DNA of 33,990 nt from an uncultured Actinomycetes bacterium (GTDB lineage Bacteria > Actinomycetota > Acidimicrobiia > Acidimicrobiales > RAAP-2). Positions 1 through 33,990 of the stretch are shown one piece after another. Location: assembly GCA_903848885.1 (NCBI GenBank), contig CAINHL010000053.1, positions 1 to 33,990 of the forward strand, in the 5' to 3' direction. The translations under genes and the position numbers were made by a program. The notes below the pieces were generated by a model. That model saw only the letters and a list, made by a program, of their open reading frames with translations, was not told the DNA's origin and did no database searches. The first letter of the stretch is position 1. Each line of letters starts with the position of its first letter.

Positions 1-1
1 C

Positions 2-163
2 GCCACCGGATTGTGGTTAGCCGTGTCGGGCATCGGTACACGAGGGGCACTCTTGGTTCGGCCTGATCAACACGTCGCGTGGCGGAGTGCCGTTGCGCCC
101 AGCGACGGAACAAATGAAGTCGAAGACGTCCTTCGCACTTTGCTAAGAAAGAGCCCACTATGA
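2..163 (+). CDS. FAD-dependent aromatic-ring monooxygenase, C-terminal fragment (5' end outside window)
   Basis: An open frame enters from the left edge in frame 2 and stops at TGA 161-163, leaving 53 residues. The fragment holds ALLVRPDQHVAWR, which resembles the C-terminal thioredoxin-like domain of class A flavin monooxygenases (MhpA/PheA/DHPH type), where a similar LVRPDxHVAWR stretch precedes a short helical tail. Such enzymes hydroxylate phenolic or aromatic rings using FAD and NAD(P)H. The stop overlaps the start of the next gene by 4 bases (ATGA), so the two are very probably co-transcribed and translationally coupled. The downstream FAH-family gene fits an aromatic-degradation operon. 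The FAD-binding part lies outside the window, so the substrate cannot be judged. Confidence 0.6.
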   Translation, partial: ATGLWLAVSGIGTRGALLVRPDQHVAWRSAVAPSDGTNEVEDVLRTLLRKSPL

Positions 164-999
164 AAATTGCTAACTACAACGGACGCGCCAGCTTGATTAT
201 CGATGGACGAGTCGTCGACCTCGAACGAGTATCCCGGGGTCATTTTGGACCGGACACCCAAGCCCTCTACGAGCGCTTCGACGAATTACGGGTGGCCGTG
301 ACGTCCTTTGACGTTTCGTCGAGTCAAGAACTTGATATCACCAAGCTCTGGTCGCCGGTGCCGGCACCGCGGCAGGTATTCGCCATTGGATTGAACTATC
401 ACGGACACGCCGCGGAATCCGGCGCCACGCTTCCGAGCATCCCCGCCACCTTCACGAAGTTCCCCTCCAGCCTTTCGGGACCCAACGATCCGATTCCCTG
501 CCAGGGACCCACCGTCGACTGGGAAATTGAGTTGGTCGTGGTGATGGGAAAGGCGGCGCGCCACGTCCCAGCGTCACGAGCGTGGGATTTTGTGGCGGGT
601 CTCGCGGTGGGTCAAGACATTTCCGAGCGCACGATGCAATTCGCCGCGGGCAGTCAGTTCTCGCTGGGGAAATCCTGTGAAGGCTTTGGGCCGATAGGTC
701 CGTGGCTCGTCACGCCCGATGAGGTGGCGGACAAGGACAATCTCGAACTCACGTGCTGGGTAAATGGAGACCGAGTCCAAAATGATCGTACGTCGGACAT
801 GGTGTTCTCGGTATCGGCGTTGATTGAAGAGCTCTCGAAGGTAACGACCCTGTGGCCGGGTGACGTGATTTTTACGGGTACACCTGCGGGCGTGGGGGTC
901 ACCTCACACCCCCCACGTTTCTTGGCGGTGGGCGACGTGGTGCGCAGCGAAATTGAAGGTATTGGCGTGATGACGAATACCGTCATTCCCGCCCTGTGA
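160..999 (+). CDS. Fumarylacetoacetate hydrolase (FAH) family protein
   Basis: 279 residues, the usual length for single-domain FAH proteins with a short N-terminal extension. Visible signatures are GLNYHGHAAE (about 78-87), the metal-ligand cluster WEIE (E122, E124) with D153 in GQDISER, and the closing motif GDVIFTGTPAGVG (about 234-246). Family members cleave or isomerise C-C bonds next to a keto group with Mg2+ or Mn2+ (fumarylpyruvate hydrolase, HHDD isomerase, acylpyruvase, oxaloacetate decarboxylase). The exact substrate cannot be assigned. The ATG overlaps the stop of the upstream monooxygenase, supporting a ring-hydroxylation and cleavage role. The 3' end overlaps the convergent gene at 983-1870 by 17 bases. 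Confidence 0.85.
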   Translation: MKIANYNGRASLIIDGRVVDLERVSRGHFGPDTQALYERFDELRVAVTSFDVSSSQELDITKLWSPVPAPRQVFAIGLNYHGHAAESGATLPSIPATFTKFPSSLSGPNDPIPCQGPTVDWEIELVVVMGKAARHVPASRAWDFVAGLAVGQDISERTMQFAAGSQFSLGKSCEGFGPIGPWLVTPDEVADKDNLELTCWVNGDRVQNDRTSDMVFSVSALIEELSKVTTLWPGDVIFTGTPAGVGVTSHPPRFLAVGDVVRSEIEGIGVMTNTVIPAL

Positions 1000-1870
1000 C
1001 TTTTGCCTCGCTATTAAAAAGGCTGCTGAACGTGGCCAGCAGGCCACCATCCACAATCGCTCGACTGAATGGTCGCGTGAGCTCGCGGAATTCCTGACAG
1101 CCCTCAGCGCCAAGTGCGCGGTACGGAGCAATGGATAATTGGTCGGTTCGCTCTTCGACATGCTGGCGCAGGGCCCGTCCCGCGTCGGTCAAGGTGGGGG
1201 CGTCGGGTGCTTGGAGCAGTCCACGTTCACGTAGGCGCTCGCAGGCGGCATCCCATTGGTCTTGTGACCACGCCCGTGTCGTCAATAGCGTTCCGGATGG
1301 TAGGGCGCCGGTGGCTTCGTGGGTCACGAGTGCTTCGAGGGGATCGAGCTCCGCGTCGATCAGAGCAACGATGTGCCCGTCGCCACGAAACTCGCGCAAC
1401 AGCGTCTGTGCGTGCCATAGAACAAGATGATCTTCATCCGGCCAGTCGAGTTGTGCGTGCGCGGCGAAGAGCGGTCGCCCCTCGAGATGAGTAATGGCCC
1501 CTTCGGCAGCTCGCCGAGCGAGCTCGGCAGCTCGCCGAAGTGCGGGCGAACCAATGGCGTCACCCAGTCCCCGGCGTAGCGCGCGATCGGCAGCCCGGAA
1601 ACGTGCCGCGAGGATGGCCCCGGGGTTCGCGATGTCCCACGCTTGGGGAATTACCCTGCGTACCAGTTCGGGACTGAAATTGAAGAAAGTGGAAATTACT
1701 AATTCTGCCGACGCCGGACCGAGAGCCGCGGCGCGCGAAGCAAAATAACCCATGCGCGGGGCCGTGAGGCCAAGGGCATCGTATTCCTCCCGGGCCTCCT
1801 CGACGAAGTAAATCAGGGCGTGAATCGGTTCGGCGGTCCGCCAGGTTTTGTGGGCAAGAAGTGCGTTCAT
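983..1870 (-). CDS. SCO6745/SalK-like family protein
   Basis: 295 residues, mostly alpha-helical. The N-terminal segment (WRTAEPIHALIYFVEEAREEY, then GYFASRAAALG, FFNFSPELVRRVIPQAWD) resembles an actinobacterial family named for SCO6745 and SalK. The C-terminal half (WDAACERLRERGLLQ ... LTDAGRALRQHVEERTDQL) looks like a winged-helix DNA-binding-type fold. Function is not established; either a regulator or a ligand-binding protein is possible. The ATG at 1870 is preceded by TAGCAT and six bases, so translation is probably leaderless. The stretch RRAAELA-RRAAEGA comes from a 21-base internal duplication (1501-1540). The family name is from memory of the sequence pattern; the winged-helix statement is inference. 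Confidence 0.6.
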   Translation of the reverse strand: MNALLAHKTWRTAEPIHALIYFVEEAREEYDALGLTAPRMGYFASRAAALGPASAELVISTFFNFSPELVRRVIPQAWDIANPGAILAARFRAADRALRRGLGDAIGSPALRRAAELARRAAEGAITHLEGRPLFAAHAQLDWPDEDHLVLWHAQTLLREFRGDGHIVALIDAELDPLEALVTHEATGALPSGTLLTTRAWSQDQWDAACERLRERGLLQAPDAPTLTDAGRALRQHVEERTDQLSIAPYRALGAEGCQEFRELTRPFSRAIVDGGLLATFSSLFNSEAKVTGRE

Positions 1871-1876
1871 AGCGCA

Positions 1877-1882
1877 ATGCTA
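1877..1882 (-). promoter_or_regulatory. -10 element, probable leaderless promoter of the SCO6745-like gene
   Basis: On the minus strand TAGCAT is followed by six bases and then the ATG at 1870. Transcription would start at or next to the start codon. No Shine-Dalgarno sequence is visible. Confidence 0.5.
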
Positions 1883-1952
1883 GGCAGGGGAGCGAAGCGC
1901 CTGAATGATGGCGGAACTCCGTACAATGGCTCCGTAGCCGTACCGCTACTTT

Positions 1953-1958
1953 TACTAT
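1953..1958 (+). promoter_or_regulatory. Candidate -10 element (TACTAT) for the nitrobindin-like gene
   Basis: TACTAT lies 35 bases before the ATG at 1994, leaving a short leader that carries the strong Shine-Dalgarno AAGGAG. A second candidate, TACAAT at 1922-1927, is also possible. No convincing -35 hexamer is seen for either. Confidence 0.3.
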
Positions 1959-1993
1959 CTCAGCAGTAACGACATCTGATTGAAGGAGACAAA

Positions 1994-2548
1994 ATGGCGA
2001 ACGAATGGGGCCCTCTCGAGGGATTGATCGGTGAATGGGAGAGTGACAAAGGTGGTCTCGATACGTCCTTTTCACACTCCGAAGGAAAAGTTCTTGGAAC
2101 GGACTACCGCGAAAAGGTGACGATGAAGCCTTTCGGCCCGGTCGACAACGGCACGCAAAGTCTGTACGGCCTTGACTACAAGACCGCCATGTGGCGACAC
2201 GACGAAGAGAACCCCTTCCACACGGAAGTTGGCTACTGGCTGTGGGATGCCGCCACTGGGGAGCTTCTTCGCGGCATGGTGATCCCTCGAGGTATCACCG
2301 TGTTGGCGGGTGGATTCGCTGACGCTGACGCCAAGGAGTTCACCTTGAAGGCCGCTAAGGGTGCAGATCTTTACACCATTGGTGAGAACCAGTACTTGGC
2401 CAAGAACGCCAGTACCTTGAGCTACGAAGTCACGGTCACCATTGGTGACGGTACGTGGTCGTACAAGGAAGACTCGATCTTGCAGATGAACGAGTTCCCT
2501 GAACCCTTCCACCACACCGACGGCAACATTCTGCGTCGCGTTAACTGA
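1994..2548 (+). CDS. Nitrobindin-like / THAP4-type heme-binding beta-barrel protein
   Basis: 184 residues, close to the size of bacterial nitrobindins (DUF1794/THAP4-like barrels). The N-terminal PLEGLIGEWESDKG matches the family pattern in which a G-x-W lies on the first strand of a 10-stranded barrel. The C-terminal FHHTDGNILRRV ends the barrel and carries two adjacent histidines (173-174), one of which could be the heme ligand. Known nitrobindins bind ferric heme and NO and can isomerise peroxynitrite; that role here is inferred. A strong AAGGAG precedes the ATG by seven bases and a long GC-rich hairpin follows the stop, so this looks like a well-expressed single-gene transcript. A non-heme lipocalin-like barrel is the alternative. 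Confidence 0.65.
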   Translation: MANEWGPLEGLIGEWESDKGGLDTSFSHSEGKVLGTDYREKVTMKPFGPVDNGTQSLYGLDYKTAMWRHDEENPFHTEVGYWLWDAATGELLRGMVIPRGITVLAGGFADADAKEFTLKAAKGADLYTIGENQYLAKNASTLSYEVTVTIGDGTWSYKEDSILQMNEFPEPFHHTDGNILRRVN

Positions 2549-2562
2549 GGATTTCCGATAAA

Positions 2563-2595
2563 CGCCGGCGCGCATCCCTGGGGTGCGTGCCGGCG
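2563..2595 (+). terminator. GC-rich hairpin after the nitrobindin-like gene
   Basis: A 15-bp stem (2563-2577 with 2581-2595, two G-U pairs, the rest Watson-Crick) closes a three-base loop and starts 14 bases after the stop codon. A weak run (ACTTTGCCATTT) follows instead of a clean U tract. It is the only strong hairpin terminator I could find in the window. Confidence 0.6.
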
Positions 2596-2616
2596 ACTTT
2601 GCCATTTAGGGGGCTC

Positions 2617-3135
2617 ATGATGGTGTCCGTTCGTGAAATACCTCGTAGTTCGACCCCACCCGGTGGGTACGGCGACCCGAGCAGCGCTCGCCATGAGCGA
2701 CAGATGCCCGCACCCGTCTTGAACTCTTGTGACGACGCACTCGACGAAGGCGTTCCTGATTTGCGAGGACTATGGCGAGCGGTCGAGGTTCGTGTGGGTG
2801 GGGATCTCGCTGCGCGTAGCGACGACCAAGCCGGTCGTATGTGGGATCACGTCGAGCGAATTGAGCAAGCCGGTAGCCGAGTCGTCATCACAGGTGGAGG
2901 AGTTGTCCACGACTTCTTTTCCTGCGACGGGACAGAAGAAAACGGCCTCCATGACGTCATGGCGAGTGATTTTTTGACCCCTTTGGTGGTGAGCGCCGCC
3001 TACGAATCAGGGGTATTGGTTCTTCGCCCTGTCGGTCTTCCGGGAATTGAAGTGAAACGTTGGAGAGAGGGTGACGAGTTGATCTTCGAATATTCCCTGT
3101 TCTTCACCGTACGATTGCAAAGAGTTCAGGGCTGA
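2617..3135 (+). CDS. Uncharacterised beta-rich protein
   Basis: I do not recognise a named family. After a polar, probably disordered N-terminus of about 50 residues, the protein has a beta-rich core: DLRGLWRAVEVRV, DHVERIEQAGSRVVITGGGVVHDFF, GVLVLRPVGLPGIEVKRW, ELIFEYSLFFTVRLQRV. The alternating strands and the initial G-x-W recall small lipocalin or nitrobindin-like barrels, so it may be a distant structural relative of the preceding gene, but this is only inference. Start choice is uncertain. An AGGGGG precedes ATG codons at 2617 and 2620 (better spacing for 2620), and ATG 2704 would remove most of the disordered part. There is no signal peptide or membrane segment. Confidence 0.6.
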   Translation: MMVSVREIPRSSTPPGGYGDPSSARHERQMPAPVLNSCDDALDEGVPDLRGLWRAVEVRVGGDLAARSDDQAGRMWDHVERIEQAGSRVVITGGGVVHDFFSCDGTEENGLHDVMASDFLTPLVVSAAYESGVLVLRPVGLPGIEVKRWREGDELIFEYSLFFTVRLQRVQG

Positions 3136-3142
3136 GGATCCC

Positions 3143-3346
3143 GTGGGGCCTTGGCGGTGGTCGGTGATCTGGGGCAACATTGGCCGACAGCTGCGTCGTG
3201 AGGTTGTCGAGGCGTGGGATAGCGACGACGCCTTAACTACCGCAGCCTCGCTGCATCCCGAATGGGAGCGACCACGAATGGCTTTTTTGGTAGCGCCCTC
3301 ACTCGAGGCAGAAATTGATTCGCCGCGCAATAACCTAGAACGGTGA
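3143..3346 (+). CDS. Doubtful small ORF (67 aa)
   Basis: A GTG-initiated frame lies seven bases after the preceding stop with GAGGA just upstream, and it ends with a 4-base overlap into the next gene. That positioning is gene-like, but the product (MGPWRWSVIWGN..., then EWERPRMAFLVAP) matches nothing I know. The probable -10 element of the next gene sits inside its last codons. It may be a real coupled micro-gene or simply the leader region between two genes. Confidence 0.25.
   Translation: MGPWRWSVIWGNIGRQLRREVVEAWDSDDALTTAASLHPEWERPRMAFLVAPSLEAEIDSPRNNLER
3331..3336 (+). promoter_or_regulatory. -10 element, probable leaderless promoter of the CDF-like gene
   Basis: TAACCT is followed by six bases and the GTG at 3343, the spacing expected for transcription starting at the start codon. 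No Shine-Dalgarno sequence is visible. Confidence 0.5.
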
Positions 3347-3984
3347 ATGAGTTAGCAGTCCGCGTACGAGCTGTTCGACTCGAGCAGATCAGCATTGTGG
3401 TGGCCAGCTTGGAAGCCCTGGGCGGTCTCAGCGCCGGCATCCTAAGTGCTTCCGTAGCCGTGACCTCGTTTGGCGCGGACTCGGTCGTCGAAATTGTGAG
3501 TGCTGTCATTGTGATGCGACAAGTCGTGTCGCTCGTCCGATCACGTGATCTTTCGCCACGGAGTTTTCACCGAGCGCATCGAGGATTGGCCATCATGTTT
3601 TTTGCAATGGGTGCCTACGTACTGATCAGTGTCGTGATGGCGCTGACTCAGCGTCATCATGCCCACGAGGGTGCTCTTGGAGTGGGCGTCGCCATGTTGT
3701 CACTCGTGGTGATGCCACTTCTGGCACTGGCCAAGCGCGCCAGCGCGAGAGATCTTGTTCGCCATGGGCACGTTGCGCTTGCTCGTCTGATGTCGGCCGA
3801 CGCCGCCGAAACGGCATTGTGTGCAGTATTGGCCGCCAGCACCTTGGTGGGGGTAGCGGCCGCGTGGATTCATTGGTGGTGGGCCGATCCAGCGGCCAGT
3901 CTTGTGGTTATTTACTTCGCCCTTCGCGAGGGGCGAGAGGCTTGGGAATGTTCGGTCGAAACAGCCGAAAGCCCCCATCACTAA
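3343..3984 (+). CDS. Cation diffusion facilitator-like integral membrane protein
   Basis: 213 residues with about six hydrophobic segments (roughly 15-42, 44-63, 80-101, 111-130, 150-172, 180-195). Two segments carry acidic residues at places recalling the metal-binding sites of CDF transporters (FGADSVVE with D46; SADAAET with D153). The last segment, WADPAASLVVIYFALREGREAWE, matches the CDF pattern DPxxxLxxxxxxxREG. The protein ends there, so the cytoplasmic C-terminal domain of classical zinc/cobalt/iron efflux CDFs is missing. The usual histidines are also not at the canonical spacing. It could be a divergent metal transporter or a CDF relative with another cargo. The DtxR-like palindrome 18 bases after the stop makes a metal link attractive but unproven. 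Confidence 0.65.
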   Translation: MNELAVRVRAVRLEQISIVVASLEALGGLSAGILSASVAVTSFGADSVVEIVSAVIVMRQVVSLVRSRDLSPRSFHRAHRGLAIMFFAMGAYVLISVVMALTQRHHAHEGALGVGVAMLSLVVMPLLALAKRASARDLVRHGHVALARLMSADAAETALCAVLAASTLVGVAAAWIHWWWADPAASLVVIYFALREGREAWECSVETAESPHH

Positions 3985-4002
3985 TCTTTCGTTTCACCGT
4001 CA

Positions 4003-4024
4003 GTTAGGTGAGGGCCCACCTAAC
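4003..4024. promoter_or_regulatory. Palindromic operator resembling DtxR/IdeR-family metal boxes
   Basis: Perfect 8-base arms GTTAGGTG (4003-4010) and CACCTAAC (4017-4024) flank AGGGCC. The DtxR/IdeR consensus is TTAGGTTAGSCTAACCTAA; here the outer half-sites TTAGGT/ACCTAA are intact, but the core is one base longer (20 instead of 19). A further inverted pair CAGTTAG/CTAACTG (4001-4007 and 4030-4036) adds another half-site. There is no U tract, so it is not an intrinsic terminator. It lies 91 bases before the start of the secreted FN3-like protein, which it could control. Confidence 0.45.
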
Positions 4025-4115
4025 ATGTGCTAACTGAGCGGGAAAAGCAGCGCACCTGTGTAAGAAAAGGCTTTTATCGGACAGTAAGTAGTTAAAGAAG
4101 AAAGGCTGGGTTTTT

Positions 4116-5069
4116 ATGCGTCATCTCCTCCGCGTAACGTCCGCGACCATCCTCATGGGACTCGCGGTTATTTTTCCGACCACTGCCGCCTTCGCCGACG
4201 ATGAGGCCCCCGCAACACCGCTGTCGGTCGCAGTGTTGCCCGACCCCTTGCCACAATCATCAACGTTTGGGAATTTGGCTCTGGAGTGGGGGAGTGATCT
4301 CGCCGATATCAGTGGCTACACCCTGGTCCTGAACGACGCGACCGACGCCCCGGTCACGTCGGTGGACGTAGCGGCAGATGTGACCACGTACGTCTTTCCC
4401 CACCTGGCTTCGGGCCAGTATTCCGTCACGGTCACGGCTCATGATTCCGCCGGCGATACGTCGGCTACGACAATGCTCGACGACATCGCGAATGCCAATT
4501 CCGTTAGTTCATCGGGCGTGACGGCGTACGGTTCCGCATCGTTGGATGGCGCGTTCTCGGTAACCGTCAACGTGGGCGACTCCTCGCCTACTGCGACCGG
4601 CTACGACATCGTCCTTTTGGACAGTTTTGGCACTACGGTGGCGAGCTCATCGATTGCGGGGTCGGACAACTCGACGCAATTTGATGGAGTGACATCACTC
4701 ATCGGCCTCACGGCCCAAGTGACGGCGCACGACACCTTCTATGGCGACGAAACCTTTACCCCCGTTGATGTCACTCCCGTAGTTCCTCCCGTGGACGGTG
4801 GCGGTTTTGGATGCCCCAGTTGTGGCGACGGGGGCGTTGGGCCGGAGGATTTCCAGACGTACTCCGTTGGACCAGTCCACGTTTTTAAGCCTGTGCCGAC
4901 TTCGGACATAACTTTGGCCTCTCGGTCAGATTCGCAGGAGCGTGCCCTAGGTCCCACACATGCGGCGCAAAATTCCAGCATGTCCATGGGCTGGCTCTCG
5001 GCGGGGCTTCTCGCCCTCCTTATGCTGGCGGCAGCTGTACGCGCCCGGAGAAAAGGCCGAGTTCTTTAG
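4116..5069 (+). CDS. Secreted, membrane-anchored protein with two fibronectin-III-like domains
   Basis: 317 residues. Residues 1-27 form a Sec signal peptide (MRHLLRVT, hydrophobic core, cleavage probably after AFA before DDE). Two similar beta-sandwich domains follow (about 35-125 and 133-222). Each has the FN3/Ig-like pattern of W or F, a SGYTLVL / TGYDIVLL strand, and a YSVTVTAHDSAG / LTAQVTAHD strand. A proline- and glycine-rich linker carries an isolated CPSC motif (233-236). A C-terminal membrane helix (about 292-309) ends in RARRKGRVL. There is no LPxTG motif, so anchoring is by the helix with the body outside the cell. The role is unknown; adhesion, envelope structure or metal and redox binding by the CPSC pair are possible. 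AAGAAAGG is the likely ribosome site. Confidence 0.6.
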   Translation: MRHLLRVTSATILMGLAVIFPTTAAFADDEAPATPLSVAVLPDPLPQSSTFGNLALEWGSDLADISGYTLVLNDATDAPVTSVDVAADVTTYVFPHLASGQYSVTVTAHDSAGDTSATTMLDDIANANSVSSSGVTAYGSASLDGAFSVTVNVGDSSPTATGYDIVLLDSFGTTVASSSIAGSDNSTQFDGVTSLIGLTAQVTAHDTFYGDETFTPVDVTPVVPPVDGGGFGCPSCGDGGVGPEDFQTYSVGPVHVFKPVPTSDITLASRSDSQERALGPTHAAQNSSMSMGWLSAGLLALLMLAAAVRARRKGRVL

Positions 5070-5332
5070 AAGGCTCGTATTCTGTGGTTATGCGTTGTCG
5101 CTCCCTTGGTTTTCTAACCGACCTCTCCATCCTTGAAAGAGGCGGAAGTCGCATAGAGCGGCGTAAGGGCTATTGGAAGATTTCTTCTCTCCATACGCTC
5201 GCAGATGAACGACATTGACTTCGAAACGACCATGCGATCCACCCTGGGTCTGGAATGGTGACACGAGTCGGTCACGACATATTTCATCAGCAATCACCAT
5301 TGCGCTGACTTCGCCGCACGATAATGGTGCCT
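5070..5332. other. Non-coding gap with nested stem-loops
   Basis: No credible gene is visible here. Sequence from 5089 to 5155 can fold as a three-way junction: TATGCG (5089-5094) pairs with CGCATA (5150-5155). This encloses hairpin TTGGTT/AACCGA (5106-5111, 5116-5121, one G-T pair) and hairpin CCTCT/AGAGG (5122-5126, 5138-5142). A second set pairs GCGTA (5161-5165) with TACGC (5194-5198) around GAAG/CTTC. It could be the 3' UTR of the preceding gene, a small RNA, or chance. Confidence 0.3.
5320..5325 (+). promoter_or_regulatory. -10 element (GATAAT) deciding the start of the reductase gene
   Basis: GATAAT ends seven bases before ATG 5333. This supports leaderless translation from 5333 rather than the in-frame ATG at 5324, which overlaps the -10 element. 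Confidence 0.45.
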
Positions 5333-6496
5333 ATGACCTCTACTCGGAAATACGACATCATCCTGCTGGGCGCCTCGGGATTCACGGGGGGTCTGACCGC
5401 TCATTACTTGACAACCCACGCACCGGCGGAGGCGAAAATTGCCTTGGCAGGACGTAGCCGCAGCAAACTCAATTCCGTGGCCGCCACCTTGACGCGTGCC
5501 GTGGACATCGTCGAGGTGGACGTGAACGACGACGCGTCGGTCCAGACCATGGCCGCGGCAACTCGGGTTGTAATCACCACGGTGGGTCCTTACATTTTGT
5601 ATGGAGAATCTGTTGTCAAGGCGTGCGCCGAAGCCGGAACTGACTACGTCGATCTCACGGGAGAGCCGGAATTCGTCGACACCATGTACCTGAAGTATCA
5701 CGAGGTGGCGGTTCGTAGCGGCGCGCGTGTGATTCACGCCTGTGGCTTCGACTCGATCCCTCATGATCTGGGAGCCCAATTTACGGTGGATCAATTACCC
5801 GAAGATGTTCCCATCTCGGTTCGTGGTTACGTGAGTATGAACGGGACTTTTTCTGGAGGAACGGCAGCTTCAGCGCTCGAAGCGATGAGCCGCATGGGTT
5901 CCGCCAAAAAAGCCCACGGATTACGCATGGCGGCGGAGACACCTTTGGTCGGTCGCAAGGTGAGGGTGAAAGTGGGTCGCCCTGGAAAAAGCGACGACAC
6001 CAATCGCTGGGCTCTGCCCATGCCCACCGTTGACCCTCAGGTCGTAGCCGATTCGGCCCGCCGATCTTTGCGTTACGGACCCGACTTTTCCTACGGGCAC
6101 TTTCTCGACTCGAAGAATTTTCTTGGTACCGTATCGATGTTGGCGGGTTTGGGTGTCATTGCCAGTCTCGCTCGAGTGAGCCCGGTGCGACGCTGGATGA
6201 GCAATCGCGTTCCACCAGGAACGGGACCCAGTGAGCAAAAGCGCGCGGCGTCGTCCTTTAAGGTTCGCTTCTACGGAGAAGGTGGCGGTACATCAGTAGT
6301 CACCGAAGTGGCCGGGGGAGACCCCGGGTACGGCGAAACTGCCAAAATGTTGAGCGAGTCAGCTTTGTGTCTCGCCTTCGACTCCTTACCCGTGACCTCC
6401 GGTCAGCAAACCACCGCCTCGGCGATGGGAGCGGCATTGCGACGCCGATTGCAGGCGCAAGGCATTACCTTCGAGGTCCTCACGAAGTCTTTATAA
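5333..6496 (+). CDS. Saccharopine-dehydrogenase-like (trans-acting enoyl reductase-type) oxidoreductase
   Basis: 387 residues. The N-terminus carries a Rossmann nucleotide-binding motif (IILLGASGFTGGLTAHYL) typical of the saccharopine dehydrogenase-like family, followed by VVITTVGPYILYGESVVKAC and GTDYVDLTGEPEFV. The segment ACGFDSIPHDLGA is also typical of this family. Characterised actinobacterial relatives include the mycobacterial trans-acting enoyl reductase for phthiocerol and phenolglycolipid synthesis (Rv2953), and other members are uncharacterised. No polyketide synthase is in the window, so the substrate is open; NAD(P)H-dependent reduction of a lipid-like substrate is inferred. ATG 5333 is preferred over 5324 on promoter geometry. 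The gene converges on the DUF1801 gene with a 31-base gap. Confidence 0.75.
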   Translation: MTSTRKYDIILLGASGFTGGLTAHYLTTHAPAEAKIALAGRSRSKLNSVAATLTRAVDIVEVDVNDDASVQTMAAATRVVITTVGPYILYGESVVKACAEAGTDYVDLTGEPEFVDTMYLKYHEVAVRSGARVIHACGFDSIPHDLGAQFTVDQLPEDVPISVRGYVSMNGTFSGGTAASALEAMSRMGSAKKAHGLRMAAETPLVGRKVRVKVGRPGKSDDTNRWALPMPTVDPQVVADSARRSLRYGPDFSYGHFLDSKNFLGTVSMLAGLGVIASLARVSPVRRWMSNRVPPGTGPSEQKRAASSFKVRFYGEGGGTSVVTEVAGGDPGYGETAKMLSESALCLAFDSLPVTSGQQTTASAMGAALRRRLQAQGITFEVLTKSL

Positions 6497-6527
6497 CTGT
6501 AGGAATTTTCTCGTCACGGTGGCTGAG

Positions 6528-6905
6528 CTACTCGGTATCCGATATTTCGAACTCAGCGACTCGCGCCAACATCAGGGTCGTGAGGAGATCGATGGGAAGT
6601 GGCCGATTGTAGGGGAGCTTGATGAAGCCCTCTCCGTAGTCATAGCCCGCCTCCGAAACTACGTCCTTGTGCGCTCCGAAGAAGTCCGTCGAGAATCGTA
6701 GTGAGCAGTGGTGCGTGAAATTCTGCAAAATCCATTGATTCGTGTTGCTGCCGCGAACGTAGGCGGGAGTATTCCATTTCAGTAATTCACGCGCCAAGGG
6801 ATCGACACGATGGCTCAGTGCTCGGAGCTCTTCGAGGTGCGGTTTTTGGAGTTCGGGAAGTTGAGCGAAGTAGTCGTCAATGTCAGTTCTTTTGGGCAAT
6901 GGCAC
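6528..6905 (-). CDS. DUF1801 (YdhG-like) domain protein
   Basis: 125 residues. The order IDDYFAQLPE, LEELRALSHRVDPLARELLKWNTPAY, QWILQNFTHHCSLRF and EAGYDYGEGFIKLPYNRPLP corresponds to the DUF1801 fold, a small alpha/beta domain similar to frataxin. Some members have been proposed to handle iron; others are simply unknown. In typical members a K-W/M-x-x-P-x-Y segment followed by a basic or aromatic strand is conserved, and KWNTPAY fits. The GTG start at 6905 is preceded by TAAACT and six bases, hence probably leaderless. Confidence 0.7.
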   Translation of the reverse strand: MPLPKRTDIDDYFAQLPELQKPHLEELRALSHRVDPLARELLKWNTPAYVRGSNTNQWILQNFTHHCSLRFSTDFFGAHKDVVSEAGYDYGEGFIKLPYNRPLPIDLLTTLMLARVAEFEISDTE

Positions 6906-6911
6906 GAATGA

Positions 6912-6917
6912 AGTTTA
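6912..6917 (-). promoter_or_regulatory. -10 element, probable leaderless promoter of the DUF1801 gene
   Basis: TAAACT on the minus strand, six bases, then GTG at 6905. No Shine-Dalgarno sequence is visible. Confidence 0.5.
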
Positions 6918-7021
6918 CCTAGCGCTGCAGCTACGCCAGAAATAGAGATGCACGAGGTGACTAGGAGCTTCGGTCCACTCGTCTCTGGCGAATTGTCCTG
7001 ACCCCCTTCAAGAGGCCCTTT

Positions 7022-7097
7022 TGGTGGAGGTAAGGAGATTCGAACTCCTGACCCCTTGCATGCCATGCAAGTGCTCTACCAGCTGAGCTATACCCCC
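7022..7097 (-). tRNA. tRNA-Ala (anticodon GGC), CCA encoded
   Basis: On the minus strand the acceptor stem GGGGGTA pairs with TACCTCC (one G-U pair). The D arm is GCTCAGCTGGTAGAGC. The anticodon stem-loop is CTTGC-ATGGCAT-GCAAG, with T33 and anticodon GGC. The T arm AGGAG-TTCGAAT-CTCCT is standard. The discriminator is A and the CCA end is encoded (7022-7024). The body is 73 nt plus CCA. All helices close, so it should be functional, reading GCC/GCU alanine codons. Confidence 0.95.
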
Positions 7098-7111
7098 GTG
7101 GAAGACCAATC

Positions 7112-7117
7112 CTAGCA
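7112..7117 (-). promoter_or_regulatory. Candidate -10 element of the tRNA-Ala gene
   Basis: TAGGAT on the minus strand lies 14 bases before the mature 5' end at 7097, which would give a very short 5' leader for RNase P to remove. No clear -35 hexamer. Confidence 0.35.
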
Positions 7118-7149
7118 GGTAGTCGGACTCGTAAAAAGTGATGAAACGT

Positions 7150-7458
7150 CTACCACGCAAGCGTGGTGTAGGTATCCACGCTGGTCATTGCCCAGCCATC
7201 GTGGTCTCCAAGTTCCGCCAGAATTTTTGCTGATTCAGAGTCGTTCGTCACCGCTTCGAACCACGTGGCGTGCTGTGCGGCGGTATCGAAGGTGGCGGTG
7301 AAGACGATCTGCCCTTCATTGGCACCCGACCCCACGCGGTAACCACCAATGACGGCCCCGAGCCGTTCTTCGTGGGCGCGCAACTCGGAACTCCGGGTTA
7401 TGAACTCGGCATCGTGCTCTGGTGCGACGCTCCAGGTGTAGGCGGCAATGAAGGGCAT
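7150..7458 (-). CDS. Small uncharacterised protein, possibly ferredoxin-fold (dimeric alpha/beta barrel-like)
   Basis: 102 residues, no signal peptide or membrane segment. The pattern MPFIAAYTWSVAPEHDAEFITRSSELRAHEER (strand then helix), GQIVFTATFDTAAQHATWFEAV (strand then helix) and a final GWAMTSVDTYTTLAW strand resembles ABM- or NIPSNAP-like dimeric alpha/beta barrel proteins. Those are often small monooxygenases or ligand-binding proteins, but no catalytic residue set can be named. The ATG is preceded by AAAGGAAA, a good Shine-Dalgarno sequence, and TAAGTT at 7491-7496 is a possible -10 element giving a short leader. It diverges from leuS. Confidence 0.6.
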   Translation of the reverse strand: MPFIAAYTWSVAPEHDAEFITRSSELRAHEERLGAVIGGYRVGSGANEGQIVFTATFDTAAQHATWFEAVTNDSESAKILAELGDHDGWAMTSVDTYTTLAW

Positions 7459-7513
7459 AAATTTCCTTTCGGGGAAATGCTTGAAGTCCCAACTTAGCGA
7501 GGTGGGGGAACTT

Positions 7514-7539
7514 CTCCTGACTCATGAAGTCAGCAGGAG
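7514..7539. promoter_or_regulatory. Inverted repeat between divergent promoters (upstream of leuS)
   Basis: CTCCTGACT (7514-7522) is mirrored by AGTCAGCAGGAG (7528-7539), one base bulged, around CATGA. It lies upstream of the leuS -10 element and near the expected -35 region of the divergent small gene, a typical place for an operator. It is not followed by a T run in either direction. Confidence 0.35.
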
Positions 7540-7547
7540 TAAATCCC

Positions 7548-7553
7548 TAGAAT
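7548..7553 (+). promoter_or_regulatory. -10 element, probable leaderless promoter of leuS
   Basis: TAGAAT, six bases, then ATG 7560. No Shine-Dalgarno sequence precedes the start, so neither an untranslated leader nor a T-box can be present with this promoter. Confidence 0.55.
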
Positions 7554-7559
7554 GAGAAG

Positions 7560-10022
7560 ATGGCCCGTCCCTTTGATGTCGTTGCGATCGAGCAAAAGTG
7601 GCAAGAACACTGGCGGAACTCGGGCGTCTATGAAGTTGACAATGATGACCCGCGGGAACGTTTCTACGCCCTGTGCATGTACCCCTACCCCTCGGGATCG
7701 GCCCATCAAGGCCACGTCCGTAATTACACCTTCGGTGACTTGGTCGTCCGCTATCAAACCATGCTCGGCAAGGCCGTCCTTTCCCCTTTCGGCTTTGATT
7801 CCTTTGGACTCCCGGCGGAAAATGCGGCCATTAAGGACGGCAGCCACCCCCGCGTTTTTACCGACTCGCGGATTGAACTTTTGCGTTCCAGCGTGGTCAA
7901 ACTAGGAGCGGTACACGACTGGCGTCGTGAGGTTCGTAGTCACGATCCGAATTACATGAAGTACGCGCAGATGATTTTTTTGAAGTTCTACGAAGCGGGA
8001 CTGGCCTACCGTGCCGAAGCTCCCGTGAACTGGTGCCCCGGATGCGCCACCGTCTTGGCCAACGAACAGGTCAACGCCGACGGCACCTGTGATCGCTCCG
8101 GCGACTTGGTGGAACGGAAAAACTTAGAGCAGTGGTTCTTGCGCATTACCGATTACGCCGACGAATTGCTGAATGACGTCGACGACTTGGAGTGGCCCGA
8201 GCGAGTCAAGACTATGCAGCGCAACTGGATTGGCCGAAGTGAGGGTGTGGAATTTGAATTACCCGTCGTGGGGATGGACGACGTCGCCCTGCGAGTTTTT
8301 ACCACCCGACCCGACACGGGATTCGGCGTGACCTACGCCGTAGTCGCCCCCGAGCACCCACTCTTAGATGCACTGACGACCCCCGAGCAAAGAGCGACGG
8401 TCAGCGATCTCATCGAGCGCACGCGCAACGCCAGTGACCTCGAGCGCACGGCTTCCTCGGATGCGGGGGTGGGTTTGGAAAAGCGCGGCGCCTTCACGGG
8501 CTCCTACGTGACCAATCCCTTCACCAACTCTCCCGTGCCCGTCTACGTGGCCGATTACGTGCTGGGTACCTACGGCACCGGCGCCATCATGGCTGTACCG
8601 GCCGAAGACGAGCGTGACTTTGCCTTTGCGCAGGTCTACGGCTTACCGGTGGTGCGCACCGTGGCGCCGCCCGAAGATTTCGACGGCGGCGCTTACAACG
8701 GCGACGGTCCGCACATCAACTCGGGTTTCTTGGACGGTCTCGACACTCCGGCGGCCAAGAAGGCGGCCACGGAGTTTCTGTCCACTCACGCCAATGGTCA
8801 CGCCAAGGTGAACTTCCGTCTGCGGGACTGGTTGGTCTCGCGCCAGCGCTTCTGGGGTTGTCCCATTCCGATCGTGCACTGTGATTCCTGTGGTCTGGTA
8901 CCGGTTCCCTTGGAGCAGTTGCCAGTGGTCGCTCCCGACGACGTGGTCATGAATAAGTCGGGACAGTCTCCCTTGGCAACGCACGACGGCTTCCGTCAGA
9001 CCACCTGCCCTCGCTGCGCTGGTGCGGCGCGGCGTGAAGCGGACACCATGGACACCTTTACCGATTCCTCGTGGTACTTCCTGCGTTTTGCGGACCCATT
9101 CACCGACGGCGTCCCCTTCAATCCCGAAGCGGCTGCCCGTTGGATGCCGGTAGATCAATACATCGGCGGCATCGAACACGCAATTCTCCATTTGCTCTAC
9201 GCCCGTTTTTACATGAAAGCCCTTGTCGACGTGGGACTGGCCCCCGGACTTCCTCGTGAACCCTTTAAGCGGCTCTTCACCCAAGGGATGATCCGGATGG
9301 ATGGCTCCAAGATGAGTAAGTCCAAGGGCAACTTGGTCGCTCCCGAGAAGTATTACGAGACCGTGGGGGCCGACGGGCTGCGCCTGTTTCATCTCTTCGT
9401 CGGACCGCCTACTGACGATGTTGATTGGACCAGCCAAACCGAAGAAGTAATTGAAGGCTGTGCGCGCTTCTTGGACCGTTTTTACCGACTTGCTCAAGGC
9501 TTTGACGTGAAGTGGCGTGAAATCGAAAATGACAGTGACCTCGCCGTGCGCCGTGCCGTGCACAAGACCATCGTGCGGGTCACCGATGGTTTGGACAAGT
9601 GGTCCTACAACACCTCGGTGGCGGCCTTGATGGAATTGCTCAACACGGTCTCAAAGTGGGCTCGTGAAGGCGAAGGGGCGTATCGTCCCGTTTTCGACGA
9701 AGCCATCGACACCATGCTCTTGCTCCTGGCACCCATGGCGCCGCACCTAAGCGCCGAACTCTTCGACGAGCGTCGCTCCGCTGACGTGCACCGGCAAACA
9801 TGGCCGGTGGCCGATCCCGAGCTCTTGGTTGACGACTTGGTGACCATGGTGATTCAGGTGAACGGCAAGGTGCGTTCGCGTCTCGAGGTACCACCCCAGA
9901 TTTCCGACGAGGAAGCTTCGACTTTAGCGATGGCTGATCCGACGATTCAGGCCTTCCTCGAGGGTGCTACCCCTTCGCGCATCGTGGCGCGAGCGCCACG
10001 AATGGTCAACATCGTTTCGTGA
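7560..10022 (+). CDS. leuS: Leucyl-tRNA synthetase
   Basis: 820 residues, the normal size of bacterial LeuRS. It charges tRNA-Leu with leucine using ATP. The class I HIGH motif appears as HQGH (49-52, after MYPYPSGSA), and KMSKS is exact at 584-588. A zinc-type CPGC pair occurs in NWCPGCATVLANEQV. The CP1 editing domain carries TTRPDTGFGVTYAVVAPEHPL and TGAIMAVPAEDERDFAFA. The C-terminus has VNGKVRSRLEV, the usual tRNA-binding end. The start is fixed by a leaderless promoter geometry. The stop overlaps the GTG of the next gene by 4 bases (GTGA). Confidence 0.98.
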   Translation: MARPFDVVAIEQKWQEHWRNSGVYEVDNDDPRERFYALCMYPYPSGSAHQGHVRNYTFGDLVVRYQTMLGKAVLSPFGFDSFGLPAENAAIKDGSHPRVFTDSRIELLRSSVVKLGAVHDWRREVRSHDPNYMKYAQMIFLKFYEAGLAYRAEAPVNWCPGCATVLANEQVNADGTCDRSGDLVERKNLEQWFLRITDYADELLNDVDDLEWPERVKTMQRNWIGRSEGVEFELPVVGMDDVALRVFTTRPDTGFGVTYAVVAPEHPLLDALTTPEQRATVSDLIERTRNASDLERTASSDAGVGLEKRGAFTGSYVTNPFTNSPVPVYVADYVLGTYGTGAIMAVPAEDERDFAFAQVYGLPVVRTVAPPEDFDGGAYNGDGPHINSGFLDGLDTPAAKKAATEFLSTHANGHAKVNFRLRDWLVSRQRFWGCPIPIVHCDSCGLVPVPLEQLPVVAPDDVVMNKSGQSPLATHDGFRQTTCPRCAGAARREADTMDTFTDSSWYFLRFADPFTDGVPFNPEAAARWMPVDQYIGGIEHAILHLLYARFYMKALVDVGLAPGLPREPFKRLFTQGMIRMDGSKMSKSKGNLVAPEKYYETVGADGLRLFHLFVGPPTDDVDWTSQTEEVIEGCARFLDRFYRLAQGFDVKWREIENDSDLAVRRAVHKTIVRVTDGLDKWSYNTSVAALMELLNTVSKWAREGEGAYRPVFDEAIDTMLLLLAPMAPHLSAELFDERRSADVHRQTWPVADPELLVDDLVTMVIQVNGKVRSRLEVPPQISDEEASTLAMADPTIQAFLEGATPSRIVARAPRMVNIVS

Positions 10023-10606
10023 GCCCGACTCGTCGTAAAAGTAGTTCGGGGGAGGGGGTGAGCGTCATTGCGCCCCGCTTCGATCGACCGGAGGTGGAGG
10101 TACGCGCGTCCGCACGACGAACGAAGACGGGCAACGCCCACTGGTCCGGCACGCGCATCGTGGTTCAGATCCCGGCTCGACTCCGGGGCCGTGAGCGTGA
10201 CGTATTCGTGGACGATCTCGTAGTGCGTCTTTTGTCGCAGCGACCACAAGTCACTGGTACTGACGCCACCTTGGAAGAACGAGCTCGGGCCCTCGCGGAT
10301 GTCTATACCGAGTCCATTTATCCCGCCAGTGTCCGCTGGGTCAGTAATCAACAACAACGTTGGGCCTCGTGTAGTCCCAGCACCCGAGAAATACGCGTTT
10401 CGGCCCGGCTGCGTGCCTGCCCCGAATGGGTTATTGACGCAGTCTTAGTCCACGAGTTGGCGCACTTGCACGAAGCGGATCACTCCAAGGCCTTTTACGA
10501 CATTGCTGATCGCCATCCACGTCAGGCAGAAGCCACCTTGTACTTAGAGGGTTACGCCTTGGGGCTAGGTCTGGTGCAAGAAGATGACGACGTGATCGGC
10601 CACTAG
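10019..10606 (+). CDS. YgjP/DUF45-type zinc metallopeptidase-like protein
   Basis: 195 residues. The C-terminal part WVSNQQQRWASCSPSTREIRVSARLRACPEWVIDAVLVHELAHL is the DUF45/YgjP signature. Zinc ligands HELAH (145-149) and H155 in EADHS match the H-E-L-x-H...H pattern of minimal gluzincin-like metalloproteases. Some members, called SprT-like, have been proposed to act on proteins; the physiological substrate is unknown. The N-terminal 40 residues are basic and probably disordered. GTG 10019 overlaps the leuS stop, suggesting coupling. Its stop TAG shares the palindrome CTAG (10603-10606) with the stop of the convergent PAC2 gene. Confidence 0.8.
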   Translation: MSPTRRKSSSGEGVSVIAPRFDRPEVEVRASARRTKTGNAHWSGTRIVVQIPARLRGRERDVFVDDLVVRLLSQRPQVTGTDATLEERARALADVYTESIYPASVRWVSNQQQRWASCSPSTREIRVSARLRACPEWVIDAVLVHELAHLHEADHSKAFYDIADRHPRQAEATLYLEGYALGLGLVQEDDDVIGH

Positions 10607-11484
10607 GCCTGTTCGCCGCGCAAGAAGCGTTCGAGCTCGGCGGCGAGTTCATCACCGGTTGGTACCACGTCACCGAGAGGAGTTCCTTCGGTCTCGTCGG
10701 CGGCTTGCTCGAGTGAACGCACCATGGTGGCGTGTTCGGGATTATTGGTCACCAACTCGTCGACGCGTCGACGGGCTTCGTCGGCACTGCGACGCAAGGG
10801 CGCGGCGTCAATGGTGAGTCCCGCCACGCTGGCCAAGGCTTCGAGCAGGGCGGCGGCGGCTTGCGGATAGGGCATGGAGGCCACGTAGTGCGGTACGCGG
10901 GCCCAGAGGGTCACCATGTCAATGGCGGCCTCACTAAAGCCCATTTCCAACACGGCAGTCATACCTGCGGGAACTTCCAGTTCTCCGTCGACTGTGCCGG
11001 TCACCGACAAAAGGTGGGCGCTGGTGATGGGTGCGGTGCCGATGACGCGAACCTTGCGCGTGTGAGGCGTGGGCGCCGGAAAGGCGCCGAGTCCTACCAC
11101 CATGCGTACGTTCAGCAAGGCCGCGCATTCGGTGACCACGTCAATAAAGTCACTCCAGTGAAAGTCCGGCTCGGGACCTACCAGTAGCAATAAGTCCGCA
11201 CCGTCGCCATCTTTGGCGTAGCGCAACTGAATTTCTGGCCAGGTAATCTCGGTCGTGATGCCGTCTATGATGCGCACCACCGGGCGACGCGCACGTTGGT
11301 CGATGAAATATTCGGTGTCGAAAGTAGCCAGGATTTCTGAGTTGGTGCTGTCGAGCAAGGTCGACATCGCGGTACTGGCACCGAGCCCAGCATCAATCCA
11401 GCCTTCCAAGGCGACCACCATTACGGGCTCGTTGAGCTCGGGTTCGGCTAGGAACAAAATGCGGTCGTAGGAATCTTCATCCAT
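10603..11484 (-). CDS. PAC2 family protein (proteasome assembly chaperone-like)
   Basis: 293 residues. The features AEPELNEPVMVVALEGWIDAGLGASTAM, LLLLVGPEPDFHWSDFIDVVTECAALLNVRMVVGLGAFPAPTPHTR and ALLEALASVAGLTIDAAPLRRSADEARRRVDELV match actinobacterial PAC2 proteins, related to archaeal and eukaryotic proteasome assembly chaperones. Actinobacteria are among the bacteria that possess a 20S proteasome, but no proteasome or Pup gene lies here, so a direct role is inferred. The upstream kinase-like gene ends with TAATG, where stop and start share one base, so the two are translationally coupled. Confidence 0.85.
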   Translation of the reverse strand: MDEDSYDRILFLAEPELNEPVMVVALEGWIDAGLGASTAMSTLLDSTNSEILATFDTEYFIDQRARRPVVRIIDGITTEITWPEIQLRYAKDGDGADLLLLVGPEPDFHWSDFIDVVTECAALLNVRMVVGLGAFPAPTPHTRKVRVIGTAPITSAHLLSVTGTVDGELEVPAGMTAVLEMGFSEAAIDMVTLWARVPHYVASMPYPQAAAALLEALASVAGLTIDAAPLRRSADEARRRVDELVTNNPEHATMVRSLEQAADETEGTPLGDVVPTGDELAAELERFLRGEQA

Positions 11485-12524
11485 TAGTTCGACTCCAACA
11501 CGCTCTGAGCGGTTTCGGCCAAGAGGGCGATGTGCCGTGGGTACTCGCTCACGCTGCCTTGATCACCCGCGGTAGCTCCCGCGGAGTAGCGCGCGAAGAC
11601 ACCCTGCAAGATGCAGGCCAGCTTCCAATAACCAAAGGCTTGATAGAAATTGACCTGCGACACGTCGAGTGAGCTATGGCGAGAGTAGGCCGCGAGAACT
11701 TCGGCACGCGTGTAAAAGCCCGGGGCTGAAGTGGGAGAAGCACCGAGCAGGGCGGCCGCGGAGTCACCGGCTTCACCCCAGTAGACCATGAGCAAACCGA
11801 GGTCGGCCATGGGGTCGCCCAAGGTACAGATCTCCCAGTCCAAGATGGCGCGCACCTGGCCCGCATCGTCGAGAACGGTGTTGTCGAGGCGGTAGTCACC
11901 GTGTACCACGGCCACTTTTTGCTGAACGGGAACCGAACGTGCCAGTTGGTCACCCACGGCTTCGACCAAACCACCATGATCGACGCCTTCGACTTTCATT
12001 TGTTCGTATTGCCCGCGCCAACGCTTGAGCTGGCGCTCAATGTAGCCCTCGTGGCGGGCGAGGCCGCCGAGACCGACGGCGTCGACATCGACGTCGTGCA
12101 GACGAGCCAGAGTGGCGGCCAGGTTCTCGCCGATACGTCCTCTCGTGGCCACGTCGAAGGCAGTTTCGCTTTGGTGACGATCGCGCAGAATGTGACCGTC
12201 GACGAATTCCATGACGTAGAAGGGTCGATCGTTCACTGTTTCGTCGGTGCATAGACCTAAGGGGGTAGCCACGGGAACGCCGGCGGGGTGGAGCGCCGAG
12301 ATGATGGTGTGCTCACGCACCATGTCGTGAGCGGTAGGCAGAACGTGACTCGTCGGCGGTCGTCGCAGCGCGAACTTCTTGCCCGTGGCGTCGGTGACGC
12401 CGTAAGTCAGATTGGAGCGTCCCCCGGCAATCAAATCAAAGTTCAAGGGAGCGACCGCACCGACGTTGGCCACCATCCACGAGGTGACCGGGGCTTCGTT
12501 AATTCCGATGACGGGGCTACTCAT
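11484..12524 (-). CDS. Aminoglycoside-phosphotransferase-fold kinase, ACAD10/11-like
   Basis: 346 residues with the APH/ChoK fold. The N-terminal lobe has GGRSNLTYGVTDATGKKFALRRPP, with the ATP-site lysine or arginine strand. The hinge is YVMEFVDG, the catalytic loop is VVHGDYRLDNTVLD with the HGDxxxxN triad, and the metal aspartate is in AILDWEICTLGDPMADLG. This set is typical of the actinobacterial FadE36-type kinases related to the N-terminal part of mammalian ACAD10/ACAD11, where the kinase phosphorylates 4-hydroxyacyl-CoA. A similar role in hydroxy-fatty-acid degradation is inferred. It is not an antibiotic-resistance enzyme by context. The ATG at 12524 is leaderless by geometry; the gene is coupled to PAC2. 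Confidence 0.8.
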   Translation of the reverse strand: MSSPVIGINEAPVTSWMVANVGAVAPLNFDLIAGGRSNLTYGVTDATGKKFALRRPPTSHVLPTAHDMVREHTIISALHPAGVPVATPLGLCTDETVNDRPFYVMEFVDGHILRDRHQSETAFDVATRGRIGENLAATLARLHDVDVDAVGLGGLARHEGYIERQLKRWRGQYEQMKVEGVDHGGLVEAVGDQLARSVPVQQKVAVVHGDYRLDNTVLDDAGQVRAILDWEICTLGDPMADLGLLMVYWGEAGDSAAALLGASPTSAPGFYTRAEVLAAYSRHSSLDVSQVNFYQAFGYWKLACILQGVFARYSAGATAGDQGSVSEYPRHIALLAETAQSVLESN

Positions 12525-12531
12525 TGTGGCG

Positions 12532-12537
12532 AGGTTA
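12532..12537 (-). promoter_or_regulatory. -10 element, probable leaderless promoter of the kinase/PAC2 pair
   Basis: TAACCT on the minus strand, seven bases, then ATG 12524. Confidence 0.45.
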
Positions 12538-12578
12538 GTAGGTGCGCGCTACCCCCACCAATACGTGGCCGACCCCAT

Positions 12579-12584
12579 TAGGCT
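12579..12584 (+). promoter_or_regulatory. -10 element deciding the start of the thioredoxin/TPR gene
   Basis: TAGGCT, seven bases, then GTG 12592. The ATG at 12590 is out of frame, and in-frame starts further upstream lie inside the divergent kinase gene. Confidence 0.5.
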
Positions 12585-12591
12585 GGGCAAT

Positions 12592-13296
12592 GTGACCGAC
12601 GTAACCGACGCCACTTTCGCGACCGAGGTAGTCCAAAAGAGCCAGGACGTTGTCGTGGTGGTCGACCTGTGGGCGGAATGGTGCGGACCGTGCAAGACCC
12701 TTGGACCCATCTTGGAAAAAGTCATCAACGAGACGGCTAGCCGCGCCGTTTTGGTCAAAGTTGATATCGAAAACGAGCAGTGTCGTGAAATCGCCGCCGC
12801 CTTTCGCGTGCAGTCAATTCCCGCCGTCTTCGCCCTGTCGGGTGGGAAAATCGTTGATCAGTTCACGGGAGCGCTTCCGGAAAATGAAGTACGGGCCTGG
12901 CTGGAGAAACTCCTACCCGCTGCTTCCGAAACGCCCGTGGACGCCGGGGACGAAGCGTCACTGCGCGAAGCCCTGGCGGTGGACTCCGGCAAAATTGAAA
13001 TCCTTGCGGCCCTGGGAACTCTCTTGGTCGATGAAGGTCGTTTCGACGAAGCCATCGAGCTGCTGGCTCCTGTTGCCACCAAGCTCGAGGCAATTGCTCC
13101 TTTGTCACGAGCCCGATTAGGCCTGCGGGGAATCGTGGTGGACGACAAGGTGGATCTTCTGTTAGACCAACTACTCGACCAGGCACTCGAGATCCCAGAA
13201 TCCAAAGCCACTTTTTTAGAAATTTTGGACGCGCTGGGTAGCAGCGATCCGCGCTACGTGACCTACCGTCGACGACTCGCGACGCGCCTGTACTAG
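12592..13296 (+). CDS. Thioredoxin-domain protein with C-terminal TPR-like region (CnoX/YbbN-like)
   Basis: 234 residues. The N-terminal thioredoxin domain has DLWAEWCGPCKTLGPIL with CGPC at 31-34, VDIENEQCREIAAAFRVQSIPAVFAL with the cis-proline, and G-x-D-F-x-G near its end. The C-terminal half is helical and TPR-like (ILAALGTLLVDEGRFDEAIELLAP, FLEILDALGSSDPRYVTYRRRLATRLY). This is the architecture of CnoX/YbbN chaperedoxins, which protect or fold client proteins. E. coli CnoX has lost the redox pair, whereas this protein keeps both cysteines, so it could act in disulfide exchange too. GTG 12592 is leaderless by geometry. Its stop shares one base with the next start. Confidence 0.8.
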   Translation: MTDVTDATFATEVVQKSQDVVVVVDLWAEWCGPCKTLGPILEKVINETASRAVLVKVDIENEQCREIAAAFRVQSIPAVFALSGGKIVDQFTGALPENEVRAWLEKLLPAASETPVDAGDEASLREALAVDSGKIEILAALGTLLVDEGRFDEAIELLAPVATKLEAIAPLSRARLGLRGIVVDDKVDLLLDQLLDQALEIPESKATFLEILDALGSSDPRYVTYRRRLATRLY

Positions 13297-14159
13297 TGCG
13301 TCGTTTCGTTCCGTCGGGCCCGCTGTCGCTTCGATTGGGCAATCAGGTTTTCGACGTCACCGCGCGCGCTTTGGTGATGGGAATATTGAACCGTACCAAG
13401 GATTCTTTTTTTGCCCCGGCCGCGACCTACGATCTCGACGCTTTTTTTGCACGCGCGGAACAACTCGTCAACGAAGGAGCCGACCTGCTCGATGTTGGGG
13501 GAGTCAAGGCTGGTCCGGGTGAGGAAGTCACCGCAGCGGAAGAGCTGGACCGCGTCGTACCGGTGGTGGCTGAACTCCACCGACGCTTCGACATCCCTAT
13601 CAGCGTCGATACCTGGAGAGCCACGGTGGCGAAAGCCTGCTTTGCCGAAGGCGCAGTGGTGGGTAATGACATCTCTGGCTTTGCCGATCCCGAGTATCTC
13701 GCCGTGGCCGCCGCCGCTGAGGCCACGGTGGTAGCTACGCATATCCGACTGCGACCGCGCGTAGCGGATCCCAGCCCGCACTACGACGACGTCACCCTGG
13801 CCGTGCGCGACTTTTTGATTGAACGTCGAGGGCGTGCCGAAGCAGCGGGTGTCGCTCGCGACCGCATCATCTTGGATGCCGGTTTCGATCTCGGTAAGAC
13901 AGCCGCTCACAGCCTGACCTTGCTGCGTGATTCGGTGGTTCTGGCCGAGTTGGGCTCGCCACTCTTATTGTCGGCTTCCAACAAGACCTTTTTGGGCGTC
14001 ATGTTTGATCTCCCGGTCACTGAACGGCGCGAGGTCTCACTAGCATCGTCGGCCGTGGGCATCATGGGTGGGGGTCGCATCCTGCGCGTCCACGATGTGG
14101 CTGGTACGGTGCGGGTGCGTGACACCCTCGCGACACTCTTAGAGGCGAGCTATGACTGA
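13296..14159 (+). CDS. folP2: FolP2-like dihydropteroate synthase homologue (possibly without DHPS activity)
   Basis: 287 residues with the DHPS TIM-barrel order: VMGILNRTKDSFF, ADLLDVGGVKAGPGEEV, ISVDTWRATVAKA, VVGNDISGF, ILDAGFDLGKT, LLSASNKTFLG and GGGRILRVHDVAGTVRVRD. Compared with canonical FolP, the pterin loop DIGGESTRPG is replaced by DVGGVKAGPG, the GILNxTPDSF strand is altered, and the SRK/R segment is SNK. These replacements match mycobacterial FolP2 (Rv1207), which was reported to lack DHPS activity. So this is probably a paralogue with another pterin-related or unknown substrate. No other folate gene is nearby. It overlaps holA by 8 bases. Confidence 0.75.
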   Translation: MRRFVPSGPLSLRLGNQVFDVTARALVMGILNRTKDSFFAPAATYDLDAFFARAEQLVNEGADLLDVGGVKAGPGEEVTAAEELDRVVPVVAELHRRFDIPISVDTWRATVAKACFAEGAVVGNDISGFADPEYLAVAAAAEATVVATHIRLRPRVADPSPHYDDVTLAVRDFLIERRGRAEAAGVARDRIILDAGFDLGKTAAHSLTLLRDSVVLAELGSPLLLSASNKTFLGVMFDLPVTERREVSLASSAVGIMGGGRILRVHDVAGTVRVRDTLATLLEASYD

Positions 14160-15189
14160 CAGCGTTCACCCAGATGACATCACCGTGGTAATCACCGGTT
14201 CAGACCCGACCATCGTCAGCGACGCCGTGCATACGGCCATTGACATCCTGTTGGGCGATACCGACGCATCCTTAGCCTTGGAGGAATTCGCATTGAAAGG
14301 CTCGGACGTCGACGATGACCAAGAGTCCTCGGTGATCTCGCGTGTGATTGACGCTATTAACACCCCACCTTTTTTGGTCCCGCGGCGAGTGGTTGTTCTC
14401 CGTGATGCGGGCTCGCTCAACAAGGCCGATACTGAAGCGCTCTTACGTTGGCATCAGTCACCCACCCCCGGGGTGGCCTTAGTGGTGGCGGGATCGGGTA
14501 TCCGCACGGATAACCCCCTCGCCAAAGCCGCCTCCAAATTCTTCAACACCACCGTGTCCTCTTTCGGGAAGAACCGTTTGGATTTCGTTGTCGCCAAGTT
14601 CGAAGAAATAGGCGTCAACGCAAACGCGGTGGTGTTAAAAGCGGTCGCGGACCGACTAGGCGAAGACGTTGCCCGGGCAGAATCACTGGCGAGAACACTG
14701 GTGTCGCTCTACGGCAGCTCGCCGCTGAAGTTCGAGCACATTGAGCCCTACTTGGGCGAAGCCGGAGCGGTGACGGACTGGGATCTCACCGACGCCATCG
14801 ACGCGGGCCGGGTGACGCCAGCCATTACCGCCGCACGCCGCATGTTAGACAGCCGAGAAAAAGTGGGTGTCCAATTGGTAGGTCTTTTGCAGCGCCACTA
14901 TCTCAAGATGATCAAACTCTCGGAGTCCACCGCCTCGACGAAGGAAGAAGCCGCACTCATTGTGGGCGGCAGCCCCTTCCCGGCAGGCAAAGCCCTCGCG
15001 ATGGCCCGTGCGCTCGGGCGTGACGGATTAACGCGTGCGATCGATCTGGTGGCGGCGGCGGACTACGACCTCAAGGGTGGCGTGAGTTATGGCGGAAAAA
15101 ACGAGGACGATATCGATCAAACGGATTTAACGGTGGTGGAAATTCTGGTGGCTCGGCTCACCAAGATGAGCGAGTCGGCGCGACGTTAG
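14152..15189 (+). CDS. holA: DNA polymerase III delta subunit (clamp-loader)
   Basis: 345 residues, the usual length. The order [123 protein letters not shown] and [19 protein letters not shown] corresponds to the AAA+-like HolA fold with its helical C-terminal collar domain. The protein opens the sliding clamp DnaN during replication. No intact Walker A is seen, as is normal for delta. In actinobacteria holA is commonly next to rpsT, as here: their convergent stops overlap by 4 bases. Confidence 0.85.
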
Positions 15190-15449
15190 TTTGACGCTTT
15201 GAGGGCGTTGATGCGCTTCATCAGACCGCTCTTGCGATTGGCGGCCTGGTTCTTGTGAATGACACCTTTTTGAGCAGCCTGGTCGATGCGCTTCACGGCG
15301 TTACGCAAGGCGTCAGCCTCGGTCTCGGTGCCGGTGGCCTTCACGGCGTTCTTGATACGCGTACGCAGTTCGCTCTTGACGGCCTTGTTGCGAAGGCGCG
15401 CCTTTTCGTTCTGCTTGTTGCGCTTGATTTGGCTCTTAATGTTGGCCAC
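15186..15449 (-). CDS. rpsT: 30S ribosomal protein S20
   Basis: 87 residues from GTG 15449, the standard bS20 size. It starts [21 protein letters not shown] and ends with [18 protein letters not shown], a highly basic two-helix bundle that binds 16S rRNA. A longer frame upstream is rejected because a Shine-Dalgarno GAGG precedes this GTG by about seven bases and the family begins here. A possible -10 element TAGCAT lies at 15496-15501 on the minus strand, giving a leader of about 40 bases that could hold S20 autoregulation. The 3' end overlaps holA by 4 bases, so no intrinsic terminator is present. Confidence 0.95.
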
Positions 15450-15551
15450 GAAAAACCTCGATCGTTGTGTGCCGAACTCTCCGGCAGGCTTGGAAATGCT
15501 AGCAGGTCGACCGGCGGGCCTCCATTCGGGGTTCTCGGGCATGCCGACGGG

Positions 15552-15557
15552 TAGCCT
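15552..15557 (+). promoter_or_regulatory. Candidate -10 element of lepA
   Basis: TAGCCT ends nine bases before the GTG at 15567, giving a leader of only two or three bases. Confidence 0.4.
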
Positions 15558-15566
15558 GAAAGAACC

Positions 15567-17372
15567 GTGGCCGCCTCTCCAAAACCTCTCGACCCGACGA
15601 AAATCCGTAATTTTTCCATCATCGCGCACGTCGATCACGGAAAGTCGACCTTATCGGACCGCATCTTGGAAATTACCGGCGCCGTCGACCCTCGGTTGAT
15701 GCGTGAGCAATACCTGGACTCCATGGACATCGAGCGCGAACGTGGCATCACGATTAAGGCCCAGAACGTTCGCGTGAACTTTGCCGGTCACGTCCTTCAG
15801 CTCATTGACACTCCCGGTCACGTGGACTTCGGTTACGAAGTCTCGCGCTCACTCGCTGCCTGTGAAGGGGCGGTTCTCTTGGTGGACGCTTCGCAGGGTA
15901 TTCAAGCCCAGACCTTGGCGAATTGTTATCAGGCCATTGAGAACAACTTAGAAATCGTGGCCGTGCTCAACAAAATTGACTTACCCGCCGCGGACCCGGA
16001 GCGGTGCAAGGAAGAACTCGAGCGCGTCTTGGGGCTTCCGGCGAGTGAGGTCCTTTCCATCTCGGCCAAAACTGGCGAAGGTGTTCCCGAACTACTCCAG
16101 GCCATCATCGAGCGCATTCCCGCCCCGCAGGGAGACCCCGACGCACCATTACGCGCCCTGATATTTGACTCCAACTACGATCAGTACCGCGGCGTGATTT
16201 CGTCGATTCGCGTCATGGACGGCACGCTGACGTCGCGGACCAAAATCCGCTTGATGCAAGCTGGGCGGAATCATGAAGTAGAAGAAATTGGTTTCCGCTC
16301 ACCCGTGCCGGTGCCGGGAACCATTCTCGGCCCCGGTGAAGTGGGCTACCTCATTGCGGGTATCAAGGAAGTCTCCTCGGCGCGTTCCGGAGAAACCGTG
16401 ACCGACGCTGCCCATCCAGCGCTCACCGCCCTCGACGGCTACCGCGACCCCAAGCCGATGATCTTCTGTGGCATCTTCCCCATTGACGGTGACGAGTTGC
16501 CGAACTTGCGTGACGCCTTGGACAAAATGAAATTGAATGACGCATCCATCACTTTTGAACCCGAAAGTTCCACCGCCCTCGGATTCGGTTTTCGCTGTGG
16601 TTTCTTGGGCCTCTTACATATGGAGATTGTGCGCGAGCGCTTAGAGCGAGAGTTCAACCTCTCGCTGATTGCCACTGCTCCGTCGGTGGTCTACCGCGCC
16701 TTTTTGAGCGACGGCACCCTGGTGAATATCGATAACCCCACTGATTTGCCCGATCCGAGTCGCTTGGATCACATCGAAGAGCCCATGTTGGATATTTCCA
16801 TCCTCACCCCGTCCGAATACCTCGGGGCGGTGATGGATCTCTGCCAAAGCCGTCGGGCCGAAATGAAGAAGATGGACTATCTCTCCACCGAACGAGTGGA
16901 ACTTCGCTACGTCATTCCGCTGGGCGAAGTGGTGATCGACTTTTTTGACGCACTCAAGAGCCGCACCAAGGGTTACGCCTCCTTGGACTACGAACAAAGT
17001 GGTTATCAAACCAGCCAACTCGTGCGTGTGGACGTGCTCATCAATCACGAACCCGTGGACGCCTTCTCCACCATCGTGCACCGCTCGAACGCCGAGATCT
17101 ATGGCCGCAAGATGGCCGAGCGCCTTAAGGAGCTCATTCCCCGCCAAATGTTTGACGTACCGATCCAAGCGGCCATCGGCGGGCGAGTGATATCTCGTGA
17201 AACCGTGAAGGCACGCCGCAAGGACGTTCTGGCCAAGTGCTACGGCGGTGACATCACCCGAAAGCGCAAGCTCCTCGAGAAGCAAAAAGAGGGTAAGAAA
17301 AAGATGAAGAATATTGGTCGCGTCGAGGTTCCGCAAGAAGCCTTCGTCGCGGCCTTGCGCCTCGAGGACTAG
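15567..17372 (+). CDS. lepA: Elongation factor 4 (EF-4/LepA), translational GTPase
   Basis: 601 residues, the normal LepA length. GTP-binding motifs are [12 protein letters not shown] (G1), [10 protein letters not shown] (G2), DTPGHVDF (G3) and NKIDLP (G4). Domains II, III and V follow, and the LepA-specific C-terminal domain ends [27 protein letters not shown]. The protein acts on ribosomes, affecting initiation or assembly and elongation under ionic stress. It starts with GTG close to a -10 element and diverges from rpsT. The lepA-hrcA-dnaJ order is a common bacterial neighbourhood (often with hemW, which here lies about 13 kb further on). Confidence 0.97.
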
Positions 17373-17460
17373 TCCGGTGCGTGACTTCGGTCGCGACGTG
17401 GTGGCGGACGGGGGAGAATATTTGCTTTTCACCCTTCGCCCTCGCCGGACTGCTCCCGGG

Positions 17461-17487
17461 TTGGCACTCGGTAGAATCGACTGCTAG
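17461..17487 (+). promoter_or_regulatory. CIRCE-like operator for HrcA, overlapping the hrcA -10 element
   Basis: TTGGCACTC (17461-17469), nine bases, then GACTGCTAG (17479-17487). The canonical element is TTAGCACTC-N9-GAGTGCTAA, so spacing is exact with one mismatch in the left arm and two in the right. The spacer contains TAGAAT (17472-17477), a good -10 hexamer, so HrcA binding would block polymerase. Its place directly before hrcA supports negative autoregulation of the whole downstream operon. Confidence 0.75.
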
Positions 17488-17498
17488 ATAGGAGGCAC

Positions 17499-18554
17499 AT
17501 GGCACGACGTTCGGCTCGCCCCACCCCACAGCCCGCCCAAGAACTGGCCCCACGTCAGGCGGCCATTCTTGACGCCGTCGTGACCGAACACGTCGGAACT
17601 GCCCAGCCCGTCGGGTCCGGTGCCGTTGCCGGACTGAACTCCGTCCACGCCTCGCCGGCCACTGTTCGCAGTGAAATGGTGACCCTCGAACGCGAAGGAT
17701 ATTTAACCCAGCCCCACACTTCGGCCGGACGTATTCCCACCGACCAGGGCTACCGCTATTTCGTTGATCACCTCAAGCGTGGTGAACTCGGACCGGCCCA
17801 GCGACAAGAGGTGGCGAATTTCTTTAGTTCCATTCGCGGGGAAATTGAAGGTGTCCTTGAGCGCACCAGCAGTTTGTTGAGTTCACTCACGGACTACACC
17901 AGCGTGGTGGTGGGCCCGAGTCACGCGTCGGCCCGTGTGCTCACTGCCTTGATAATCGATCTCGCACCACGTCGCGCGATGGTGGTGGCGGTGATGTCCG
18001 ACACCAATGTCGAACGTCGGAGTTTCGATACCACCTTCGACTTCACCGCGACGGATGTCTACGAGGCCTCACAACACGTCAAAGGACTCTTGGTGGGCAC
18101 CTCCCTCGACAGTGACGTGGAGGTTCCGAGTAGGAACGACACGGTGAGCAAGCTCACGCGTGTGGCGATTGCGACTTTGCACGAAAATGCCGCCACCAAC
18201 GTGGGTGGGCACGTGGTCGTGGGGGGAGCCGCCAAGGTCGCAAGCTCGTTTGCGCTCAAAGATACCGTCGCACAAGTCTTGGGAATTCTGGAACAAGAAG
18301 TAGTGGTGGCGTCCCTGCTCGAAGACATGATCAAGCGCGGCGTGTCCGTGGCCATTGGTGCGGAAACCGGCTTTGAGCCGCTGGCCTCTTGCGCCGTGGT
18401 GGTGGCCCCGGTGACGGTAGATGGCATTCCCGCCGGCGCGATTGGTCTTTTGGGTCCGACACGCATGAACTACGGAGCGGCCATGAGCGCCGCCGAAGTG
18501 GTGTCCGCACATCTCGCCCATCGCATGGCTGAGGAAGGGGTGGCCCGTGGCTAG
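17499..18554 (+). CDS. hrcA: Heat-inducible transcription repressor HrcA
   Basis: 351 residues, typical. The N-terminal winged helix is visible as APRQAAILDAVVTEHVGTAQPVGSGAV, ASPATVRSEMVTLEREGYLTQPHTSAGRIPTDQGYRYFVDHL. The dimerisation and inserted domains follow, ending with VDGIPAGAIGLLGPTRMNYGAAMSAAEVVSAHL. HrcA binds CIRCE operators and represses chaperone genes until heat or misfolding relieves it. A GGAGG precedes the ATG by three to four bases, and a CIRCE-like element lies directly upstream. The 3' end overlaps dnaJ by 8 bases. It heads a nine-gene overlapping cluster. Confidence 0.96.
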   Translation: MARRSARPTPQPAQELAPRQAAILDAVVTEHVGTAQPVGSGAVAGLNSVHASPATVRSEMVTLEREGYLTQPHTSAGRIPTDQGYRYFVDHLKRGELGPAQRQEVANFFSSIRGEIEGVLERTSSLLSSLTDYTSVVVGPSHASARVLTALIIDLAPRRAMVVAVMSDTNVERRSFDTTFDFTATDVYEASQHVKGLLVGTSLDSDVEVPSRNDTVSKLTRVAIATLHENAATNVGGHVVVGGAAKVASSFALKDTVAQVLGILEQEVVVASLLEDMIKRGVSVAIGAETGFEPLASCAVVVAPVTVDGIPAGAIGLLGPTRMNYGAAMSAAEVVSAHLAHRMAEEGVARG

Positions 18555-19647
18555 CGATCTGTACGCGCTGCTGGACGTCGATCGTTCGGCCTCTGCCGAT
18601 GAACTCAAACGTAGCTATCGCAAACTGGCGCAGCAATTGCATCCCGATAGGAACCCGGGTGACGCCGCGGCGGAGGCGCGCTTCAAGGAAGTATCCCAGG
18701 CCTACGAAATTCTTTCCGATCCCGATCGACGTGCGCACTATGACCAATTCGGTTCGGACGTGGGCGAAGGTGGCGGTTTTGGTGGGGGCAGCGTTCAAGA
18801 CATTTTCGACATGTTCTTCGGTGGCATGGGCGGCGGCGGCACTCGCCGGCGTGGACCTCAAGGCGGCCAAGACTCTGAGGTGGCCATTTCCCTCACCTTG
18901 TTCGAGGCGGCGTTTGGTGTAACCCGCAACATTGAGCTGACCTTGCCCAAGGCCTGCCCCGACTGCCAGGGTTCGGGATGCGCCGAAGGCAGCGGTCCGT
19001 CACGCTGCGGTGACTGTGACGGTGCGGGCGAAGTGCGTCGTGTGCGAAATTCGATTTTGGGACAAATGATCACCACTCAAGCCTGCACCCGTTGCTCAGG
19101 AATGGGCCAGGTTATCGACAAGCCCTGTGGCTCGTGTCGTGGCTCGGGTCTGACCCAGCAAAATCAAACCCTGAGCGTGGACATTCCTTCGGGCGTGGAA
19201 GACGGCTCAGTCATGCGTGTGAATGGGCAAGGCGCAGCCGGTCCGCGCGGCGGCCCCTCCGGAACGCTGTACGTGCGCATTCGTGTGGCTGCTGATGAGC
19301 GCTTTGAACGCCACGAAGACGATCTACATACTGAACAAACAATCTCTTTTGCGCAAGCAGTTTTGGGTACCAGCATTGAGGTGCCCACTTTGGAAGACCC
19401 CATCAAGGTCGAAGTGGTCCCGGGCAGTGTGCACGGAACGGTTATTCGTATTCGCGACGCCGGTGTGCCCCACCTTCGTTCACGCGGTCGCGGTCGAGGA
19501 GATCTCTACGTCCACCTAGCCATTGACGTTCCTTCGGAAATTGATGGCGACAGTGAACGACTACTCCGCGAGCTCGCGGCTCATCGCGGGGAGAACGTAC
19601 ACGATTCAGGGAGTTTGTTGTCGCGACTGCGTGGCAAGGCCAAGTGA
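18547..19647 (+). CDS. dnaJ: Chaperone protein DnaJ (HrcA-linked type)
   Basis: 366 residues. The J domain is at the N-terminus with HPD at 32-34. A G/F-rich linker follows (about 75-102). Four zinc-binding repeats are complete: CPDCQGSG, CGDCDGAG, CTRCSGMG and CGSCRGSG. The C-terminal substrate-binding domains follow (LSVDIPSGVEDGSVMRVNGQG, GTLYVRIRV, GDLYVHLAIDVP). It stimulates DnaK ATPase and delivers clients. Actinobacteria generally have a second DnaJ with dnaK-grpE; this hrcA-linked copy corresponds to DnaJ2. GTG 18547 overlaps hrcA, and the stop overlaps rsmE by 4 bases. Confidence 0.95.
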   Translation: MASDLYALLDVDRSASADELKRSYRKLAQQLHPDRNPGDAAAEARFKEVSQAYEILSDPDRRAHYDQFGSDVGEGGGFGGGSVQDIFDMFFGGMGGGGTRRRGPQGGQDSEVAISLTLFEAAFGVTRNIELTLPKACPDCQGSGCAEGSGPSRCGDCDGAGEVRRVRNSILGQMITTQACTRCSGMGQVIDKPCGSCRGSGLTQQNQTLSVDIPSGVEDGSVMRVNGQGAAGPRGGPSGTLYVRIRVAADERFERHEDDLHTEQTISFAQAVLGTSIEVPTLEDPIKVEVVPGSVHGTVIRIRDAGVPHLRSRGRGRGDLYVHLAIDVPSEIDGDSERLLRELAAHRGENVHDSGSLLSRLRGKAK

Positions 19648-20357
19648 GTTATCAGTTGATGGAGCGCCGGATTGCGGCGTTGACACAACTCACCGTGGCC
19701 GATGTGGCCACGCCCGTGCTGTCGCGTGACGCAGCCCATCACCTTTTTAAGGTCTTACGGGCCACCGAGGGAGAAGAAATAGTCCTTACCGACGCGCGGG
19801 GTTCGTGGACCTTTGCGAGCGTGGGCCCTCAGAGCATTGCGCGTACTACGGAGGTCTTCGTCGACCCCGTCGAAGTACCTGTCACTTTGTACATTGCCCC
19901 ACTCAAGGGCGATCGCAGCGAATTGGTCATTGCCAAAGCCACCGAGTTGGGAGTCACGCACATTGTGCCACTACTCAGTGAGCGGGTCGTCGTGAAATTT
20001 AAGGGCGACGCCCGTGACAAAGCGGTGGCGCGTTGGCGTCGAATCAGTGACGAGGCTTTGGGCCAGTGCCGTCGCACCTATGCCGTGACCATTGAGAATC
20101 CAGTGACCCCGGCCGAAGTGCCAGCACACGTGGCCATTTCGGATTTCGGCAGTTCCGAGGGACTTGGCGGTATCACGGCAATCGCCGTGGGTCCGGAAGG
20201 TGGCTGGGGCCCGAAGGAATGGGGGGCGACGCGCACTCGCGTGGGCTTTGGCCCGACGGTTCTGCGGGCCGAAACAGCCGGGCTCGTCGCGGCCACCTTG
20301 TTGGTGAGCAATCGTGCGGGCTGGTCCCGTCACGGTGCGGCGAGCGCGAATGGGTAA
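19644..20357 (+). CDS. rsmE: 16S rRNA m3U1498 methyltransferase RsmE
   Basis: 237 residues, the usual size. It has the N-terminal PUA-like region (LSRDAAHHLFKVLRATEGEEIVLTD) and a C-terminal SPOUT knot with GDRSELVIAKATELGVTHIVPL, AVGPEGGWGPKEW and GPTVLRAETAGLVA. The last two motifs make up the S-adenosylmethionine pocket. The enzyme methylates U1498 of 16S rRNA in the 30S subunit. GTG 19644 overlaps the dnaJ stop (GTGA). Placement after dnaJ is conserved in many bacteria. Confidence 0.94.
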   Translation: MSYQLMERRIAALTQLTVADVATPVLSRDAAHHLFKVLRATEGEEIVLTDARGSWTFASVGPQSIARTTEVFVDPVEVPVTLYIAPLKGDRSELVIAKATELGVTHIVPLLSERVVVKFKGDARDKAVARWRRISDEALGQCRRTYAVTIENPVTPAEVPAHVAISDFGSSEGLGGITAIAVGPEGGWGPKEWGATRTRVGFGPTVLRAETAGLVAATLLVSNRAGWSRHGAASANG

Positions 20358-20371
20358 AGATGGGGTCGAAG

Positions 20372-20716
20372 ATGAGTGAGTGCCTGTTTTGTCAAATAGT
20401 GGCGGGGACCATACCGTCGACGCGCGTCGCTGAGAGTGACACCGCGTACGCCTTTAACGACATTTCCCCCGCGGCTCCAGTACACGTGTTAGTGATTCCC
20501 AAAAGGCACATCACTTCCGCCGATCACGTGGAATCCACGCACGGTGGCATCGTGGACCAGCTGGTGCTGCTGGCGCAAGAAGTTGCCGACATTACGGGAG
20601 TACGCGAATCGGGCTACCGCTTGGTGATGAACGTGGGCGTCGACGCTCAGATGACAGTTCCTCACCTCCATCTCCACGTCGTGGGTGGCCGTGGTCTGCA
20701 ATGGCCCCCCGGATGA
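20372..20716 (+). CDS. HIT family protein (histidine triad nucleotide hydrolase)
   Basis: 114 residues from ATG 20372. The family start ECLFCQIVAGTIPSTRVAESDTAYAFNDISPAAPVHVLVIPKRHI is clear, and the histidine triad HLHLHVVGG lies at the C-terminus. HINT-type proteins hydrolyse nucleoside phosphoramidates such as aminoacyl adenylates, usually as dimers in the cytoplasm. ATG 20360, four codons earlier, is possible; 20372 fits the family start better, and GGGG upstream could serve as the ribosome site. Its stop overlaps the phoH start (ATGA). Confidence 0.92.
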   Translation: MSECLFCQIVAGTIPSTRVAESDTAYAFNDISPAAPVHVLVIPKRHITSADHVESTHGGIVDQLVLLAQEVADITGVRESGYRLVMNVGVDAQMTVPHLHLHVVGGRGLQWPPG

Positions 20717-21678
20717 GCCCCGAATCCACTCCCGACAGTGACACGGTCGCGACTACTTTTATTCCTAACACTCACGTCATGGGTGCCTTGCTCGGACCAC
20801 GCGACGCGAATTTGCGCGCTATCGAAAAGGCCTTCCCGTCGAGTCGCATTCAAGTACAGGGCAATCGCATATCGGTGAGTGGTCCGAACGCCGCGGCCGT
20901 GCTGCGCCTCTTCGACGAACTGGTCTTGGTGCTCGAAAGCGGCCAGACCTTGGACGTGACAAAAATTGAGCGCACCGTCGACATGGTGGGGGCGGATCTC
21001 AAGCCCAGTGAAGTTTTTCGACACGAAGTGGTGCGTGGCAACACCGGAAAATCTATTCGCCCGAGCACCGCCGGACAGAAGCGCTATGCCGACGCCATCG
21101 AATCGTCGGTCATCACTTTCGGTATTGGCCCGGCGGGTACCGGCAAGAGTTACCTGGCAGTGGCTGCCGCGGTGCAAGCCCTCCATCGCCGCCAGGTGCA
21201 GAGAATTATTTTGACCCGCCCCGCTGTCGAAGCGGGTGAGCATTTAGGTTTCTTGCCGGGCGACCTGATGGCCAAGGTGGATCCCTACCTTCGTCCGCTC
21301 TACGACGCGCTCTACGACATGGTGGGCGCCGAGGGCACGCAACGCCTGATGGAAAAGGGAACAATCGAAGTAGCGCCCTTGGCCTTCATGCGAGGTCGTA
21401 CTTTGAACGATGCTTTCATCATTTTGGACGAAGCCCAGAACACCACTCCGGAGCAAATGAAGATGTTGCTCACCCGCATCGGATTTAATTCCAAGTGCGT
21501 GGTGACGGGTGACGTCACGCAGATCGACTTGCAAACCGGACGTAGCGGACTGGCCGGGGTAGAGAAGATTCTTGACGGGGTGGAAGGCGTGAGTTTCGTG
21601 CACCTGGGGAACCGCGATGTCGTGCGGGCAAAAATCGTGGCCGACGTGGTGGCTGCCTACGATCGTGATTCCGCATGA
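20713..21678 (+). CDS. phoH: PhoH-like ATPase
   Basis: 321 residues. An N-terminal KH-like region (GALLGPRDANLRAIEKAFPSSRIQVQGNRISVSG) is followed by the PhoH ATPase domain with Walker A GPAGTGKS (139-146), TRPAVEAGEHLGFLPGDLMAKVDPYLRPLYDALYD, FIILDEAQNTTPEQMKMLLTRIG (Walker B) and VVTGDVTQIDL. Such PhoL-type proteins are nucleotide-binding, possibly RNA-acting, and are usually found with ybeY as here. ATG 20701 is an alternative start, but 20713 gives the ATGA overlap repeated throughout this operon. The stop overlaps ybeY by 4 bases. Confidence 0.94.
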   Translation: MSPESTPDSDTVATTFIPNTHVMGALLGPRDANLRAIEKAFPSSRIQVQGNRISVSGPNAAAVLRLFDELVLVLESGQTLDVTKIERTVDMVGADLKPSEVFRHEVVRGNTGKSIRPSTAGQKRYADAIESSVITFGIGPAGTGKSYLAVAAAVQALHRRQVQRIILTRPAVEAGEHLGFLPGDLMAKVDPYLRPLYDALYDMVGAEGTQRLMEKGTIEVAPLAFMRGRTLNDAFIILDEAQNTTPEQMKMLLTRIGFNSKCVVTGDVTQIDLQTGRSGLAGVEKILDGVEGVSFVHLGNRDVVRAKIVADVVAAYDRDSA

Positions 21679-22181
21679 CCATCGATATTTTCTCCGCCGA
21701 CGAACAATCCGCCGTGGCCATCGATCTCGGTCGCTGGAGTGAATTGTGTCGGCACGCCCTCGAGGACGAAGGGGTGCGTGGTTTGGCCGAAGTGTCACTC
21801 ATTTTTTCCGACGAAGAAACCATTGCCCAGCTCAACCAACAATTCATGGGCAAGTCGGGACCTACCGACGTCTTGAGCTTCCCGATCGATGACGAGCCCC
21901 TGCCCTCCGGACGCACTCCGGATGCGGGTGGGGTGGGACCGGGCGAATCGCCCGAACCGGAAATCCCTCAACTGGTGGGCGACATTGTTATTTGCCCCAC
22001 GGTGGCCGTGCGCAACGCGAAAGAGCACGAATGCTCGCTCGACGACGAGATTGCCCTGCTCGTGGTGCACGGAGTCCTTCATCTCTTAGGCTGGGATCAC
22101 ATGGTGGACGACGAAGCCGAGCGCATGGAAGCTCGCGAACAAGAATTACTGCGCCGTCACTATCGGCCGAGCACGACGTGA
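21675..22181 (+). CDS. ybeY: Endoribonuclease YbeY (rRNA maturation factor)
   Basis: 168 residues. The zinc signature HGVLHLLGWDH supplies three histidines typical of UPF0054/YbeY, preceded by LSFPIDDEPLPSG and LVGDIVICPTVA. YbeY is required for 16S rRNA 3'-end maturation and ribosome quality control. A loop of about 20 residues (GRTPDAGGVGPGESPEPEI) is longer than in E. coli, as in many actinobacteria. Start and stop overlap phoH and the CorC gene by 4 bases each, so translation is likely coupled. Confidence 0.94.
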   Translation: MTIDIFSADEQSAVAIDLGRWSELCRHALEDEGVRGLAEVSLIFSDEETIAQLNQQFMGKSGPTDVLSFPIDDEPLPSGRTPDAGGVGPGESPEPEIPQLVGDIVICPTVAVRNAKEHECSLDDEIALLVVHGVLHLLGWDHMVDDEAERMEAREQELLRRHYRPSTT

Positions 22182-23488
22182 ACGTGATCGCCGCTGCCTG
22201 GCAGACCACCGACACTGCTTTCGCCATCACGGTCGCTCTTTTGTTGATTCTTTCTGGCTTCTTCGCTCTGGCCGAGACTTCCTTGGTGCGTATGACGCGC
22301 ACCCGAGCGAAGTCCTTGGCGGACGAAGGCCATCGCGGCGGTCCGGCCTTAGTGGAGTTGACCAGCGCCCCCGAGAAGTTTCTCAACCCGCTTCTGCTCC
22401 TCATCTTGATTTGCCAATTGGTGTCGGCAACTTTGATCGGCATCTTGGCCGAGCGACTCTTTGGCGGGGCCGGCATAGCCGTCGCCACGGTCTTCGAAGT
22501 GGTGGTTATTTTTGTGGTGTTCGAAGCCATCCCTAAGAACTACGCGGTGCACTACGCCGATAAGTCCGCGGTTTTTTCTGCACCGATGGTCAAATTCGTT
22601 CTGGCCCTGTGGCCCATTCGTTGGATCTCCAAGTTGTTATTGGGAATCGCCGGGGCCGCTCTTAAACCTCTGGGGGTATCGGACACCTCCCAGCGTGTCA
22701 CGGAATCAGAAATCATTGCCATGGCCTCCGTGGCGGTTACCGACAAAGCCATTGACGAACAAGAACGCGATTTCATTCATTCGGTCATTGAATTTGGCGA
22801 CACGGTGGCGCGAGAAATTATGACGCCCCGCACCGATATGGTGACGGTGGAAGCCACGGCGACTATCTACGAGGCCTACGCCATCATGTTGCGCGAAGGT
22901 CGTTCGCGCGTGCCCGTCGTTGAGGGTGGGCCCGACGACGTCGTCGGTGTGGTGACCTTGCGCCAGCTCGCGATGGACGTGGACGAAGGCCGTCGCGAGG
23001 ATGCCGTACGCGGCGTCATTCGTGACGTGAATTTTGTTCCCGAGACGAAGCCGGTCGGCGACCTACTAAAGGAATTTCAGCGTTCGCACACCCACCTCGT
23101 CGTGGTGGTCGACGAATATGGCGGAACCTCGGGCATCATTACCCTCGAAGACGTGCTGGAAGAGCTCGTGGGCGAAATAGACGACGAGTTGTCCACCACT
23201 CGCGACGAGACCGAAACGGTGGCGCGTGACCGAGCCGATCGTCATCCCGATGAGCCTTTCGTGGTCTCGGGGCGCTTGAACGTCGATGATGTCGATGACG
23301 ACTACGGCGTAGATCTCCCCAAGGGTGGCTGGGACACTATTGGTGGTCTGGTTCTCGATATTGCTGGCGGCGTACCCCACGAGGGTGATGTTCTGACTGG
23401 TGATCACTACGTGTTCCGCGTCCTGCGCGTGGACGGCCGTCGCATCGAGGAAGTGGAAATTACTCCACGTCGAAAGGACGCCGAATGA
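22178..23488 (+). CDS. CNNM (DUF21)/CBS-pair/CorC transporter-associated protein
   Basis: 436 residues from GTG 22178. The N-terminal DUF21 membrane domain (about 1-170) has segments around TVALLLILSGFFALAETSLVRMTR, LLLILICQLVSATLIGILAERL and TVFEVVVIFVVFEAIPK. Two CBS repeats follow (REIMTPRTDMVTVEATATIYEA, VNFVPETKPVGDLLKEFQRSHTHLVVVVDEYGGTSGIITLEDVLEELVGEI), then a CorC/HlyC domain. Homologues are magnesium/cobalt exporters or modulators. The open frame extends upstream to 21992, but this start is favoured because it overlaps the ybeY stop (GTGA) and the extension has no family similarity. The stop overlaps era. Confidence 0.92.
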   Translation: MNVIAAAWQTTDTAFAITVALLLILSGFFALAETSLVRMTRTRAKSLADEGHRGGPALVELTSAPEKFLNPLLLLILICQLVSATLIGILAERLFGGAGIAVATVFEVVVIFVVFEAIPKNYAVHYADKSAVFSAPMVKFVLALWPIRWISKLLLGIAGAALKPLGVSDTSQRVTESEIIAMASVAVTDKAIDEQERDFIHSVIEFGDTVAREIMTPRTDMVTVEATATIYEAYAIMLREGRSRVPVVEGGPDDVVGVVTLRQLAMDVDEGRREDAVRGVIRDVNFVPETKPVGDLLKEFQRSHTHLVVVVDEYGGTSGIITLEDVLEELVGEIDDELSTTRDETETVARDRADRHPDEPFVVSGRLNVDDVDDDYGVDLPKGGWDTIGGLVLDIAGGVPHEGDVLTGDHYVFRVLRVDGRRIEEVEITPRRKDAE

Positions 23489-24390
23489 CCAGAGCTGGAT
23501 TCGCCACCATTATCGGACGACCCAACGTGGGCAAGTCCACCTTGGTGAACGCCATCATGGGGGAGAAGGTGTCGATCACCTCGAACACCCCCAACACCAC
23601 GCGGAGCGCGGTGCGAGGAATCTTGACGACGGGCGATACGCAGGTCATCTTCGTCGATACCCCGGGACTGCACAAGCCCAAATCCTCCTTGGGTGGGCGA
23701 CTAAACGACGCTGCCCGCGGTGCCGTAGAAGACGTGGACGTCGTGATCGCCATGGTGGACTGCGGTGCGGCCATCGGTATTGGGGACCGTATGGTCCTCA
23801 AGATGCTCATCGAAACCTGTCGCCACGCGGACGGACCTCGCCCCTTCGTGGTGGTGAACAAAGTGGACCGCACGGCCCGTGAAGCCATCGCCACCCAACT
23901 CATCAGTGCCGTCGACACGGTGGTGGAACTGGCAAACGAGCTCGGACACCCGTCATTTCTCGACCGGGTGGAATACTTCCCGACCTCGGCGCGTACCGGT
24001 GACGGCGTGCCGGCCTTAGTGGCGGCGGTGAAGAATTCCATGCCCGAATCTCCCTTTCTTTTCGACGACGACATCGTCTCGGACGTTTCCGAGCAAGCCT
24101 GGATTGCGGAATTGGTGCGCGAGCAGCTCGTGCGAAAGACCTTCGAAGAAATTCCCCACTCCATCCACTGCCGCGTGGCGGAGTACGAGTGGCCACACAT
24201 CACCGTCGAGATTTTGGTCGAACGTGATTCTCAAAAAGGAATGGTGATCGGTAAAGGTGGTGCCTTGTTGAAAGACGTCGGCATTGCGACCCGTCGCCAG
24301 TTGCCCGAGGGTGCCTTCTTGGAACTCCGCGTGCGCGTGGAGCCGTCGTGGCAAAAGCGTGACGACATCTTGGACCGCTTGGGTTACTAG
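23485..24390 (+). CDS. era: GTPase Era
   Basis: 301 residues. GTPase motifs are GRPNVGKSTLVNAIMG (G1), the TTR switch (SNTPNTTRSAVRGI), DTPGLHKPKSSLG (G3) and NKVD (G4). The C-terminal KH domain carries VIGKGGALLKDVGIATRRQLPEG. Era binds the 3' end of 16S rRNA and assists 30S maturation, linking it functionally to ybeY and rsmE in the same operon. ATG overlaps the CorC stop by 4 bases and the stop shares one base with trmO. Confidence 0.96.
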   Translation: MTRAGFATIIGRPNVGKSTLVNAIMGEKVSITSNTPNTTRSAVRGILTTGDTQVIFVDTPGLHKPKSSLGGRLNDAARGAVEDVDVVIAMVDCGAAIGIGDRMVLKMLIETCRHADGPRPFVVVNKVDRTAREAIATQLISAVDTVVELANELGHPSFLDRVEYFPTSARTGDGVPALVAAVKNSMPESPFLFDDDIVSDVSEQAWIAELVREQLVRKTFEEIPHSIHCRVAEYEWPHITVEILVERDSQKGMVIGKGGALLKDVGIATRRQLPEGAFLELRVRVEPSWQKRDDILDRLGY

Positions 24391-24848
24391 TGCAATTCGA
24401 AGTGAGCACGCTGGCGGTGGTGCGATCCACTCGCGGTATTGCAATCGACGACCATTGGGACCAAGAAAGTTGCGAGATAGTTCTCGAAGATGCCGTTCCC
24501 AGCGAAGCTCTGCGGGGCCTCACGGATTTCAGTCACCTCGAGGTGATAGCCGTGGCGCATGCCGCCACCGTTCCAGACACCGTGACCTGGGCCCGACGTC
24601 CACGAGGGCGTGCCCAGTGGCCGCGCGTGGGCATCTTCGCCCAACGCAACAAGGACCGTCCAAATTCGCTCTTGTTGTCGACGGTAGAAATTCTGGACGT
24701 GCGCGAACGCTCCGTGCTGGTGCGGGGGCTGGATCTCATTGACGGCACGCCGATTGTGGACATGAAGCCGGTCTTTCGTTGGACCGGTCCCCGTTCGGAA
24801 CTTCGTGTCGCGCAGTGGAGTGACGAACTCGGGGAAAATTACTTCTAA
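24390..24848 (+). CDS. trmO: TrmO-like tRNA N6-threonylcarbamoyladenosine methyltransferase
   Basis: 152 residues, the size of a single TsaA/TrmO beta-barrel domain without the C-terminal extension of the E. coli protein. Motifs LTDFSHLEVIAVAH, ARRPRGRAQWPRVGIFAQRNKDRPNSL and VRGLDLIDGTPIVDMKPV are strongly family-like; the R/N residues in AQRNKDRPN are part of the S-adenosylmethionine pocket. The enzyme methylates t6A37 in tRNAs reading ACY codons. It is the last gene of the overlapping hrcA operon. Its TAA abuts the stop of the convergent dinG-type gene with no base between, so no intrinsic terminator is present. Confidence 0.85.
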   Translation: MQFEVSTLAVVRSTRGIAIDDHWDQESCEIVLEDAVPSEALRGLTDFSHLEVIAVAHAATVPDTVTWARRPRGRAQWPRVGIFAQRNKDRPNSLLLSTVEILDVRERSVLVRGLDLIDGTPIVDMKPVFRWTGPRSELRVAQWSDELGENYF

Positions 24849-26813
24849 CTAGAGGGACTGTAAAAAAGCCTCGACCTCGTCGAAGTCCCGCGTACGCGCC
24901 ATGGGTGGCAAGCGCCGAATGAGCGGGTGCCGGTAGTTCGCGGTGGCTAAGCGGGTATCAAGAACCGCCACCACGCCCTTGTCGGTCGTGGAGCGAATCA
25001 GCCGTCCTACCCCTTGCGCCAAGAGCATTCCGGCGCGCGGGATGTCAACTTTCGAAAAGGCAGAACTGCCGGCTCGATCACGGCGGGCAATGCCCAAGGG
25101 GTCATTGGGTGGCTGAAAGGGCAGACGGTCAATCGTCACGAGACGCAGGGAGTCTCCCGGCACGTCGATGCCTTGCCAATAGCTGGTGACGGCAAAGAGG
25201 CTGGAGGTTTCCTCGTCGCGAAATCGCTCGATGAGTCGCGCACGTGACAAGGTGTCTTGCACTAATACGGGGGTCGAAATTCTCGGCTCGACGGCCTCGG
25301 CCACGCGTTTCATCACCGAACGATTGGTAAAGAGAGACAAGCAACGTCCACCCGATGCGGTAATTAGTCGCACAAGTTCTTCGATGATGGCCGCTTCCGC
25401 GTTCGGGTCCGTGCGCTCGGGAAAATTATCGGGAACGTAGAGGAGCGCGTGGTTGGCGTAGTCGAAGGGGCTCGCCACTTCAATGGAATCGGAGATATCG
25501 GTCAGCCCTAGGTCGGTCACGAGGTTGGCCGGAATGGTGGCGCTGGTGAGGATGCCGGTGGTGTTGCCCCAGAGTTCGTCGCGCAGCCGTGGACCTACGT
25601 CCACCAAGGACAATTCGATGGTGATCTCCTTGTCGTTGCGCGTCAACCAAATGAGTTCGTCCTTGCCAACTTTGTTGAGGCGAATGAGGTCGTTGGCCAA
25701 GTGCGTGAGGGGCCCTTGGGTTTGCAGGCGACGATTCTCGTCCTCGGCGTTGCTGGTGAGATGCGTTCGCACCTTCTCCATGAGGGCAGTCACCTTCTGT
25801 GCAGCAGCGGCCAAGGCGGCGGTGACCTCGAGACCCAGACCGGTGGTCTCTTCGGCTTCGAACTGCGCGGTCAAAGCGGAAGCCAAATCGTTCGCGGCGT
25901 CGTGGACCTCGTCGATAATCTCGCTCTCTTCCTCACCCAGCAACGAGCGCGACATCGTGGCCACACCACGAAAGCGAGTGGCGTTCAGTGACGTGCCGAG
26001 GACGGTGGCGAAGGTGTCGAGAATTTCGTGGGCTTCGTCGAAGATGACGATGTCGTGTGCCGGCAAGATCATCTGACCCGAAGCGAGGTGGGCACCGTAG
26101 AGGTGGGCGTTCACGATGACGATGTCGCTCGCGGCGGCAATCTCCTTGGCCCGTTCAGCAAAACAGACGTTGCCCTGGGGGCACTTGGAACGTGACAGGC
26201 ACTCTTGGGGGCTCACGCTGAGCTGACGCCAAGCGCGAGCGTCGGGCTCGAATCCCAATTCGTCACGGTCGCCGGTGAGCGAGGTCGTGGACCAGTCAAG
26301 AATCTTTCGTAGTTGGGCCGTGACGGTCGCGGGGACGTCCACGTCATCGTCGAAACTGATCTGGGCTCCACCACTGACCGAAAAAGCCTTGTGCTTGCAG
26401 AGGTAGTTGGCGCGCCCCTTCAGGACCGCCACGCTCACACCGGGTTGGTGCGCGGCAACGAGGGGAGCGTCTTTACCCGCGAGCTGATCTTGGAGGTTCT
26501 TGGTGGCGGTAGCGATGACCACCCGGGTCCCGGCCAAGGCACTGGGTACTAAATACGCGAGCGATTTACCCACACCGGTCCCGGCTTCGACGACGAGGTG
26601 TCGTCGGGTGCTCATGGCTTCAGCCACCCGCCCCACCATTTCGTGCTGACCTTGGCGGTCTTCCCCACCACCGGGCAGGTCACGAGTGATGTTGCCCAAT
26701 AGCTCTTGGGCGGCCACGCTGTCTATCTCGACGGCACTACGGGTAAGGGCGATAAAGGACTCGTCGACGGGTTCGACGAAGGGAAATTCCTCGTCGGGAT
26801 CGAAGGTGCTCAC
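24849..26813 (-). CDS. DinG-type ATP-dependent helicase (XPD/Rad3-like)
   Basis: 654 residues. Walker A is GTGVGKS (78-84) in VVEAGTGVGKSLAYLVP, and the DEAH box lies in IVIFDEAHEIL. A four-cysteine set around the insertion (LCKHKAF ... CLSRSKCPQGNVCF) matches the iron-sulfur cluster of DinG/XPD helicases. Helicase motifs V/VI are present as SLFAVTSYWQGIDVPGDSLRLVTIDRLPF and QGVGRLIRS. It is a 5'-3' DNA helicase, likely acting on damage, R-loops or G-quadruplexes. It has no exonuclease domain. GTG 26813 is leaderless by geometry. The gene sits between era-trmO and uppS-recO on the opposite strand. Confidence 0.9.
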   Translation of the reverse strand: MSTFDPDEEFPFVEPVDESFIALTRSAVEIDSVAAQELLGNITRDLPGGGEDRQGQHEMVGRVAEAMSTRRHLVVEAGTGVGKSLAYLVPSALAGTRVVIATATKNLQDQLAGKDAPLVAAHQPGVSVAVLKGRANYLCKHKAFSVSGGAQISFDDDVDVPATVTAQLRKILDWSTTSLTGDRDELGFEPDARAWRQLSVSPQECLSRSKCPQGNVCFAERAKEIAAASDIVIVNAHLYGAHLASGQMILPAHDIVIFDEAHEILDTFATVLGTSLNATRFRGVATMSRSLLGEEESEIIDEVHDAANDLASALTAQFEAEETTGLGLEVTAALAAAAQKVTALMEKVRTHLTSNAEDENRRLQTQGPLTHLANDLIRLNKVGKDELIWLTRNDKEITIELSLVDVGPRLRDELWGNTTGILTSATIPANLVTDLGLTDISDSIEVASPFDYANHALLYVPDNFPERTDPNAEAAIIEELVRLITASGGRCLSLFTNRSVMKRVAEAVEPRISTPVLVQDTLSRARLIERFRDEETSSLFAVTSYWQGIDVPGDSLRLVTIDRLPFQPPNDPLGIARRDRAGSSAFSKVDIPRAGMLLAQGVGRLIRSTTDKGVVAVLDTRLATANYRHPLIRRLPPMARTRDFDEVEAFLQSL

Positions 26814-26820
26814 GCCGTCC

Positions 26821-26826
26821 AGACTA
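26821..26826 (-). promoter_or_regulatory. -10 element, probable leaderless promoter of the dinG-type gene
   Basis: TAGTCT on the minus strand, seven bases, then GTG 26813. Confidence 0.5.
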
Positions 26827-26865
26827 GGTGGGGGCTCATGGAACGGAACTGTTGCTCCGCACCAC

Positions 26866-26871
26866 TAGTTT
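26866..26871 (+). promoter_or_regulatory. -10 element, probable leaderless promoter of uppS
   Basis: TAGTTT, six bases, then GTG 26878. The divergent dinG-type promoter is only 40 bases away, so the two may compete for polymerase. Confidence 0.5.
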
Positions 26872-26877
26872 TTAGGG

Positions 26878-27618
26878 GTGCCTGATCCTCGTCCCGTACC
26901 GATTCCGGCTTCCATCGACCGCAAGCGCGTGCCGGCGCACATCGGTCTGGTGATGGACGGCAATGGCCGCTGGGCGACGCAACGTGGACTGGTGCGCACC
27001 GAAGGACACGCCGCGGGCGAAGAAGCACTCGTCGATGCGGCCTACGGCGCTCTCGCGGTCGGAGTGAAATGTCTCACCGTCTACGCCTTTTCAACGGAAA
27101 ACTGGCGTCGCCCTTTGGACGAGGTTCGTTACTTGATGGGTTTTAATGAGTCGCTGTTGATGCGGCGACGTGACGAACTCAATGAAGTGGGCGTGCGAAT
27201 CGTCTTTTCGGGTCGCCGGGATCGTCGCGTCCCGCGTCGGGTGTTGGCCAACATGGAGGCGGCTCAGGAGTTGACCAAAAATAACAAGGTCATGACCTTG
27301 AACATGGCCTTTAACTACGGGGGGCGTGCCGAAATTGTGGACGCGGTCAAGCGCCTCGTCGAGGACGGCATTCCGGCCGACAAGATCACCGAAAAGACCA
27401 TTGCGCAACGTTTGTATCACCCCGAACTTCCCGACTTAGATTTGGTGATTCGTCCCTCCGGCGAAACGCGCATCTCGAACTTCCTCCTGTGGGAAATTGC
27501 GTATTCCGAATTGGTCTTCAACGACATTTTGTGGCCTGACTATCGACGCGAACACCTCTACGCCGCTATCGAGGAATATCAAGGTCGCCAACGTCGCTTC
27601 GGGGGAGTGGATTCATGA
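26878..27618 (+). CDS. uppS: Isoprenyl (polyprenyl) diphosphate synthase, cis type
   Basis: 246 residues, the usual length. The cis-prenyltransferase signature HIGLVMDGNGRWATQRG places the catalytic aspartate at D27, and RPSGETRISNFLLWEIAYSELVFND is the conserved C-terminal region. The enzyme adds isopentenyl diphosphate units to form the polyprenyl lipid carrier for peptidoglycan and wall polymers. In actinobacteria the product can be decaprenyl rather than undecaprenyl, and this cannot be read here. Adjacent recO is the normal actinobacterial order. The stop overlaps the next small gene by 4 bases. Confidence 0.95.
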   Translation: MPDPRPVPIPASIDRKRVPAHIGLVMDGNGRWATQRGLVRTEGHAAGEEALVDAAYGALAVGVKCLTVYAFSTENWRRPLDEVRYLMGFNESLLMRRRDELNEVGVRIVFSGRRDRRVPRRVLANMEAAQELTKNNKVMTLNMAFNYGGRAEIVDAVKRLVEDGIPADKITEKTIAQRLYHPELPDLDLVIRPSGETRISNFLLWEIAYSELVFNDILWPDYRREHLYAAIEEYQGRQRRFGGVDS

Positions 27619-27842
27619 TCGTCACTCGCATCACTCTGGTACTCGGCGTCGCTTTCTACCTCCTCCTGTGGGCGCTGGAAATTCACGGAGCGAGTAGTTT
27701 GCTGCCCTTTCTGGTCATTCCACTCGTTCTGGCGATCCTGGTCGGTGGCGGTAATTGGCTGAGTCAATATATCGGCCTCCCCGAACGAAAAGTGAAGTTC
27801 GAGGACCCCACCGACAAGGACTCGCAGGACCACTCCGCGTGA
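27615..27842 (+). CDS. Small two-helix membrane protein
   Basis: 75 residues. Two hydrophobic segments (about 5-24 and 27-50: ITLVLGVAFYLLLWALEI and LLPFLVIPLVLAILVGGGNWL) are followed by a charged tail (ERKVKFEDPTDKDSQD). Start and stop overlap uppS and recO by 4 bases each, strong support that it is a translated gene. No family is recognised. Position between a lipid-carrier synthase and recO gives no secure function, but a role at the membrane next to UppS is conceivable. Confidence 0.75.
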   Translation: MIVTRITLVLGVAFYLLLWALEIHGASSLLPFLVIPLVLAILVGGGNWLSQYIGLPERKVKFEDPTDKDSQDHSA

Positions 27843-28564
27843 ATACTCTCCGCGACGAAGCCGTCGTGTTACGCACCTATCGATCAGGTGAATCCGATCG
27901 CGTGGTCGTGCTGTGGGGGCGCGAGCTCGGCAAAATTCGCACCATCGCCAAAGGGGTGCGCAAGACCACCTCGAAGATTGGCGGCGGTCTCGAACCGTTG
28001 AGTCACGTCAACATTTTTCTCGCGGATAGTCGTGGGGATCTGAAAATCGTCAAGCAAGTCGAGCACTGCAATCGCTTCGCGACCTTGAAAAGCTCCTTCG
28101 AGCGCATCACCGCCGGCATGGCCCTCGTCGAGGTGGTGGACGCTATTCCGGCGGAGGACTTAGCCGACGAAGGAATTTTCACCATGTTGGTGCGCGCCCT
28201 CGAAACCTTGGACGACCCCGAGATCGTTCCCCTCTTAGTGCCGGCGGCCTTCTTTTTGAAGCTCTTGGCTCTCGATGGTTCCGAGCCCCTGCTCGATTGC
28301 TGCGTGAACTGCTCCAGCGAGGGCCCTCTGGTGGCCTTTGACGCCGCGCAGGGAGGGACCACCTGCCGTGATTGTCGCAGCGGACGCCAGATTTCCCCTG
28401 AGGCCCTGGTGGTGATGCAACGCATGATGGGCGGCGATCTCGCCGGCGTGTTACGTGAGGCGAACCCGGCCGGCGCGGGCGAAGTGACGGCGGTGGCGCA
28501 AGAAGCCATTGAGCGCCACTTCAACCGTCGTCTGAAAGTAGCCCGCTCGACCCCGGCGTCCTAG
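27839..28564 (+). CDS. recO: DNA repair protein RecO
   Basis: 241 residues from GTG 27839. The N-terminal OB fold (LRDEAVVLRTYRSGESDRVVVLWGRELGKIRTIAKGVRKTTSKIGGGLEPLSHVNIFL) and the C-terminal zinc region with two CxxC pairs (CCVNC and CRDC) are typical. RecO loads RecA with RecR on SSB-coated DNA. An in-frame extension upstream to 27755 is rejected because the family starts here and the GTG overlaps the preceding stop. The gene ends 23 bases before the photolyase start. Confidence 0.93.
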   Translation: MNTLRDEAVVLRTYRSGESDRVVVLWGRELGKIRTIAKGVRKTTSKIGGGLEPLSHVNIFLADSRGDLKIVKQVEHCNRFATLKSSFERITAGMALVEVVDAIPAEDLADEGIFTMLVRALETLDDPEIVPLLVPAAFFLKLLALDGSEPLLDCCVNCSSEGPLVAFDAAQGGTTCRDCRSGRQISPEALVVMQRMMGGDLAGVLREANPAGAGEVTAVAQEAIERHFNRRLKVARSTPAS

Positions 28565-28572
28565 AGCGCCGG

Positions 28573-28578
28573 TAGGGT
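28573..28578 (+). promoter_or_regulatory. Candidate -10 element of the photolyase gene
   Basis: TAGGGT, nine bases, then GTG 28588. This would give a leader of two or three bases. Confidence 0.4.
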
Positions 28579-28587
28579 GTCGTCATT

Positions 28588-29997
28588 GTGAGTTCTCCGT
28601 CGGCCACCAATGTCATGTGGTTTCGACGCGACTTGCGTCTGGCGGATCATCCCGCGCTGAGCGCCGCCGCATCTGCCGGTCGGGTAGTGGGGCTATTCAT
28701 CGTCAACCGTGACATCTTGTCCGGCACGGGTCCGGCTCGCGCTCATTTTCTTCACGAGTGTTTGACGGATTTACGGAGCGCCACCGACGAGGCCTTGGTC
28801 CTTCGTGAAGGACCCGATAGTGAGGTTTTGCAAGATATCTGTCGGGAATCTGGGGCCACCAGCGTCTTCGCTACGGCGGACCACGCCCCCTATGGACGTC
28901 GTCGTGACGCCGCAGTGGCCGCGGCTTTGGCCGCGGAGGGCATCACTCTTCAACTGATTGATTCGAACTATCTCGTGACGCCGGGGAGCATTCTCAATAA
29001 GACGGGGACACCTTTTAAAGTCTTCACCGCCTTCCGTCGAGTGTGGGACCAGTTCTCGGTTCCCACACCGCTGCCCGTGCCCTCCGGTATCGAATGGTGG
29101 CGGGGTGAATCGCTCCTTCCTTCACGAATTTGTGAAGTAGCGGCCACGCAGCGACCCGTTTTCTTTGGGGGCCTTCCCGACAGCGCATCCGGAGTGCACC
29201 GTGGGGGTGAATCAATCGCGCGAGAGGTGCTGGACAATTTTGCCCCTCGTGTGGATGCCTACGACGAGATCCGCAACCTGCCGGGGCGAGACGAAACCTC
29301 GCGCTTGGGCCCGCACCTTCGTTTCGGGACCATTCATCCACGCCAGGTTCTGGCCGCCACTGGTGACTACAGCGACGGTTCGCGCGTGTTCGCGTCCGAA
29401 ATCTGCTGGCGAGAGTTTTATGCAGACGTGATGTTCCATCATCCCGACTCCGTCCACGTGAATTTACAATCGTCAATGGACGCTCTGCGAGTGGATGTCG
29501 GAGCGAGTGCCGAAGAGAAGTTTCGCCAATGGGCGAGGGGCGAGACGGGATATCCCTTAGTGGATGCCGGGATGCGTCAACTCCTCGAAGAAGGCTGGAT
29601 GCATAATCGCGTGCGCATGGTGACGGCGTCGTTTCTCATCAAGCACCTCCACCTCGATTGGCGATGGGGCGCACGCTGGTTTATGTGGAATCTCGTCGAC
29701 GGTGATATTGCCTCTAACCAGCACGGCTGGCAATGGACCGCGGGCACCGGAACGGATGCGTCGCCGTACTACCGCGTGTTTAACCCCACCTTGCAGGCGG
29801 AACGTTTCGACCCCCACGGTACCTACGTGCACCGCTTCATTCCCGAACTCGTCGCTACGCCAGCGCCGCAGTGTCTTCAACCGGGCGGTGGCGAGGGACT
29901 GCTCCGGCCCGCGAGCTACCCAGCACCCATGATCGACGCCGCGGCCGAGCGTGTCGAAGCCTTGGCGCGCCTCGCCGAAGCAAAAGAGGTGCGATGA
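28588..29997 (+). CDS. phr: Deoxyribodipyrimidine photolyase (cryptochrome/photolyase family)
   Basis: 469 residues. The N-terminal photolyase domain begins VMWFRRDLRLADHPALSAAA. The C-terminal FAD domain has TGYPLVDAGMRQLLEEGWMHNRVRMVTASFLIKHLHLDWRWGARWFMWNLVDGDIASNQHGWQWTAGTGTDASPYYRVFNP, with the conserved N/R/W residues around the FAD. The length and motifs fit class I CPD photolyases; the WQWTAGTGTDASPYYRVFNP segment is of that type. The enzyme splits UV dimers with blue light, suggesting a sun-exposed habitat. The stop overlaps hemW (ATGA). Confidence 0.92.
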   Translation: MSSPSATNVMWFRRDLRLADHPALSAAASAGRVVGLFIVNRDILSGTGPARAHFLHECLTDLRSATDEALVLREGPDSEVLQDICRESGATSVFATADHAPYGRRRDAAVAAALAAEGITLQLIDSNYLVTPGSILNKTGTPFKVFTAFRRVWDQFSVPTPLPVPSGIEWWRGESLLPSRICEVAATQRPVFFGGLPDSASGVHRGGESIAREVLDNFAPRVDAYDEIRNLPGRDETSRLGPHLRFGTIHPRQVLAATGDYSDGSRVFASEICWREFYADVMFHHPDSVHVNLQSSMDALRVDVGASAEEKFRQWARGETGYPLVDAGMRQLLEEGWMHNRVRMVTASFLIKHLHLDWRWGARWFMWNLVDGDIASNQHGWQWTAGTGTDASPYYRVFNPTLQAERFDPHGTYVHRFIPELVATPAPQCLQPGGGEGLLRPASYPAPMIDAAAERVEALARLAEAKEVR

Positions 29998-31076
29998 GCG
30001 ACTTCGGGGTCTACGTCCACGTTCCCTTCTGCGCGCATCGTTGTGACTATTGCGCTTTCGCCACCTATTCCGATCGTGACCACCTCATGACGCAGTATGT
30101 GGATTGCGTGGTGCGCGAAATTAACGACGCCGTGGGTGACGGTATGCCCCGGGCCACCTCAGTGTTTTTTGGTGGTGGTACTCCCTCACGTCTGGAAGCC
30201 TCGGAACTACTACGCATCTTGGAGGCCATTCCCCGTACGGATGACGCCGAAGTGACCGTGGAGTGCAATCCCGAAGACGCCAGCGTGGAACGTCTCCGAG
30301 CGTATTGGCTCGGCGGAGTGAACCGCATGAGCTTTGGCGTGCAGTCGACCCAACCTGCCGTCTTGGCCGACTTGGGTCGTCGCCACGGCACGATGGCGCA
30401 CCGTGAAGTTTCCGAGCGAGTGACCGCAGCCGGTTTTTCCACCTGGAATATGGATCTGATTATCGGTTCTCGCGCGGAATCGGTAGATCAAGTGCGCGCC
30501 ACGCTGATTGATTTGCTCACTCTCGAAAACCCTCCACCCCACATCTCGTGCTACGCGCTGACGCCCGAACCCGCCACCCCTTTGGGCCAGGATGAGACGC
30601 GCCACCCGGACGAAGACGACACTGCCGATAAATATGACCTCGTGGGCGAAGTATTAGAAGACGCGGGATTCGTCTGGGAAGAAATATCAAACTGGGCGCA
30701 ACCTGGGCACGAGTGTCGACACAACCACGTCTATTGGGACCAGGGCAACTACCAAGGTTTCGGCTCCGCCGCGCACTCCCACATTGATGGTCGGCGCTTT
30801 TGGAACGTGCGCACCCCCGACCGTTACGTCGCCCTCGTGGGAGCGGGAGAGTCACCTCTCGGAGGAGAAGAGATCTTGGACGAACCGACGAAGTTGTTCG
30901 AGGGCGAATCTTTAGCTATTCGGACTAATCGAGGAGTGCCAGTGGAGGCCTTTGATTCCCTCGAGGAAATCCGACACCTCATCACGGTGACCGCGGGTCG
31001 CGTGACCTTGTCCCCTCGCGGACGGCTTTTGGCCAATCAGGCCATAGTGCGACTCCGTTCTAGTAGCGAAGAGTGA
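29994..31076 (+). CDS. hemW: HemW-like radical SAM protein
   Basis: 360 residues. The radical SAM motif is C13-x3-C17-x2-C20 in PFCAHRCDYCAFATY. The fourth cysteine of HemN (CxxxCxxCxC) is absent, so this is the HemW type, a heme-binding or heme-trafficking protein rather than coproporphyrinogen dehydrogenase. Other signatures are VFFGGGTPSRL, VTVECNPEDASVERL, RMSFGVQSTQPAVLADLGRRH and WDQGNYQGFGSAAHSH. It is somewhat shorter than E. coli HemW (378 residues). A longer open frame upstream to 29871 lies within phr and is not used. Confidence 0.9.
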   Translation: MSDFGVYVHVPFCAHRCDYCAFATYSDRDHLMTQYVDCVVREINDAVGDGMPRATSVFFGGGTPSRLEASELLRILEAIPRTDDAEVTVECNPEDASVERLRAYWLGGVNRMSFGVQSTQPAVLADLGRRHGTMAHREVSERVTAAGFSTWNMDLIIGSRAESVDQVRATLIDLLTLENPPPHISCYALTPEPATPLGQDETRHPDEDDTADKYDLVGEVLEDAGFVWEEISNWAQPGHECRHNHVYWDQGNYQGFGSAAHSHIDGRRFWNVRTPDRYVALVGAGESPLGGEEILDEPTKLFEGESLAIRTNRGVPVEAFDSLEEIRHLITVTAGRVTLSPRGRLLANQAIVRLRSSSEE

Positions 31077-31083
31077 CGCAATC

Positions 31084-31089
31084 TATAGT
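31084..31089 (+). promoter_or_regulatory. Candidate -10 element (TATAGT) for the permease-YHS gene
   Basis: TATAGT lies 56 bases before the GTG. A Shine-Dalgarno GGAAAGG at 31125-31131, eight bases from the start, shows this gene has a normal leader, unlike many neighbours. Confidence 0.35.
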
Positions 31090-31139
31090 CGCTGATGTGG
31101 CTGGCCTCGTGATGACGTCGCCTTGGAAAGGTATGTGAC

Positions 31140-32336
31140 GTGCATGGGATCTGGTTAGCGCTGGTCTGTAGTTTCTCCATGCTGTATCAAACCTTCTGGG
31201 CCTTAGTATTCGGGTTTACGGCGTCGGGAATTATTCAGGCCTACGGCGCTCGGCTCAACGTGGCGCGACGTTTCGGCGATCACCGGGCTCGTACCGTGGC
31301 GAGGTCATCCCTCTGGGGAGCAGTGAGTTCGAGCTGCTCCTACGCGGCGAGTTCCATTGCCAAGAGCCTGTTCGATCAGGGCAGCGACTTCACGACCGCC
31401 ATGGTATTTATGGTGGCGAGTACCAATTTGGTGGTGGACCTCGGTGTGGTGATCTGGGCTTTGCTCGGTGGGACCTTTGCCCTCGGTGAAGTACTCGGCG
31501 GAATCGTCATGATTGTGGGACTCACCCTTCTTCTGCCTCGTACGGTGCGGCCACCACGACGAAAGCCCCTCCTCGTGAACTCTCCGTCACCTCAGATACC
31601 CTCAGCGAGTCGTGCCACCTTCGGCGACGCGGCGGGATTCGTGGTGGGTGACGTGACCATGGTTCGCTACGAACTGCTCTTCGGATTTCTGGTGGCGGGA
31701 GCCTGCGCTCAGTTTGTGCCAGCATCCCTGTGGCACCACTTCTTCTGGCTGCACCACGGGATGTGGAGCGACCTCGAAAACGTCGTTCTGGCCCCGCTGA
31801 TCGCGGCCGCGAGCTTCGTCTGCTCGGTCGGAAATATCCCCTTGGCGGCGGCGCTGTGGCGGGGAGGGCTTTCGGTGGGTGGAACCCTGGCTTTTATTTA
31901 TGCCGACCTCCTCACCATTCCGCTGATTTTGATGTACAAAAAGTATTACGGCCGCGCAGTGACGATTCGATTGGTCGCAAGCTTGTGGTTCGTCATGAGT
32001 GCGAGTGGATTAGTGGTGCAAGCCGTCTTGTCGCTCGTGCACCTCACCCCTTCACTCCGTGTGCTCGAAGCGGCCGGTAACTTTCAGCAGGTCACCTGGA
32101 CCACGGTGCTGGACCTACTCGCACTATTGATGCTGGCTATCGTCTACCTGGCCTATCGACGTCGTTCGCGTCAGCCAGGTTCCGAGGCCTTCGCCAAGGA
32201 CCCCATCTGCGGCATGCAGGTGGCGGTGGCCACCGCGTCGGTACGTCACCAACACGACGGGGTGACCTATTACTTTTGCTGCGAAGGGTGCCGAGAATCC
32301 TTCGTGAAGAAATTGGTGGGCGGAGAAAAATCTTAA
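31140..32336 (+). CDS. Permease (ArsP/PF03773-like) fused to a C-terminal YHS metal-binding domain
   Basis: 398 residues. Two halves of about four helices each carry a conserved cysteine-serine site: SSCSYA (C66) in the first, FVCSVGNIPLAA (C228) in the second. This is characteristic of the permease family that includes ArsP (organoarsenical exporters) and a copper/zinc-efflux subgroup. The linker between halves (about 134-165) is proline-rich and polar. After the last helix a YHS/TRASH domain follows: DPICGMQV (C357), then YYFCCEGCRESF (C380, C381, C384), resembling the metal-binding YHS in P-type copper ATPases. A metal-cation or metalloid exporter with its own sensing or delivery domain is inferred. 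GTG 31140 has a good ribosome site. Confidence 0.8.
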   Translation: MHGIWLALVCSFSMLYQTFWALVFGFTASGIIQAYGARLNVARRFGDHRARTVARSSLWGAVSSSCSYAASSIAKSLFDQGSDFTTAMVFMVASTNLVVDLGVVIWALLGGTFALGEVLGGIVMIVGLTLLLPRTVRPPRRKPLLVNSPSPQIPSASRATFGDAAGFVVGDVTMVRYELLFGFLVAGACAQFVPASLWHHFFWLHHGMWSDLENVVLAPLIAAASFVCSVGNIPLAAALWRGGLSVGGTLAFIYADLLTIPLILMYKKYYGRAVTIRLVASLWFVMSASGLVVQAVLSLVHLTPSLRVLEAAGNFQQVTWTTVLDLLALLMLAIVYLAYRRRSRQPGSEAFAKDPICGMQVAVATASVRHQHDGVTYYFCCEGCRESFVKKLVGGEKS

Positions 32337-32355
32337 ATTCGTGAAGGACTTCCGG

Positions 32356-32361
32356 TACAGT
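32356..32361 (+). promoter_or_regulatory. -10 element deciding the start of the small membrane protein gene
   Basis: TACAGT, six bases, then ATG 32368. This favours 32368 over the GTG at 32341. Confidence 0.5.
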
Positions 32362-32367
32362 GACCTC

Positions 32368-32607
32368 ATGACCAAAGATTCCCGGTTTCTCCACGTCTCA
32401 CGAATATTGAGATGGATTGCCTTCTTCGTCATTGCCTTGCCAGTGGTGAGTGCTGTTCTGTCCAGCGGAATCAATGGTTCGAACATGTTCGACGAAAGTA
32501 GCGGTGGCGGAGCGACTCTCTGGCTCGAAGCAATCACCTTTCCTCTGGGCGTGGCTCTTTTTGTAGCCGCCACGGTGATTTCCTTGGTTCAGCGCCGACG
32601 AAAATAA
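32368..32607 (+). CDS. Small two-helix membrane protein
   Basis: 79 residues from ATG 32368. A basic start (MTKDSRFLHVSRILRW) precedes helix 1 (IAFFVIALPVVSAVL). A glycine- and serine-rich loop then leads to helix 2 (LEAITFPLGVALFVAATVISLV) and a basic tail (QRRRK). This topology leaves both ends on the cytoplasmic side. No family is recognised. It follows the YHS permease gene but has its own leaderless promoter, so it need not be an accessory of it. An in-frame GTG at 32341 is a weaker alternative. Confidence 0.65.
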   Translation: MTKDSRFLHVSRILRWIAFFVIALPVVSAVLSSGINGSNMFDESSGGGATLWLEAITFPLGVALFVAATVISLVQRRRK

Positions 32608-32635
32608 GTCAGAGCTCGTTTCGGCGCACCGCCAT

Positions 32636-33625
32636 TTACCAAATAACGGGTCCGGTGGCTCCGAGAGCCCGCCCCTGCGCACGTACACCCTTGGGAATGA
32701 GATCCTCCGCCATTTCTTGCCACAGAGCCCGGAGCCGGTAGTGAGGGACTTGGGGGTAGAGGTGATGGAGGGCGTGGTGGTCATGGCCACGAATCAAAAA
32801 GCCTGAACCGGGAAAGACTGCGATCCGGGTGTCGACGTAACGCCCCGTGTCGGACGCGGGGTGGTGCGGGTACCAGGCAAAGACGAAGAGTAACCACAGA
32901 GCCTGGATGCGCGAGGGGATGTACCAGAGCAGGAGAGCGGGCACGAAGAGCCCAAAGGGAATTGCCAGAACCAGGGCCAGGGTGGTGAGAAGCCAAAAGC
33001 GCAACTGCAACAATCCGCTTGCGCGGTTACTGTCACCGGCCAGCGAGCGGGCAATTTGCTGAGGAAGTATTTTGCGCGCGGCGGGAATGAAGGCAAAGAT
33101 CGGCAAGAAGGTGGTCACCAACGCGACGAAGAACCATTTCATCGGCAGGTCGATGAGACGTCCAAAGGTGAAGTGGTCGGGATCGCGATCGGGATCATTG
33201 GTAAAGGCGTGATGGCGCAAATGTGACGGGCGGTGGGTGGCGAAGGAAATTCCCAGTGGAATGGACGCGAGAGCGCCGACCAGGTTTTCGATTTTTCGGT
33301 ATTTGGCCTGGCGCCCCGAGATGTTCCCGTGGACGGCTTCGTGGAGCGGCATGTAGAACATCGTGGCCACCACGGTGTTGATGAGAGCGCCGAGCCACAG
33401 TGCGAGATGTCCGGTGGCGCCCAGGGCGATGATGGCCACCCACAGAGCGAGAACGAGGATGAAGGTCACAACGATACGGCTCTGGAACCCACCCCAATAG
33501 GGCGCCACGATGGCTCGCTCAGCGGCCATGGCGGCCTTGCGGTCTGCCGTCGTTGCCGTTGGTCCACTGAGGGGCTGACCAAATTCGTCGATGGTGATAT
33601 CTCTCATGTCGGGGGAGTCGCTCAC
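32636..33625 (-). CDS. Membrane fatty-acid desaturase family enzyme (possible carotenoid hydroxylase/ketolase)
   Basis: 329 residues with four to six membrane segments. Histidine boxes are HEAVH (95-99), HLRHH (135-139, preceded by H131) and HALHH (284-288, preceded by H281/H283), the di-iron ligands of membrane desaturases and hydroxylases. Spacing and the segments THRPSHLRHHAFTNDPDRDPDHFTFG and YPHHPASDTGRYVDTRI resemble the group containing bacterial beta-carotene hydroxylases/ketolases and uncharacterised desaturases. So either an acyl chain or a carotenoid could be the substrate; no carotenoid gene is nearby. GTG 33625 is preceded by TACATT and six bases, hence leaderless. Confidence 0.8.
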   Translation of the reverse strand: MSDSPDMRDITIDEFGQPLSGPTATTADRKAAMAAERAIVAPYWGGFQSRIVVTFILVLALWVAIIALGATGHLALWLGALINTVVATMFYMPLHEAVHGNISGRQAKYRKIENLVGALASIPLGISFATHRPSHLRHHAFTNDPDRDPDHFTFGRLIDLPMKWFFVALVTTFLPIFAFIPAARKILPQQIARSLAGDSNRASGLLQLRFWLLTTLALVLAIPFGLFVPALLLWYIPSRIQALWLLFVFAWYPHHPASDTGRYVDTRIAVFPGSGFLIRGHDHHALHHLYPQVPHYRLRALWQEMAEDLIPKGVRAQGRALGATGPVIW

Positions 33626-33631
33626 GGGTCA

Positions 33632-33637
33632 AATGTA
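33632..33637 (-). promoter_or_regulatory. -10 element, probable leaderless promoter of the desaturase-family gene
   Basis: TACATT on the minus strand, six bases, then GTG 33625. Confidence 0.5.
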
Positions 33638-33696
33638 GCGGCGCGGGCCTGCAGGGAAGAGTTCTCGCCGAGCGACGCGAATCCTGCGAGTTTGCG

Positions 33697-33702
33697 TAGG
33701 CT
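33697..33702 (+). promoter_or_regulatory. Candidate -10 element for the MDR dehydrogenase gene
   Basis: TAGGCT lies 39 bases before the ATG at 33742. AAGGA close to the start would be the ribosome site. The assignment is weak because -35 is not clear. Confidence 0.3.
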
Positions 33703-33741
33703 GGCGGCGGGCTACGAACAACCCCCCATCAAGGACGACAC

Positions 33742-33990
33742 ATGAGCACCCTTCCCACCACCGGCCAGCAACTCCGTTCGCGCGTGAGCGACGACGGACA
33801 ACTGGAGCTCTCTCTCGTCGACGTCGACGTCACCCCGCCGGTTGGCAACGAGGTTCTCCTGCGCGTCGAAGCAGCTCCGATTAATCCCTCGGACCTCGGT
33901 CTGCTACTCGCCGGAGCCGATGTCAGCGCCATGAGCATCTCGCCCACGGGTGCGGTGACGGCGGCAATTGATCCGTCAGTTCTCAAGACC
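33742..33990 (+). CDS. Medium-chain dehydrogenase/reductase, N-terminal part (3' end outside window)
   Basis: 83 residues are visible before the window ends. The GroES-like N-terminal domain of the zinc-type alcohol dehydrogenase/quinone reductase superfamily is recognisable (ELSLVDVDVTPPVGNEVLLRVEAAPINPSDLGLLLAGAD). The NPSD motif at the position of the catalytic zinc-binding cysteine suggests the quinone-oxidoreductase-like, non-zinc branch. The Rossmann domain is outside, so the cofactor and substrate are not known. ATG 33742 has AAGGA eight to twelve bases upstream. Confidence 0.75.
   Translation, partial: MSTLPTTGQQLRSRVSDDGQLELSLVDVDVTPPVGNEVLLRVEAAPINPSDLGLLLAGADVSAMSISPTGAVTAAIDPSVLKT

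Follow-up and report, generated by a model that had tools for sequence, protein, structure and literature searches.

A fused ArsP_1 permease and YHS domain in an uncultured acidimicrobial actinobacterium, a candidate copper exporter

P-type ATPases are usually regarded as the route by which copper leaves the bacterial cytosol, and some copper P-type ATPases export the metal for the supply of cytochrome oxidase. Copper P-type ATPases that bear a YHS domain have been described (PMC4626032, excerpts), and the protein reported here likewise joins a YHS to a putative copper transporter, but it has no ATPase domain and is presumed to be a secondary carrier. A YHS-bearing permease is also already in print: AGB15007.1 of Halovivax ruber, likewise named as a permease carrying a YHS/TRASH domain, is a row of the alignment in Fig 1B of PMC4626032, and the excerpts of that article give it no function. 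Within the RicR regulon of Mycobacterium tuberculosis, Rv2963 is a putative permease with a suggested role in copper extrusion (excerpts of PMC10961391 and PMC3841717), and M. tuberculosis did not become more sensitive to copper when single RicR-regulated genes, mymT excepted, were disrupted (PMC10961391, excerpts). SO_0444 has been described as a copper/zinc efflux protein, with a stress phenotype for both metals (PMC3219624, excerpts). Our search of the open-access literature returned no text that connects ArsP_1 permeases fused to a YHS either with copper export or with CsoR operons.

Here we describe a permease of this kind encoded in a window of 33,990 nucleotides (contig CAINHL010000053.1, assembly GCA_903848885.1), which is the whole stretch of DNA that was analyzed, together with its relatives, their gene neighbourhoods and the genome to which the window belongs.

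The permease, its predicted fold and its YHS domain

The open reading frame at 31140-32336 of the window (forward strand, as are all features of the protein given below) encodes 398 amino acids from a GTG start; GGAAAGG, read from the sequence as a plausible ribosome-binding site, lies at 31125-31131, with the GTG 8 bases further on. In Pfam, the permease domain (aa 12-294, 31173-32021) matched PF03773 (ArsP_1) at 153.7 bits against a cut-off of 32.3, over profile positions 10-293 of 294. The YHS domain (aa 353-388, 32196-32303) matched PF04945 at 31.7 bits against a cut-off of 30.3, a score that is barely above the cut-off because the match spans profile positions 2-36 of 47. With both cut-offs passed in a single ORF, the fusion of an ArsP_1 permease and a C-terminal YHS domain, as described by the sequence-only reading, is confirmed as genuine, and the assignment to PF03773 was upheld against the possibility, raised at the same time, that the permease belongs to another family. 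This ORF is the sole PF03773 match and the sole YHS match of the whole assembly. Directly behind it, at 32341-32607, we observed a small membrane-type ORF whose match to SecG is sub-threshold only.

The two membrane halves of the permease are related to each other (hhalign probability 91%, E 1e-6, with the halves taken from a 98-row alignment of relatives), and C66 of the first is aligned with C228 of the second. The paired C-S sites that had been noticed earlier are present, as C66-S67 (31335-31340) in the first half and C228-S229 (31821-31826) in the second. C66 is Cys in 97 of the 98 aligned relatives and C228 in 90, the remaining 8 having Gly, while T95, N96, S229 and D256 are invariant in 98/98; as the rows are partly close kin, these counts are not independent. 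L197 and L203 were left out of this alignment, L039 and L046 were removed as copies of L127 and L157, judged by the identical lengths of their contigs, and L034 and L049 were left out of the tree described below.

An AlphaFold2 model computed from a 20-row alignment (mean pLDDT 84.1, pTM 0.83) places C66 and C228 at breaks between paired short helices, the two breaks matching each other, with S94-T95-N96 (31419-31427) ahead of the break in the following helix of the first half and D256 (31905-31907) adjoining that of the second. When the predicted model was aligned structurally to 999 chains, the first 26 were ArsB, NaS, INDY, NaDC, Pho90, TRAP and CNT carriers, at Z 14.8 to 8.1, and the next entry followed at 4.4. 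We take these carriers to be one fold class of elevator carriers, and in its predicted fold the permease may resemble ArsB and other elevator-type carriers. ArsB (10tp_A), whose substrate is arsenite, gave the best alignment (Z 14.8 over 291 residues, rmsd 4.5), but it shares only 13% identity with the window protein and has no YHS. Foldseek with the predicted model returned nothing at E 0.001 or less, and a sequence search for solved relatives returned none for the permease part. A published proposal assigns ArsP to the TOG superfamily (PMC7176098, excerpts), whereas the fold predicted here appears ArsB/DASS-like.

Positive residues are found in the middle loop and behind the last hydrophobic helix, where YRRRSR (32154-32171) suggests a cytoplasmic C-terminus by the positive-inside rule, and both segments are predicted to be cytoplasmic. 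A cytoplasmic middle loop agrees with the YHS domain that haloarchaeal relatives hold at this place.

The likely metal ligands of the YHS domain lie within 32199-32291 and comprise D354 (32199-32201), C357 (32208-32210), C380 (32277-32279) and C384 (32289-32291), a set with the spacing known for YHS domains. The same spacing is found at D178/C181/C204/C208 in the YHS of the Mycobacterium phlei adenylyl cyclase, an enzyme that is switched on by copper through this domain (PMC4626032, excerpts). Four cysteines had been put forward by the sequence-only reading, and three of them withstood comparison: across 71 fused rows, C357 is kept in 71, C380 in 70 and C384 in 70, a conservation that partly follows from selection, as the fused rows were chosen by a YHS profile. 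At the position of C381, 55 of these rows have Ser, 12 have Ala and 3 have Cys, and because Ser or Ala stands there in 67 of 71, C381 is no conserved ligand; Asp354 is the probable fourth ligand of the YHS. In the tree, however, each of the 65 rows in the bacterial YHS group carries the domain, and its degeneration in orthologues, which would have spoken against the sequence-only reading, is not seen.

A YHS that is structural or regulatory only, binding no transported metal, would have a precedent in toluene-4-hydroxylase, whose YHS binds no metal (PMC4626032, excerpts), and the modelled YHS aligns to such hydroxylases at Z 4.2. We consider this distinctly unlikely for the window protein: Cys ligands are present in nearly all fused rows, which hold one to four copies of the domain, and unfused relatives bear other metal-binding tails.

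Relatives and their gene neighbourhoods

Of the 98 aligned rows, 71 carry a YHS and 27 were counted as being without one. The fusion is also borne by soil bacteria of the genera Sinomonas, Pseudarthrobacter and Paenarthrobacter. Among these 27, four end in an HMBD domain and several others have His- or Met-rich ends, while some have no such tail. The earlier statement that such domains are absent from many relatives is true outside the main YHS group, given these 27 rows, although several of them bear other metal-binding tails and L049 is unfused by a frame break only. In this MAG contig (L049:5116-6602), the permease part and a part with two YHS domains lie in different frames, and L049 was counted as unfused because its YHS part is in another frame.

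In a 96-row tree, which was built by a quick method with no bootstrap and in which the window's branch is long, a single group contains 65 bacterial fusions, L050 and the four haloarchaeal rows are placed outside it, and the YHS label has to change three times. The haloarchaeal proteins are plasmid-encoded (L112, L113, L114 and L121) and combine a C-terminal YHS with a second YHS between the halves, found by our own profile and motif; for L112, Pfam lists only the C-terminal one. These homologues differ from the window protein both in the extra YHS and in the second membrane Cys, C228, which is replaced by Gly (L112:4483-5880, and likewise in L113, L114 and L121).

Genes around the relatives were assigned simply as the longest ORFs, which leaves over-extended starts in places (L155, L191) and may have introduced spurious neighbours. 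In 26 of the 71 fused rows a CsoR/RicR-like ORF shares the strand of the permease and lies directly upstream of it, with a 4-base overlap in 12. Across the first 73 loci, 28 of the 30 repressor ORFs are at most 120 bp away from the permease ORF or extend into its end region; the two others are that of L155, which overlaps the over-extended permease start, and that of L159, which is 2.4 kb away. All 33 repressor ORFs from 100 loci match PF02583, and all 33 also match RicR, with a best E of 2.1e-45 as compared with 1.4e-14 for FrmR and 7.2e-13 for RcnR; the one repressor shown in full scored below the RicR cut-off (90.2 vs 175). C76 is kept in 33/33 and C47 and H72 in nearly all, positions that are the Cu(I) ligands of CsoR, and the C-H-C motif is kept in 27 of the 28 repressors checked in fused rows. 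Beside one two-YHS permease, a CsoR-like ORF (L161:1872-2213) is without the first Cys and the His and is either degenerate or re-purposed.

As a CsoR/RicR-like repressor gene precedes it, the permease gene would be induced by copper in many relatives. Control by a CsoR-type copper repressor is also reported for Rv2963, which we take to be a PF03773 member; the window's genome differs from that case in having no CsoR match. The direction of transport is illegible from sequence and the window's genome has two COX1 genes, both of which would leave room for copper import. Nevertheless, copper-relieved RicR-type repressors usually control detoxification (PMC10961391, excerpts) and the YHS is predicted to face the cytoplasm, and we regard an importer as very improbable.

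Evidence from the wider neighbourhood is sparser. A P-type ATPase was found within 6.5 kb in 8/71 fused and 5/27 unfused rows, counts that stand without a background rate for random genes, and a multicopper-oxidase query matched in 0/71 fused and 3/27 unfused rows; only 37 of the 71 fused rows have more than 5 kb on both sides. On plasmids, 6 of 10 neighbourhoods contain either genes labelled as copper genes or, together with HMA, a two-component pair of the heavy-metal type. Of the other four, the locus L114 has an HMA protein and a P-type ATPase and L112 an HMA protein, and no genes of this kind were seen in the regions read of L115 and L119. Among 93 scanned neighbours, hand-chosen from the list and mostly without short ORFs and without repressors, HMA was found 4 times, E1-E2_ATPase 3 times and Cation_efflux 3 times, so the signal beyond the repressor is thin. 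The window's own 27-row subgroup (support 91) has a CsoR/RicR-like repressor in 0/27, and many of its members share conserved neighbours that are not copper genes by sight. The substrate had earlier been called unsettled; the neighbours of the relatives now point to copper.

The same neighbourhoods bear on two other substrates. An exporter of organoarsenicals, as the name ArsP implies, would be in keeping with PF03773 membership and with the roxarsone resistance conferred by the ArsP of Campylobacter jejuni (PMC7176098, excerpts, citing others). Yet an ArsR-type HTH_5 was found in only 2 of the 93 scanned neighbours and no ars-labelled gene in ten plasmid regions, which makes this the least probable of the readings weighed here. 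Export of zinc, cadmium or several soft metals, copper included, is suggested by SO_0444, a distant relative that is needed under zinc and under copper stress (PMC3219624, excerpts), and by a family member that is induced by Cd and Cu (PMC10092412, excerpts). Homology to the SO_0444 family (NF033936) is detectable, with 20 of 20 scanned relatives matching (best E 5.9e-25), but the window protein misses the equivalog cut-off (55.6 vs 300), as it does that of SaoE efflux (NF040736, 43.3 vs 325), and the upstream repressors of the relatives fit RicR best. We therefore consider such a broad exporter unlikely.

The window's genome and the proposed route of copper

The assembly is 97.27% complete and measures 1.56 Mb. 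We found no match in it to PF00122 (P-type ATPase; 14/14 controls positive), PF00403 (HMA; 13/14), PF00873 (RND; 12/14), PF07732 (Cu-oxidase_3; 8/14) or PF02583 (CsoR; 6/14). No CsoR-type repressor stands beside the permease, and the arrangement in a CsoR operon thus holds for the relatives only. Two heme-copper oxidase (COX1) genes are present, both on other contigs than the permease, and a CopD-like gene lies near one of them (34.1 bits vs a cut-off of 32.1). With two heme-copper oxidase genes the organism should need copper, and as none of the P-type ATPase, HMA, RND, Cu-oxidase_3 and CsoR models matched, the permease is the only recognised candidate for copper export, a reading limited by the incompleteness of the assembly and by a CDF-type cation efflux protein encoded in the same window. 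The latter is found at 3343-3984 and scored 31.4 bits vs a cut-off of 26.6.

For the window protein itself, the copper reading comes from homology to the relatives and from the absence of other exporter matches. We think it reasonably probable, though far from certain, that the protein sits in the cytoplasmic membrane as a Cu(I) exporter, with a cytosolic YHS that captures the metal or gates its passage. The cytoplasmic YHS would bind cytosolic copper through D354, C357, C380 and C384 and would hand Cu(I) to, or open the way to, a membrane site to which two pseudo-symmetric hairpins contribute their tips (C66-S67 and C228-S229), with T95, N96 and D256 close by. Copper would then be released outside by an elevator-type movement that draws on an ion gradient, as ArsB-like secondary carriers do, and in the window's genome, with no P-type ATPase or CsoR match, the permease could serve as the housekeeping copper exit. 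From the fusion, the conservation, the neighbours of the relatives and the absent matches to exporter models, all of which are read from sequence, we infer the substrate, the direction, the hand-over and the energy source. The suggestion of the sequence-only reading that metal is captured or sensed before export fits a YHS of the metal-binding type, placed on the cytoplasmic side by loop charges; from there the YHS could capture or sense metal ahead of export. Set against copper export are the 0/27 repressors in the protein's own subgroup, the 0/71 multicopper oxidases and the thin signal of the wider neighbourhood, as well as the zinc role of SO_0444, the unchanged copper sensitivity of M. 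tuberculosis after loss of single RicR-regulated genes other than mymT, the CDF protein of the window, the YHS score so near its cut-off and the lack of a Foldseek hit at E 0.001 or less.

Copper export could also serve chiefly to provide cytochrome oxidase with metal for its outer copper sites, and not to detoxify. In the nearest relative in the tree (L032) the permease lies 26 bp behind qcrB, and the cluster (L032:1913-10565) holds COX3, cytochrome c, Rieske, a SOUL heme protein, COX1 and COX2; the window's subgroup is without the repressor, in line with this role, and the window's genome has two COX1 genes. However, of 100 loci only 1 has respiratory genes adjoining the permease, and the oxidase genes of the window's genome are on other contigs, and we hold oxidase supply as the main purpose to be rather unlikely.

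If the Cu(I) exporter reading is true, copper would have a second route out of the cytosol, through a secondary carrier that brings its own metal-binding tail, follows CsoR/RicR-like repressors in several lineages and persists in some genomes in which no P-type ATPase was matched. A branch of a family named only 'predicted permease' would thereby gain a likely substrate, and the YHS-permease would be a tractable place for testing the function of YHS domains. A wider proposal, which we put forward tentatively and consider doubtful, is that the YHS-permease acts as the sole copper exporter in small-genome actinobacteria without a P-type ATPase, as an elevator carrier that takes on the role of CopA, protects the cytosol and feeds the oxidase, with an exchangeable tail (YHS, HMBD or His-rich) delivering Cu(I) to the paired hairpin-tip Cys.

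We also considered the permease as a stand-in for lost ATPases and rejected it. Nine of 41 congeners, drawn from a larger group of incomplete genomes, have no match to PF00122, a model that covers non-copper ATPases too. Five of the nine have a full permease (G000, G013, G016, G019 and G064), one has a partial permease (G022, aa 1-67), and none was found in G002, G018 and G061. Among the PF00122-positive congeners, 29 of 32 have the permease, the exceptions being G015, G024 and G032. The permease is therefore not enriched where ATPases are missing (5 full of 9 vs 29 of 32), and as it is near-universal in the genus, there is no replacement confined to ATPase-less genomes.

Across a sample of the phylum, 86 of 198 genomes gave some match, and a permease and a YHS occur together in only 5 of the 198, which by our reading of the listing are G000, G078, G099, G161 and G229. 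The remaining matches are unfused or distant permeases, or YHS domains on other proteins. Outside the permease family, we observed YHS domains at the C-terminus of XdhC/CoxI-type proteins in a Flammeovirgaceae MAG (L057:4345-5337) and in two Halobellus genomes (L058:5014-6183 and L059:5080-6156). A 247-aa ORF (L111:5857-6597) has three YHS matches and no other explanatory family above cut-off, and a 1110-aa ORF (L065:5878-9207) holds three YHS-like motifs within its first 200 residues.
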